The position numbers and the translations under genes are program-made. This document shows, in pieces, positions 1-64,000 of a DNA stretch of 64,000 bases; positions within the stretch are counted from its first letter, which is position 1, and each line of letters starts with the position of its first letter. Location: contig NZ_CAJAXH010000017.1 in the NCBI RefSeq assembly GCF_903946935.1, positions 62,001 through 126,000 on the forward strand, written 5' to 3'. The notes beneath the pieces are model-generated. The model saw nothing but the letters and a program-made list of their open reading frames with translations, had not been told where the DNA came from and made no database searches. The stretch is from an uncultured Thiodictyon sp. Its GTDB lineage: Bacteria; Pseudomonadota; Gammaproteobacteria; Chromatiales; Chromatiaceae.

Positions 1-2
1 GC

Positions 3-224
3 ATGAAATACGCCGGCCCCGGGCTCTTCGTCTACGGCGCCGAGCGCGGTAACACCTACCTGGGCTCCAACATCACCACCACCAACCTCACCTTCCCGAC
101 CGGCTACGGCATCGTGGTCCCGGCCGGCACCCCGATCTATGTCCATCTGGACGTTCGCAACCAGAGCCTCATCGACCTGAAGGTGGATCAGGACGCCTGG
201 ATCTATTACGTGCCGTTGGAGTAA
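3..224 (+). CDS. C-terminal part of an unidentified protein (5' end outside the window or start uncertain)
   Basis: ORF at the window edge ending at TAA 222-224; no family recognised. Confidence 0.45.
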   Translation: MKYAGPGLFVYGAERGNTYLGSNITTTNLTFPTGYGIVVPAGTPIYVHLDVRNQSLIDLKVDQDAWIYYVPLE

Positions 225-264
225 GACGCCCCAGGAGACGGCGCAAGTTCAGTTGAAAGCGCCC

Positions 265-999
265 TCAATGGTGCAGAATTTTGGACAGGAATAACTGCGC
301 CCGCTCTGACCGCGGGGTGCCGAAAAAATCGTCCTTGGCGGCGTCCTCGACGATCCGCCCGTGGTCCATGAAGATCACCCGATCGGCCACCTTGCGCGCA
401 AAACCCATCTCGTGGGTGACACACATCATGGTCATGCCCTCGGTCGCCAGTTCCACCATGACATCGAGCACCTCAGTCACCATCTCGGGGTCGAGCGCCG
501 AGGTCGGCTCGTCGAATAACATGCAGATCGGGTCCATCGCCAGCGCCCGGGCAATCGCCACCCGCTGTTGCTGGCCGCCGGACAAGGCGCCCGGGTATTT
601 CTCCGCCTGTGCCTTGAGCCCGACCCGCTCCAGCATCTTGAGCCCGCGGGCCGCGGCCTCATCCTTGGAACGGCCGAGCACCTTGATCTGGCCGATCGTG
701 AGATTATCGAAAACGCTCAGGTGGGGAAACAACTCAAAGTTCTGGAAGACCATACCAACGTGTGAGCGCAACTTGGACAGATTGGTCTTGGGATCGGTGA
801 GCGTCATCCCGTTGACCAGGATCGTGCCCTGCTGAATCGGCTCAAGGCCATTGACACAGCGGATCAGCGTACTCTTGCCTGAGCCCGACGGCCCGCACAC
901 CACCACCACCTCGCCCTTATTGACGTGGGTGGTGCAGTCGGTGAGCACGGCAAACTGACCATACCATTTGGAGACCTGCTCGATCTCAATCATGCTCAT
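265..999 (-). CDS. gltL: Polar amino acid (glutamate/aspartate-type) ABC transporter ATP-binding protein
   Basis: Walker [10 protein letters not shown], signature LSGGQQQR, Walker [15 protein letters not shown]; start chosen at [12 protein letters not shown]; overlaps permease gene. Confidence 0.9.
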
Positions 1000-1676
1000 A
1001 CTGCAATCCTCTTCTGTAGCCGGCGGACCAGTAAGGAGGCGCCGAAACAAAGCACGAAATAGACCGCCCCGGAAAACAGCAACAACTCGACCAGGCGTCC
1101 ATCGCGATCGCCAACCTTATAGGCCGCCCCAAAAAAGTCCGCCAGGCCGATTACATACACGAGCGAGGTATCCTGAAACAGGATGATCGCCTGGGTAAGC
1201 AGCAGCGGCAGCATATTGCGGAACGCCTGTGGCAGCACCACCAGGCGCATGGTCTGGGTATAGGCCATGCCGAGCGCCTGGGCCGCGTTGACCTGGCCCC
1301 GCGGCACGCTGCGCACGCCGGCACGGATGATTTCCGAATAATACGCCGACTCGAACAGGGCGAAGGCCACCAGCGCCGAGGCCATACGGATATCGGTACC
1401 CGCACCCAAACCCGCCCAGTCCTTGAGCAGTGTCGGCACGATCAGATAGAACCACAGGATGACCATCACCAAGGGCACGGCGCGGAAGAGGTTCACATAG
1501 CCGGCCGCGAGCCATCCCAACATGCGGTTACCCGACAGCCGCGCCAGTGCCAGCAGGGTGCCCCAGAGGATACCCACCACCATGGCCACCAAGGTCAGCC
1601 GGAGTGTCATGAGCATACCGGAGCCCAGGATCGGCAGGGCGCCAGGGATGGAAGTCCAGTCGAATTCGTACATCAC
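996..1676 (-). CDS. gltK: Polar amino acid ABC transporter permease
   Basis: HisM/GltK-type permease with EAA-like segment; 4-nt overlaps with neighbours. Confidence 0.88.
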
Positions 1677-2410
1677 TGACCCTCGCGATGACCGGGCAAG
1701 CGGGCGCGCCGCTCCACCCAGCGCATACCGAACATGACGCAGACATTGATGAGCACATACAGTAAGGTCACGGCGATAAACGCCTCATAAGGCTGCGCCG
1801 TATAATCGACCAGTTGTTGGCCTTGGCGCGACAACTCGATCAGCCCGATGGTGGAGGCGACCGCCGAGTTCTTGAAAACATTCAGGAACTCTGAGGTGAG
1901 CGGCGGCAGGACGATACGCATCGCCAGCGGCAGCAGGACATAGCGATAGGCCTGAGGCAGGGTCAGGCCGATCGCCAGGGCGGCATTCTTTTGACCCCGC
2001 GGCAGTGACTGAAGACCGGCCCGCACCTGCTCGCACACCCGTGCCGCGGTGAAGCAACCCAGACACAGCAAGGCCGCAATAAACTGCTGAATCAGCGGGT
2101 CGGATTGCTTAATGGCGTCGCCTAAGCCCCGGGGCAGCAATTCGGGCAAGACGAAATACCAACTGAACAACTGCACCAGCAGCGGGACGTTGCGGAAGGC
2201 CTCGACATAGCCCGCGGCGAGCCCCGCCAGCCAGCGGTTCGGGACGGTGCGCAGCACCCCGAGCAGCGAACCAAGGACGAAGGCGATGACCCAGGCGCCG
2301 AGCGAAAGCAGCAGGGTCCATTCGAGCCCTTGGAGCAGCCATCCCAGATAGGTCCCCGAACCCGACGGCGTCGGGCTCAGGAACACACCCCAATTCCAGC
2401 TATAACTCAT
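1673..2410 (-). CDS. gltJ: Polar amino acid ABC transporter permease
   Basis: [25 protein letters not shown]-terminus typical of GltJ; operon context. Confidence 0.88.
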
Positions 2411-3300
2411 AGCGCCCGGTCGTTGGGATTGGCGTACAGCTTGACCATCTCAGCGGAGAGCGGAAAATTCAGGTTCAGCCCCTTAGGCGGGATCGGGCTC
2501 TCAAACCATTTGCGATAGATCGCCTTGGCCGCGCCGCCGGTCTCCAGCTCGGCGATGGTCGCGTCCACCAATTGCTTGAACTGCGGATCGTCCTTGCGCA
2601 ACACGCAGCCATAGGCCTCCAGTGACGCCGGGGTGCCGACCACCGCCCAGTCGCCCGGGCGTTTGGCCTTGGCCAGCTCGCCATAGAGCAGTGCATCGTC
2701 CATCATGAAGGCGACCGCACGCCCGGTCTCCAGCATCAGGAAGGACTCGCCATGATCCTTGGCGGAGACGATCCGCATGCCCATCTGTTTATCTTCATTG
2801 AGCTTGCGGAGCAGCCGCTCGGAGGTGGTACCGGCGGTGGTCACGACCGTCTTGCCGGCCAGGTCGGCAAAGTCATGAATACCAGAATCCTTGCGGGTCA
2901 AGAGCCGCGTACCGACTACAAAGATGCTGTTGGAAAAGGCCACCTGTTGCTGGCGTTCCAGATTATTGGTGGTCGACCCGCACTCCAGGTCCACGGTGCC
3001 ATTCTGCACCAGCGGGATGCGGTTCTGCGAGGTAACCGGATTGAGTTTGACCGCCAGGTCCGGCAGCTTGAGATCACGTTTGAGGGCATCCACGATCTTT
3101 AACGCAATCTCCTGCGAATAGCCGATGACCCGTTGCTGATCATCGTAATAGGAGAAAGGGATCGAGGATTCCCGATGGCCCAGGGTGATTGAATGCGTCT
3201 CCTCGATCTTCTTGAGTGTGCCGGTCGGCTCCTGGGCCTGCACGGCACTAGTCAGAAACACACAGCCAAGCACAGCAACCGAAAGACTGGACAAATTCAT
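2407..3300 (-). CDS. gltI: Amino acid ABC transporter periplasmic binding protein
   Basis: Signal peptide; SBP_bac_3 pattern (ITLGHRESSIPFSYYDDQQRVIGYSQEIALKIVDAL). Confidence 0.9.
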   Translation of the reverse strand: MNLSSLSVAVLGCVFLTSAVQAQEPTGTLKKIEETHSITLGHRESSIPFSYYDDQQRVIGYSQEIALKIVDALKRDLKLPDLAVKLNPVTSQNRIPLVQNGTVDLECGSTTNNLERQQQVAFSNSIFVVGTRLLTRKDSGIHDFADLAGKTVVTTAGTTSERLLRKLNEDKQMGMRIVSAKDHGESFLMLETGRAVAFMMDDALLYGELAKAKRPGDWAVVGTPASLEAYGCVLRKDDPQFKQLVDATIAELETGGAAKAIYRKWFESPIPPKGLNLNFPLSAEMVKLYANPNDRAL

Positions 3301-4108
3301 GGGCTATCTCCGTTCAGGGCATGTACAGATGGTGAGACAATCGTTGGTCTGAGGTTGGCGCCGGCACGCCGCTTGTTCGACATTATCGAGGGCCCGGGAG
3401 AAAACACAACCGGCACGGACGCAGTATCCGTGAACCGCAGCGACGGCGAATCGGCAGAACTGCTGAGGGTGCCTTGCTCTGCGTTGCGGCCGCGGCACGT
3501 CAAGTAAGGCGCCCCGAGGAACGGACACTGGTGGCGAATCATGGAAACCGCTGAATTCGCGCTTTCAAGTAATGCTGCCATGAAACACTGCACGGGGTGG
3601 GCGTGCCGCGTCTCTCGACCAACGTCACGCTCGGCACGCGCACTGACCGCCCGCAGCGGATGGCTGAGAAGCTATCCAGCGTGCAGGGGAAATTGGCGGA
3701 CCAGCAGTGAGACGAGGCGCCGTCGGCCCCGGCGCGGCCGGGGGCCGCTCCTACGAGGGTCGCGCATGAGGCCGATCCGATCCGCTGGCCACCTGAAGAT
3801 TCGCTGACAGTCATGCTCAGGCTTTGCCCAACGCGCCGGTCTTATGCTGTGCCTGGGTCTTGATAAATCGCAACGGGGGAGAAAATATGTGCAAGAATAA
3901 ATATCAAGCATTGCATCGCTCGTCGCCTGGGCGCGAGTCATAACCACTAAGACGATAAAGTAATCGGCCCCCAGTTCCCGCGCTGCTCGCTCAGTTGTCG
4001 ATAAATCAATGATCTGGACTAATATCCAAAGGCCAGTAACGCCGATAAACCGGTGACGGGCGCCGCCGGGATCGCGGGCGCCGCTACACCACAACCTGAT
4101 CAACCACC

Positions 4109-5467
4109 ATGCCGCCGACCGCCGATGCTCCGCACATCAAGCTTCAATCGCTGGTCGACATACACGATCAGCCATTCATTATCATCGACCGTGCGTTTCA
4201 GGTCGTGGCCATCAACCGCGCCTTCGAGGCCGTTTATCGCGTCTCGCGCACGTCGGCCGTGGGACGCCCCTGTTATCAAGTGGTTCCACCGGATATCCGG
4301 CCCTGCCCCTGTAGTCCGCAGGGCGGTCGCTGTCCCTTTATGGCCGTGTTCGCGGGGGAACACAGCGAGTCCGTGACCCACGCCTACCGCGACGGCGAGG
4401 GGCGCGAGCACTTGGCGCGCATTCAGGCCTACCCAATCCATACCGCCAGCGGTCAAAACGCGGTTGGCGAGTTGATCCAGCTCGACGCGGTACACCGGGA
4501 TCCCAAGGTCGCGACTGCGGCAGGCGGGTTGCCCATGATCGGCAACTCACCGGGCTTTCGGGAGGTCTTGGGGGGGATTCTGACGGCCGCACAGTCGCTC
4601 GCCCCGGTCCTGCTCCAGGGGCCGACCGGGACCGGCAAGGAACTGGCGGCGGCGCACATCCACCGCCTGTCGCGGCGCAGCGCCCACCCCTTCCAGGTCC
4701 TGGACTGCACCACCTTGACCGGCGACCTGTTCGAGAGTGAGGTCTTCGGGCACGAGCGGGGGGCCTTTACCGGCAGTACCGGCGATCACCGCGGGATCTT
4801 CGAGCAGGCGGACGGCGGCACCCTATTCATCGACGAGATCGGTGAGATGCCCCTGCCGCTCCAGGCCAAGCTGCTGCGCGTGCTGGAGAGCGGGGAGTTC
4901 CGACGGGTCGGCGGGACCCGCATCCACCGGGTCGATGTGCGGGTGATCTGTGCCACCAATCGGGAACTGCGCGGAGTCCCCTGGTTTCGCCAGGACCTGT
5001 ATTACCGCATCGCGTGCATCGCGCTGCGGTTGCCGTCACTGGCGGAGCGACGGGCCGACATCCTGCCCCTGGCCCAGGAGCTCCTGGGGCGCATCGGACG
5101 CGCCGACGGGCGGGACTACAGTTTGGAACCCGCGGCCATGGACGCCCTATTAGCCTATGATTTCCCTGGTAATGTGCGCGAGCTGCGTAACCTCCTGTGG
5201 GCCGCCGCGGCCACCGCGCAGGGGGGGCGCATCAGCGCCAGCCAGATTGTTGCGGCCCTCCCACGCGAGCCACCGATACCGCAGCCGGCCGCGCACGGCC
5301 ACTGTCGGGCACCGCGCCCGATCGAATCGCGCCGCGTCCACTGGGAGGCGCAGCAGCTAGAGACCGCGCTCGCGCTGCACCAGGGCAACCGCCGCGCCGC
5401 CGCCCAGGAGTTGGGGGTCAGCGAGCGGACCCTGTATCGCAAGATTCGGTTGCACGGTCTCGATTGA
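4109..5467 (+). CDS. PAS domain-containing sigma54-dependent Fis-family transcriptional activator
   Basis: GPTGTGKE Walker A, GAFTGS loop, [16 protein letters not shown]-terminal Fis-type HTH ([16 protein letters not shown]). Confidence 0.93.
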
Positions 5468-5725
5468 CGGACGCGCCGACGGGCACGCCAACTTTGATGG
5501 GCTTTTCGGGCGCCCGCCGTGCGGCTGGGCGTCGTGCAGGTCATGCCGGTGATCCTAAATCCGGCAGTTGCTCACGCCAAGTGAAAACCGCGATTTCTAG
5601 GGCGATTGGCCAACACGGTGGCCGCAACCTATTCTTTGGCATCAGCGTTTCGCCTTGCTGCGGGGGCCGCCCGGCAGGGGATTCCTGGCATCCGGGCTGC
5701 CCACGCGATCTGCTGGTTTGCCGCA

Positions 5726-5766
5726 CAAAAAAAAATGGCCCCGCCGGCGGCTGCCGAGCGGGGCCA
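5726..5766 (-). terminator. Rho-independent terminator downstream of the multiheme cytochrome gene
   Basis: On the minus strand a GGCCCCGC...GCGGGGCC stem is followed by a T-run. Confidence 0.75.
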
Positions 5767-5788
5767 ACGCACTAGAGTCGGTCTTGGG

Positions 5789-8700
5789 CTAGTTGCCGAA
5801 GCTCTTGCTCACGCTGTGGCACACATCGCAGCCGACCGCTTTGCCCGCTGCCACCGTCTTGCCACTGAACGTGCGGGCCACCGGGGTGCGCGAGAGCACG
5901 GTGCCCAGGTGGTCCGCACCGTGGCAAGCGCCGCAGGCACCGCCGCCAGGCTTGGCGTTCTCGGTCTTGGCCAGGCTCTTGTGCGCCGAGGACCAGAAGC
6001 GGCTGTCGTTCACCAGATGCATCCCGTGGGGACCGGCCAGGGTGTTGGAAGCCAGGGCGCTGGTGGTATGGCAGGTTGTACACTCGTTGATGGTCCCGGT
6101 GTGACCCTGGAGCTGCTTCGACGTCAGGTTGTCGTTGGCCGCGGCAATCCCGTTGGGCCACTCCGCGTGCGTTGCACCATGGCAGCCCTCGCACATCACC
6201 CCGCCGTGACCCGTGCTCATCCGATACAGGCGGGGATTGCCTGCCGCCGGATTGGCGAAGCCGTTGAAGGTCGCGGGCACCACCGACTCGGCGAAACGCT
6301 TGTTGACCGGCACGATGGGCGTCGCCTTGGCGTCGCTGGTCTTGAACGCCTGGCGCAGACGGATGCCGTCCTTATTGCCTGCGCTGTCCTTGGTGTTGAC
6401 CAGGACCCCAGTGGTCGCGGCCAGGTTGGTGACAGCGTCGCCGGTGTGACAAGAGCCGCAGCCTGGCTCGTTGGCCCAAGGTACGCGCGGGGTGGCCGGG
6501 TTGGTATAGAAGTCCTTGGCCAGGATGAAGGCGCCCGGGTTGGTCGTGGAGACGTTGCGGGAGAAGTCATTGCCGATCTGGGCCATGCTGCCGTGGCAGT
6601 CAGAGCACAGCATGCCGCCGTTGAACATGGCCCCACGCAGGCACTTGGTGTTCTTGCCGGGGTGACATTGGTAGCAACTGTTCTCCAGCGCCGTGACCCG
6701 CGTCGCCTGGTTGGTGATGACCCCGTTGGCGTCCTGTACCGGGGCCGGGATGGCCATGAACAGGTTGCCGGGCAGCGACCCGTGGTGCCCATGCATCACG
6801 TTTGAATTGGTCTTGTGGGCGAGCTGATTGCGGCCATTGGCCGCGGTCCCGGGGGCACCGGACTGGGGGCCGACCTGGGCCAGGTCGAGCGCCGGGGTGT
6901 AGTGACAGACCTGGCAGACGACTGGATTTTTTTGCACCAAGGCCTTGTTGATCAGACAGCTCGGGCTGCCGTTAGGCGCGGCGGCGCTGATAATACACGG
7001 ATCGGCACCACCGGCCGGACTCACATAGGCCGCCCCGTGCTTCAGGTCATGCAGACGCAGCACGTTGATGTCCGTTGCGTACTCGATGCTGACCCGGGCC
7101 GGCAAGGTGGTATCCGGGTCGTCCAGCCGGGTCGCCACCGGCAGCCCGGCATCGAGCAGTGTATTGGTGGGGGCACTGCTGCGGCTGCCCTGCACATCCG
7201 TCGGGTCGGCGTGACAGTTGGAGCAACTCGTCTCGCCGGAGATCGGCAGGACGGTGTCGGTGGTGGTGAGGACGGTGCCGCTCGCATTCTTGGCCTGGAC
7301 CCGCACCAGCGGGAAGGGGTTCTCGCGCCCGAAATCGTCGAAGGCCGAGAAGGGGATGCCCGCGCCCTCATGCCAGTTGACGCCCTCGGCCACATAGCCG
7401 AAGGGGAAGTTCACAAAGAAGGGTTTGTTCTGGTAATGCTCCTCGACCGCTTGGGGGGTATTGGCCACATAGGAAGCACCGACTCCCGGCATGGAATGCT
7501 GCACGGCCGACAGGAAACCATCATGGCTACCCGGCTGCCCGGCGGGGCTGTCGACGATGCCGTCGGGACCGATATAGAGGTTCTCCACGTTCGCCACCGG
7601 CAGACCGCGGTCGGAGGTGGTCGGGAAGCCGCCCGTTGCCAGGGGGGTGAGTCCAACGCCGCCGGGGTAGAAGGCGTCATAGGCACCGTTCTTCAGCCCC
7701 TCCCAGAAGTTGGTCTTGTAGGTGCTGCCATCGGACTTGAGTCCCTCCATCACGGTCTGGCTGAGGATCGGGTCAGTCGGGTTGGCGACCGCGGAATAGG
7801 CCAAGGTGACGCCGGCTGGGTTGAGCACCGGCTTGCTGGCGGTCCCTTTCTGGATCACCTGCGCGAGCATCACCTGGAAGGGTGGCAGGATGCTGGCGAT
7901 GCGCGTGTCGAGATCGCCGCAGTGCATCCCGAGATCGTTGATCGCCAGGACGCGGTAGTTGGTGTCGATCACCTGGCCCTGGGTCGGTACCAAGCTGCTG
8001 TTGGGGCCGCTGGAGTCGGTGCTCGTGGAGTTGATGGACACGCTCGGCGCCGTGCCCATGACCACCAGACTCAATAGGTTGGAGTTACCGACGTTACCCG
8101 CCGCATCGTAAGCCTTGGCGGTCCACGCATGGGTGCCCGCATCCGCGCTGGTGACTGACCAGGCGTAGCTGTAGGGCGCGGTAGTGTCGGTCGCCTTCAG
8201 CGTGGTCCCGTCATAGAATTCCACCCGGGTCACGCCGACATTGTCGCTGGCGTTGGCCGTGATGGCGACTGTTTGCGGGGGTGTCAGGGGACTCACGGCA
8301 TTGGTGCCGATCGACGCGGTGGGGGCGACCGTGTCCCCAGCGCTGGGGCTGACGACGGCGCTGGCAATCGGCGAGTAGCCGCCCAGATTATCGGCGGCAT
8401 CAACCGCGCGGACCCGGTATCGGTAGGTGTTGGGGGCTAGACCGGTGTCGCTGTAGGTGGTCGCCGTCGGGGCGTCGATCTGTAGGAAATTGGTACAGGA
8501 TGCACCGCCGCAACGCTCCAGCCGGTAACCGGTCACGGCCACATTGTCGGTGGCAGCGGCCCAGGTCAGGTCGATCTGCCCGGTGCCGGCGGCCACGGCG
8601 GAAAGGGTGGCGGGGCGGCTCGGGGCCTGCGTGTCCACGGCGGTCCCGACGGTGACCGCGGCGGTGCAGTTGGCGACCGTACTACCGGAGCTCAGTCGCA

Positions 8701-9022
8701 AGCTGGTACTGAAGGTGCCGGTCTTGGCATAACTCACCGCCTGGCTGGCGCTGGTGGACGAGCTTGGATTGCCGCCCTGAAAGGTCCAGCGACGACTCGG
8801 GGTCTGCCTGAACCCGCTGGCGCTGTAACTCCAGGTGACACGCTGTCCGGGCTTGATGGTTGGGTTATTGGGCGAAATGGTACAGGTCGGGGGGCTTTGA
8901 TTATCGTTCCGGCCGGAACGATTACTATTTCCTTCCTCGGCCTGGGCCCCGCCGGCCCACAAGACGGCGAGCCCCAGCACCATGGCTCTGGGTATTGGAA
9001 CGATTAGGCGTTTAATCTTCAT
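5789..9022 (-). CDS. Secreted multiheme cytochrome c with Fn3 and Ig-like modules
   Basis: Signal peptide; nine CXXCH motifs (CSNCH, CQVCH, CYQCH, CSDCH, CGSCH, CEGCH, CTTCH, CGACH, CDVCH); Fn3-like and bacterial Ig-like N-terminal modules. Confidence 0.88.
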   Translation of the reverse strand: MKIKRLIVPIPRAMVLGLAVLWAGGAQAEEGNSNRSGRNDNQSPPTCTISPNNPTIKPGQRVTWSYSASGFRQTPSRRWTFQGGNPSSSTSASQAVSYAKTGTFSTSLRLSSGSTVANCTAAVTVGTAVDTQAPSRPATLSAVAAGTGQIDLTWAAATDNVAVTGYRLERCGGASCTNFLQIDAPTATTYSDTGLAPNTYRYRVRAVDAADNLGGYSPIASAVVSPSAGDTVAPTASIGTNAVSPLTPPQTVAITANASDNVGVTRVEFYDGTTLKATDTTAPYSYAWSVTSADAGTHAWTAKAYDAAGNVGNSNLLSLVVMGTAPSVSINSTSTDSSGPNSSLVPTQGQVIDTNYRVLAINDLGMHCGDLDTRIASILPPFQVMLAQVIQKGTASKPVLNPAGVTLAYSAVANPTDPILSQTVMEGLKSDGSTYKTNFWEGLKNGAYDAFYPGGVGLTPLATGGFPTTSDRGLPVANVENLYIGPDGIVDSPAGQPGSHDGFLSAVQHSMPGVGASYVANTPQAVEEHYQNKPFFVNFPFGYVAEGVNWHEGAGIPFSAFDDFGRENPFPLVRVQAKNASGTVLTTTDTVLPISGETSCSNCHADPTDVQGSRSSAPTNTLLDAGLPVATRLDDPDTTLPARVSIEYATDINVLRLHDLKHGAAYVSPAGGADPCIISAAAPNGSPSCLINKALVQKNPVVCQVCHYTPALDLAQVGPQSGAPGTAANGRNQLAHKTNSNVMHGHHGSLPGNLFMAIPAPVQDANGVITNQATRVTALENSCYQCHPGKNTKCLRGAMFNGGMLCSDCHGSMAQIGNDFSRNVSTTNPGAFILAKDFYTNPATPRVPWANEPGCGSCHTGDAVTNLAATTGVLVNTKDSAGNKDGIRLRQAFKTSDAKATPIVPVNKRFAESVVPATFNGFANPAAGNPRLYRMSTGHGGVMCEGCHGATHAEWPNGIAAANDNLTSKQLQGHTGTINECTTCHTTSALASNTLAGPHGMHLVNDSRFWSSAHKSLAKTENAKPGGGACGACHGADHLGTVLSRTPVARTFSGKTVAAGKAVGCDVCHSVSKSFGN

Positions 9023-9426
9023 TGGCTATCACTCTTGCTCTGACTGCAATTGACGCATCGGATGATCGGGCGTTCCTGTCGGTATGGGGCGGCTTGCAAC
9101 CCCAACCCGTGGTGTTGAGCCCCGAGCGGCAACCGCTCGATCCGGTCTCACTACCCCTTATGTGCGATCCGGGGACCTGGGACGTTCGACCCTGTGGAAT
9201 GAGGGCCGCGGCCACTTGCTCTTTAATGACAGTTTCGGCTTGAACAGATGGCGCACGAAGGCCGTCCAGTCGGTGCAGAACACAAACAGCAATGCAAAGA
9301 ACGCGCCATCGCCCGGCTAGCAACGGCCAATCGCGGGTAACCTGCGGGCCGGCTTGGCGGGGGGGATGGGCGCTGAGGATAGAAGGCAGGGGCGCTGGGG
9401 AGCGGGGCGCGGGAGGGGGTGACAAC

Positions 9427-9490
9427 GCTGTCAGACGCTGGACCTGACAGACCTGACAGCGCTGTCAGGCGCTGTCAGGCGCTGTCAGGG
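9427..9490. repeat. GCTGTCAGGC direct-repeat array containing an 18-bp perfect palindrome
   Basis: CCTGACAGCGCTGTCAGG at 9452-9469 followed by further GCTGTCAGGC units. Confidence 0.7.
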
Positions 9491-9595
9491 ACTAGAGTGG
9501 GTGCCGAGCAAGCTCAGTCCAAGGGTCGGATCGAATGTCGATGCGCATTAATTCGCATCGACACTTGGCTGTATGGCAAATGGTTGGATATCGCC

Positions 9596-10971
9596 TTAAC
9601 CCAAGACCACCGGATTCTGCCAGCCGTCGGGGGGCGACAAGGTCGGGTCGGCCCCTGCCGGTCCCCAGGTCCCGGGCTCATACTCGTGGACCTGGATGCC
9701 TTCTTTCAGCATCGGATCGACGATGCGCCAGGCCTCCTCGACATAGTCCTCGCGGGCGAACAGGCTCGCATCTCCCGCCATGGCGTCGCCCAGCACCCGC
9801 TCGTAGGCGCCCATCTCGCCGGCCCCCGGGTTGCGGCTGGCGAGCAACTCAGTGTCTCTGCCGACCTGGGTACCCTCCGGGTCCATGACGGTGACACCCA
9901 GACCGATCGCATGGTCTGGGCCGATGCGGAAGCGGATATGGTTGGGCGCGGTCGTGCAGCACGGAAAGAGGCTGGGCGGGCGGCGCAGACGCACCACCAC
10001 CTCGGTGCAGGTCACGGGCAGGCACTTGCCGGCGCGGATATAGAACGGGACGCCCTGCCAGCGCCAGGAGTCGACATAGAGGCGCAGGGCGGCGAAGGTC
10101 TCGACCTGCGAGTCCGGTGCCACCCCGCGCTCCGCCCGGTAGCCGCGAAACTGGCCGCAGATCAGGTCCGCCGCGCTCAGTGTCGGGATGGCCCTCAGCA
10201 CCTTGATCTTTTCGTCGCGCACCGATTCGCTGTCGGTGCGGATCGGCGGCTCCATGGCCAGGTTGGCGAGTATCTGGAACAGATGGTTTTGGACCACGTC
10301 GCGCACCGTGCCGACCTGTTCATAGAAGGTGCCTCGGCCCTGGACCCCGAAGTCCTCCGCCATGGCGATCTGGATGCTCTCGACATAGTTGCGGTTCCAG
10401 ATCGGCTCCAGAAATGCATTCTGGAAGCGGAAAAAAATCATGTTTTGAACCGGACGCTTACCGAGGAAATGATCGATGCGGAAGATGCGCCGCTCCGCGA
10501 AGCTCCCGTGCAGGATGCGGTTGAGCGCACGCGCCGAGTCGAGGTCGCGCCCGAACGGCTTCTCGACCACCACCCGGGCCTCCGCGGTACAGCCGGCCGC
10601 CGCCAACTGCTGCACCACCATGGGAAAGGCCGCGGGCGGGATCGCGAGATAATGGGTTGGGCGCCGGGCGCTACCCAGCGCTTGGCGCAGCGCCTGGAAG
10701 GTCGCCGGGTCGCGGTAATCGCCATCGACATAGCCGAACTGGGTACACAACTGCGCGAACGCCGCCTCATCGACCCCACCGCCGTGTTGCTCGAGACTCG
10801 CGCGGGCGTGCGCCTTGAACTGGTCGAGGTCCCAGCCGGCCCTGGACATGCCGATGATCGGCACCTTGAGATTGCCGCGCTTCACCATCGCCTGCAAGGC
10901 CGGGAAGATCTTTTTGAAGGCCAGGTCACCGGTGGCACCAAACAAGACCAGCGCGTCGGCATGGGGTTCGT

Positions 10972-10975
<4 letters not shown>
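9596..10975 (-). CDS. zwf: Glucose-6-phosphate dehydrogenase
   Basis: [17 protein letters not shown] and RIDHFLGK(R)PVQN motifs. Confidence 0.95.
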
Positions 10976-11991
<1,016 letters not shown>

Positions 11992-12025
11992 CTGTTTGTC
12001 CTCATTAGACCGATTGCACCAAAAT

Positions 12026-12192
12026 CCGGTAATCGCTCACGCCAAGGCGCCAAGCTCGCCAAGCTCGCCAAGAAATACAAGAGTGTAGACCGACTATCCA
12101 GATTACCGGCCGCGCCCCTGACCCAACGCCGATCACGCACTGAAAAACCTTGGCGGGCTTGGCGCCTTGGCGTGACAATGGCCCTTTCCAGG
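12026..12192. repeat. Dispersed inverted-repeat element, CGCCAAGGCGCCAAG family, copy 1
   Basis: Arms ACGCCAAGGCGCCAAGCTCGCC and GGCGGGCTTGGCGCCTTGGCGTGA; related copies near 31.54 kb and 55.33 kb. Confidence 0.75.
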
Positions 12193-12320
12193 TTGACGGC
12201 GGCGCGGGCCCGGGAGGCGGCAGGCCTAAGCGGCGCCCCAGCGGCTATGGTCCTCTCCAATGTGGGTCTACCCAAGTGTACAAAAACCGGACAATCGTGT
12301 TTGATGATGAGCGAGCCGAA

Positions 12321-13010
12321 ATGAAGGCAGATGGCAAACAGGTCAGCCGCTGGCACACCTTCGCGAACCCGCTCGAGCTTGAGCGGGCGGCCACGCGGAT
12401 CGTACTGGCGAGCGCGCAACAGGCAATCGCCGAGCGCGGGGCCTTCCGTTGCGTACTGGCCGGGGGCAATACCCCGCGCGCACTGTATGGGTCACTGTGC
12501 AACGCCGTGACCGATTGGCGGGCCTGGACTCTCTATTTCGGCGATGAACGCTGTGTGCCGGCCGCTGACCCCAGCCGCAACAGCCGCATGGCGGGTGACG
12601 CCTGGCTCGATCGGGTCGCGATCCCTCCCCGGCAGATTCATGCGATCCCGGCGGAGCTCGGCCCCGAGCTTGGGGCCATCAGCTACGCCGAGGCGCTGGC
12701 GGGGGTCGGCGCATTCGATCTGGTGCTGCTCGGATTGGGCGAGGACGGGCATACCGCCAGCCTGTTTCCGGGCCGCGACTGGGAGCGCTCGACTACCTGG
12801 CCGGACGCCATCCCGGTGCATGACTCACCCAAACCGCCGCCACAACGGGTGTCGCTCAGCCCGGCCCGTTTGAGTCACTCACTCAAGGTTCTGTATCTGG
12901 TGGTTGGCGAGGACAAGCGGGACGCCGTCAATGCGTGGCAGGCAGGCCATCCGCTGCCCGCCAGCCGCATCTGCCCACCCGGCGGGGTGGATGTCTTGAT
13001 GCACCTTTAA
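12321..13010 (+). CDS. pgl: 6-phosphogluconolactonase
   Basis: SugAR/GlcN6P-isomerase-like fold motifs (LAGGNTPRALY, YFGDERCVP, LGLGEDGHTASLFPG). Confidence 0.92.
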   Translation: MKADGKQVSRWHTFANPLELERAATRIVLASAQQAIAERGAFRCVLAGGNTPRALYGSLCNAVTDWRAWTLYFGDERCVPAADPSRNSRMAGDAWLDRVAIPPRQIHAIPAELGPELGAISYAEALAGVGAFDLVLLGLGEDGHTASLFPGRDWERSTTWPDAIPVHDSPKPPPQRVSLSPARLSHSLKVLYLVVGEDKRDAVNAWQAGHPLPASRICPPGGVDVLMHL

Positions 13011-13320
13011 GATTTCGTGGGATGCCGGTGACGACGAGCGGCCAGTTGCCGGCCCCGGAGGGCAGCAGGGGCGAGCCGGACAGGACAGCTACCGTTTGCG
13101 GGCCTTGATCGTCACAGGCCGCTGGGCGGCCTGCGGTGGCGCTCGCCCAAACGCCGGAAAATGGTCTACACTTCGCCCTCAACAGCCTCCTTGGTCACGC
13201 CAGCCACGCCTGCGGAGCCTCGCGAATGCCCGGTTTAGGTCGTCTCAACCGCCCCCGCTGCCCGGCACCCCCCCCGCGGGTGGCCGACGCCCCCGGCCCC
13301 GCGGATACAATCCCCTATCT

Positions 13321-13442
13321 CTAGCAGGCTGTCGGACTTAGTGATGCAACCGATTGAATGCAAAGAGTTTCCTCTTTTGCGCCAAAAAGTCGTTTTCCTG
13401 TTTAATCAATCGGTTACGCCATCAAGTCCGACAGGCTGCTAG
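13321..13442 (+). mobile_element. MITE-like element copy 1, 122 bp including flanking CTAG
   Basis: CTAG-CAGGCTGTCGGACTT ... AAGTCCGACAGGCTG-CTAG; identical to the reverse complement of 59693-59814. Confidence 0.85.
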
Positions 13443-13556
13443 GGAGTCCCGGGCCGACGGCGGGCACCGTGCCAGGATCGGATTAGTTCAACACACATTT
13501 AGACTCGGCCTTGGTCATATTCCCGGCCACTGTGCTAGCCGCGCGGTCGTTGGTTC

Positions 13557-13604
13557 GCGCAGCGGACCCTACGGGGGCAGAGTAAGGCGTAGGGTCCGCT
13601 GTGC
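13557..13604. repeat. Near-perfect palindrome (GCGCAGCGGACCCTACG / CGTAGGGTCCGCTGTGC)
   Basis: 17-nt arms with a 14-nt loop, intergenic. Confidence 0.65.
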
Positions 13605-13673
13605 AGATGGACCCTCTGGTCGGAATTATGATCTAACGCACCTCTGGTGTTTCCCCGCAAACAGGAAGGATCT

Positions 13674-14162
13674 ATGAAGACGAAACTGTTGAGTTTGATC
13701 TTTGTCGCGGCGGCCCTTAGCGGCTGTGCCCCAAACATGGCATTGCAGACCAGCTTGCAAGATGCACGCACTGAGAGCTGCAAGGCAACCTCGGAAACGG
13801 AGATCGCGGCGCTGTTCGATCGCTGGAATCGGTCGCTGCAAACCGGCGATCCGCGGAAGGTGGTCGCCAACTACGCGGAGCGGTCAATCCTCCTGCCCAC
13901 CGTATCGAACAAGCCGCGCCTCACGCCTGCCGAAAAGGAAGACTACTTCAGTCACTTTTTGGAGAACCGCCCCTCCGGCAAGATCGACTTGCGATTCGTT
14001 GACCTCGGTTGCAACACGGCGCTTGATGCAGGCCTTTATACGTTCACGTTTGCAAAGACCGGTAAAACAGTCAGTGGTCGCTACAGTTACACCTACCGTT
14101 GGAATGGTTCTAAATGGCTAATTACCAGTCACCATTCCTCGGCAATGCCTGAGAAGCCTTGA
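13674..14162 (+). CDS. Putative lipoprotein with SnoaL/CaMKII-association-like (DUF4440-like) domain
   Basis: Lipobox LSGC; ETEIAALFDRWNRSLQTGDPRKVVANYAERSILLPT ... GRYSYTYRWNGSKWLITSHHSS. Confidence 0.75.
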   Translation: MKTKLLSLIFVAAALSGCAPNMALQTSLQDARTESCKATSETEIAALFDRWNRSLQTGDPRKVVANYAERSILLPTVSNKPRLTPAEKEDYFSHFLENRPSGKIDLRFVDLGCNTALDAGLYTFTFAKTGKTVSGRYSYTYRWNGSKWLITSHHSSAMPEKP

Positions 14163-14210
14163 TCGTGGTTTCGGCCAGTCCGCTCTGTTCTGCGAGTCTG
14201 CGGCGGCCGA

Positions 14211-15008
14211 GTGGTTGGCGTCTCAGATCTGAATTCCGGCGTCCCGGCCGGAATGACGATCAAGACCGCCACGCGCGCAGGGAGAGGTTCAGTGGTGAAT
14301 AATCAGGGCTCCGGTCTGCTACCGCGCCGCTTGGCCCGCCAAAGTCTTCTCGCGATGGCGCTCTGGTTGTCATTCACGATCGTCAGTTACCCAACCTGGG
14401 CGGCAACGGGCGCGGCGGGCGCCTGTGCGGTCAACCTCGATTCACCGATCCAAAATTTTTGCGAGGTCCAGCCCGGCGTCCTGTGGCGCGGTGCCAGGCC
14501 GGATCAACGCGGTGCCTCCTGGCTGATTGCGCAAGGCGTACGCACCATCGTCAACCTCGAGCTGGCAAACGAAGACGACTCCGCGTTTAGTAAGGCCGCA
14601 GTCGCGGACCCGCAGCGTCATGACATCGGGCTCTTTCGTCTTCGCGACTCGGAACTTGCGCCCATCATGCCGCCCGCGCTTGAGGACAATCGCTTGGCTT
14701 GGTTCCTGGCCATCGTCGCCCAGCAGCCAAGACCGATCTATGTCCACTGCCGCTCGGGTGAGAACCGAACCGGAGTCATGATTGCCGCTTACCGGGTGAT
14801 CGTGGAAGGCGTGAGCGCCGAACAGGCCATTGAGGAGATGGGGCGCTACCATGGATTTTGGTTTACGAGCAGCGCCAACTATATCCGTGGGCTGTCACCG
14901 GGGCGCATTGCTGCCATCCGGCGCCAGACCAAAGAGCGGCAATCGAACGCGAAAGAGGATGCTCAGGTCGTCTGCGTCGAGGGGACCTGCACGGTGACCG
15001 ATCGCTGA
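14211..15008 (+). CDS. Exported dual-specificity/tyrosine phosphatase-like protein (start uncertain, probably internal to the ORF)
   Basis: HCRSGENRTG P-loop (HCX5R); N-terminal hydrophobic segment. Confidence 0.8.
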   Translation: MVGVSDLNSGVPAGMTIKTATRAGRGSVVNNQGSGLLPRRLARQSLLAMALWLSFTIVSYPTWAATGAAGACAVNLDSPIQNFCEVQPGVLWRGARPDQRGASWLIAQGVRTIVNLELANEDDSAFSKAAVADPQRHDIGLFRLRDSELAPIMPPALEDNRLAWFLAIVAQQPRPIYVHCRSGENRTGVMIAAYRVIVEGVSAEQAIEEMGRYHGFWFTSSANYIRGLSPGRIAAIRRQTKERQSNAKEDAQVVCVEGTCTVTDR

Positions 15009-15190
15009 AACGGCCGCCATTGGCGCGTCGACCGCCGGCGTCACACCGCCGAGCGGCATCAAGAGAACCCGGCCTGGGTGTCAGGGCCGACCTCCCCCCT
15101 CCCCTCACGAAGCGCCGCGGGCCGCAAGCGGGCGGCCATCTTCTCTGGAGTCCAAGGCTTCAGCCTTGGTCCTGTCCATCCAAGGCTAAC

Positions 15191-15314
15191 GGCCATGGCG
15201 CCCGCACCACCCCGCGAGATGGAAGTGGCGGGCGCTTTGGCCGTTCCCCCACCCCGCCCTCCCCCAATAGGGGAGGGAGAAGTGGAGCGCGCTCCCGGCG
15301 CAACTTTCACGATA
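15191..15314. repeat. Dispersed repeat copy A (GGCCATGGCGCCCGCACCACCCCG...GGAGCGCGCTCCCGGCGC-ACTTTCACG)
   Basis: Strongly similar to 58367-58483. Confidence 0.65.
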
Positions 15315-15651
15315 AGCCTTGGACTCCGGCCCCGGGGTGGCAGCTATTCTCATCTTTCTCTGCGCCTCCGGGTCTCTGCGTGAGTCAATAATGTCTCACG
15401 CAGAGGCGCCGAGACGCAGAGAACGGTAAAATCCGGCTTGTCTCTGGGGCGAGTGGCCGGAACGATGATAAACGCCTATATTAGATTATCCGAATATTAG
15501 AGCAGCGTAATGCGCTTGCCCTGGCGCAAGGCCTGACACGCGCTCCTTGAAGCCGGGGCGAGAGCCGGTTAGCATTCAGTAACCCTGGCCGGACGCATTG
15601 GGGCAACCGACTTCACTTTTCAATTTTGCGAACGAGATTGGGTATCCGCCA

Positions 15652-16479
15652 ATGGACCCTCGCCAGGTGTTAATTAAGACTGCCAAGGGCCAGGACGAGA
15701 TCCGGACCAAGGCGAACAAACTCTCGATGCGTTCGCGTCGCTTCCTGATCCTGGTGGACGGGCAGAGCACGGTGGGCGATCTACTGACCCGGCTCGCGGT
15801 GCTCGGGGATGATATCGAGGCGCTACTGGAGGACCTGGTCGCCGATGGCTTTCTCGCCCCGCGGGACACGCTGCCCCCGCCCCGGGCAGCAGCGCCAGCG
15901 GCCCAAGCGCCCTCGCTACCCACGGAGTTCAACCTGGACAAGGCGAAGGGCTTCGCGCGCTACATCGTCCTGGGCAACCTCGGACCGCTCGGGGGGCGCC
16001 GCGCCGAGCGCATCGAGGCGGCACGCTCCGCGGGCGAGCTGCGCGTGGAGCTGGACGAACTGCGCGAGCAGTTGCCCAAGCTGCTGCCCAAACGGCAGGC
16101 CAAGCAAGTGTGGGACCAGTTGGAGCCGCTGATCCTGTCGGCGACGGTCGCCGACGACGTGCTCGCCCCGCGGGACCGTGTACCGGACACCCCCGCGGCG
16201 CCCCCGCCTGCGCCGGCCACGGCCGCGCCCCCCCTGCCGGCAGACTTTAACCTGGACAAGGCAAAGGGCTTCGCTCGCTACATCGTCCTGGGTGCCTTAG
16301 GACCCGTCGGGGCGCGCCGCGCCGAGCGCATCGAGGCGGCGCGCTCCCCGGGCGATCTGCGCCTGGAACTGGAGGACCTGCGCGAGGCCCTGCCCAAGCT
16401 CCTGTCCAAGCGACAGGCCCAACAGGTGGGTGAACAGATCGAGCCGCTGATCCAGTCCATCAGTCAACTCCAGGTGTAA
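15652..16479 (+). CDS. Hypothetical protein with an internally duplicated ~75-aa module
   Basis: FNLDKAKGFARYIVLG.LGP.G.RRAERIEAARS.G.LR.EL..LRE.LPKLL.KRQA.QV..Q.EPLI occurs twice. Confidence 0.75.
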   Translation: MDPRQVLIKTAKGQDEIRTKANKLSMRSRRFLILVDGQSTVGDLLTRLAVLGDDIEALLEDLVADGFLAPRDTLPPPRAAAPAAQAPSLPTEFNLDKAKGFARYIVLGNLGPLGGRRAERIEAARSAGELRVELDELREQLPKLLPKRQAKQVWDQLEPLILSATVADDVLAPRDRVPDTPAAPPPAPATAAPPLPADFNLDKAKGFARYIVLGALGPVGARRAERIEAARSPGDLRLELEDLREALPKLLSKRQAQQVGEQIEPLIQSISQLQV

Positions 16480-16724
16480 CGATGGGGCACCCCTGTGCCC
16501 CCCGGAAGGCGGTAGGATGCCGGGTTTGAGCCCGGCACCGCAACGGTGCCCGGCGCACCCATCAGGGGCTACCCATGAAGAGCAGAGAGTTGATGACCTG
16601 CGAGACCAAGGTCTTCGCGGATCGGATCAAGGCACTCAAGCCACAGGATTGCCGAGGGCCAGGCCGCGGTCGGTTAAGATCCGGCCATCGCCCCGTCGGC
16701 CCCCGACCAGAGACACCCACGCCC

Positions 16725-18251
16725 ATGACCACCATCCGCGAATCCGATTTCATCCAGAGCATCGCCGATGCCCTGCAGTTCATCTCCTACTACCACCCGG
16801 CGGACTTTATCCACTCGCTCGCCGCCGCCTATGCGGCGGAGGAATCCCCGGCCGCCAAGGACGCCATGGCCCAGATCCTGGTCAACTCGCGGATGTGTGC
16901 CGAAGGGCACCGGCCCATCTGTCAGGATACCGGCTCGGTGGTCGTCTTTCTCAAGGTCGGCATGGAGGTGCGCTGGGACACCACACTGAGCATCCAGGCG
17001 CTGGTAGACGCCGGGGTACGTCAGGCCTATCTCCATCCGGACAACCTGTTACGCGCATCCATCGTCTCGCCACCCATCGGCGCGCGCACGAACACCGGGG
17101 ACAACACCCCGGCGGTGGTCCATGTGGAATTGGTGCCGGGCGACCAGGTGGAGGTCCGCCTGGCGGCCAAGGGCGGGGGCTCGGAGAACAAGTCCAAGTT
17201 CACCATCTTGAATCCCAGTGACAGCCTGGTGGACTGGGTGCTCAAGACGGTCCCCCTGATGGGCGCCGGCTGGTGCCCGCCGGGGATGCTCGGGATCGGC
17301 ATCGGCGGCTCGGCCGAGAAGGCGATGCTGCTGGCCAAGGAGTCACTGCTCGGCCATATCGACATCCACGTGCTAAAGGCCCGCGGGCCCGCCAACCCGA
17401 TCGAGGAGTTGCGCCTGGAGCTGTTCGAGAAGGTCAATGCGCTCGGCATCGGCGCCCAGGGCCTGGGCGGACTCACCACCGTGCTGGACGTGAAGATCGA
17501 GACCTTCCCCACCCATGCCGCGTCGCTGCCCGTGGCGATGATCCCCAACTGTGCCGCGACCCGTCACGCGGAGTTCACCCTGGACGGTTCGGGTCCGGTG
17601 TCGCTCGCGCCGCCGCTGCTCAGCGACTGGCCCGCCATCGTCTACGACGCCACCGCCGGCGCCCGCCGGGTGAACCTCGACCAGGTCACTCGCGAGGAGA
17701 TCGCCACCTGGCAGCCCGGCGAGCGCCTCCTGCTCTCCGGCCGCCTGCTGACCGGCCGGGATGCCGCCCACAAGCGCCTCACGGATCTGCTCAACAGCGG
17801 CGCCGGGCTCCCGGACGGGGTCGATCTCAACGGGCGCTTCATCTATTACGTGGGACCGGTGGACCCGGTGGGCGACGAGGTGGTCGGCCCCGCGGGCCCC
17901 ACGACCGCCACCCGCATGGACAAGTTCACCGAACAGATGCTGAGCGAGACCGGCCTCATTGGCATGATCGGCAAGGCCGAGCGGGGTCCGGTTGCGATCG
18001 AGGCCATCCGCAAGCACCAGGCGGTCTATCTGATGGCCGTCGGCGGTGCCGCCTATCTGGTGGCCAAGGCCATCAAGTCCTCACGCCTCATCGCCTTCGA
18101 GGACCTGGGGATGGAGGCCATCCGCGAATTCGAGGTGCTGGACATGCCGGTGACGGTGGCGGTCGACAGCCGCGGCGAGTCGGTCCACGAGACCGGCCCG
18201 GCACAGTGGCAGGCACGGATCGGCAAGATCCCGGTCGTCGTCACGACTTGA
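16725..18251 (+). CDS. Fumarate hydratase, class I (Fe-S dependent)
   Basis: CAEGHRPICQDTG, GGGSENKSKF, AHKRL, YVGPVDPVGDEVVGPAGPTTATRMD. Confidence 0.92.
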   Translation: MTTIRESDFIQSIADALQFISYYHPADFIHSLAAAYAAEESPAAKDAMAQILVNSRMCAEGHRPICQDTGSVVVFLKVGMEVRWDTTLSIQALVDAGVRQAYLHPDNLLRASIVSPPIGARTNTGDNTPAVVHVELVPGDQVEVRLAAKGGGSENKSKFTILNPSDSLVDWVLKTVPLMGAGWCPPGMLGIGIGGSAEKAMLLAKESLLGHIDIHVLKARGPANPIEELRLELFEKVNALGIGAQGLGGLTTVLDVKIETFPTHAASLPVAMIPNCAATRHAEFTLDGSGPVSLAPPLLSDWPAIVYDATAGARRVNLDQVTREEIATWQPGERLLLSGRLLTGRDAAHKRLTDLLNSGAGLPDGVDLNGRFIYYVGPVDPVGDEVVGPAGPTTATRMDKFTEQMLSETGLIGMIGKAERGPVAIEAIRKHQAVYLMAVGGAAYLVAKAIKSSRLIAFEDLGMEAIREFEVLDMPVTVAVDSRGESVHETGPAQWQARIGKIPVVVTT

Positions 18252-18261
18252 TAAGATTCTT

Positions 18262-18321
18262 GTCCGCAAATGAACGCCAATGAACGCCAATGAACGCAAA
18301 TAAGACCGTTCATTTGCGGAC
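18262..18321. repeat. Hairpin (GTCCGCAAATGAACG / CGTTCATTTGCGGAC) enclosing AATGAACGCC direct repeats
   Basis: 15-bp perfect inverted arms; three AATGAACGC units. Confidence 0.7.
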
Positions 18322-18358
18322 GAATCATTCTTCGAATCCACACACGGAGATCAGGACC

Positions 18359-19345
18359 ATGACCACCTATCCCGCCTTTCGTATCCACCAAGACGCGCAG
18401 GGGCACCATGCCGGTGTCGAGCAACTCCCACGCCCCACGCCCACCTTGGGCGAGGTGCTGGTCCGGGTCGGCTGGTCCGGCGTCAACTATAAGGATGCGC
18501 TGGCCGGGACCGGTCGCGGCAAGATCCTGCGCCGCTTCCCCTTGGTGGGTGGGGCCGATGGCGCCGGGGTGGTGGAGGAGTCCGCCCACCCCAATTATCG
18601 GCCGGGCGAGGCGGTCATCGCGACCGGCTGGGGGCTCACCCACGACCATGACGGGGGCTTTGCGAGCTACCTGTGCTGCCCAGGCGAGTGGCTGGTACAC
18701 ATGCCCGCCGGGCTCGACCCCCGCACCGCCATGATCCTGGGCACGGCCGGCTTCACCGCCGCACTGGCCGTCCACCGGATGCTGGTCAACGGTCAGGACC
18801 CGGCCATGGGTCCGATCCTGGTCACGGGTGCCAGCGGCGGCGTGGGCGCCATGGCCGTCGCCCTCTTTGCCCGGCTGGGTTTTGACGTCACCGCACTCTC
18901 GGGCAAGCCCGAGCTCGCCGACTGGCTGCGCCACCTCGGCGCCACCGAGATCGTGGCACGCGACGCACTGGCAGCAGCCACCCGGCCCTTAGAGAAGGCC
19001 CGCTGGGGCGGCGCGGTGGACAACGTGGGCGGCGAGGTCCTGGCCCAGATCACCCGCACCATCGCCCCGCACGGCAACATCGCCGCCATCGGCCTGGCCG
19101 CCGGGACCGACCTGAACACCACGGTGATGCCCTTCATCCTGCGCGGGGCGAGCCTCCTGGGCTGCAACTCGGTGGATGTCCCCTACCCCGCCCGCCGCGC
19201 ACTCTGGGAACACCTGGCCAATGACTGGCAGCCGGCGGACCTGGAGTCACTGGTCGCGGAAACGGTCGGCCTGGACGCACTGCCGGAGGTCTTCGAGCGC
19301 ATGCTCGCCGGCCGCACCCATGGACGGACCCTGGTCAAGCTCTGA
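18359..19345 (+). CDS. acuI: Medium-chain dehydrogenase, YhdH/AcuI (acryloyl-CoA reductase) family
   Basis: VGWSGVNYKDALAGTGRGKILRRFPLVGGADGAGVV; VTGASGGVGAMAV. Confidence 0.88.
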   Translation: MTTYPAFRIHQDAQGHHAGVEQLPRPTPTLGEVLVRVGWSGVNYKDALAGTGRGKILRRFPLVGGADGAGVVEESAHPNYRPGEAVIATGWGLTHDHDGGFASYLCCPGEWLVHMPAGLDPRTAMILGTAGFTAALAVHRMLVNGQDPAMGPILVTGASGGVGAMAVALFARLGFDVTALSGKPELADWLRHLGATEIVARDALAAATRPLEKARWGGAVDNVGGEVLAQITRTIAPHGNIAAIGLAAGTDLNTTVMPFILRGASLLGCNSVDVPYPARRALWEHLANDWQPADLESLVAETVGLDALPEVFERMLAGRTHGRTLVKL

Positions 19346-19434
19346 GGCCCGGTTCCGGGTCTGCTGTGCCGGCGGTCGCAGAGTGCTGGCACCTGCTATC
19401 ATTCCGGACCAAGAAACATTGAGGAGTATTCGCG

Positions 19435-19671
19435 ATGGGCAGCCTCAGCGTCAGACGCATCGATGATGCGACCCTGGAGCATTTGCGGTTGAGGGCGGAA
19501 CGCCATGGGGTCTCCATGGAGGAGGAAGCACGGCGCATCCTGAAGCAGGCGGTGGCCGCCCCGGAGCGCCTCGGCGACCTCGCCGTTGGTCTGTTCAGTC
19601 CCGCCTACGGGGTGGCGGATTTTGAGCCTCCCGAGCGCGACATCACCGAGCCGCTGGCGTTTCCCCAGTGA
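19435..19671 (+). CDS. FitA-like ribbon-helix-helix antitoxin
   Basis: MGSLSVRRIDDATLEHLRLRAERHGVSMEEEARRIL; overlaps PIN toxin. Confidence 0.85.
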   Translation: MGSLSVRRIDDATLEHLRLRAERHGVSMEEEARRILKQAVAAPERLGDLAVGLFSPAYGVADFEPPERDITEPLAFPQ

Positions 19672-20093
19672 TCGTACTTGATACCAACGTCGTCTCTGAA
19701 TTCATGACATCGCCGCCGGCGGCGCCCGTGCTGGCGTGGCTGAACGCCCAAGACGCGGCCGGTCTCTACCTCACTACCATCACCATTGCGGAGATCGCCT
19801 TCGGCCTTCGCGCCATGCCCGACGGCAAGCGCCGGCAGCTACTACAGGACCGGTTCGAGCAATTCCTCGCGCAGGCGTTTCAGTCGCGTATCCTCGCCTT
19901 CGACGAGCCCGCCGCCCGCGCCTATGGCGAGATTCGCGGCGAGCGGCGCCAACAGGGGCGACCCATGAGTGCCTTCGACGGGCAGATCGCGGCCATCGCG
20001 AGGACCCGGGGCTGCGCCATTGCGACGCGCAACACCAGGGATTTCGAGGGCTGCGGTCTGGTGCTGATCGACCCCTTTGTCTATATGGAGTGA
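19668..20093 (+). CDS. VapC/FitB-like PIN-domain toxin
   Basis: VLDTNVVSEFM, TIAEIAFG, DGQIAAIARTRGCAIATRNTRDF. Confidence 0.9.
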   Translation: MIVLDTNVVSEFMTSPPAAPVLAWLNAQDAAGLYLTTITIAEIAFGLRAMPDGKRRQLLQDRFEQFLAQAFQSRILAFDEPAARAYGEIRGERRQQGRPMSAFDGQIAAIARTRGCAIATRNTRDFEGCGLVLIDPFVYME

Positions 20094-20216
20094 GCACGTC
20101 GGGCGGATGCCCGCCGGGCGATCCGTCATTACCCGAGCCGGCGGGTGGCGGAACCGCTGCGCGTTCCTCCGTCTGCGGGCCTTCGTCAGCACCATGATTC
20201 TCCCACCGAGACAGCG

Positions 20217-22847
20217 ATGACCAGTGACCTGAAGGATTGGAAACAGACTGCCATCTACGCGGAAGTCGACTCGGGCGCGCAAGCCGGACGGCCCGGATTC
20301 GCAGAAGCCAAACATCTGCTCGACTCCTGCATGAACCGGATTCAAGCCGTGCTGCAACAGGGCGGGACCGCGGCAACGGATTTCACCTTGCACGACGCCC
20401 AACACGGCTACCACGTCGCCGAGCGCATGGTCGAGATCGTTCCCGAGGACGTGCTCTCCCGGCTCACGGCCTTCGAGCTCGCATTGCTGCTCTTGTCCGC
20501 CTACCTGCACGACATCGGCATGACGCCGGAGCAGCATCGCGTCCGCGGCCACTACAGGTACCTGCTGACCGGAGAGCCGAGCGGACTGGCGGCGACCGAG
20601 ATCGACAGATTCCGCCAGTGGCTCGACGAGCACGGCGACGGCGTCACGCCGCCCCTCGCGGAGAGTCCGCCGACTGGTCGCACCCTGGGCGAGGCGGAAT
20701 GGCTCGTCGCGCACTATTGCCGGGAACGCCACAACGATTGGAGCGGAGAATGGATCGAGGCCAATCTGGCCGGCGAACGCCTCGGGACCTACCAGAACTG
20801 GCGCGATAACCTGATTGCCATCTGCAAGAGCCATCACGTCGGGTTCGACGAGCTGGATCATCCCCGGTTCGATCCCATCATGGTTGGTGCTGGCCATGTG
20901 GTCCATCTGCGCTACCTGGCCTCGGTACTGCGCCTGGCGGACGTGTTGGAGAACGATCCGGAGAGGACGCCTGAGGTCGTACTTCGGCAGCGGGACGTGG
21001 ATTCGTCCAGCCTCATCTATTGGCGTAAGGATCACGACATCACCACAACCAAGATTGGGGATCAGTATCGGCTCGAGGCGCATCCGCGCTCCGCACTGAT
21101 CCACAAGGCCACCAGGGACACGGCGGCGATGATTGAGGCCGAGCTCCTCGTCTGCCGCCGACTCGCGAACGAGACCGATTTTTCCCGGCTGCGCGGCTCC
21201 AGCACGGAGATGCCGCACCGTTGGAATCTGAGCGCCACCCTGACCCAGCGCATCGAGCCGCTGGATGGCGCCTACGAATACATAGACGGCAGCTTTCGCC
21301 CGGACGTGCGCCGCGTGCTCCGGCTGCTCGCCGGTGTCGAGCTCTATGGCGATCCGATGGCAGCCGTGCGCGAGCTCTTGCAGAACGCCTTCGACGCCGT
21401 TCGCGAACGCATCGCACGCGAGCGTCTGTCCGACCCTGGCAATCCGGACCTGCCCGATATGCTGGGCAAGCTCTATTCGGTCCAACTGCATCTGGAGCGG
21501 GGAACGGATGGGGATTGGCTGGTCTGCAAAGATCGGGGTGCTGGGATGAGCAAGTCCATCATCCGCGATCATTTCCTGGTGAGCGGGGCGGTCAAGCGCG
21601 CCGATCTGCTGCAACTGGCCCGACGTTGTGAACAGGCCGACTTCCGCCTGGAGCGCACCGCCAGATTCGGGATCGGCGTGCTCAGCTTTTTCATGGTTGC
21701 GGATCGGCTGCACATCCGCACCAGGCGTTGCCAGTCCGCCCAGTCCGGCGAGGCCAACGGCTGGAGATTTGAAACCGACGGATTGAGCGGATTCGGCGAA
21801 CTGAAGCGGGATCCGGACTGCCTCGAAGGGACTGAGGTTCGACTGCTTCTCAAGCCCGAGGTCATCGGCACGGATGCGAGCGCCTTTTGGGACAGGCTGT
21901 TGAGCTACGTTCGATCCGTGTTGCTGCATGTGCCTTGCAAGCTCCAGATCAAGTGCCCGTCGATCTCTGAAGCCTCCTGGTCCGTAGACGCCCCTGGATG
22001 GGTCCGCAAGCCGGGGGACTATGCCACCCAGTGTTTGACAGTGTTGGAATCCCCTGAAGAGCGGCCGTCAGGGCGGGGGGACCTGCCCGAGCAGCTCGGG
22101 GACTTGACGCCCTCAGAGCGGCTAACGCAGTGGCAGGGCGAGCGGGATCGGCGCACGCGGTTGCGCGAAGCGGCACACGAGCGACTGAGGTGGTCGCAGC
22201 CCGTCACCGGAGACTTGCCGGGCGGGCTGGGTCGTTTCCGTGTATTTTTCCCTTGGTTCGAGTTGGACGACGGGCCTTGCCTGGATTTCTTTAGCGTCAG
22301 AAAGGACGGAAGCACCAGGGTGCTCGAAACCGAAGGTCTGAGCGACAGGAGCACGCATGGTGTCTCTCCCTGGTGTCCCTTTGTCATGGGTTGGTTCGGC
22401 ATGACGGCCGATCATGACGCCGACTCCCTGAAGGAGCATCGCTGGCGAGGTGTCATTGAGGTGGACTGGACGGCCGCCGCCGCCGCGGGTCTGGAGGTCA
22501 GTCGCAACCGACTGCAACCCAGCGAGCAGGCGTTGAAGGCTATACGAGACCTGTACAAGAATCTCGCCGGGCAGCTCAGCGAGTTTGCCCGATCGCATCA
22601 AGCATCGATCTATGCCCTGTACAATACGGCTTCGCTGGATATCGAGCCCCCGGCTGCCGAACGCCGCTTCTGGTTGTATGAGTACGAGACAGAGCGTCAG
22701 TTCAATTGGCGCGCGGTATCTTACCCCTCAATTCTATCAGGAAGGGCAATATTTGATCATGGCCAATTGCGTTGGCAGGGCTACGATTATCCAAGTCTTT
22801 GCACCATTGAATTATCGATGGCTATGCCCAGCACCGGTCATCTCTAG
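20217..22847 (+). CDS. HD-domain phosphohydrolase fused to HSP90-like (GHKL/HATPase) ATPase; probably frameshifted near its 3' end
   Basis: HD motifs (LHDAQHGYHV, SAYLHDIGM, LRLADVLEND); Bergerat motifs RELLQNAFDAVRER, CKDRGAGMS, FGIGVLSFFMV. Confidence 0.85.
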   Translation: MTSDLKDWKQTAIYAEVDSGAQAGRPGFAEAKHLLDSCMNRIQAVLQQGGTAATDFTLHDAQHGYHVAERMVEIVPEDVLSRLTAFELALLLLSAYLHDIGMTPEQHRVRGHYRYLLTGEPSGLAATEIDRFRQWLDEHGDGVTPPLAESPPTGRTLGEAEWLVAHYCRERHNDWSGEWIEANLAGERLGTYQNWRDNLIAICKSHHVGFDELDHPRFDPIMVGAGHVVHLRYLASVLRLADVLENDPERTPEVVLRQRDVDSSSLIYWRKDHDITTTKIGDQYRLEAHPRSALIHKATRDTAAMIEAELLVCRRLANETDFSRLRGSSTEMPHRWNLSATLTQRIEPLDGAYEYIDGSFRPDVRRVLRLLAGVELYGDPMAAVRELLQNAFDAVRERIARERLSDPGNPDLPDMLGKLYSVQLHLERGTDGDWLVCKDRGAGMSKSIIRDHFLVSGAVKRADLLQLARRCEQADFRLERTARFGIGVLSFFMVADRLHIRTRRCQSAQSGEANGWRFETDGLSGFGELKRDPDCLEGTEVRLLLKPEVIGTDASAFWDRLLSYVRSVLLHVPCKLQIKCPSISEASWSVDAPGWVRKPGDYATQCLTVLESPEERPSGRGDLPEQLGDLTPSERLTQWQGERDRRTRLREAAHERLRWSQPVTGDLPGGLGRFRVFFPWFELDDGPCLDFFSVRKDGSTRVLETEGLSDRSTHGVSPWCPFVMGWFGMTADHDADSLKEHRWRGVIEVDWTAAAAAGLEVSRNRLQPSEQALKAIRDLYKNLAGQLSEFARSHQASIYALYNTASLDIEPPAAERRFWLYEYETERQFNWRAVSYPSILSGRAIFDHGQLRWQGYDYPSLCTIELSMAMPSTGHL

Positions 22848-22862
22848 GCGGACCGGGAATCG

Positions 22863-23549
22863 ATGCGTTTTATGAGAAAATCGGCCTCTTGGAACGCGGC
22901 CGCACTTCCGCCGGACCGACTGCTTGCGCGCATGGAGCGAGCGTGGATGCTCAAATCCGGGCACATTACACATCCTTGGATTTGGAGGAGAAACGTCAGC
23001 GCGGTTTGGACCAATGCGCCGACTTGGCGTGAACCCAGGGTCGCCTATCCCGAGATCGAGTTTCCCGCGGAATGGCAGCAGGTCTGCTTAGTCAACGATC
23101 GCACAGCTATCTATTTGAATCGAGACCACTGGTTGATCCGAGCGACGTCGAAGCACGCCTGGGAGCGATTGATAGACGGTACAGCCGGGAGTCTGGACCC
23201 GAGGACCAGGCGGGAAGAATGTGCGGCCTCGTCTGAGCTGTCGGCCGCCTGGTTCCTGTACTGCTTGTCGAGCAGCAACGAGACGCTCGTAAGGGGTCTC
23301 GCCGAGCATGCCCCGGACCTGATCCAAGAGCTTTGGAAGAGTGCAAGCTCTGACCAGACCGAACCGACTTGCTGGGCCTGGATTGCCCACACTCCCGGCG
23401 GGGCGTTGGTCGAAATCGGCGCACATGGCTGGCGTGAGTTCGACCCAGACAATAGTGACGACCAACGCGTCTGTGATGAGGTCATGCAAAAGCCTAGCGA
23501 AGACTGGTGCGTCTATCCAGTTTCCGGGGTGAATGAAGAGGACCAGTGA
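22863..23549 (+). CDS. Hypothetical ORF, probably the C-terminal part of the preceding HD-GHKL protein separated by compensating frameshifts
   Basis: Same frame as 20217-22847; bridging frame 22811-23032 encodes plausible protein. Confidence 0.5.
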   Translation: MRFMRKSASWNAAALPPDRLLARMERAWMLKSGHITHPWIWRRNVSAVWTNAPTWREPRVAYPEIEFPAEWQQVCLVNDRTAIYLNRDHWLIRATSKHAWERLIDGTAGSLDPRTRREECAASSELSAAWFLYCLSSSNETLVRGLAEHAPDLIQELWKSASSDQTEPTCWAWIAHTPGGALVEIGAHGWREFDPDNSDDQRVCDEVMQKPSEDWCVYPVSGVNEEDQ

Positions 23550-23838
23550 TTGTGTGGTATGTAGCAGATACCAAAATGGCCTCTGCCGCATACCGCTGAT
23601 TCAAGGCCAGTTGCAACGGAGAAGCATGGATGAGCCGCTTTGGGTGCCGGAACCGCGCGCGATCCGCCGTCAGCGGGCCGCCGAGCAGCCGAGCAGCCGA
23701 GCAGCCGAGCTCCGGAGGGTGCGTCGAGCGCTGCGAACTGCACCGCCCAGCCCCCATCCAAATGTCGCCCCACCTCGGCAACCGCCAGTCGCCGCGGTAT
23801 GCTTGGCGGAGCCCACCCCAGCATCGCGGAGGATGCGT

Positions 23839-24408
23839 ATGAACCTTCCCGCCCAGATACCCACCTTGAGCGTCCCCGACTATCTTGAGGGCGAACAGGA
23901 AAGCCCGATCCGCCATGAGTATGTGGCCGGTCGGGTCGTCGCCATGGCCGGTGCCGGCGAGGCCCATAACCGCATTGCCGGCAATCTGTTCTTTCACCTA
24001 CGCTCGGCCACCCGCGGCACCCCTTGCGGCGTTTTCGTCAGCGACATGAAGGTCCGGGTGGCGACGCACGACGCCTTTTACTATCCGGACGTCGTGCTGA
24101 CCTGCGACCCGACGGATCGGGAGTCCCTGTACAAAGCGTCACCCTGCCTGATCGCGGAGGTGCTGTCCCCGTCCACCGAGACGATCGACCGGCGCGAAAA
24201 GCTGCTCGCCTACCGCGCACTAACGGCACTGCGCTACTACCTGCTGGTGGCCCAGGATCGGCGGCTGGTAGAGGTCTATCAACGGGGTGCCGACGGTAGC
24301 TGGCACTACCAGGCCATTGAGGACGGCGAGTTGGCCTTTGCCTGCGGCGACCTCGACATCCGCTTCACCCTCGCAGACCTCTACGAGGACGTGGTGCTGC
24401 CCGCATAG
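23839..24408 (+). CDS. Uma2-family (DUF820) PD-(D/E)XK nuclease-like protein
   Basis: EYVAGRVVAMAGAGEAHNRIAGNL, YYPDVVLTC, LIAEVLSPSTETIDRREKLLAYRALTALRYYLLV. Confidence 0.9.
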   Translation: MNLPAQIPTLSVPDYLEGEQESPIRHEYVAGRVVAMAGAGEAHNRIAGNLFFHLRSATRGTPCGVFVSDMKVRVATHDAFYYPDVVLTCDPTDRESLYKASPCLIAEVLSPSTETIDRREKLLAYRALTALRYYLLVAQDRRLVEVYQRGADGSWHYQAIEDGELAFACGDLDIRFTLADLYEDVVLPA

Positions 24409-25073
24409 GGCCGGCCCTGCGGGGCTTCGGCGGTCGGATAAGGCCGCGCGGCGTAGCCCAGATGGACCGCTGGCAGGAATCCGGGTGCGGCCTCGTGGAC
24501 AACAAAAAGGGGGGCTGCCGCAAAATGGAGTCGGCCGCGTTCCCCCCAGCCGTCCCCGCTGCACTCCGGCATGCCGGGCCTCCCCGCCGCCTTTTGTGCA
24601 TACACTCCGGCCGCCGGGGCGGCGGGTGCGCGGTTTTCCGCGCCGACTCAGAGAGTTTTGCGCCGGTGCAGCCGGCAGTGTTCACACTCTGGTCTTCAGG
24701 GCGGACAGGCGCGCTGTTCCCGCCGCGGAATACGCCGGGGTGTCTACACAAAACCGTTTTCCGTCCTCCCCCGGGACTTTTCCGCGCGAGTCTATCCTGC
24801 TGTCTTAAAATAAGAAATTACGATCGTTGCCGGATGTGCGCCAGAGGGAGAACGGAAAGCGATTTTCCGGAGCGGAAAAGTGCGCCAGGGGACCGGAACG
24901 CTCGCCGGTGAACACCGAAAATCCGCACAGGAAATCGCTACGACAGAAACCTTGTCATTTTGGCGGTCAGCGTTGACGCAATTTCGGAAACCGACGCGGA
25001 TTTGTCGTCAGTGACTCACCAAATGGCGCGGTGGTGCGCAAAAAAGCCCCCACGACCTTCCTTAAAGGTTAGC

Positions 25074-25195
25074 CTAGCAGGCTGTCGGACTTAGTGATGC
25101 AACCGATTGAATGCAAAGAGTTTCATCTTTTGCGCCAAAAAGTCGTTTTCCTGTTTAATCAATCGGTTACGCCATCAAGTCCGACAGGCTGCTAG
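25074..25195 (+). mobile_element. MITE-like element copy 2, 122 bp including flanking CTAG
   Basis: One mismatch to copy 1 (TTTCATC vs TTTCCTC); CTAG on both sides. Confidence 0.85.
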
Positions 25196-25412
25196 AGGTC
25201 TTGATGCCCTGAGCCGCAGCACGTTCTTTCCCACCACCGAGGCCGCGCACGCGCTCGGGCTGCTTGGGCCACCTTGCCGCCGCACGGCCAGGACGAAGGA
25301 GCGAAGCGCCGTCCACGACGCCGCGGGATAGGGCGCACGGGACTACCGCCTGTCCATCGCAACGGCTATCCTCCGCGCACCCCTGCTCAATCCTGATCAC
25401 CGCACGCCACCC

Positions 25413-25859
25413 ATGACACCCCCGCCCGAAGCAGATCCGCAGATCGACCCGAGTCGTTTCTCCGCCCTCCCCGGCGGAAAGCGCAAGCTCAATTGGTTCG
25501 CCTTCGAGTTGGCGTGCGAGATCCGCCAGGCGATCGCGCCGCCGCTCGCGCGCACGCTCGCCAAGCGCGGCTATGATCGCGCGCGCATCGACGGCTCCTG
25601 CATCGCACTGGCGATCGGACTGCAAGGGGTGGTGCTGAAGCAGCTCAGGGGCGAGATCCCGCAGATGGAGATCGGTTGGGAGCAGGTCGAGGCCGCCTTT
25701 CCGGGCCTGACCGACAAGCTGCTCGATCGGTTGTTAGACGCTACGGGGACGGCCTGGGAGCGGCTCCTGAGCGTCTGCGTGGCCTGTCCGTCCGCCTGTG
25801 TGACAAATAAGGACGACCATTGTCCGATGTTCGACGACCCGCTTTATTCCGACGGCTGA
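25413..25859 (+). CDS. Hypothetical protein with C-terminal cysteine cluster CVACPSACVTNKDDHC
   Basis: Complete ORF; 3' end partially duplicated at 30757-31002. Confidence 0.65.
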   Translation: MTPPPEADPQIDPSRFSALPGGKRKLNWFAFELACEIRQAIAPPLARTLAKRGYDRARIDGSCIALAIGLQGVVLKQLRGEIPQMEIGWEQVEAAFPGLTDKLLDRLLDATGTAWERLLSVCVACPSACVTNKDDHCPMFDDPLYSDG

Positions 25860-25862
25860 TGC

Positions 25863-25978
25863 GGAGTCACTGGTCGCGGAAACGGTCGGCCTGGACGCAC
25901 TGCCCGAGGTCTTCGAGCGGATGCTCGCCGGCCGCACCCATGGGCGGACCCTAGTCGAGCTCTGAGCTCCGGTTCCGG
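25863..25978 (+). repeat. Duplicated 3'-terminal fragment of acuI (116 bp, ~94% identical to 19243-19358)
   Basis: GGAGTCACTGGTCGCGGAAACGGTCGGCCTGGACGCACTG... in both; I count 7 mismatches. Confidence 0.92.
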
Positions 25979-26004
25979 ACCCGCTGCGCCAGATCAGGTG
26001 GCAA

Positions 26005-26349
26005 TCAGGTGCCGTCGCGGTCCGCCGGTTCCCTCATCCACCCGGCGATATCGCGTTTGCCATGGAGTATGCGCCAGACATCGATGTGGTCCTCCCGCTC
26101 GCAGTAGAAAACGAGGTGCGGGTAACGCGCCAAGGGCCACGAACGCAGCCCCGGCAGATCCAGCTCAATGGCGTAGCGCGTCGACCCTGTCGCCGGGTGG
26201 GCGCCGATGTGGGCGTAGGCTCGCTCCAAGGCGTCAATAAATCCAAGCGCGGCCCGAGCCGCGTGCCGGGCCAGATAGTCGTCGATGATCGCCTCGACAT
26301 CCCGCGTGGCCTGTTCGCGAGGGATGACCGGCTTCTCGGTCACGCTCAA
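26005..26349 (-). CDS. RelE/ParE-family toxin
   Basis: VEAIIDDYLARHAARAALGFIDALERAYAHIGAHPATGSTRYAIELDLPGLRSWPLARYPHLVFY. Confidence 0.87.
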   Translation of the reverse strand: MSVTEKPVIPREQATRDVEAIIDDYLARHAARAALGFIDALERAYAHIGAHPATGSTRYAIELDLPGLRSWPLARYPHLVFYCEREDHIDVWRILHGKRDIAGWMREPADRDGT

Positions 26350-26579
26350 ACGCCCCGGCTGACGCGGGTCCGCAGTGCATCGAAATAGGTCCGGTCGGCG
26401 GGCGCCGCCGCGGCGGAGTCGGCGCCATCAAGTAGCAAGCCACGCAGCCGCTGGCGATCCTGGTCCCGCTGGATCAGCTCGCGCACATACTCGCTGCTGG
26501 TGCCGAGCCGGCGTCCGGCGACCTGCTCGTCCACATAGGACTGGAGCGCGTCGGGTAGGGAGATATTCATGGTGCTCAT
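26346..26579 (-). CDS. ParD-like antitoxin
   Basis: MSTMNISLPDALQSYVDEQVAGRRLGTSSEYVRELIQRDQDRQRLRGLLLDGADS; overlaps toxin gene. Confidence 0.88.
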   Translation of the reverse strand: MSTMNISLPDALQSYVDEQVAGRRLGTSSEYVRELIQRDQDRQRLRGLLLDGADSAAAAPADRTYFDALRTRVSRGV

Positions 26580-26788
26580 AACTGGAAGAATATCATAGCG
26601 GCAGCGATGCGGGGGACACCGCGGCGGGCTACCACGCCGGTCCAGGGGCTCCGGACCCCCGATGATGCACTGGGTCGTGGCATACTGGCGCAAAGCCCCG
26701 GGCGATGCACGATGCCGCGCAACGGTATTGCGAGCCAACACTGCCTGGGCGCCCCGCTCCTTTTGATCGAACCCTGAGCCCGAACCCG

Positions 26789-28561
26789 ATGGACTACGAT
26801 CTGACGCGCCTTTCGACCCGGTCTTTCGAGCAACTGGTCCAGGCATTGGCCGTCGCGGTGCTCGGCCCCGGCGTGAACGTGTTCGGCGACGGGCCGGACG
26901 GCGGGCGCGAGGCGACCTTCGACGGACCGGTGCCGTTTCCGAACGCCGCCGCACCCTGGGATGGCTATGGCGTGATCCAGGCCAAGTTCCGCCAGCGCCC
27001 CCTCGGTGGCGGCAGGGATGCCGATTGGGTCATTGACGCGCTCAAGGCGGAGATGGAAAAGTTCATCGACCCGGATCGCAAGCTGCGCCGGCCCGAGTAC
27101 TACCTGTTCGCGACCAACGTGGTGCTGACCCCGGCGGCCGGCAGTGGCGGCAAGGATCGGGTCGCCGCCCTCTTCGATGACTATCAAGACCGGCTCGCGT
27201 TCAAGGGCTGGCATGTCTGGGATCACGACCAGTTGTGCATGCTGCTCGATACCCAGGAGGCGGTCCGCACCGCCTATGCTGCCTGGATCACGGCCGGGGA
27301 CGTGCTCGCAAACCTACTGGCGCAGATCGCGCCGCGGACCCAGGACTTCCGGGCCATCATGGTCAACTACCTGCAGAAGGAACTGCGCGCCGAGCAATAC
27401 GTCAACCTCGGCCAGGCCGGCCACAACCCCGAGGGGCCCGTACCGCTGGCCCGGGTGTTCATCGACCTTCCGGTCGGGGAGCGGGACACCGGACCGCTCG
27501 CCTTCGGCGCCGGGCGGCTGGCGTCGAAAACGCCCGATCAGCCCACCGGGATCGCCGAGTTGCTCGAGATCGGCGGGCGGCGGCTGGACCCTGCCTCCAA
27601 TCCGCATAAGCCGCCAGCGCCGGGCGCCTTCACTCATATTTTTCTGGAACTTTTTGGGGATATATTAGGAAAGAGCACTCCGCCAGGCCGCATCATCCTG
27701 ATTGGCGGCCCCGGCCAAGGCAAGAGCACGCTGACGCAGTTCCTGTGCCAACTGCATCGGGTCGCCCTACTCACCGACATCGCCAAGGCCCCGCTGCTCC
27801 CGGAGGCGTACGACGCCTGCAGGCTGATCCGGGAGCAATGCGGGCGGGCGTCCCTGGCCCTGCCGGCCATGCCGCGCTTCCCGGTACGCATCGAGCTGAA
27901 CCGCTTTGCCGCGGCCCTCAGTGCGCGCGAGGTGTCGTCCCTATTCGGCTGGTTGCTCGCGCTGGTGCGCCGACGCACCGAGCGTGACCTGTGCGCGGAC
28001 GACCTGCGCGCCTGGCTCAAGGCGTGGCCCTGGCTGCTGGTGCTCGATGGCCTGGACGAAGTACCGGCCACCTCGAACCGCAAGGAAGTGCTCGATGCGG
28101 TGCAGGACTTTCTGGTCGATGCCAACGACTGCAATGCCGACCTGCTACTGGTCGCGACCAGCCGCCCCCAGGGGTATAACGACGACTTCTCCCCACGCTA
28201 TTTCCGCCATCGGGCACTGCTGCCGCTTGCGGTATCCCGCGCACTGCAATACGCGCAGCGCTTGGCCGAACAGCGCTGGGGCGCCGACCAGGACAAGGTG
28301 TCGCGCATCCGCGAACGCATGGCCCAGGCCGGGCGGGAGCCGGCCACCGCCCACCTGATGCAGAGCCCGTTGCAGGTCACGATCATGACCCTGCTGGTGG
28401 AGACGGTCGGCCAGCCGCCGCGCGAGCGCTGGCGCCTGTTCGACGAGTACTACCGCATCATCGTACAACGGGAGCGGGAGCGCGCAATCCCCGCCGCCGA
28501 TCTGCTGAACACCCACGAGGCGCAACGTCTTTCTATTCGCCGCCGGGCGCTGTTTCCATGA
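26789..28561 (+). CDS. PD-(D/E)XK (Mrr-like) nuclease domain fused to NACHT NTPase, 5' part of an apparently frameshifted gene
   Basis: FGDGPDGGREATF...GVIQAKFRQ nuclease-like motif; Walker A IGGPGQGKST; LLVLDGLDEVP; ATSRPQGYND. Confidence 0.83.
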   Translation: MDYDLTRLSTRSFEQLVQALAVAVLGPGVNVFGDGPDGGREATFDGPVPFPNAAAPWDGYGVIQAKFRQRPLGGGRDADWVIDALKAEMEKFIDPDRKLRRPEYYLFATNVVLTPAAGSGGKDRVAALFDDYQDRLAFKGWHVWDHDQLCMLLDTQEAVRTAYAAWITAGDVLANLLAQIAPRTQDFRAIMVNYLQKELRAEQYVNLGQAGHNPEGPVPLARVFIDLPVGERDTGPLAFGAGRLASKTPDQPTGIAELLEIGGRRLDPASNPHKPPAPGAFTHIFLELFGDILGKSTPPGRIILIGGPGQGKSTLTQFLCQLHRVALLTDIAKAPLLPEAYDACRLIREQCGRASLALPAMPRFPVRIELNRFAAALSAREVSSLFGWLLALVRRRTERDLCADDLRAWLKAWPWLLVLDGLDEVPATSNRKEVLDAVQDFLVDANDCNADLLLVATSRPQGYNDDFSPRYFRHRALLPLAVSRALQYAQRLAEQRWGADQDKVSRIRERMAQAGREPATAHLMQSPLQVTIMTLLVETVGQPPRERWRLFDEYYRIIVQRERERAIPAADLLNTHEAQRLSIRRRALFP

Positions 28562-30410
28562 CCGGGAGCACCTGCGCTACAGCATCCATACGCTGTGCTG
28601 CGAACTCAACGAGGGCGCCGGCCTCGATCGTGTGCTGCTGACCGGCTCCCAGCTCGCGCTCGACATCCTCGAAGACGGCGCGGTCGCCCGCCAGCCCGCG
28701 CAGTTGCGCCTGTTCGCCCGGCTTGCGCTGCGACTGACGGAGCTGCCGCCCGGCGATGCGCACTCTCGGCTGGCGCGCCAGTATCGGCCCGAGGTGGATG
28801 CGGTATTCCAGGAGGAGCTGGGCCGCGCCTTGGCGGACAGCGATCCAGTGCGCCGGCTCGGCGCATGGCGGACGTTGTTGCCGCTGGTGGATGGACAGGT
28901 GCTCTGGACCAAGGACTTGGCGGAGGCCAATTGGCCAGCGTCCCCCGAAGAGGCTATAGAAATTGTGGAAGCCAGCATGACAGGGAGGCTTGGCAGATGG
29001 GCGTTAGATCGATGGAGTGAGATCGTTTTTGAATTACCGCCCGTGCGCGTTCTCCGGTTTGTTACAAGCTATCAGATTGTAAGAAGGCTGAAACTGATTG
29101 ATGAGGACCCCTTCGAAACCGTTGATAAGTTGATCGCGGTCAAGCAGTTTGCCGTGCTCGAAGGTTCTGCCGAACATATCGATATTGCTCTTCAACCAGT
29201 TCAAGAGCCGCTGCATTGGCGGCTTGTGGGCTCGTTCCCAAGGAATGCTGTAACGCTTTCAGAGATTCCGCCGTCAGCACGATCCGATTGGAAATGGATC
29301 GGCCTGATCGGAGCTTTTCTTAATCGCCCCAGTTTGGGGGCGCTCGCCGAGCTCTTGCGCAGTCTGCCTGACGGAAGCTACTCAAAAGGCATTGGAGACG
29401 AGGTTTCGTGCTATACACCGTGGCCGGTCGGCGCATGCGTGACTGCGATCCGTCAGGGCTACAATAAGGAACGCCTGATCGACCTCGTTTCAACCGGCGC
29501 GTTAGGGACGCCGGAGGAATGGCGACGCGCGGAGATACGGTGGGCCAGCCAAGGATTGACATTCTCGGACCTTGAATACACTCCCAAAAACGACCTGCCC
29601 TTTGATCACGCAATAGAGCGTATCGGTTTCCCCTCCGACGTCGCGGGATGGGTCCGGAACTATAGCAGCGACGACCAATTTGGCGCTCTTGCTGAACTGA
29701 GCCGATCCATAAATCGCGAGACTGCCCGCCGGGCTCTTGCCATGTACTTGTTTGACCAGTTGGAGTGGGCCGATCCCACGCGCTCGGCACGCCGGTGGCT
29801 CAAGAATGAAGAGCTTCGAGAAATCGTTGCCCACGGGCGCGATCGCGAGGTTGGCTTGGACTGCATTTACCAGTTGTCGATTGCGCTAGGCGAGACAGAC
29901 GAGTCGGCCGAAATCTTGGATATGCTCGGTGATGTCAAAGAAATCGACGCAGGCGAACGAGATGTTACCGCAGAGGTAGGCGCTTCCCTTGAGCAAGCCG
30001 CCATCGCCCATCCCCACCGCGGCGGCCTGCTGCGCCTGCTCGCCAAGGCTTGCACGGACGGGTACACGCCGGAAGATCCGCGACTCCTGCCGAACCCCGC
30101 CGACTTCGGCGACGCCCGCATGCAGGCCGCTGCCTGGCTAGTCATCCTGGCCCAAGGGCGCCTTGCGCCTGAACGGGCAGGCACGCTGGTCAAGGTGCTA
30201 ATCGACTGCTCGACCGAGGAGCCGAGCGCGGTGGATGACGCGCTCGGGATCATTTCCAACAACGATCTGCCGGACGCGAGCGCCGAGGCCGTCCTGTTGG
30301 CGCTGATTGAGACCCTACCGCCGGAACGCTGGCAGACCCGTGGCGCGGTCATCGCCGCGATGCAGGAGCACCTGCGGCGTTACCCGTCCGCGAACCCGGA
30401 CCTTGCCTGA
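28560..30410 (+). CDS. C-terminal (predicted sensor/effector) region of the NACHT protein in a shifted frame
   Basis: Frame 0 reads HDREHLRYSIHTLCCELNEGAGLDRVLLTGSQLALDI... with no stop to 30410; the listed ORF start 28632 is an internal GTG. Confidence 0.7.
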   Translation, partial: DREHLRYSIHTLCCELNEGAGLDRVLLTGSQLALDILEDGAVARQPAQLRLFARLALRLTELPPGDAHSRLARQYRPEVDAVFQEELGRALADSDPVRRLGAWRTLLPLVDGQVLWTKDLAEANWPASPEEAIEIVEASMTGRLGRWALDRWSEIVFELPPVRVLRFVTSYQIVRRLKLIDEDPFETVDKLIAVKQFAVLEGSAEHIDIALQPVQEPLHWRLVGSFPRNAVTLSEIPPSARSDWKWIGLIGAFLNRPSLGALAELLRSLPDGSYSKGIGDEVSCYTPWPVGACVTAIRQGYNKERLIDLVSTGALGTPEEWRRAEIRWASQGLTFSDLEYTPKNDLPFDHAIERIGFPSDVAGWVRNYSSDDQFGALAELSRSINRETARRALAMYLFDQLEWADPTRSARRWLKNEELREIVAHGRDREVGLDCIYQLSIALGETDESAEILDMLGDVKEIDAGERDVTAEVGASLEQAAIAHPHRGGLLRLLAKACTDGYTPEDPRLLPNPADFGDARMQAAAWLVILAQGRLAPERAGTLVKVLIDCSTEEPSAVDDALGIISNNDLPDASAEAVLLALIETLPPERWQTRGAVIAAMQEHLRRYPSANPDLA

Positions 30411-30568
30411 ACGTCTATGGACTGGCAACCGAGGTCCGGAGGGTGTGGCAAGCGCGACGAACCGCACCGCCCGGCGCCCTGGCCAGTCCAAATGTCGCCC
30501 CACCTCGGCAACTGCCAGTCGCCGCGGTATGCTTGGCAGGGTCCACCCCAACATCGCGGAGGATGCGT

Positions 30569-30766
30569 ATGAACCTGCCCGCCCAGATAGCCACCTTGAG
30601 CGTCCCCGACTATCTCCAGGGCGAACAGGAAAGCCCGATCCGCCATGAGTATGTGGCCGGCCGGGTCTTCGCCATGGCCGGTGCTGGCGCGGCCCATAAC
30701 CGCATTGGCCTAAATCTCGCATTTCACCTGCGCTCGGCCACCCGCGGCACCCCCTACGGCTCCTGA
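30569..30766 (+). pseudogene. Truncated Uma2-family gene (65 aa) fused to the tail of the 25413-25859-type gene
   Basis: Sequence closely matches 23711-24030, then switches at CGGC to sequence matching 25761-25859. Confidence 0.88.
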
Positions 30767-30872
30767 GCGTCTGCGTGGCCTGTCCGTGCGCGTGCGTGAC
30801 GAATAAGGACGACCATTGTCCGACGTTCGACGACCGGCCTTGATCCTTATTCCGGGCATCCCGCGAACATTC

Positions 30873-30926
30873 GTCGCGGCCTGGGGGCCGCTCCTACCTG
30901 CGTAGGAGCGACCCCCAGGCCGCGAC
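30873..30926. repeat. Two-armed REP-like palindrome
   Basis: GTCGCGGCCTGGGGGCCGCTCCTAC-CTGC-GTAGGAGCGACCCCCAGGCCGCGAC. Confidence 0.8.
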
Positions 30927-31039
30927 GGGTTGCCGCAAGCGCCGGTCTAGCGGGAGCGATGACCAAGGCCCGACGCCCCGCTCTATTCCGACGGTTGATG
31001 CGCTTGCAGAGGAGGAAACGGCATGGCCCCAGCCGTCGC

Positions 31040-31477
31040 TTACAACCGCGCCAGCCACGCCTCGACCGCGGCCTCGATCTGCGCATAGGCCGCCTCGCCA
31101 GCGTCGCGCCCGCGGCGATAGGGGTCTGTAATCTCGCCCTCAGACCAGTGCCCCAGCAAATAGACCTTGCCCGCGGCGGTTGGGGCCATGTCCAGCAGTT
31201 CACGACGCTGCGCCTGTTCCATCACCAGCACCAGGTCCGCCCAGCGAATCAACTCGGGCTCGATCGGCCTGGACTCATGGGCCGAGAGGTCCAAACCGTG
31301 CTCCGCCGCCACCAGGCAGGTGGTCTCATCCGCCGGGTAGCGCAGGCCCGCCATCAGTCCGGCAGAGGCGACCTCGATCGTCCTGCCGGCGCGCGCCAGA
31401 CGCGCGCGCAGCAGCGCCTCCGCCAGCGGACTGCGGCAGAGGTTTCCTGTGCAAACGACAAGTAAATGACGGAACAT
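31040..31477 (-). CDS. Low-molecular-weight protein tyrosine phosphatase
   Basis: VCTGNLCRSP P-loop; DPYRRG. Confidence 0.92.
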   Translation of the reverse strand: MFRHLLVVCTGNLCRSPLAEALLRARLARAGRTIEVASAGLMAGLRYPADETTCLVAAEHGLDLSAHESRPIEPELIRWADLVLVMEQAQRRELLDMAPTAAGKVYLLGHWSEGEITDPYRRGRDAGEAAYAQIEAAVEAWLARL

Positions 31478-31540
31478 CAAATTACGCTCCGGTCGACACT
31501 CGGTGACATGGACTGCCAACCAGCAGGCTCAGCCCACATT

Positions 31541-31700
31541 CGGGAATGGCTCACGCCAAGGCGCCAAGCTCGCCAAGCAATACAGATCAGCTAGACCGGA
31601 CATCCCGATCACCCGCCGGGGACAGGCCCCAGCGCCGATAACGCCCGCAACACCCTTGGCTCGCATGGCGCCTTGTCGTGACAATTGCCCTTTTCAGAAG
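31541..31700. repeat. Dispersed inverted-repeat element, CGCCAAGGCGCCAAG family, copy 2
   Basis: CTCACGCCAAGGCGCCAAGCTCGCCAAG ... GGCGCCTTGTCGTGACAATTGCCC. Confidence 0.7.
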
Positions 31701-31772
31701 CACGCGTCTTACGGCCCGGGCCACCCCTGAGCGCCGGGGCGGCGACAGTGCCGCCGCCCCGGGTTGTCGACC

Positions 31773-33080
31773 TTACTTGATCTCGCCCTGCAAGAGTTCG
31801 AGGATGCGTTGCGCGGAGGCCGACCCATCCGGTTTGCCGCTGGCGCCCAGGACACTGACGCGGGTCTCCTGGCCCCGGGCCTCCACCTTGATCTGGTATT
31901 CCTTCACCGGATCGATGTCGGACTTGCGCCAGAAGGCCAAGCGGTCGCCCCAAGTGCGCCTTTTCCCGGCCGACCCGGCGTCCACATCCTCATAGCGGAC
32001 GTAATAGGCACCGCGACTCATGTCGCGATCCTTCACCGCGAAGCCGGCGCGATCCAAGGCCCCACCGGTGGTTCGCCAGCCACGCTGGAACTCGTCGTTG
32101 ATCACCAACACGGGCACCCCGCCCTCGGTCACCAAATGCGAGATGCCGGCCCCCGGTCGTGCGCCGGTGGTCGGCGCAGCCGACCGACCGGTGGAGGTCA
32201 GCGCCGCCGCGGCCTTCTTGTCGGTGGCACCCAAGGACAGCATCAGGCGACGTAGCATCTCGGCCTCCTTGCCGGGATCGTTCTTGCCGGGCTGCCAGAC
32301 GGTGCGTTTACTGTCACCCAGGGTGCCGGTATCGAGCTTCTCATCCATGCCCTTGTGGGTCAGATGGACCTCCGTGGTCCCGGGCTTGACCCCGGCTTCC
32401 ATGCGGACGGTATATTGATCGCGGGTAGCCGTCGCATAGAGACCATCGGCGACCTTGCGAATCATACGGGTCACGAAATCGGTCGGGACCTCCGCTCGGT
32501 TCTCGATCCAATCGGTCTTCATCACCCCGACCGCCGGATTCTGCTCGACCAGCAGAATGCCCTGCTCCCGCCAGAACGCCACCACGCGCGGCCATACCTG
32601 CGGCGGGACCGAGCCGACCTCGAGCCAACGGGAATCGCCACTGCGGCGCAATTCCACGTTCTCTACCGCGGGCAGGACCGCCCCCGAGCCAGCGTCCGTC
32701 TGGGAGCCCTGCCGCCGTTGGTCACGGACACCCGCGTATTGCGAATAGGTGGCGCCGCCGGAAACGGGCGGGACATCCATGGCGTCGTCGAAGTTCGCGC
32801 CCTTGAGATCCGGGGGCAGTTCCAGGTTTTGCTCGGCCTGGCGACTCTTCTTGTAGGCGACGCTCTGATCGGGGAGCAACTCTTGCAACGTGGCGGAGCC
32901 ACAGCCGGTCATCGCGCAGGCGACCAGTAATATCAGACTCAACCGGACGGCGGGGCCGCCCAGGACACAGGATCGTCTCAAGGTCTTGGGCCTCTCGGTG
33001 AATACGCGTTGCGGGACGGGTGCAAGCCGTCCCGCATCACAGGACGCCCGCCTGTTGCAAGGCGGAGCGCACACGCGCAT
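31773..33080 (-). CDS. bamC: Outer membrane assembly lipoprotein BamC/NlpB (start uncertain, likely downstream of the listed ORF start)
   Basis: Lipobox ACAMTGC; NlpB-like C-terminal repeats; immediately downstream of dapA. Confidence 0.8.
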
Positions 33081-33912
33081 GGAAAGAATCGGAGAGCCAG
33101 GTCAAGGGGAGCCGGATACCGACCCCACATAGCCCCAACTCGACAGCGCCCCATTTTACCGGGATCGGATTGGACTGCACGAACAAGTCGCGGTGCAGCG
33201 CGGCGAGACGCCGATCGACTGCGCGGGCGGCGGCCCGATCACCCGCGAGTGCGGCCTGACACATCGCCTGCATCAGGCGCGGGGCCAGATTGGCGGTGAC
33301 TGAGATCCCGCCGTCACCGCCCAGCAACAAAAAGTCGCAGGTCGTCGCATCGTCCCCGCTGTAGAGTGCAAAGCCCTCGCGACAGGCCGCGCGCAGGATC
33401 GCCACCCGCTTCAGGTCACCGGTCGCGTCCTTGATCCCGACGATGTTTGGGACCTCCGACAACCGCGCCACCGTCTCCGGCAGCATGTCGCACGCCGTAC
33501 GACCCGGGACATTGTAGAGGATCTGGGGTAGATCGACGGCCTCGGCCACCGCCCGGTGGTGCAGATAAAGCCCTTCCTGTGTCGGCTTGTTGTAGTAGGG
33601 GGTGACCAGCAGGGCGGCGTCGGCCCCAACCTCCTTCGCGCAACGGGTGAGCGTTATGGCCTCCCGGGTGGAGTTCGCCCCGGCGCCGGCGATCACCGGG
33701 ACCCGGCCGGCGGCCAATTCCACGGTACGCGCAATCACCCGGCAATGCTCGGACTCGTCCAGGGTCGCCGATTCACCGGTGGTCCCCACCGAGACGATGG
33801 CCGTGGTCCCGGCCTCCACATGGAAGTCGACCAGACGCTTCAGGCTCGCGTCATCGAGCCCACCATCGGCATCCATGGGCGTAATCAGGGCTACGATACT
33901 GCCGCACAACAT
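33037..33912 (-). CDS. dapA: 4-hydroxy-tetrahydrodipicolinate synthase
   Basis: [48 protein letters not shown]. Confidence 0.96.
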
Positions 33913-33978
33913 GCTTGAAGCTCCAGTTGGGTGGAAAAGCGGCCCATGGTAGCCCCCACGCACCCCTCGGGACAACTG

Positions 33979-35421
33979 TCACGGGAAGGCCGCCTGACAC
34001 AGCCCGAGCAGCGCCGCCGGGAACAGGCCCAAGAACAGGATGGCGAGCCCGTTGACGGTCATGGCCGCCCGCACCCCGCCGGTGGTCACGATCGGCACGG
34101 CCGTCGTCGGCTGGTCGAAATAGATGAACTTGACAACCCGCAGGTAGTAGAAGGCCCCGATGATCGAGAAAAAGACCGCCACCAAGGCCAACCACACCAT
34201 GTCGACCCGCACCACGGCCTCGAGCACCAACAGCTTGCCCATGAAACCGACCGTCGGCGGCACCCCGGCCGCGGAGAACATCAGCAGCGCCATCATCGCC
34301 GCATACCAGGGGTCACGCTCGTTCAGCCCCTTCAGGTCCTCCAGATTCTGCGCGTCGAACCCCTCGCGGCTCAGGATCGTCAGGATACCGAAGGCCCCCG
34401 CCGCCATCAGTGCATAGGTGAGGGTGTAGAACATGGCCGACGCGTAGCCTTGCGTCGACCCCGCGAGCAGCCCCAGAAAGATGAAACCGACATGCGAGAT
34501 GGTCGAATAGCCGAACATGCGCTTGATGTTGGACTGGGCAATTGCCGCGACATTGCCAAGTCCGATGGACAGCACCGCGAGGATCGCCAACATCCCCTGC
34601 CAATCCGTATGCAGCGCGTTGAGTCCCTCCACCAGCAAGCGCACAATCATCGCGAAGGCCGCGATCTTGGGGGCCGAACCCAGGAACATCGCGACCGGGG
34701 TCGGCGCCCCCTCGTAGATATCCGGCACCCACATGTGAAACGGCACGGCACCGAATTTGAAGCCGATCCCGATCACCAGGAAGGCGACACCGAAGACCAG
34801 CACCTTATTGCCACTGCCCTGCTCCGCCACCGCGCGCGCCACGGCGCCGAGTTCGATCGAGCCGGTCGCACCATAGATCATGGAGATGCCGTAGAGCAAC
34901 AGGCCCGAACCGAGCGCCCCCAGGACGAAATATTTCATCGCCGCCTCGGACCCCAACTTGGAATCCCGGTCGAAGGCCACCAGCGCGTAGAGCGATAACG
35001 CCAGCAGCTCCAATCCGAGATAGAGGGTGAGGAAGGTATTGGCCGAGATCATCACCAACATGCCAAGCACCGCACAGAGTGACAGCACATAAAACTCGCC
35101 CGCCAAGAGATTGCGGTCCTTTAGCCAGGGGCGCGCATAGACCAGGGTCAGCGCCGACACGATCAATGCACCCGCCTTCAGCAGGTCGCTCATGAGGTCG
35201 CGCACCACGTTGCCGTCAAAGGCCAGCACCCGTTCGCCGCCCCCGACCAGACCGGTGAGCACGAACGCCACCAGTAGACCGATGAGGGCCAAGACGTGGT
35301 TGACGCCCTTGTCCTTCTCCTTGAGATAGAGGTCCACCACCAACACGACAGCGGCGGTGATGAGGATCGCAATCTCCGGCAGGATCGGCAGCAGATTGGC
35401 GGAGTTAAATGGCATGGGCAT
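33979..35421 (-). CDS. nuoN: NADH-quinone oxidoreductase subunit N
   Basis: Antiporter-like multi-TM subunit; operon order. Confidence 0.95.
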   Translation of the reverse strand: MPMPFNSANLLPILPEIAILITAAVVLVVDLYLKEKDKGVNHVLALIGLLVAFVLTGLVGGGERVLAFDGNVVRDLMSDLLKAGALIVSALTLVYARPWLKDRNLLAGEFYVLSLCAVLGMLVMISANTFLTLYLGLELLALSLYALVAFDRDSKLGSEAAMKYFVLGALGSGLLLYGISMIYGATGSIELGAVARAVAEQGSGNKVLVFGVAFLVIGIGFKFGAVPFHMWVPDIYEGAPTPVAMFLGSAPKIAAFAMIVRLLVEGLNALHTDWQGMLAILAVLSIGLGNVAAIAQSNIKRMFGYSTISHVGFIFLGLLAGSTQGYASAMFYTLTYALMAAGAFGILTILSREGFDAQNLEDLKGLNERDPWYAAMMALLMFSAAGVPPTVGFMGKLLVLEAVVRVDMVWLALVAVFFSIIGAFYYLRVVKFIYFDQPTTAVPIVTTGGVRAAMTVNGLAILFLGLFPAALLGLCQAAFP

Positions 35422-35471
35422 CGTCCGTAGCGACAGGCGCCCGGTTGGCCGTCAGCGGCCGCACCGGGCGG

Positions 35472-37067
35472 TTAAAATGGGTTATCGGCCGAGGGCGCCA
35501 GCGACGCCACCGGAATCGGCTTGCCCCGCAGGCACGCAGCCGACTCTGCGGCCGGCAGCTTGCAGACGCCGACCTGGGTGACCAGATTCTGGACCGTGGT
35601 GTGCATCACATTCACCAGGGGTGCCGGCCACAGGCCGAACAACAGCACCGCCGCCGCCAGGGCACCGAGATTGAAGACCTCACGGCCATTCAAGTCCTGA
35701 AGCGCTGCCACCTGGGGGTTCGCCACCTCACCGAAGACCACCCGTTTCACCATCCAGAGGGTAAAGGCGGCGGCCAGCACCAGGGTGGTGGCCGCCAGGA
35801 AGGCGAACCAGAAATCGGCCCGGAAGGCGGCCAAAATCACCATGAACTCACCCACAAAACCCGAGGTGCCCGGGAGCCCGGCATTGGACATGGCGAAGAA
35901 CACCAGGAAGGCACCGAACCAGGGCATGGTATTGATCACCCCGCCGTAGTCGGCGATCTTGCGTGAATGCACCCGGTCATAGAGTACGCCGACGCACAGG
36001 AACAGTGCCCCGGAGATGAATCCGTGGGAGATCATCTGTACCATACCGCCTTCGATCCCCATCACCGACCCGGTGCTGACACCGGAGTGGCGCACGATCG
36101 AGAATACGATAAAGAAGCCCAGCGTGACAAACCCCATGTGCGCAATCGATGAATACGCGATGAGCTTCTTCATGTCCTGCTGGACCAGTGCGACGAAACC
36201 GATATAGACCACCGCGATCAGTGACATGGCGATGATCAGCCAATCCAGCGAGGCACTGGCGTCGGGGGCGATCGGCAGGCTGAAACGCAGGAAGCCATAG
36301 CCGCCGATCTTAAGCATGATCGCCGCCAGGATGACCGAGCCACCGGTCGGGGCCTCCACGTGGGCGTCCGGCAGCCAGGTATGGACCGGGAACATCGGCA
36401 CCTTGACCGCAAAGGCGAGCAGGAAGGCGATAAAGATCAGCACCTGGGCGTTCATACCCAGCTCCAGCGCCTGGAAATCGAGGATACTGAAGCTGCCCGC
36501 CTTGAAATACAGGTAGATCAGCGCGACCAACATGAACACCGAGCCAAAAAAGGTGAACAGGAAAAACTTGATGGTCGCATAGACCCGGTTCGGCCCACCC
36601 CAGACCCCGATGATGATGAACATCGGGATCAGCATGGCCTCCCAGAAGACATAGAACAGCAAGGCATCGAGCGCGGCAAAGACCCCCACCATGATCCCCT
36701 CCATGATCAGGAAGGCGGCCAGGTATTGGGAGGGCCGATAGGTAATGACGTCCCAACCGGCCACCACCACGAAGATGGTCACGAAGGTGGTGAGCACGAT
36801 CAGCGGCATGGAGATCCCGTCCACCCCCAGGTGATAGAACACCTTAAAGCTCGGGATCCAGGACACGTGCTCGACGAACTGCATCTGTGCGGTGCTGCTG
36901 TCGAAGCCGAGCCACAGACCCAGGCTCACGACAAAGGTCAGCACCGCGAAGGTCAGCGCCATCCATTTAGTGAATTGACGGTTGCCGTCGCCGCTCGCGA
37001 GCACGGCGATGCCGCCCACGATGGGCAGCCAGATGGTTAGCGTCAGCAGGGGGAAACCCGATTCCAT
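35472..37067 (-). CDS. nuoM: NADH-quinone oxidoreductase subunit M
   Basis: HTWLPDAHVEAPTGGSVILA; operon order. Confidence 0.96.
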   Translation of the reverse strand: MESGFPLLTLTIWLPIVGGIAVLASGDGNRQFTKWMALTFAVLTFVVSLGLWLGFDSSTAQMQFVEHVSWIPSFKVFYHLGVDGISMPLIVLTTFVTIFVVVAGWDVITYRPSQYLAAFLIMEGIMVGVFAALDALLFYVFWEAMLIPMFIIIGVWGGPNRVYATIKFFLFTFFGSVFMLVALIYLYFKAGSFSILDFQALELGMNAQVLIFIAFLLAFAVKVPMFPVHTWLPDAHVEAPTGGSVILAAIMLKIGGYGFLRFSLPIAPDASASLDWLIIAMSLIAVVYIGFVALVQQDMKKLIAYSSIAHMGFVTLGFFIVFSIVRHSGVSTGSVMGIEGGMVQMISHGFISGALFLCVGVLYDRVHSRKIADYGGVINTMPWFGAFLVFFAMSNAGLPGTSGFVGEFMVILAAFRADFWFAFLAATTLVLAAAFTLWMVKRVVFGEVANPQVAALQDLNGREVFNLGALAAAVLLFGLWPAPLVNVMHTTVQNLVTQVGVCKLPAAESAACLRGKPIPVASLAPSADNPF

Positions 37068-37085
37068 CGTCTTGTGTCTCCTGGA

Positions 37086-39080
37086 TCAGAGGGCCACGAA
37101 GATCGTCAACAGGCCGACGAGCCCGACGATCATGGCGATGGCATAGTGATAGAGAAAGCCGGTTTGCAGGCGGCTCGTGAGTCCGGCCAGGCGCCCCACT
37201 GAATGTGCCGACCCGTTGACGATGGCACCGTCAATCAGGACTTCATCGCCGCCCTTCCAGAACACCCGGCCGACCGACTGACTGCCCCCACCGAAGACCC
37301 GCTGGTTGAAGTCGTCGCAGCCGTATTTGTTGACCAGCACCCATGTGAGCGGGCCACTGTACTTTTGGATCTGCTCATCGATTCGCGGATTAAATGAATG
37401 CACAAACCACCAGATCAGACCGGCGCCGACCATGCCGCCCATGCTCAGGTAGAAGACCTCGGAATGCAGGCCGTGGATCACATACTGCAATGGCCCATGA
37501 AACTCCTCGCGAATCTTCATCAGGGTATCATGTGCCGGCGTGACCATGATCGCATCCTTGAACCAATCGCCAATGAGCAGCGGCTCGATGGCCAACCAGC
37601 CGCTCACGGCAGACAGCACCGCCAACGCCACCAAGGGCACAGTCACCACCCAGGGCGACTCGTGCAGATGGTGGCGGGTGTGGTCATTCATGCGCTCCTT
37701 GCCATGGAAGACCAGGAAATACAGTCGGAAGCTGTACAGGGCGGTCACCACGACACCGATGGTGAGCAGGACGCTCGCATAGTGGGCACCGTAGAGCGTC
37801 GACTCCTCCACCGCCTCAATAATGGCATCCTTGGAGAATGAACCGGCCAACCCGGGGAACCCGGTCAGGGCCAGGGTGCCGACCAGGAAGGTGATCCAGG
37901 TGATCGGCAGATATTTGCGCAGAGCGCCCATGTTGCGGATGTCCTGGTCATGGTGCATCGCCAAAATCACCGAGCCGGCGGCCAGGAACAGGAGCGCCTT
38001 GAAAAAGGCGTGGGTCATCAGATGGAAGATGCCCGCCGCATAGGCCGAAGCGCCCATCGCAGTGACCATATAGCCTAATTGCGACAGGGTCGAATAGGCC
38101 ACCACCCGTTTGATGTCGCTCTGGACCAGGCCGATCAGTCCAGTGAACAATGCGGTGGTCGCGCCGACGATCATGACGAACGAGAGTGCCGTGTCCGAGA
38201 GTTCATACAGCGGAGACATCCGCGCCACCATGAAGACACCGGCGGTGACCATGGTGGCCGCATGGATCAGGGCGGAGATCGGCGTCGGACCCTCCATGGA
38301 ATCCGGCAGCCACACATGCAGCGGCACCTGGGCGGACTTACCCATAGCACCGATGAAGAGCAGCACACAGATCAGTGTCATCAGCGAGACCCCGCCGAAC
38401 ACCGCCACCTGGGTCTGGGCGAACTCCGGTGCCCGGGCGAAGACCTCCTTGTAGTCCATCGAATTGAAATACATCGCCACCGCGGCGATGCCGAGGATGA
38501 AGCCGAAGTCACCCACCCGGTTGACCAGGAAAGCCTTGAGGTTGGCGAAGATCGCCGACTCGCGCACCGACCAGAACCCGATCAGCAGATAGGAGACCAG
38601 CCCCACCGCCTCCCAGCCGAAGAACAACTGCATGAAGTTGTTGGACATCACCAACATCAACATGGCGAAGGTGAAGAGCGAGATATAGGAGAAAAAACGC
38701 TGATAGCTATTGGTGCCGACCTTGGAGTCGTGCGGCCAGTTATGTTCGTCATCCGCCATATAGCCGATGGTGTAGATGTGTACCATGAGTGAGACGAAGG
38801 TCACGGTGGCCATCATCAGGACGGTCAGCCGGTCGACCAAAAAGCCGACCTGGAACCGGATGCCGTCGGAGACCATCCAGGTATAAAGCGTCCCGTTGAA
38901 GGTGCCCTCATCGTGCCAGATGAACCGCGACAGGGTGTAGAGCGACAGGGCGGCGGACACGCTCACACCCAATATGCTCACCGAGTGCGCACCGCGCCGG
39001 CCGATTCGCCCACCGAAAAATCCGGCGACGATGGCGCCGATCAGGGGGGCGAGCACGATGGTCAGGTAGACTTTTTCCAT
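37086..39080 (-). CDS. nuoL: NADH-quinone oxidoreductase subunit L
   Basis: LHVWLPDSMEGPTPISALIHAATMVTAGVFMVARMSPLY; operon order. Confidence 0.96.
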   Translation of the reverse strand: MEKVYLTIVLAPLIGAIVAGFFGGRIGRRGAHSVSILGVSVSAALSLYTLSRFIWHDEGTFNGTLYTWMVSDGIRFQVGFLVDRLTVLMMATVTFVSLMVHIYTIGYMADDEHNWPHDSKVGTNSYQRFFSYISLFTFAMLMLVMSNNFMQLFFGWEAVGLVSYLLIGFWSVRESAIFANLKAFLVNRVGDFGFILGIAAVAMYFNSMDYKEVFARAPEFAQTQVAVFGGVSLMTLICVLLFIGAMGKSAQVPLHVWLPDSMEGPTPISALIHAATMVTAGVFMVARMSPLYELSDTALSFVMIVGATTALFTGLIGLVQSDIKRVVAYSTLSQLGYMVTAMGASAYAAGIFHLMTHAFFKALLFLAAGSVILAMHHDQDIRNMGALRKYLPITWITFLVGTLALTGFPGLAGSFSKDAIIEAVEESTLYGAHYASVLLTIGVVVTALYSFRLYFLVFHGKERMNDHTRHHLHESPWVVTVPLVALAVLSAVSGWLAIEPLLIGDWFKDAIMVTPAHDTLMKIREEFHGPLQYVIHGLHSEVFYLSMGGMVGAGLIWWFVHSFNPRIDEQIQKYSGPLTWVLVNKYGCDDFNQRVFGGGSQSVGRVFWKGGDEVLIDGAIVNGSAHSVGRLAGLTSRLQTGFLYHYAIAMIVGLVGLLTIFVAL

Positions 39081-39163
39081 CTCACGTTGGCTCTTTCTCT
39101 AGGGCATCCGCTGTGACTGCAAAGTCATATACGGCTGCCGATAAATGGACAGGATTAACAGGA

Positions 39164-39193
39164 CTCGTTCCCACGCTCCGCGTGGGAATGCAG
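39164..39193. repeat. Short palindromic repeat CTCGTTCCCACGCTCCGCGTGGGAATGCAG
   Basis: TTCCCACGC-TCC-GCGTGGGAA stem in the nuoK-nuoL gap. Confidence 0.65.
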
Positions 39194-39287
39194 TCTTGGT
39201 CGCTCAGCGGCCATGACGCGCACACGACGTCGATGCGGTTGAGCTGGCCTTTGGCACCAGCCAAGGCTGCGCGACTGGCTTGCGAGG

Positions 39288-39593
39288 TCATCCCTTCAAG
39301 CTGTCGAGGTCCTCCACGTTAATGGTCCGCCGGTTACGGAACAACACCACCAGGATCGCCAGCCCGATGGCCGCCTCGGCGGCCGCCACGGTCAGGATGA
39401 AGAACACAAAGACTTGTCCCGTGATGTCATGCCGAAAGTGCGAAAAGGCGACAAAATTGGTATTCACCGCCAATAGCATCAACTCGATGCACATCAACAG
39501 GACAATCACGTTCTTGCGATTGAGGAAAATCCCTGCAACCCCGATGGAGAACAGGATGCCGGCCACAATCAGATAGTCGGAGAGTGCGATCAT
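39288..39593 (-). CDS. nuoK: NADH-quinone oxidoreductase subunit K
   Basis: [43 protein letters not shown]. Confidence 0.96.
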
Positions 39594-40240
39594 CGGGGCT
39601 CGTCCTTCGCTTCTGCCAGGGTCTCGGGGGTCTCAAGCGGGCCCACCGAGGCCATCTTCACGATCCGGATACGATCCGGGCCCTTCTTCACCCGCGACTG
39701 AACCGCGGGGTCGATCGTCTTGGTGTCGGTACGGCGCCGCATGGTCAGCCGGATGGCGGCGACAATCGCCACCAACAGGAGCACCGCGGCCAGCTCGACT
39801 GGATAGACATAGGTGGTATAGAGCGACATCCCCAAGTCATGCGTATTATTCACATCCAGACCGGCCGCGGGGGGACTGGGGAAGTGTGTCAGCCCGAAGT
39901 TGGCCGGCCCCACGATCCACACGATCTCGCCCAGCATCAGCAAGGCCACCGCGGCACCGAGCGGCAGATAGCGGATAAAGCACGCCCTCAGGGTGGCGAT
40001 ATCGACATCCAGCATCATCACCACGAAGAGGAATAAGACCATCACTGCGCCGACATACACGAGGATCAGCACAATCCCCAGGAATTCGGCCTCCAGGAGG
40101 ATCCACAGGGCGGCGCCGCTCACGAAGGTGACCACCATCCACAGCACCGCATGCACCGGATTGCGGCGGCTGATCACCATCCCAGCCGAGGCGAGGGCGA
40201 TGGCCGCAAAGCAGTAGAACAGAAATTTCTCAAAGCCCAT
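39590..40240 (-). CDS. nuoJ: NADH-quinone oxidoreductase subunit J
   Basis: [53 protein letters not shown]. Confidence 0.95.
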
Positions 40241-40286
40241 GGATGAATCCAACGTGAGTCAATTAGCCGGGTTGACGCAATGCGCT

Positions 40287-40778
40287 CTAGCGATAAGGCG
40301 CATCGGCCGTGCGGGCCGCAGCGATCTGCGCCTCGTATTGGTCGCCGATGGCAAGCAGTTTCTCCTTGGTCATGATGTTCTCGCCCTGCGCCTCGAAGTG
40401 GTACTCGTAGACCCCGGTCTCCACGATGGAGTCCACCGGGCAAGATTCCTCACAAAACCCGCAATAGATGCACTTGAAAAGATCGATGTCATAGCGCGTG
40501 GTGCGTCGCGAGCCGTCGGCCCGGACCTCCGCCTCGATCGTGATGGCAAGCGCCGGGCAGGTCGCCTCGCACAGCTTGCACGCGATACAGCGCTCCTCGC
40601 CATTGGGGTAGCGGCGCAATGCGTGCAGCCCCCGGAACCTGGGTGAGGCGGGCGCCTTCTCTTCCGGATACTGGACGGTGAACTTGCGCTTTAGGAAATA
40701 GCCCCCGGTGACCCGTAACCCCTTGAATAATTCAAAGAGAAACAGACTCCGGAAATAGTCGCTCGCGGTCTTCAGCAT
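40287..40778 (-). CDS. nuoI: NADH-quinone oxidoreductase subunit I
   Basis: Two 4Fe-4S motifs [13 protein letters not shown] and [13 protein letters not shown]. Confidence 0.96.
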
Positions 40779-40807
40779 AACTGGCTCCTGGGTATCTGGT
40801 GTGTCAT

Positions 40808-41842
40808 CTAGGCAGACCACCAAGGCGGCAACTTAGCGACGACGGCACCGGCCACCACCAGAATCCAGACGATCGTGATCGGGATGAAGACCTTCCAGCC
40901 CAGGCGCATGATCTGATCATAGCGGTAGCGTGGAAAGGTGGCACGCAACCACAGGAACAGGAACATGAAGCCGAAGGTCTTGAGCAATAGCCAGTGGAAT
41001 CCATTGTCCAGCCCGATGATGCCATGCACCCAGGTCTGGGGGAAGGGCGAGAGCCAGCCGCCCAGGAACATGATGGCCGACAGGGCCGAGATCAGTATCA
41101 TGTTCGCGTATTCCGCCAGGAAGAACACCGCGAACCCCATGCCTGAGTATTCCACATGGAAACCCGCGACGATCTCTGACTCCCCTTCCGCCACGTCGAA
41201 GGGTGCGCGATTGGTTTCGGCCACCCCCGAAATCACATAGACCCCGAACAGCGGCAGCAACGGCAACCAGTACCAGGTCAGCACACTGCCTGACTGGGCC
41301 CGGACGATCTCCCCGAGATTGAGGCTACCTGCCGCCACCAGCACGCCCACCAGGGCGAACCCCATGGCAATCTCGTAGGCGACCATCTGCGCGGCGGACC
41401 GCATGGCCCCGAGTAGTGCGTATTTCGAGTTGGAGGCCCAACCGGCAATGATGATGCCATAGACCCCCAGCGAACTCAGGGACAGGATATAGAGCAGACT
41501 CGCATTGATATCCGCGACGACCAGACCGTCATCGAAGGGGAACACCGCCCACGCGGCGATCGCCGGGACGATGGCAATCAACGGTGCAATGAGAAAGAGC
41601 GTCCGATCCGCCTTGGTCGGCAGCACGATCTCCTTCATCATCAACTTGACTGCATCGGCAATCGGCTGGAGCAGGCCGCGGGGACCGACCCGGTTGGGTC
41701 CGATGCGCACCTGCATATAGCCGATCACCTTGCGCTCGGCCAGGGTGTAATAGGCGACCAGGCCCAGCAAGGGCAAAACAATCGCCAGGATCTTGAGTAA
41801 GATCTGGATCAACAGCGGCAGGGCATTCCACAGCTCGATCAT
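40808..41842 (-). CDS. nuoH: NADH-quinone oxidoreductase subunit H
   Basis: [50 protein letters not shown]. Confidence 0.96.
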
Positions 41843-41848
41843 TGGCCG

Positions 41849-44224
41849 CTACTCCGCCTTGGAAAGACTGACAGGGGCGAACTGGTCGCCAAGGGTCTCG
41901 CTGCCCGGGACACCCGCGGGGATGCGCGCACAGCCAAAGGGTACCCGGTGGTCGATGATGACCTGGGTGCGTACCGCCCCCCCGTCCTGACTCACGTCCA
42001 CGGCATCGCCCGCGGTGAGCCCCAGGTCAGCCGCCTGTCCCGGGTTCAGCGCAACCCCGAAGGCCGCCATGGCAGGGGTCCGCTGCAACGCCGGCGCGCG
42101 ACGCACCAATGGATCGATCGCGTAGGGCGGCACCTCGCCGAGCCGTATCAGCCCCTCGCCAACGCCCAGGGGCGCCACCGCGAGCTCACCCGCCGGGGTA
42201 TTGTCGAGCCGCGCCGACTCGCACAATTGCGCCAACTCGGCGCGGATTTCGGCCGTGTCGCAATACTCGAAGCCTTGCAGGTCGAGCAGGTTACCGAGCA
42301 CCCGCAGCACCTTCCAGCCAGGCCGGGCCGCCCCGGGAGGGGGTACCGCGCCCTGAAAACTCTGCCAGGTGCCGGCGGCGTTCACGAAGGTCCCGGAGGT
42401 CTCGGCGAAGGCACCGATCGGCAGCAGCACATCCGCCACCGCCTCCAGCGACGCGGAGCGGAAGGCACTGGCCGCGACCACGAAGTCGGCCTGGGCCAAC
42501 GCCTCCATCGCGAGCCCCGGATTGCCGAGGTCCAGCGCCGGCTCCAGCCCCCACAGCACCATTGTGCGGCAGGGCGCGGCCAACATCTGGGAGACCGCGA
42601 GCCCCGGCCGGGGCGCCGGCAAACCCCCAGGCAACACGCCGGGCAGGGCCCCGGCCAGCGCCGCACCGACACTGTTGGCCGCGGCCGGCAGATAGCCGAC
42701 TTTACACCCACTGAAACTGGCAATCACATAGGCCAAGGCCTTGAGCAAGGTGTAATCCGGGTGGGCGGCGGCCACCGCCCCGAGCAGGATCAGACCAGCG
42801 CCATTGCCGCCCGCGGTGCGCAATGACGCGGCGATCTCCTGGTGCCGCGCGTCGGGTTTGACCCCCGCCATGACACCCCGCAGGACACCGAATCCGCTGG
42901 CCCCGAGCGCCGCGGCAATGCCCGCCAGGTCCGCCACCATCCCGGCCGGCCCCCGAGCCAATTGAGTCGCAGGATGAGTGAGATCGAGGGGCACCGGGTT
43001 GATCAGGGCGAGCGTGCCGCCGGCCAACACCGCCTGACGCAAGCGATGGGCGAGCAGCGGCTGTTCCGCGCGCAGGTCGCTGCCGATCGCCAGCACCGAC
43101 TCCTGGGTCTGAAGCTCCGGGATACTCACCCCGAGCCAGGGCAGACGCGGATCGGCACCCTCGCCGCGGAAGTCGCGCTGGCGCAGGCGATGATCGATGT
43201 TCGGGCAACCCAAGCCCCGGGCGATGGCCTGGGCTAAATAAAGCTCTTCCAGGGTGGCGGTGGGGGCCATGAGCCAGCCGGTGGCGTCGCCATCGGCGGC
43301 CTTGAGCCGCTCCGCCACCAGGGTCGTCGCCTGCGTCCACTCCACCGGCACCCAGACACCGTCGCGCTTTACCAGCGGTTCGGTCAGCCGGTCAGGGCCA
43401 TTCAGACCCGCATAACTGAAGCGGTCCCGATCCGAGATCCAGGTCTCGTTGACCGACTCGTTGTCGCGTGGGTGAACGCGCATGACCTGGCCGCGGCGCA
43501 CATGCAACCGCAGATTGGAGCCAACCCCATCGTGCGGGGCAATGCCGTCCAGCGCGGTGAGTTCCCAGGCGCGAGCGGTAAAGCGCGACGGCTTGGCGGT
43601 CAAGGCCCCGACCGGGCAGAGGTCGATGATATTGCCTGACAGTTCGTGGACCAGCGGATGGCCGGCATAGGTGCCGATGCGCATCCATTCGCCGCGTCCG
43701 GTCGCACCCAGCTCGCGCAGCCCGGCGATCTCGGCCCCGAAGCGAACACAGCGGGTACACTGGATACAGCGCGTCATGTCGGTGGCGATCAGCGGACCCA
43801 AGTCCTCGTCCATGACGACGCGCTTGCCCTCGTTGAAACGCGAACAGTCGGCGCCATAGCCCATGGCCACGTCTTGCAATTCGCACTCACCACCCTGGTC
43901 GCAGATCGGGCAATCCAGCGGATGGTTGATCAGCAGGAATTCCATGGTCGAGCGCTGGGCCTCGATCGCCTTGGGCGAACGGGTCTGCACCTTCATGCCG
44001 GCACACACCGGGGTCGCACAGGCCGGCACCGGCTTGGGGAAGGGACGCCCGCCCTGCTCCGCCTCCACCAGACACATCCGGCAGTTGGCCGCAATGGAGA
44101 GCTTCTGGTGATAGCAGAAGCGCGGGATCGCGATGCCTTCACGATCCGCCACGGCGATGATCATCTCGCCCGGGGCCGCCGCGCAGGCGCGCCCGTCGAT
44201 TTCGATGGTGAGCTTATCCGTCAT
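41849..44224 (-). CDS. nuoG: NADH-quinone oxidoreductase subunit G
   Basis: 2Fe-2S/4Fe-4S N-terminal motifs, CPICDQGGECELQD, CIQCTRCVRF. Confidence 0.95.
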   Translation of the reverse strand: MTDKLTIEIDGRACAAAPGEMIIAVADREGIAIPRFCYHQKLSIAANCRMCLVEAEQGGRPFPKPVPACATPVCAGMKVQTRSPKAIEAQRSTMEFLLINHPLDCPICDQGGECELQDVAMGYGADCSRFNEGKRVVMDEDLGPLIATDMTRCIQCTRCVRFGAEIAGLRELGATGRGEWMRIGTYAGHPLVHELSGNIIDLCPVGALTAKPSRFTARAWELTALDGIAPHDGVGSNLRLHVRRGQVMRVHPRDNESVNETWISDRDRFSYAGLNGPDRLTEPLVKRDGVWVPVEWTQATTLVAERLKAADGDATGWLMAPTATLEELYLAQAIARGLGCPNIDHRLRQRDFRGEGADPRLPWLGVSIPELQTQESVLAIGSDLRAEQPLLAHRLRQAVLAGGTLALINPVPLDLTHPATQLARGPAGMVADLAGIAAALGASGFGVLRGVMAGVKPDARHQEIAASLRTAGGNGAGLILLGAVAAAHPDYTLLKALAYVIASFSGCKVGYLPAAANSVGAALAGALPGVLPGGLPAPRPGLAVSQMLAAPCRTMVLWGLEPALDLGNPGLAMEALAQADFVVAASAFRSASLEAVADVLLPIGAFAETSGTFVNAAGTWQSFQGAVPPPGAARPGWKVLRVLGNLLDLQGFEYCDTAEIRAELAQLCESARLDNTPAGELAVAPLGVGEGLIRLGEVPPYAIDPLVRRAPALQRTPAMAAFGVALNPGQAADLGLTAGDAVDVSQDGGAVRTQVIIDHRVPFGCARIPAGVPGSETLGDQFAPVSLSKAE

Positions 44225-44266
44225 TGCGGTGTCTCGCTGTGCGGCTCATTTGTCCAGGACCAAAGC

Positions 44267-45556
44267 TCAGGCGGCATGGCTCGCCCCCTGCTCGATCAAC
44301 TGCACGAACTCGTCGCGATAGTGTTTGAGGAAGCTCTGCACCGGCATCGCCGCCGCATCCCCCAAGGCGCAAATGGTCCGTCCGCCGATCCGCCCGGCGA
44401 CACTATCCAACAGGTCCAGGTCGGCCGGGCGCCCCCGCCCCGCCGCGATGCGCCCCACCACGCGCGCCAACCAACCGGTACCCTCCCGGCACGGGGTGCA
44501 TTGGCCGCAGGACTCACGCATATAGAAATTCGACAGGTTGGCCAGAACCTTGACCATACAGGTGCCCTCGGCGATCACGATCACCGCACCGGAACCCAGC
44601 ATCGAACCCACCTTGACCAGCGAGTCGTAGTCCATATCGGTCTGCATCATCAGGTCCCCCGGCACCACCGGCACCGAGGAGCCGCCGGGGATCACGGCCT
44701 TGAGCGCCCGCCCATCTTTGACCCCGCCGGCCATCGCCAGCAGGTCCCGGAAGGGTGTGCCGAGCGACACCTCGACATTGCAAGGCGCGTTCACATGTCC
44801 GCTGATGGAGAAGAGCTTGGTCCCGCCATTGTTCGGCCGCCCCTGGTCCAGGAACCATTGGCCGCCGCGCTCCAGAATCACCGGCACCGAGGCCAGGGTC
44901 TCGGTGTTGTTGATAGTGGTTGGCCGGCCATAGAGACCGCACTGCGCCGGGAACGGCGGCTTGAAGCGGGGCTGCCCCTTCTTGCCTTCGATTGACTCGA
45001 TGAGTGCAGTCTCTTCACCGCACACATAGGCGCCGGCGCCAGCGTGGGTATAAAGATCGAAGTCCACCCCGGAACCCAGCACATTGCGCCCTAACAGGCC
45101 CGCGGCATAGGCCTCGGCAACCGCACCCTCAAAGCACTCGATCGGCTCGAAGAATTCGCCGCGGATATAGTTGTAACCCACGCTCGCGCCGATGCAGTAG
45201 CCGGCAATGGCCATGCCCTCGATCAACTGGTGCGGGTTGAATCGCAGAATATCGCGATCCTTGCAGGTCCCCGGCTCGCCCTCGTCCGAGTTACAGACGA
45301 TGTATTTCTGCCCCGGCGCATTACGCGGCATGAAGCTCCATTTGAGCCCGGTGGGGAAACCGGCACCGCCGCGACCACGCAGATTGGAGAGTTTGAGCTC
45401 CTCGATCAGGGCTGCCGGGTCCACCTTATCGCGCAGGATCCGCTCCCACTGCGCATAACCGCCCAGGCCGCGATAGGCGTCCAGGGCACAGCGCTCTCCC
45501 GCGGGAAAGTGCAAGGTGCGAAAACAAACCGTATTCTCTTGCGAGTTCAGGGCCAT
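44267..45556 (-). CDS. nuoF: NADH-quinone oxidoreductase subunit F
   Basis: [45 protein letters not shown]. Confidence 0.96.
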
Positions 45557-46083
45557 TACTCAAGTCCCTCGATCAGGGTATCCAGGGACGCCGCCGACAG
45601 CTTCTCGTGAAAGGTCTTGCCGATCAACACCACCGGCGCATCCCGGCAGGCCCCCAGACACTCAACCTCTTTGAAGGTAAAGCGCCCGTCAGCCGTGGTC
45701 TCACCGGGTTTGACCTGGTACTTGTGCTCGACATGGTGAATCAGGTCTTCGGAACCATTGAGCATGCACGAGATGCTGTTGCAGATGCAGACCTTATGCT
45801 TGGCGGTCGGTTTGAGATCGTACATGCCATAGAAGCTGGCGACCTCATAGACCGCCACCTCGGGCAGATCGAGATAGGCCGCCACGTCGTCCATGAGCTC
45901 CCGAGTCAACCAGCCGCCGTTATCGTCCTGGACAATCGTGAGGGCCGGCATCACCGCCGATTGTTTCCACTCCGACGGGTACTTGGCGAGGTGCGCATCG
46001 ATCGCTGCGCGGATCTCGGCGTTAAACAGGGTTGCGCGGTCCCGGTCGTGGATCACGGCCAGCGGGGCGTCACGGAAGCTCAT
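45556..46083 (-). CDS. nuoE: NADH-quinone oxidoreductase subunit E
   Basis: Thioredoxin-like 2Fe-2S subunit; [43 protein letters not shown]. Confidence 0.95.
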
Positions 46084-47342
46084 TAGCGGTCGATCTCCCC
46101 AAATACGATGTCCAGCGTCCCGATGATGGCCACCACGTCCGCCAGCATGTGACCCCGGCTCATCTCATCGAGTGCAGCCAGGTGCGGAAAGCCGGGGGCG
46201 CGGACCTTGAGCCGATAGGGCTTGTTGGCGCCGTCGGAGATGATATAACAGCCAAACTCACCCTTAGGCGCCTCGACCGCCGCATACACCTCGCCGGCCG
46301 GCGTACCATAGCCCTCGGTAAAGAGCTTAAAGTGGTGGATCAGGGCCTCCATGTCCTCTTTCATCGCGAGCCTGGACGGCGGCATGACCTTGCGATCGTC
46401 CACCGCCACCGGCCCCGGGTGGTGGCGCAGCCACTCTACGCATTGGCGCATAATATAATTGGACTGGCGCATCTCTTCCATCCGCACCAGATAACGATCA
46501 TAACAGTCCCCATTGACGCCGACCGGAATATCGAAGTCGACTTTGGAGTAGGCGGCATAGGGCTGCTTCTTGCGCAGGTCCCACTCGATCCCGGAGCCGC
46601 GCAGCATCGGACCGGTGAAGCCCAATTGCAGTGCCCGCTCGGGTGAGACCACACCAATGCCCACGGTGCGCTGCTTCCAGATACGGTTGTCGGTCAGCAG
46701 CGTCTCGTATTCGTCCACCAGCGCGGGGAAGCGCTCGGTGAAGTCGGCGATAAAATCGAGCAAGGACCCCTGGCGGGCGGCGTTGCGGGCCGTCATCTCC
46801 TTGGCGCTGTGCCAGGGGGTGGCGCTCGTCTGGTACTGCGGCATCACCCCCGGCAGGTCCCGGTAGACGCCGCCTGGGCGATAATAGGTGGCGTGCAGGC
46901 GGGCGCCGGAGACCGCCTCATAACAATCCATCAGGTCTTCGCGCTCGCGAAAGCAATACAGGAAGACCGACATGGCACCGATATCCAGCGCATGGGCGCC
47001 GAGCCACATCAGATGGTTGAGGATGCGGGTGATTTCGTCGAACAGGGTGCGAATGTACTGGGCGCGTTCCGGCGCCTCGATCCCCAAGAGCTTCTCGATG
47101 GCACGCACATAACCGTGCTCACTGCACATCATGGTGACATAGTCCAAGCGATCCATGTAACCGATGCTCTGGTTATAGGGCTTGGTCTCGGCCAGCTTCT
47201 CGGTGCCGCGATGCAGCAGACCGATATGGGGGTCGGCGCGCTCGATCACCTCGCCGTCCAATTCCAGCACCAACCGCAGCACACCGTGAGCGGACGGATG
47301 CTGGGGACCGAAATTCAGTGTGAAATTGCGGATCTCAGGCAT
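46083..47342 (-). CDS. nuoD: NADH-quinone oxidoreductase subunit D
   Basis: [61 protein letters not shown]. Confidence 0.97.
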
Positions 47343-48045
47343 GTTTCGTCACTCCGGATTCACGCCCCGCATAACGGCTGTCATCCCGAATCACCTTTGG
47401 CACCAGGACGCGCGGCTCGACGGTGACAGCGACATAGACCACGCGCCCTTGAGTCGCGTCGTAGCGCATCTCCACCTGGCCCGAGAGTGGAAAGTCTTTG
47501 CGAAACGGGTGGCCGACGAAGCCATAGTCGGTGAGGATGCGGCGCAGGTCCGGGTGACCGCGGAACAGTATTCCGAAGAGGTCGAACGCCTCGCGCTCAA
47601 ACCAATTGGCCGTCGCCCACACCGAGATCACCGAATCCACCATGGGCGCCGCGCCGCCGGCATAAACCCGCACGCGCAACCGTCGGTTGTGCGCCAATGA
47701 CAGCAGGTGATAAACCACCGCGAAACGCTCAGGTCCATCCAGCGTGAGGTTCAGGTCGCGATCCACCGCGCGACCGAAGCCGACGCCGGCCCCCGCCTGG
47801 GTGTCCCACTCGGTCTGGCCGTAGGCCGCATAATCCACCCCACAGCAATCGATCAACTGCTCGAAGTGCAAGTCCGCATGGTCGCGCAGCGTCAGGCAGA
47901 CGGGGAGCAACTGCGCGGCAGGCACCACCAGGGTGACCTCGCCGGGGGCGCTCAGGATTTCGCAACCGTGCTGCGCCAGGTGTCTCGCGAGGGCCTGTTC
48001 GAGCCCGGCAAGTCTGGTGTCACCGGTCAGTGATTCTGTTGCCAT
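47335..48045 (-). CDS. nuoC: NADH-quinone oxidoreductase subunit C
   Basis: [42 protein letters not shown]. Confidence 0.95.
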
Positions 48046-48061
48046 GGGTCCTGGTTACTAT

Positions 48062-48547
48062 CTAAACGGGTTGGCGGGCGATGGTATTGGTGCGGCGGAT
48101 CTTATTCTGCAACTGCAGGATCCCGTACAGCAAGGCCTCGGCAGTCGGCGGACAGCCGGGCACATAGACATCGACTGGGACGATACGGTCGCAGCCCCGC
48201 ACCACCGAATACGAATAGTGGTAATAGCCGCCACCATTGGCGCAGGAACCCATGGAGATCACCCATCGCGGCTCGGCCATCTGGTCATAGACCTTACGCA
48301 GGGCCGGGGCCATCTTGTTGACCAGGGTGCCGGCGACAATCATCACGTCGGACTGGCGCGGGCTGGGACGAAAGATGATACCGAAGCGATCCAGGTCGTA
48401 GCGGGCCGCCCCGGCATGCATCATCTCAACCGCGCAACAGGCCAGACCGAAGGTCATGGGCCACAGCGAACCGGTCCGCGCCCAATTGATGAGCTTGTCG
48501 GCCGTGGTGGTGACGAAGCCCTGTTCGAGGACACCCTCTATTCCCAT
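48062..48547 (-). CDS. nuoB: NADH-quinone oxidoreductase subunit B
   Basis: [64 protein letters not shown]. Confidence 0.97.
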
Positions 48548-48894
48548 TCCAAGGCCCCCTTCTTCCACTCGTAGATGAAACCGACCACCAGCACCGACAG
48601 GAACACGAACATCGCCCAGAAACCATAGACACCCAAATCCGGGAGCACCACCGCCCAGGGGAACAGGAAGGCGATCTCCAGGTCGAAGAGGATGAACAGG
48701 ATGGCCACCAGGTAATAACGCACATCGAACTTCACGCGCGCACTTTCGAACGCCACAAAGCCGCACTCGTAAGGTGAGTCTTTCTCGGCATCTGGCCGAC
48801 GGGTGCTGAGCACGGCGCCAGCAAGCATCGCACCGCCACCCACCAGGGCGCCGACGACGATGAAGATCAAGATGGGCAGATAGTTGCTGAGCAC
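48538..48894 (-). CDS. nuoA: NADH-quinone oxidoreductase subunit A
   Basis: [37 protein letters not shown] start after GGAGGA. Confidence 0.95.
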
Positions 48895-49024
48895 TGTTCC
48901 TCCAGACCGCAATCGTTACTAAAGTGTCACGGTTCCTTGGTAATGAGTCTAAAGCCCAAACCCGCATCAAGTCAACCGGCCCAATGATCCTTATAGAAAA
49001 CTTTTCAGTCAACTATCCGGGCGG

Positions 49025-49066
49025 CAAAAAAAAGCGGCATGTCGCAGAGGCGACATGCCGCTTTAC
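49025..49066 (-). terminator. Rho-independent terminator after secG/tRNA-Leu
   Basis: AAAGCGGCATGTCGC stem with A-run on + strand (T-run on - strand). Confidence 0.85.
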
Positions 49067-49069
49067 TGA

Positions 49070-49154
49070 TGGTGCCGACGGCCAGACTCGAACTGGCACG
49101 GCTTGCGCCACTACCCCCTCAAGATAGCGTGTCTACCAATTTCACCACGTCGGC
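49070..49154 (-). tRNA. tRNA-Leu (anticodon GAG)
   Basis: Reverse complement GCCGACGTGGTGAAATTGGTAGACACGCTATCTTGAGGGGGTAGTGGCGCAAGCCGTGCCAGTTCGAGTCTGGCCGTCGGCACCA; class II variable arm, CCA encoded. Confidence 0.95.
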
Positions 49155-49176
49155 TAAAAACTCGTCAATCAAAAAC

Positions 49177-49968
49177 TCAATTTGCCGGTGCCTGCACCGG
49201 CGGGGCGACCGGGGTGGCCGGCGCCACGACCTCAACCGGTTTATCCGCTGCGGGCGGACTGACCACGGCAACCGGCTTCGCCTCTTCGACCGCGGCCGCA
49301 GGTTGCGCCGGCTCAACGACCGCTATCGGGGCTGGCGCCAAGGCCGGAACCTCGATCGCCTGCTCCTTGACCGGCACCTTAACCTGCTCAATCACCGGCG
49401 GTACCACCTCCGGCTCGACCACCGCTGGCGTGGCTGGTACAACGACCGCTGGAGCCGCCGGTGCAACTACCGTTGGAGGCGCTGCTACCGCCGCTGGAGC
49501 CATTGGCACCGCGGTCGGAACATCCGCCGACGGCGCCGCAACAGCCAGCGCCCCAGGAACCGCGGGCACATCCGAAACGCCCGACTTAACCACCACTCCG
49601 GGTACGGCCGGCACTCCGGAGGATGATACCGCAGAAGGCGGCTGCGGCGCCACCGGTGCCGGGACCTGCACCTTGGCCGGCGTCTCCACCTTCACCGCCA
49701 TTCCATTGGCGCCATCCATCAACCCGACCGGCTTGCCGCCCTTGGCCGCATAATACGCCATTGCCATGCTGGTGAGGAAGAACAATGCAGCAATAACGCC
49801 GGTCGCGCGGGACAGGAAGGAACCGGAGCCACGCGCGCCGAACACGGTGGCCGAGGCCCCGCTGCCAAACGCCGCACCCGCATCAGCCCCACGCCCATGC
49901 TGAATCAGCACCAGTGCGATCAGCGCGATGGATAAAAAGACTTGGGTGACGGTCAGGATAGTATGCAT
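49177..49968 (-). CDS. secG: Preprotein translocase subunit SecG with long Pro/Ala/Val-rich C-terminal extension
   Basis: MHTILTVTQVFLSIALIALVLIQHGRGADAGAAFGSGASATVFGARGSGSFLSRATGVIAALFFLTSMAMAYYA. Confidence 0.92.
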   Translation of the reverse strand: MHTILTVTQVFLSIALIALVLIQHGRGADAGAAFGSGASATVFGARGSGSFLSRATGVIAALFFLTSMAMAYYAAKGGKPVGLMDGANGMAVKVETPAKVQVPAPVAPQPPSAVSSSGVPAVPGVVVKSGVSDVPAVPGALAVAAPSADVPTAVPMAPAAVAAPPTVVAPAAPAVVVPATPAVVEPEVVPPVIEQVKVPVKEQAIEVPALAPAPIAVVEPAQPAAAVEEAKPVAVVSPPAADKPVEVVAPATPVAPPVQAPAN

Positions 49969-50011
49969 GAAATCATTCGTCCGGTCTCGTCCTTGTGTCG
50001 CTTAAAAGAAC

Positions 50012-50779
50012 CTACGTATTTGCCGCCGCGTCACCGGCCCTAGCAATTGCCAGGAACTCATCGGCGTTCAGGGCGGCCCCGCCGATCAGACCGCCATCGA
50101 TATCCGGCTGGGACAACAGCTCCGGGGCATTACTGCCCTTCATGCTGCCACCGTACAGGATACGGATCTTCTGCGCCACCACCGCATCCTGAGCGGCCAG
50201 GCGGGCACGGATGAAGGCATGAACCTCCTGCGCCTGGGCGGGCGTGGCGGTCTTGCCGGTGCCGATCGCCCACACCGGCTCATAGGCCAACTCCCAGGCA
50301 CCGAACGCAGCGATGCCGCAGAGCGCGATAATGCCGTCGATCTGGGCGGCGATCACGGCCTCCATGTCACCGCGCTCACGCTCTTCCAAGGTCTCACCGA
50401 CGCACAGAATCGGGGTCAGACCCACGGCGACGGCCGCGACCAACTTCTTCGCGATGATGGCCTCGTCCTCGCCGTACAGCGCGCGACGCTCGGAGTGGCC
50501 GATAATCACGTACCGGCAGCCGAAGTCGGCCAGCATCGCCGCAGCGACCTCGCCGGTAAAGGCCCCGAGCGTCTCGGTGGCGCAATTTTGCGCGCCCAAG
50601 CGCACACGGCTGCCTGCCAGGGCCTGCTCGGCCATCTGCAGGAACGGAAACGGCGGGCAGACCGCCATCTCGCTGTGCTGGATCGACCCTGCGCCGCCGA
50701 CGACGCCGGCCAACAGCCGCTCCACGCTGGCCTTGGTTCCGTTCATTTTCCAGTTACCGGCAATCAGTGGCTGGCGCAT
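50012..50779 (-). CDS. tpiA: Triosephosphate isomerase
   Basis: LIAGNWKMNGTK, IIGHSERRALYGE, AYEPVWAIGTGKTATPAQAQEVH, ILYGGSMK. Confidence 0.97.
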   Translation of the reverse strand: MRQPLIAGNWKMNGTKASVERLLAGVVGGAGSIQHSEMAVCPPFPFLQMAEQALAGSRVRLGAQNCATETLGAFTGEVAAAMLADFGCRYVIIGHSERRALYGEDEAIIAKKLVAAVAVGLTPILCVGETLEERERGDMEAVIAAQIDGIIALCGIAAFGAWELAYEPVWAIGTGKTATPAQAQEVHAFIRARLAAQDAVVAQKIRILYGGSMKGSNAPELLSQPDIDGGLIGGAALNADEFLAIARAGDAAANT

Positions 50780-50863
50780 GTGCATCTCCTCAAAATTTGA
50801 GCCCGGCAATTTATCTTGATCAGGCCTGGAAATCAACCGAAAATTTGCCGTAAACTACCCCCC

Positions 50864-51340
50864 ATGAGCAAGTCTAAGAAAAAGTCGGACGGCGGCTCCA
50901 CCATCGCACTCAACCGGAAGGCGGGGCATGACTATCACATCGAGCAGCGGATCGAGGCCGGACTGGTCCTGGAGGGCTGGGAGGTCAAGAGCCTGCGCGC
51001 CGGGCACATCCAGATCAAGGAGTCGTATGTAAAGATCCTCCACGCCGAGGCCTTCCTGATCGGCTCGCACATGACGCCGCTGCCGACGGCCTCGACCCAC
51101 GTCAGCCCGGACCCGACCCGCACCCGCAAGCTCCTGCTCAAGCGGCACGAGATCAACCGCCTGATCGGGGAGACCGAGCGCGCCGGCTACACCCTGGTGC
51201 CGACCGCCATGTACTGGGTACACGGCCGGGCCAAGCTCGAGATCGGCCTCGCCAAGGGCAAAAAGCTCCACGACAAACGTGCCGCCGAGAAGGACAAGGA
51301 CTGGCAGCGCGAGAAGGGACGGCTGTTCAAGGCTGGCTGA
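50864..51340 (+). CDS. smpB: SsrA-binding protein
   Basis: [41 protein letters not shown]-terminal [19 protein letters not shown]. Confidence 0.97.
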
Positions 51341-51871
51341 GGGGCTCACGCCAAGGCTTCTTTTGCGCGTCGCCCGTCGCCAGGCGGCCCCCGGGAAAAG
51401 CCAAGGGACTCACGCCAAGGCGCCAAGCCGCCAAGGGGTTTTCGCTCGCCCCCTCCGCCGCGGCGGCGACTGGACTCCGTCATGCCGGCCGGGACGCCGG
51501 CATCCAGGCCAGGGACGGTAAGCCGCGTCGCAGGACGATATACAAGTGTTTGACTGCGCTGGTTCTAATGCGCGCCAGGAGACGCCGCGCCTGGGAGCAG
51601 CGCACCCCAGTGCGGAGCGATCTCGCAATCAATCATGGCCTTGCGTCTTGCGGATAGACTGGCCGCACTGGGATTGGGCAAGTATTCGGCGGAACGGCTT
51701 CCGTTAGCCTGGATGGAGTGCAGCGGAATCCAGGTGTTAACGCCGCAAAAAACTGATTCTTTCGCGACAAAAGACTGTACTGCGGTTGCGATCGGGTTTC
51801 CAGGCAACCGACATCAAGCCGTCAACAGCGCGCCCGCGCGCGGGACCCGCGCGGACGCGTAGAATGCGGCC

Positions 51872-54052
51872 ATGGATGTTTCAAAAATTCTCGATCCCTT
51901 AAACGATGCCCAACGCGAGGCGGTCAGCGCCCCGGCGGGTACCCGTCTGGTGCTGGCCGGGGCCGGCAGCGGCAAGACGCGGGTGCTGGTGCATCGCATC
52001 GCGTGGCTGATCCAGGTGGAGCAGGCGCCGCCCTGGTCCCTGCTGGCAGTCACCTTCACCAACAAGGCGGCGCGCGAGATGCGCACCCGCATCGAAGAGA
52101 TGCTGGACCACCCCGTGGGCGGCATGTGGGTGGGCACCTTCCACGGGCTCACCCACCGCTTTCTGCGCGCCCACTGGCAGGACGCGGGGCTGCCCCAGCA
52201 CTTCCAGATCCTCGACGGCGACGACCAATTCCGGCTGATCCGCCGCGCGCTCAAGACCCTGGAGTTGGACGAGGCCAAGTGGCCGCCGCGTCAGGTCCAG
52301 AGCTTCATCAACAAACAGAAGGACGAGGGGCTGCGCCCGGACCATGTGGACGCCGCCGGCGACCGCTATCGGAGCCAGATGGTCGCCATCTACCGCGAGT
52401 ACGAGGCGGCGCGCCGGCGCGGCGGGTCGCTGGACTTCGCGGACCTGCTGCTGTGCGCACACGAACTGCTGCGCAGCCGCGCGGACCTCCTGCACCACTA
52501 CCGGGAGCGCTTCCACCACATCCTGGTGGACGAGTTCCAGGACACCAACGCCATCCAGTATGCCTGGTTACGGCTCCTGGCCGGCACCAACGACAACCTG
52601 TTCGCGGTGGGCGACGACGACCAGTCGATCTACGGCTGGCGCGGGGCGCGGGTGGAGAACATCCAGTCGCTGGAGCGCGACTTTCCCGGTTGCCAACTGG
52701 TCCGCCTGGAGCAAAATTATCGCTCCACCGGCACCATCCTCAAGGCCGCCAACGCACTGATCGCCCGCAACCCCCACCGGCTCGGCAAGAACCTCTGGAC
52801 CGAGGACGGCGAAGGGGAGCCGATCCGCCGCTATGCCGCCTTCAACGAGGTGGACGAGGCGCGTTTCGTGGTGGAGCGCATCCGCAAATACACTACCGAC
52901 GAGGGCTACCGGCGCGCCGAGTGCGCCATCCTCTACCGCACCACTGCCCAGTCCCGGCTATTTGAAGAGGCCCTGATGAACGCCCAGGTCCCCTTCCGGG
53001 TCTACGGCGGGCTGCGCTTCTTCGAGCGCGCGGAGGTCCGCGACACCCTGGCCTATCTGCGCCTGCTGAATAACCCGGACGACGACGGCGCCTTTGAGCG
53101 GGTCGTCAACACCCCCACCCGCGGCATCGGCGATCGGACCATCGACCTGCTGCGCGAACAGGCGCGCGGGTCCGCGGTCTCGCTGTGGCAGGCGGCGCTG
53201 GATGTCATCAGCGCCGGCACCCTGGGCCCCCGCGGCACCACGGCGCTCGTGCGTTTCGTCGATCTGATTCGGGAATGTAACACCGCCACCCAGGGCCTGG
53301 ACCTGGCCGAGATGGCCACCCATGTCATCGAGGCCGCACAACTCGCGGACTTCTACCGCAAGGCCAAGGACGGTAAGGGCGAGGAGCGGATCGAGAACCT
53401 GGCACAGTTCGCGGAAACCGCCGGTCGCTTCCGTCAGGAGATCGAGGACGAGGAGGCCGACCCCTTGGGCGCCTTCCTGGCCCATGCCGCGCTGGAGGCC
53501 GGCGAGGCCCAGGCCGACGCCTTTACCGATGCCGTCCAGCTCATGACCCTGCACAGCGCCAAGGGACTGGAGTTCCCCAACGTCTTTCTGGTCGGCCTGG
53601 AGGAAGGGCTATTCCCCCACAGCATGTCCGCGGAGGACCCGGCGCGGCTGGAGGAGGAGCGCCGGCTCTGCTATGTCGGCATGACCCGTGCCATGCATCG
53701 ACTCTATGTGACCCACGCCGAGTCCCGGCGGCTCTATGGCAAGACGTCCGACCAAGCACCCTCCCGCTTCCTGCGCGAGGTCCCGCCCGAACTGATGGAG
53801 GAGGTGCGCGCACGCGGGGTCTCCTACCCGGCGGCGGGCGCCCGGGCGTCGGCGCCCTTCGCGACTGGCTCCATGAGTGGCGATGCCGGCGGGTTCCACC
53901 TTGGTCAACGGGTCACGCACCCCAAGTTCGGGGAGGGTGTCGTGTTGAACAGCGAGGGGCACGGACCCCAGGCGCGCATCCAGATCAACTTCAAGGAGGC
54001 GGGCGCCAAGTGGCTGGTGTTGGCGTATGCGAGGTTGGAGTCGGCGGGGTGA
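51872..54052 (+). CDS. uvrD: UvrD/Rep-family DNA helicase (helicase II)
   Basis: LVLAGAGSGKTRVLVHRIAWL, VDEFQDTNAIQY, VGDDDQSIYGWRGA, LMTLHSAKGLEFPNVFLVGLEEGLFPH. Confidence 0.95.
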   Translation: MDVSKILDPLNDAQREAVSAPAGTRLVLAGAGSGKTRVLVHRIAWLIQVEQAPPWSLLAVTFTNKAAREMRTRIEEMLDHPVGGMWVGTFHGLTHRFLRAHWQDAGLPQHFQILDGDDQFRLIRRALKTLELDEAKWPPRQVQSFINKQKDEGLRPDHVDAAGDRYRSQMVAIYREYEAARRRGGSLDFADLLLCAHELLRSRADLLHHYRERFHHILVDEFQDTNAIQYAWLRLLAGTNDNLFAVGDDDQSIYGWRGARVENIQSLERDFPGCQLVRLEQNYRSTGTILKAANALIARNPHRLGKNLWTEDGEGEPIRRYAAFNEVDEARFVVERIRKYTTDEGYRRAECAILYRTTAQSRLFEEALMNAQVPFRVYGGLRFFERAEVRDTLAYLRLLNNPDDDGAFERVVNTPTRGIGDRTIDLLREQARGSAVSLWQAALDVISAGTLGPRGTTALVRFVDLIRECNTATQGLDLAEMATHVIEAAQLADFYRKAKDGKGEERIENLAQFAETAGRFRQEIEDEEADPLGAFLAHAALEAGEAQADAFTDAVQLMTLHSAKGLEFPNVFLVGLEEGLFPHSMSAEDPARLEEERRLCYVGMTRAMHRLYVTHAESRRLYGKTSDQAPSRFLREVPPELMEEVRARGVSYPAAGARASAPFATGSMSGDAGGFHLGQRVTHPKFGEGVVLNSEGHGPQARIQINFKEAGAKWLVLAYARLESAG

Positions 54053-54107
54053 TCGACTCGGACCCGGCTCCACCCTATGTTGCGTACCGACCCCAACGGG
54101 GTCGAAC

Positions 54108-54259
54108 ATACCAGCCCAGGGCAACGCCCTGGGTATGAGGCATATAGGGAGTCCAGCCCTGAAAGGGCGTGACATCAGGCACTGCGCCGTTATGTCACGC
54201 CCTTTCAGGGCTAGGCCGATGACACGATGCTATACCAGTGCGTTGCCCTGGGCTGGTAT
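54108..54259. repeat. ~150-bp imperfect palindromic intergenic element
   Basis: ATACCAGCCCAGGGCAACGC...AGCCCTGAAAGGGCGTGACAT / ATGTCACGCCCTTTCAGGGCT...GCGTTGCCCTGGGCTGGTAT. Confidence 0.8.
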
Positions 54260-54315
54260 ATTGCGCCCCTTCGGGGCTTAAGGGCGCGGGAAGCACGAGA
54301 GAGGCGAAACGCATC

Positions 54316-54837
54316 ATGGAAAAGCAGCACAAGACACTCAGCATGACCCTGCTGATGACTCCGGACATGGCCAATTTCTCGGGCCACGTCCACGGCGGGG
54401 CCACACTGCGCCTACTCGATCAGGCGGCCTATGCCTGTGCCTCGCGCTATTGCAATCATTATGTGGTCACGCTGTCCGTGGATCAGGTCTTCTTTCGTCA
54501 GCCGGTGCGGGTGGGTGAATTGTTGACCTTCCAGGCATCCGTGAACTACACCGGCACTACCTCCATGGAGATCGGGATCCGGGTGACGACCGAGGATATC
54601 ATTCACAAGACCCAGCGCCATGCCATGACCTGCTATTTCACGATGGTCGCGGTCGATGAAGAGGGCCAGCCGGTGCCGGTCCCACCGCTCCAGATCGAGA
54701 CGCCGAATGAACGCCGGCGTTACGAAACCGCGGCCCTGCGGCGCGATTTCCGGCGCGAGATCGAAAGGCGTCACAATGAAATACGCCAGATGCACAAGGC
54801 GGCGGCCAACGCGACCGACGTGCCACCGCAACAATGA
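54316..54837 (+). CDS. Acyl-CoA thioesterase (hotdog fold, BACH-like)
   Basis: MTPDMANFSGHVHGGATLRLLDQAAYACASRYC. Confidence 0.88.
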   Translation: MEKQHKTLSMTLLMTPDMANFSGHVHGGATLRLLDQAAYACASRYCNHYVVTLSVDQVFFRQPVRVGELLTFQASVNYTGTTSMEIGIRVTTEDIIHKTQRHAMTCYFTMVAVDEEGQPVPVPPLQIETPNERRRYETAALRRDFRREIERRHNEIRQMHKAAANATDVPPQQ

Positions 54838-54861
54838 AAACGTCTCCGCGGATAAACGCCC

Positions 54862-55302
54862 ATGCTGACCAACGAACAACGGCTCGACCGCTACCTGTCC
54901 ACCCTCTTCCGCTATGTCGAGAAAGCCGTCCTGCTTCTGGTTGGCGGACTCGCCCTGCTGGCCATCGGGCAACTGGTATCTGCGGTCTTCACCAATCACC
55001 AAGTGCGGCTGGAAGATGTACTGATGATCTTCATCTTCCTCGAAATCATGGCGATGGCGAACATCTATTTCATCCGCCACAGTGTACCCTTTACCTATCC
55101 TATGTTCATCGCCGTGACCGCCCTGTCACGGCTGATCGTGCTGCAAGGTAAGGATATCGACCTGGAGAATCTGCTGTTCGAGGGGGGCGCCATCCTGCTG
55201 GTGAGCCTCGCGATTCTTGTCATCCGCTTCAGTCAACGCTACACCAGCGACGCCACTGAGCACTGCGAGAACGCGCCGGCCAGGGATGACAAGGCGCATT
55301 AG
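54862..55302 (+). CDS. psiE: Phosphate-starvation-inducible PsiE family protein
   Basis: Four hydrophobic segments; EDVLMIFIFLEIMAMANIYF, SRLIVLQG. Confidence 0.75.
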   Translation: MLTNEQRLDRYLSTLFRYVEKAVLLLVGGLALLAIGQLVSAVFTNHQVRLEDVLMIFIFLEIMAMANIYFIRHSVPFTYPMFIAVTALSRLIVLQGKDIDLENLLFEGGAILLVSLAILVIRFSQRYTSDATEHCENAPARDDKAH

Positions 55303-55332
55303 GGCCGCACCCCGGCTCTGATAACCCTAAAA

Positions 55333-55488
55333 CCAGGAATTGCTTACGCCAAGGCGCCAAGCTCGCCAAGAAAATAGGGGCGATCCACTATCCAGATTAC
55401 TCGCCCCGTCACTGGCCCAACGCGGTGATAACGCACTGAAACACTTGGCGAGCTTGGCGCCTTGGCGTGACAATTGCTGTTTCCAGGG
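55333..55488. repeat. Dispersed inverted-repeat element, CGCCAAGGCGCCAAG family, copy 3
   Basis: GGAATTGCTTACGCCAAGGCGCCAAGCTCGCCAAG ... CTTGGCGAGCTTGGCGCCTTGGCGTGACAATTGCTGTTTCC. Confidence 0.8.
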
Positions 55489-55493
55489 CAACT

Positions 55494-55579
55494 GGTACTC
55501 ACGGCACTGGATGCCTGACGGTGCCTGACGACTGACGGTACTCACGGCACTGGATGCCTGACGGTGCCTGACGACTGAC
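55494..55579. repeat. Perfect 2 x 43-bp tandem repeat abutting the pepN stop codon
   Basis: GGTACTCACGGCACTGGATGCCTGACGGTGCCTGACGACTGAC twice in succession. Confidence 0.9.
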
Positions 55580-58237
55580 TCAACTGCCTTCCAACGCCTT
55601 GGACGCCACCTCATAGGCGTCCTTGGACAGGGCCGCCGCGTCCAGTACGCGCGCGAGTTGAGCACGCATCAGTTCCTGGCGACCCTGATCGAAGCGGCGC
55701 CAGCGGATCATCGACTTGAGCAGCCGCGAGGCAATCTGCGGATTCAGCGGATCGAGCTCCAGTACGCGGTCGGCGAGAAAGCGATAACCGGCACCGTCCG
55801 CGGCATGGAAACGCACTGGGTTACCGGTGCAGAAGGCGCCGATGAGGCTGCGCACCCGATTGGGATTGCGCAGCGAAAAGTCCGGGTGGTCCATTAGGTG
55901 AAACACCCGCTCCAGGGTCTCCGCACGGATACTGGTGGCCTGGATGCTGAACCATTTGTCGATGACTAAGGGCTCGGCAGACCAGCGGCGGTAGAACTCA
56001 GCCAGGGCCTCCTCACCCGCGGGGCCGCCGCGATCGACCAGCAGCCGCAGGGCGACCATCACGTCGGTCATGTTGTGGGCAGCGGCAAACTGCTCACGGC
56101 ACCGCTCGAGCGCATCCTCACCCCCGCCCGCCATCAGATACGCCAGGGCCAGGCCCTTCAGCGCCCGACGGCCGGTTCCCGCCGGGGTGAAGGCATAGGG
56201 GCCGGTCTCCGCCTGCGCCGCATAGACAGCCATCAATTCGTCACGCAGATCCTCACCGATGCGACGGCGCAAGAACTCCCGGGCGCGGTGGATGCCGTCC
56301 ACGTCGACCACCGCCATCTGATCCGCCAGATACGACTCACCGGGCAGGATCAAGACCTCGGCGCGCAACGCCGGGGCGCTGTCGGTATCCAGCAGGGCGA
56401 GTCGGCAGGCCCCGCAGAAGGCGTCCGGCACCGTCCTCCCGGGGTCTGCCACCAACCGCAGCAGGACGCGCTGCATCAGGGTCTGGGCGGCGTCCCAGCG
56501 CGCGAAACCGTCCGTGTCCCGGGCCATCAGGAACTCCAGGTCCTGATCGCTATAATCGAAGTGCAACTTGACCGGGGCCGAGAAGCCCCGTAACAGCGAG
56601 GGCACCGGCCGCTCGGTGAGCCCGACGAAGCGAAACTGCTCCACCGCGGCGCGGACCTCCAGCACCCGGGTGCCGGCCGCCGCCCCAGCCTCACACACAT
56701 CGCCCCCCTCATCGCTCAGGCGTAGCGCCATGTCCTGCCCGCCCGCATCCAACAGACCAATGGCCAGCGGCAGATGCAGCGGCCGCTTCTGCGGCTGACC
56801 CGGGGTCGCCGGCGTGAATTGGCGGACGTTCAGCCGATAGCTGCCATCCGCCCCGTCATACTCAGCCTTCACCCACAATTCGGGGGTCCCCGCCTGCTCA
56901 TACCAGCGGCGGAACTGGGTGAGGTCCCGGCCGCTCGCCGCCTCCATACAGGTCACGAAGTCGTCGGTGGTCACCGCGGCGCCGTCATGGCGCGCAAAAT
57001 AGAGGTCGGTGGCCTGCCGGAACAGCGCCGGACCCAGCAGATTGGCCTGCATCCGCACCACCTCGGCGCCCTTTTCGTACACAGTCGAGGTATAGAAGTT
57101 ATTGATCTCGATATAGGTCGTGGGCCGCACCGGGTGGGCCAGCGGCCCCGCGTCCTCAGCAAACTGGTGGGCACGCAGTCCGCGCACGTCATGGATACGC
57201 TTGACGGCAGGCGCACCCATCGCGGCCGAGAATTCCTGGTCGCGGTAGACCGTGAACCCCTCCTTCAGGCTCAACTGAAACCAGTCCCGGCAGGTGATGC
57301 GGTTGCCGGTCCAGTTGTGGAAATACTCGTGTGCAATGACCCCCTCGATCCCGGCAAAGTCCTGATCGGTCGCGGTGTCTGGGCGTGCCAGGACATATTT
57401 GTCGTTGAAGACATTGAGCCCCTTGTTCTCCATGGCCCCCATATTAAAATGGCTGACCGCTACGATCATGTAGAGGTCCAGGTCGTATTCGCGCCCGAAA
57501 CGCTCCTCGTCCCAACGCATGGCCTGCTTGAGCGACGCCATGGCGTGCCCGCACTGGTCCAGATTGTGTGGCTCGACATAGATCCGCAGACCCACGGCAC
57601 GCCCGGAGGCGGTGGTGTAATTGTCCTCGACCAGCCCCAGGTCCCCGGCGATGAGTGCGAACAGATAGCTCGGCTTGGGGAAGGGGTCCTCCCACCGGGC
57701 CTGATGGCGGCCATCCCCCAGGTCCAGCGACTGCACTGGATTGCCGTTGGACAGCAGCACCGGGAAGCGCGCCCGATCCGCCACCAGGGTCACGGCGTAA
57801 CGGGCCATCACGTCCGGCCGGTCGAGAAAATAGGTGATGCGGCGGAAGCCTTCCGCCTCGCACTGGGTACACAACATCCCGCCGGACTGGTAAAGTCCCT
57901 CCAGGGCCGTGTTGCCGGCCGGGTGGATGTGGACCCAGGTCTGGAGCAGGAAGCTGTCCGGCACCCGCAACAGGGTCAGCGACTCGGCATCCAGCCGATA
58001 CTCGCCGGGGGTCAGTGGGTAGCCGTCGATGCTGACCCCGTCCAGTTCCAGTTGCTCCCCGTGCAGGGTCAGACTGCCGTCGCCACGGGTCGCGGCCGGG
58101 TTGCGGCGGACCTGGAGGCTCGCCGCCACCCGGGTGAGGTCCGGGTCCAGGTCGAAGTTGAGATCCACCCGGTCGATCAGGAACTCGGGCGGGCGATAGT
58201 CCTCCAGCCGGATCGGGTGCGGGGCGTCTCGGTACAT
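55580..58237 (-). CDS. pepN: Aminopeptidase N (M1 family)
   Basis: GAMENKGLN, VIAHEYFHNWTGNRITCRDWFQLSLKEGFTVYRDQEF. Confidence 0.96.
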   Translation of the reverse strand: MYRDAPHPIRLEDYRPPEFLIDRVDLNFDLDPDLTRVAASLQVRRNPAATRGDGSLTLHGEQLELDGVSIDGYPLTPGEYRLDAESLTLLRVPDSFLLQTWVHIHPAGNTALEGLYQSGGMLCTQCEAEGFRRITYFLDRPDVMARYAVTLVADRARFPVLLSNGNPVQSLDLGDGRHQARWEDPFPKPSYLFALIAGDLGLVEDNYTTASGRAVGLRIYVEPHNLDQCGHAMASLKQAMRWDEERFGREYDLDLYMIVAVSHFNMGAMENKGLNVFNDKYVLARPDTATDQDFAGIEGVIAHEYFHNWTGNRITCRDWFQLSLKEGFTVYRDQEFSAAMGAPAVKRIHDVRGLRAHQFAEDAGPLAHPVRPTTYIEINNFYTSTVYEKGAEVVRMQANLLGPALFRQATDLYFARHDGAAVTTDDFVTCMEAASGRDLTQFRRWYEQAGTPELWVKAEYDGADGSYRLNVRQFTPATPGQPQKRPLHLPLAIGLLDAGGQDMALRLSDEGGDVCEAGAAAGTRVLEVRAAVEQFRFVGLTERPVPSLLRGFSAPVKLHFDYSDQDLEFLMARDTDGFARWDAAQTLMQRVLLRLVADPGRTVPDAFCGACRLALLDTDSAPALRAEVLILPGESYLADQMAVVDVDGIHRAREFLRRRIGEDLRDELMAVYAAQAETGPYAFTPAGTGRRALKGLALAYLMAGGGEDALERCREQFAAAHNMTDVMVALRLLVDRGGPAGEEALAEFYRRWSAEPLVIDKWFSIQATSIRAETLERVFHLMDHPDFSLRNPNRVRSLIGAFCTGNPVRFHAADGAGYRFLADRVLELDPLNPQIASRLLKSMIRWRRFDQGRQELMRAQLARVLDAAALSKDAYEVASKALEGS

Positions 58238-58366
58238 GCTGCTCTCGGTGGGCGATGGCAGGGAACCCCTGCGGATTGACAATTGTATGCCCATGGCCGC
58301 AACGATGAGCAAGGCCGCGTAACCTTCCATTCTGATCAACAGCGCCCGGACCACCGCCCCGGGAAC

Positions 58367-58483
58367 GGCCATGGCACCTGCACCACCCCACAAGATAAAC
58401 GTGGCGGGCGCCCCCCACCCCGCCCTCCCCCCGAGGGGGGGAGGGAGAATTGGAGCGCGCTCCCGGCGCGACTTTCACGGTAA
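58367..58483. repeat. Dispersed repeat copy B (see 15191-15314)
   Basis: Shared CCCCACCCCGCCCTCCCCC...GGGGGAGGGAGAA.TGGAGCGCGCTCCCGGCGC.ACTTTCACG. Confidence 0.65.
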
Positions 58484-58505
58484 CACCAAGCACCAGAGCA
58501 CGACG

Positions 58506-58760
58506 ATGCCCGAAGTCCAGATCTACACCAAAACACCCTGCAGCTACTGCACCCGCGCCCGCAAGTTACTCCAACGCAAGGGGATCGAGTATACCGAGAT
58601 CCCGGTGGACCACGACCCGGCGCAGCAACAGCAGATGTTCGAGCGCAGCCGTCGCCACACCGTACCCCAGATCTTTATCGGCGACCGGCACGTCGGCGGC
58701 TACTCCGACCTGGCCGAGCTCGACTCGTGCGGCGAACTCGACCCGCTGCTCGGCCGATGA
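58506..58760 (+). CDS. grxC: Glutaredoxin 3
   Basis: YTKTPCSYCTRARKLLQRKGIEYTEI, TVPQIFIGDRHVGGYSDL. Confidence 0.94.
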   Translation: MPEVQIYTKTPCSYCTRARKLLQRKGIEYTEIPVDHDPAQQQQMFERSRRHTVPQIFIGDRHVGGYSDLAELDSCGELDPLLGR

Positions 58761-59164
58761 ACGCTACAGCACCGATCGACGCGATCCGCCTGGACAAGTG
58801 GTTGTGGGCCGCGCGCTTCTTCAAGACCCGCCACCTGGCGGTCGAGGCCATCAACGGCGGCAAGGTACAGGTGAACGGGTGCCGCGCCAAACCGGGCCGG
58901 GAGGTCCGCCCGGGCATGCGCCTCACCATCCACAAGGAGTCGCTCGCCTGGGAGGTGCAGGTGCTGGGGGTGAGCCAGCAACGCCGCCCGGCCGTCGAGG
59001 CGGCGCAACTGTATCTGGAGGACGAATCGAGCCGCACCCGGCGCGAGGAACAACTGCGTCGCCAGCGCGAGGCCGGCCCCCAGGACCATGGCGGCGGACG
59101 GCCCACCAAGCGCGACCGGCGGCAGTTCGAACGCCTCAACCTGGCGCAGGGGAGCGAGCGCTGA
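58757..59164 (+). CDS. hslR: Ribosome-associated heat shock protein Hsp15 (S4 domain)
   Basis: IRLDKWLWAARFFKTRHLAVEAINGGKVQVNG; C-terminal GRPTKRDRRQ. Confidence 0.92.
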   Translation: MNATAPIDAIRLDKWLWAARFFKTRHLAVEAINGGKVQVNGCRAKPGREVRPGMRLTIHKESLAWEVQVLGVSQQRRPAVEAAQLYLEDESSRTRREEQLRRQREAGPQDHGGGRPTKRDRRQFERLNLAQGSER

Positions 59165-59973
59165 GACCAGCCCCCGGGGACGGCGCGTTGAACGGCGGCG
59201 GGACCACGGGCGCCCCGCCGCCATCGCTGCGTGGTACGACGTCCGTACACCGTGTGGTGACCCCCAAGGCAACGGCATAGCGCACCAGCTCGCATTGGGA
59301 CTGGAGGCCCAGCTTGGCGATCATGCGCCGACGATACGTATCGACCGTCTTGATCCCCACCCCGAGCTGTTCCGCGATCTGGCTGCCGCGTTGCCCGGCG
59401 GCCAGGTAGGCCAACACTTCGCGCTCCCGGCGCGAGAACAGGGTACGCCCCGGCCGGGTCGGGGGGGAAGCCACAGGCAGCCAGGTCCCGCCCGCATGAA
59501 TCTGGCGCACGGCCAGCAGCAGCGTGGTCAGTGACTCGCTCTTGACCACATAGCCCTTGGCCCCCGCCTCCACCATCTGTTTGACGAAGCATTCATCCCC
59601 CAGGGCCGACAGGGCCAGCACCCGACACGCCGGTGCCACCTTGCGCAGGCGCATCGCGACCTCGATACCGTTGAGATGCGGCATTCGCAGGTCTAGCAGC
59701 CTGTCGGACTTGATGGCGTAACCGATTGATTAAACAGGAAAACGACTTTTTGGCGCAAAAGAGGAAACTCTTTGCATTCAATCGGTTGCATCACTAAGTC
59801 CGACAGCCTGCTAGGATCAGGACGTCCGGGCGTAGCGCCTGGACCTGAGCCAATGCCTCACGGCCGTCGACCGCCACCCCGACCACCTCCAGATCGGCCT
59901 CGGCGCACAGCATTCCGGCCAAGGCCTCACTCACCATCAGATGATCATCCGCCAGCACCACCCGTATCGCCAT
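59136..59973 (-). pseudogene. NarL/FixJ-type response regulator interrupted by MITE-like element
   Basis: IRVVLADDHLMVSEAL...RPDVLIL | element | DLRMPHLNGIEVAMRLRK...LuxR-type HTH SRREREVLAYLAAGQRGSQIAEQLGVGIKTVDTYRRRM. Confidence 0.9.
59693..59814 (-). mobile_element. MITE-like element copy 3, 122 bp including flanking CTAG
   Basis: Reverse complement identical to 13321-13442; inserted in the receiver domain. Confidence 0.9.
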
Positions 59974-60030
59974 CGGTCCCATCCTACTCACCGTCACTGG
60001 TTGTAATACGCACCCGCTTGCGCCGGCGCG

Positions 60031-60816
60031 TCATTGCCTGGCAGTTGCCGCGGACGCCTCCGCCAGCGGAACCCACAGACTCGCCTCGGTCCCACCGCCT
60101 GGGCGCACGCCCAGGCTAAACTGGCCGCCGATCAATTCAATGCGCGAACGCAGGCTGAACAGCCCGAAACCGCCGCCCGTCACCCCCGGGCAAGGCCCCC
60201 GCATCAGCGCCGGATCGATCCCGATCCCGTCGTCGCTCACCACCAGGCGGGCGGCGGGCGGCGCAACCTGCACCAGCACCTGCGCCTGATTGGCCCGCGC
60301 GTGCTTACAGACGTTGATCATGAGTTCCCGGGCGGCCTGGAAGAGGGTCACCTTGAGGTCGTCGGGGACCGGCGGCATCTCACCCTCCAGACGACACGCA
60401 AAGCGCACCGGCCAGCGCTCGCTGAGGTCGCCCGCCAACCATTGCAGCGCCGGGACCAACCCCCCCTGGTAGAGGACGGGCGGACTCAACTCGAACACCA
60501 GGCTCCGCAACTGGGCCAGTGAGGTGTCAAGCAGGACGCGCACCTGGCCCAACCGGTCCGGCTTGGACTGCGACGCCCCCGCGGCGGCGGCCCCAGCCCC
60601 AACCAGCATCCGCGCCAGGACCAACTGCTGGATGGTGTTGTCGTGTAGCCGATCCGCCAAACGTCGACGCTCCCGCTCCTCCGCCAGGCGCAGTTCCGCG
60701 GCCAGTTCGCGCATGCGTCGATGGGCCAATCCCAGGCTCGCCTGGAGACTGACCAGGCGGGCGCTGACCGAATCATCGTCGAGCGGCGGCCGGGGGGAGT
60801 CAAGATCGCAGTTCAC
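60031..60816 (-). CDS. NarX/DegS-type histidine kinase (HisKA_3 + HATPase)
   Basis: EERERRRLADRLHDNTIQQLVLARM; GGFGLFSLRSRIELIGGQ; GTG start with upstream GGAG. Confidence 0.88.
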   Translation of the reverse strand: MNCDLDSPRPPLDDDSVSARLVSLQASLGLAHRRMRELAAELRLAEERERRRLADRLHDNTIQQLVLARMLVGAGAAAAGASQSKPDRLGQVRVLLDTSLAQLRSLVFELSPPVLYQGGLVPALQWLAGDLSERWPVRFACRLEGEMPPVPDDLKVTLFQAARELMINVCKHARANQAQVLVQVAPPAARLVVSDDGIGIDPALMRGPCPGVTGGGFGLFSLRSRIELIGGQFSLGVRPGGGTEASLWVPLAEASAATARQ

Positions 60817-61092
60817 GGCGCAACATCTCCTTAAGCAAACCCGGGGGACCGGCTTAGCAAACCCGGAGGACCTGGAATCAAGTTGCCCTCGACCATCGGC
60901 TCGGCCTGGTCGCAGCACACCGCCAAGGCAGCGACGGCACTCCATCCGATGAGGCATATTAGAACGCCTGGGGGGCAGGCAGTCACTTAATTTTATCGCG
61001 GGGGCACGATGCGGCCCCGGCCCGGTCGAGCCATTGTTTTTCCCACCGATGGCGGCCACTTCTGCACCATCTGCCCCCGCCCCGCGCACCCT

Positions 61093-61911
61093 ATGCCCGA
61101 AACGCTACTGATCGACAACGGCTCCACCCGAGCGCAGTCCACCCTGGCACTGCGCGCCCTGGCCCGGTCACTGGGGGAGCACAGTGACCGCCCGGTGTAC
61201 CCGGTCTCGCTCCTGCACGCCGATGCGGTGCCGGCAGACGCCTTAGGCGGGCAGCGCGCGGACACCCTCGAACCCTGGCTGCGCGCGGCCCTGGCGGCAG
61301 GCCGGCGCGACTTCCTGCTGGTACCACTCTGGTTCGGACCCAGCCGCGCACTCACCCAATTCATCCCCACCCTCACCGCCGAACTCACGCGCGAGTACGG
61401 CCCCTTGCGGCTGCACTGCGCCCGCGAGCTTTGTCCCCTGCCGGACGGGGAGCCGCGGCTGGTGGACATCCTGTTCGACCATCTGCAAGCCACCGCGGCC
61501 GCGCAGGCGTGCCACCTGCGGCGTCTGGTCCTGGTCGACCACGGCTCACCGCTACCCCAGGTCAGCGCCGTGCGACAGTGGCTGGCCGAGCAACTGCGTG
61601 GCCGACTCGGCGCCGACACCCAACTGCACGAGGCCGTGATGGAGCGGCGCCCCGGCAGTGACTATGACTTCAATGGCGAGCGGTTGGAGACCGTCCTGCA
61701 CCGTCTGGCCGCCGCGGACCCCGCCTCCCCCGTCCTCCTCCCCCTGCTCTTCCTCTCCCCCGGCCGCCATGCCGGGCCGGGCGGCGACATCGCCGCCATC
61801 TGCGCTCGAGTCGAATCCGCGGTCCCCGGCTTCCGGGTCTACCCGACCCCCGTGGTGGGCACCCACCCGGCGCTCATCGAGATCCTGGCGCAGCGAATGA
61901 CGGCGCGGTAA
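61093..61911 (+). CDS. CbiX/SirB-type chelatase-like protein
   Basis: Two half-domains: LLIDNGSTRAQSTLALR..., RRLVLVDHGSPLPQVSAVR...; GRHAGPGGDIAAI. Confidence 0.8.
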   Translation: MPETLLIDNGSTRAQSTLALRALARSLGEHSDRPVYPVSLLHADAVPADALGGQRADTLEPWLRAALAAGRRDFLLVPLWFGPSRALTQFIPTLTAELTREYGPLRLHCARELCPLPDGEPRLVDILFDHLQATAAAQACHLRRLVLVDHGSPLPQVSAVRQWLAEQLRGRLGADTQLHEAVMERRPGSDYDFNGERLETVLHRLAAADPASPVLLPLLFLSPGRHAGPGGDIAAICARVESAVPGFRVYPTPVVGTHPALIEILAQRMTAR

Positions 61912-61957
61912 CGGCCGTGGCGCCCCCATCACCCCGAATCTGGTTTACCATCCAGCC

Positions 61958-62029
61958 ATGGACCACGATCAGAACTTTCCCGACGATCCGCGTCAGGCCC
62001 TAGAGGACCCACGCCAGGACCTGCCCTGA
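61958..62029 (+). CDS. Possible 23-aa small ORF MDHDQNFPDDPRQALEDPRQDLP
   Basis: Short ORF immediately upstream of the ABC ATPase; DPRQ repeated. Confidence 0.25.
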   Translation: MDHDQNFPDDPRQALEDPRQDLP

Positions 62030-62039
62030 GCGACCCCCA

Positions 62040-62747
62040 ATGCTGCTCGACTGCGCCGACCTGAGCTACACCCGCGGCAGCGGCGACCAGACCTTCCGGG
62101 TGGCGATCGAGTCATTGACCTTGGACACCGGGGAGATCGTCGCCCTCACCGGGGAGAGCGGCTGCGGCAAGAGCACCGCACTGGAACTGCTGGGGCTCGT
62201 GGCGCGGCCGCAGCACGGCGGGCGCTTTCAGTTAGGCGTCGGCGATACACCAACGGACATCGCCGACCTCTGGCGACGCGGCCGTCACCGCGACCTCGCG
62301 CGGCTGCGCGCCGCGACCATCGGTTTCGTGCTCCAGACCGGGGGGCTGCTGCCCTATCTGAGCGTCGCCGGCAACATCGGCATCAACCGCCGCCTGCTAC
62401 GACTGCCCGAGCGCGACCCGGATCTGGACGCCATCGTCGCACAGCTCCAAATCGGCCACCTGCTGGGCCAGCGGCCCGCGCAACTCTCGGTCGGCCAATA
62501 CCAGCGCGCCTCCATCGCCCGGGCACTGGCCCACCGGCCGCGCCTGGTGCTGGCGGACGAGCCCACCTCCGCACTGGACCCGCGCCTGGGCGACGAGGTG
62601 ATGGACCTCTTCCTGAGCCTCGTCGAGCGCCTGGGCACCAGCGTGATCCTCGCCACCCACGAACACGCCCGGGTGCGCACCCGTGGGCTGCGCGAAGTGC
62701 CGGCGGCGCCGCTGGCAGACGGGTTTGGATCGCGGTTTGCGGGGTAG
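62040..62747 (+). CDS. ABC transporter ATP-binding protein (LolD/MacB-like)
   Basis: [51 protein letters not shown]. Confidence 0.9.
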   Translation: MLLDCADLSYTRGSGDQTFRVAIESLTLDTGEIVALTGESGCGKSTALELLGLVARPQHGGRFQLGVGDTPTDIADLWRRGRHRDLARLRAATIGFVLQTGGLLPYLSVAGNIGINRRLLRLPERDPDLDAIVAQLQIGHLLGQRPAQLSVGQYQRASIARALAHRPRLVLADEPTSALDPRLGDEVMDLFLSLVERLGTSVILATHEHARVRTRGLREVPAAPLADGFGSRFAG

Positions 62748-62787
62748 CGACCGGCGGCAGGCCGATGACGACGCCGGACAAAACACC

Positions 62788-64000
62788 CTACGCAATCGGC
62801 GCGCCCGCTCCGCCGACGATCGTCGCGCGCAGCGCTCGTACCTGCTCCACGCCAGCGGTCCGGCCGATCTTGGCGAACGCCTGTTCGGCGGTATCGAGGA
62901 CCGCCAATGCCTCCTCCCGCTGGCCGCGCAGCACCGTCACCTGGGCGAGCAGTTGACCGACGGCACCGATGCGATCGGGCCGGCCCAGTTTCAGCAGGAT
63001 GCCGAAGGACTCGGCCAAGTCCTCATAGATTTGCTGGAGCCCGCCGGTTTGATGGTCGCCGCGCTGGAGTCGCAGCCTGGACATCGAGAACCTGATATGG
63101 GCGATGCTGTCGATGTCGCTCATCTGCTGTGCGATAGGTAACCGCTGGGCGTGCAAGGCCAGCGCCTCGTCCAGTTCCCCGCGGGCCCGCAGGATGTCGG
63201 CGATTTGGCCCTGCGCCCACGCCTTCGCGCCCAGGTCGCCGAGGCGCTCGAAAACCGGCAGTTGTTCCTCGGTACGGATGCGTAGCGCCTCGTCCAACTC
63301 CCCGCGCGCATCCAAGATGTCGGCGATCCTACCCTGCGTTATCGCCTTCGCGCGCACGTCGCCCAAGCGCTCCGCCAGCGGCAGGGCCTGCTGCCGGAGT
63401 GTCTGATCCGCCAAGTCCCACTGACCGAGGGATCGATAGAGATGCGCCTGTTCTAGCAGCAGATTCAAGCGGAGGTCGTTCGGGATCGCCGCCGACCCTA
63501 CCCCATCCAATTGCTCGTGCAACACGGCGAGGCGTCGACTGCGTTGGGCTAGGGTCAGGGGGCCGGCCTCCACTGGGGTTCGGGGCCGGATGCGGAGACC
63601 CTCGCCAGGGCCCGACACCTCGGCAATGACATCAAAGACCCCACCCCGCCAAGACCAGGCGTCCGGGGCCTCCCGCGCCACCCGCTCCAGCGTGTCGGGG
63701 GATAGCCACCACAGCAGGGTAGCGTCGAGCTTTTCCGCCAAGGCATCACGCCGCACGTTTAATGACTCCACCCGCGGCCCTTGCAGCCAGCGACCGGTGT
63801 TCACCAGATGGATCACCGCCTGCCCTTGTCCGGCGGTCGCAAGCCAGGTCTCCAGCGCGTCGAAGTCCGGAAATCGCTGCTCATCGGAGAGATCGGCCGT
63901 CTGGATCGGCCGGCCGGCGGCCACCAGCAGGTCTTGCAGCTTGTCGATCAGCAGGCGGCGATAGGTTTCATCGGCGATCCGGGCGAACAGCAGTTGGAAG
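62788..64000 (-). CDS. TPR-repeat protein, 5' end beyond window
   Basis: Repeats (GDLGAKAWAQGQIADILRARGELDEALALH); upstream frame stays open to the window end (FQLLFARIADETYRRLLIDKLQDLLVA). Confidence 0.8.
   Translation of the reverse strand, partial: FQLLFARIADETYRRLLIDKLQDLLVAAGRPIQTADLSDEQRFPDFDALETWLATAGQGQAVIHLVNTGRWLQGPRVESLNVRRDALAEKLDATLLWWLSPDTLERVAREAPDAWSWRGGVFDVIAEVSGPGEGLRIRPRTPVEAGPLTLAQRSRRLAVLHEQLDGVGSAAIPNDLRLNLLLEQAHLYRSLGQWDLADQTLRQQALPLAERLGDVRAKAITQGRIADILDARGELDEALRIRTEEQLPVFERLGDLGAKAWAQGQIADILRARGELDEALALHAQRLPIAQQMSDIDSIAHIRFSMSRLRLQRGDHQTGGLQQIYEDLAESFGILLKLGRPDRIGAVGQLLAQVTVLRGQREEALAVLDTAEQAFAKIGRTAGVEQVRALRATIVGGAGAPIA

Follow-up and report, generated by a model that had tools for sequence, protein, structure and literature searches.

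A damaged member of the predicted HD-CE/HSP90 class of immune proteins, with an Hsp90-type ATPase as the putative switch of an HD effector

The window (the whole stretch of 64,000 nucleotides that was analyzed) contains a damaged gene whose product joins an HD-CE domain to an ATPase of the Hsp90 type. Intact, such a gene is quite probably an anti-phage system made of a single protein, an ATP-gated HD effector held under an Hsp90-type switch. The window protein is a fresh member of the HD-CE/HSP90 class; the class itself is not new. Nicastro, Burroughs, Iyer, and Aravind (NAR 2023) reportedly predicted both HD-CE effectors and HD-CE/HSP90 immune systems. We know of no experimental test of a protein of this type. 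Pfam already names HD-CE (PF24391) and iHD-CE (PF24401), and PMC12839542 and PMC12265719 cite the 2023 paper. The gene consists of the following parts.

20217..22847, plus strand: open part of the HD-CE plus Hsp90-type ATPase gene (876 amino acids), ending at a premature stop
20391..20945, plus strand: HD catalytic residues H59, H63, H98-D99, H172, H206, and D242 (amino acids 59-242), invariant in the 16- and 19-member alignments
21288..21866, plus strand: ATP site of the Hsp90 N-terminal type (amino acids 358-550), with N-box E386/N390/D393, G1 D439-G441-G443, G2 G485-G487, and T539
22491..22517, plus strand: 'EVSRNRLQP', containing R763 and resembling NVSREILQ, the catalytic-arginine loop of the Hsp90 middle domain
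22863..23549, plus strand: orphaned C-terminal tail, the same gene in the same frame past the stop, matching the C-terminus of the relative L075

Residues ~55-310 match the Pfam profile HD-CE (PF24391) with an E-value of 2e-42 (146 bits, where the cut-off is 27). The ATPase comes second, with its N, G1, and G2 boxes intact. By sequence search against PDB, it (residues ~358-550) finds HtpG and TRAP1, with E-values down to 8e-10, and the protein matches NCBIfam HSP90 at 2e-18. Profile-profile comparison pairs the ATPase with HtpG at a probability of 99.3% (the N domain alone aligned), and a Foldseek search with the ATPase of the AlphaFold model gives TRAP1 as the top match (E 6e-12). Matches of this strength go well past anything that chance would produce. 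The preliminary description, based on the sequence and its translations, had recognized an HD hydrolase fused to an HSP90-like (Bergerat/GHKL) ATPase. The profile and structure comparisons bear this out, and the six motifs it named (LHDAQHGYHV, AYLHDIGM, LRLADVLEND, RELLQNAFDAV, DRGAGMS, and GIGVLSFF) all lie in the plus-strand frame 20217-22847.

Of the ATPase residues, E386, N390, D393, D439, G443, G485, and G487 are likewise invariant in the 16-member alignment. Further along, all four of the closest relatives keep R763, and the arginine-loop motif is present in 25 of 45 family proteins, against 6.4 expected from shuffling. The ATPase is probably followed by a middle segment like that of Hsp90 and then by a C-terminus specific to the lineage. 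Profile comparison found no Hsp90 middle domain, the AlphaFold model is poor beyond residue 590, and no Pfam Hsp90 C-terminal domain was found in the HD-CE/HSP90 protein.

The gene lies, as had been noted, between a FitA-like/PIN pair and a Uma2 gene. These neighbors fall within a larger segment bounded by an oxidoreductase gene and a phosphatase gene.

18290-19345: oxidoreductase gene, left flank of the insertion
19233..19370: left copy of a direct repeat, the 3' end of the oxidoreductase gene (right copy at 25853-25990)
19346..31039: 11.7 kb insertion, absent at the matching site of two same-genus genomes
19435-19671, plus strand: FitA-like RHH antitoxin (family search)
19668-20093, plus strand: PIN-domain toxin (family search), neighbor of the HD-CE/HSP90 gene
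23533..24408, plus strand: Uma2-family (PD-(D/E)xK-like) gene, with a partial second copy at 30425-30760
26005-26600, minus strand: putative ParE-like toxin and ParD-like antitoxin, identified from ORF translations alone
26705-28561 and 28632-30410, plus strand: NACHT/STAND-type protein split in two frames, its N-terminal part like PADLOC Aga/PDC-S73 proteins
31040-31519: phosphatase gene, right flank of the insertion

The oxidoreductase and phosphatase genes are separated by 110-175 bp in the same-genus genomes G005 and G002 and by 1.4 kb in G007, so the 11.7 kb of the window represents an insertion or a variable site that has been greatly expanded. The window contains direct repeats in three pairs, 89-91% identical (19233/25853, 23757/30487, and 25761/30757). 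They give a common frame to two tandem cassettes with different cargo: the first runs from the oxidoreductase end through the FitAB-like pair, the HD-CE/HSP90 gene, and Uma2 to ORF148, and the second from an oxidoreductase end through the ParDE-like pair, the NACHT-like gene, and a Uma2 remnant to an ORF148 remnant. The large genes of both cassettes are broken. From this arrangement we infer that two alleles of one defense hotspot may have been merged by recombination. No integrase was seen at the locus, and an Rfam scan of the window from 14 to 34 kb gave no matches.

The preliminary description had treated 20217-23549 as one gene, while its mention of a repaired clone implied that the gene was broken. 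Broken it is, for a stop at 22845-22847 ends the frame, which resumes in the same register at 22863-23549. This tail does belong to the gene (its product matches, with E 1e-18, the last 133 amino acids of L075, an uninterrupted relative of 1058 amino acids from a same-genus genome, 55% identical to the window protein), but the whole is not one open frame. Without a continuous C-terminus, the window copy is thus probably inactive or decayed in the present strain. One may go further and regard it as a pseudogene in a decaying island, a remnant with no present function, and the balance leans somewhat toward this view, which is compatible with a defensive role for the family. The break may be a sequencing error, and no interruption affects the HD domain, the ATPase, or the greater part of the middle, which are all conserved; however, decay is favored over error because the adjacent NACHT-like gene is also split. 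A further HD-CE/HSP90 copy in the same genus (L120:9119-11809, in G007) is split into two frames as well, so the decay of such genes recurs in the genus.

Relatives of the protein are patchily distributed. Among genomes from the same family, 10 of 146 carry proteins above the Pfam cut-off, as do 5 of 369 in a sample of the class and 17 of 399 in a sample of the phylum. The clade containing the window protein unites members from Gammaproteobacteria with one from a viral contig and one from a Bacteroidota genome, which implies horizontal transfer. A scan of viral contigs turned up 23 relatives, and a scan of a genome collection with one query protein turned up one. A blastn search with two enterobacterial relatives as queries found no homologs in E. 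coli, and phage GenBank records yielded no more than Hsp90-domain or short partial matches. The relative on the viral contig L152, whose best segment shows 38% identity, adjoins phage tail and terminase genes. In the bacterial genome L088 and the viral contig L169, the gene is flanked by replication gene A of the P2 type and by the portal gene, a site known from Rousset et al. (PMC9122126) as an anti-phage hotspot. The relative in Chitinophaga (L033) has TmtA on one side and a GajA-GajB (Gabija) pair on the other. On plasmids, relatives have a TIR protein, Shedu, integrases, and AbiEii in their vicinity, and the defense genes adjoining relatives include Gabija, Septu, and Tmt.

Altogether, the neighbors of relatives matched 207 PADLOC models and an equal number of control genes, many from the same genomes, matched 8, a contrast that is overstated, as a single GajA protein matches 79 models at E 1e-8. 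Because the models are redundant, the enrichment that the preliminary description had proposed to look for is clear but unquantified. No neighboring gene family recurs across 49 loci, except among close phage or species relatives, so the HD-CE/HSP90 protein probably works alone.

The relatives differ in what stands ahead of the HD domain and, with it, in the state of the HD site. Fifty-one HD-CE/iHD-CE-HSP90 proteins were compared; two with a truncated N-terminus were set aside, and 49 were scored. In HD-first proteins, which have 25-84 residues ahead of the first HD histidine, the full set of HD residues is present in 42 of 42 cases, and in proteins with 216-320 residues ahead of the HD domain, it is present in 0 of 7. 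Residues E386/N390 of the N-box are kept in all compared proteins, and changes in G1/G2 are few. According to Pfam/PADLOC profile scans, the front part is a caspase in L081, L122, L123, and L125, a trypsin-like protease in L124, and an LmuA-like nuclease in L127 (scanned also as L060). The front part of L126, which groups with L127, has no Pfam assignment. The seven HD-lacking proteins form a single clade (support 100/99), so the HD site was lost once, and the split of 42 to 7 does not amount to seven independent cases. Within this clade, L122 with its caspase clusters with L127 and its nuclease, which means at least two changes of the front effector. The simplest reading is that HD-first proteins use HD as their effector and that whichever effector stands in front is under the control of the Hsp90 module.

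One of the caspase proteins, L081:8273-11248, is encoded on contig C186 of the window's own genome and consists of a caspase (Peptidase_C14), an inactive HD (iHD-CE), and an HSP90 ATPase; one genome holds HD-active and caspase versions alike. C-terminal wHTH-HSP90_Na-assoc repeats (up to 7) are present in five of the seven inactive-HD proteins (L122, L124, L125, L126, and L127), and none were found in L081, L123, or any scanned HD-active protein. Possibly the repeats are part of a sensor.

As to substrate, trigger, direction of gating, and protection against phage, we infer a scheme of the following kind. The N-terminal HD-CE would be the effector, a metal-dependent phosphohydrolase that, once released, most likely breaks down nucleotides, whether dNTPs, NTPs, or cyclic nucleotides. 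The Hsp90-type ATPase would be both sensor and switch. A protein or complex made by the phage might bind to it, or ATP might drive closure of the dimer, and either event would free or align the HD active site, bringing phage replication to a halt and probably sacrificing the cell. In 37 of the 42 HD-first proteins, the first HD motif reads HDxxH or HNxxH, the form found in class I PDEs; L033 matches PDEase_I at 5e-4 (below the cut-off), and a fold search with the HD model gives weak matches (best E 0.011) to PPX/GppA, cyclic-nucleotide PDEs (including PDE4 and PDE10), and SAMHD1. These resemblances point to a phosphoester hydrolase, its substrate unnamed.

The likeness to PDEs would also suit an HD domain that acts in signaling, making or removing a messenger while a separate factor kills or arrests the cell. 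This is unlikely. No partner gene recurs that could serve as the effector, and the loss of the HD site coincides with the gain of a known effector, which fits HD as the effector itself. A wider extension of the preferred reading, an HD effector under an Hsp90-type switch, is that the ATPase might be an immune receptor like the NLR/STAND proteins, one that senses a phage product and sets off an interchangeable effector in front of it, be it an HD nucleotide hydrolase, a caspase, a protease, or a nuclease, and that it serves prophages, from its place in the P2 hotspot, as a weapon against rival phages. We offer this tentatively, at rather less than even chances.

Since the best matches of the ATPase, in sequence and in structure, are HtpG and TRAP1, one might instead take the protein for a specialized chaperone of the Hsp90 kind that serves housekeeping or the stress response. 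That is very improbable and already largely contradicted: an ordinary HtpG coexists in the same genomes and constitutes a separate clade (100/100), the family is patchy, phage- and plasmid-borne, and carries HD or another effector fused in front, and the window protein scores 50.5 bits against the HtpG equivalog, far from the cut-off of 371, with the N domain alone aligned out of the N-M-C layout of Hsp90. The clear similarity to a housekeeping family that, according to the preliminary description, would speak against a defense protein is thus absent. Least credible of all is cooperation with the FitAB-like pair, which is 124 bp away on the same strand but was not seen beside other HD-CE/HSP90 genes, including those of close relatives L075, L033, and L152; with no conserved co-occurrence across the 49 loci, the partnership was rejected, and since no partner gene recurs, the pair is incidental. 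The candidacy for defense put forward earlier is supported by the relatives in prophages, plasmids, and defense islands; a meaning of the adjacent toxin-antitoxin module for it is not supported.

Compared with the HD-CE/HSP90 conflict systems as reportedly described, the window protein is alike in having HD-CE over the curated cut-off, a fused HSP90-type module, and a defense and mobile context; it differs in the C-terminus of the branch comprising the window protein, L075, L152, and L033 (no Pfam match in L075 and L033) and in being broken. The iHD-CE proteins (PF24401, e.g., L081) share the HD-plus-HSP90 core and the ATP site, but their HD site is dead, they carry a separate N-terminal effector (caspase, protease, or nuclease), and five of seven have the C-terminal repeats described above. 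HtpG and TRAP1 share the N-terminal ATPase fold and motifs and putatively the catalytic arginine loop, but they form a clade apart from the window family, which has an HD effector in front and no Pfam Hsp90 C-terminal domain that could be found. VcSduA, a Shedu protein with an N-terminal GHKL ATPase, is likewise (PMC12137116) a single protein whose ATPase is thought to control an effector that cuts phosphodiesters, both sites being needed for defense. Its effector, however, is the Shedu nuclease DUF4263 at the C-terminus, whereas the window protein has an N-terminal HD-CE and gave no match to DUF4263 in Pfam/PADLOC profile searches. Anti-phage dNTPases, the dNTPase-NTase systems (PMC12265719), and SAMHD1 resemble it in having an HD-superfamily hydrolase and a predicted action on the nucleotide pool; the window protein differs from them in its HD family, in having no NTase partner, and in its putative gating by Hsp90 rather than by nucleotide signals.

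The comparisons lend useful support to the earlier prediction of HD-CE/HSP90 systems. Beyond domain prediction, they add that the HD site survives in precisely those proteins that have no other effector, that relatives occupy the P2 A-portal hotspot, and that HD-active and caspase versions occur in one genome. Hsp90 is well known as a helper of NLR immunity in animals and plants. If the reading given here is true, a bacterial family would use an Hsp90-type ATPase as the weapon's own switch, and the origin of the link between Hsp90 and NLRs would become testable.

Against PADLOC-DB 2.0, the window protein has no strong match to any system model, the best being RT_UG24 (E 0.0027). RT_UG24 matches L033 and L099 at 1e-11 over the HD region. 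The HD-CE region of L099:8971-12057, L033:9986-13141, and L082:8923-12054 aligns with the C-terminal part of RT_UG24 (about 690-926), so the same HD effector may be part of this defense RT.
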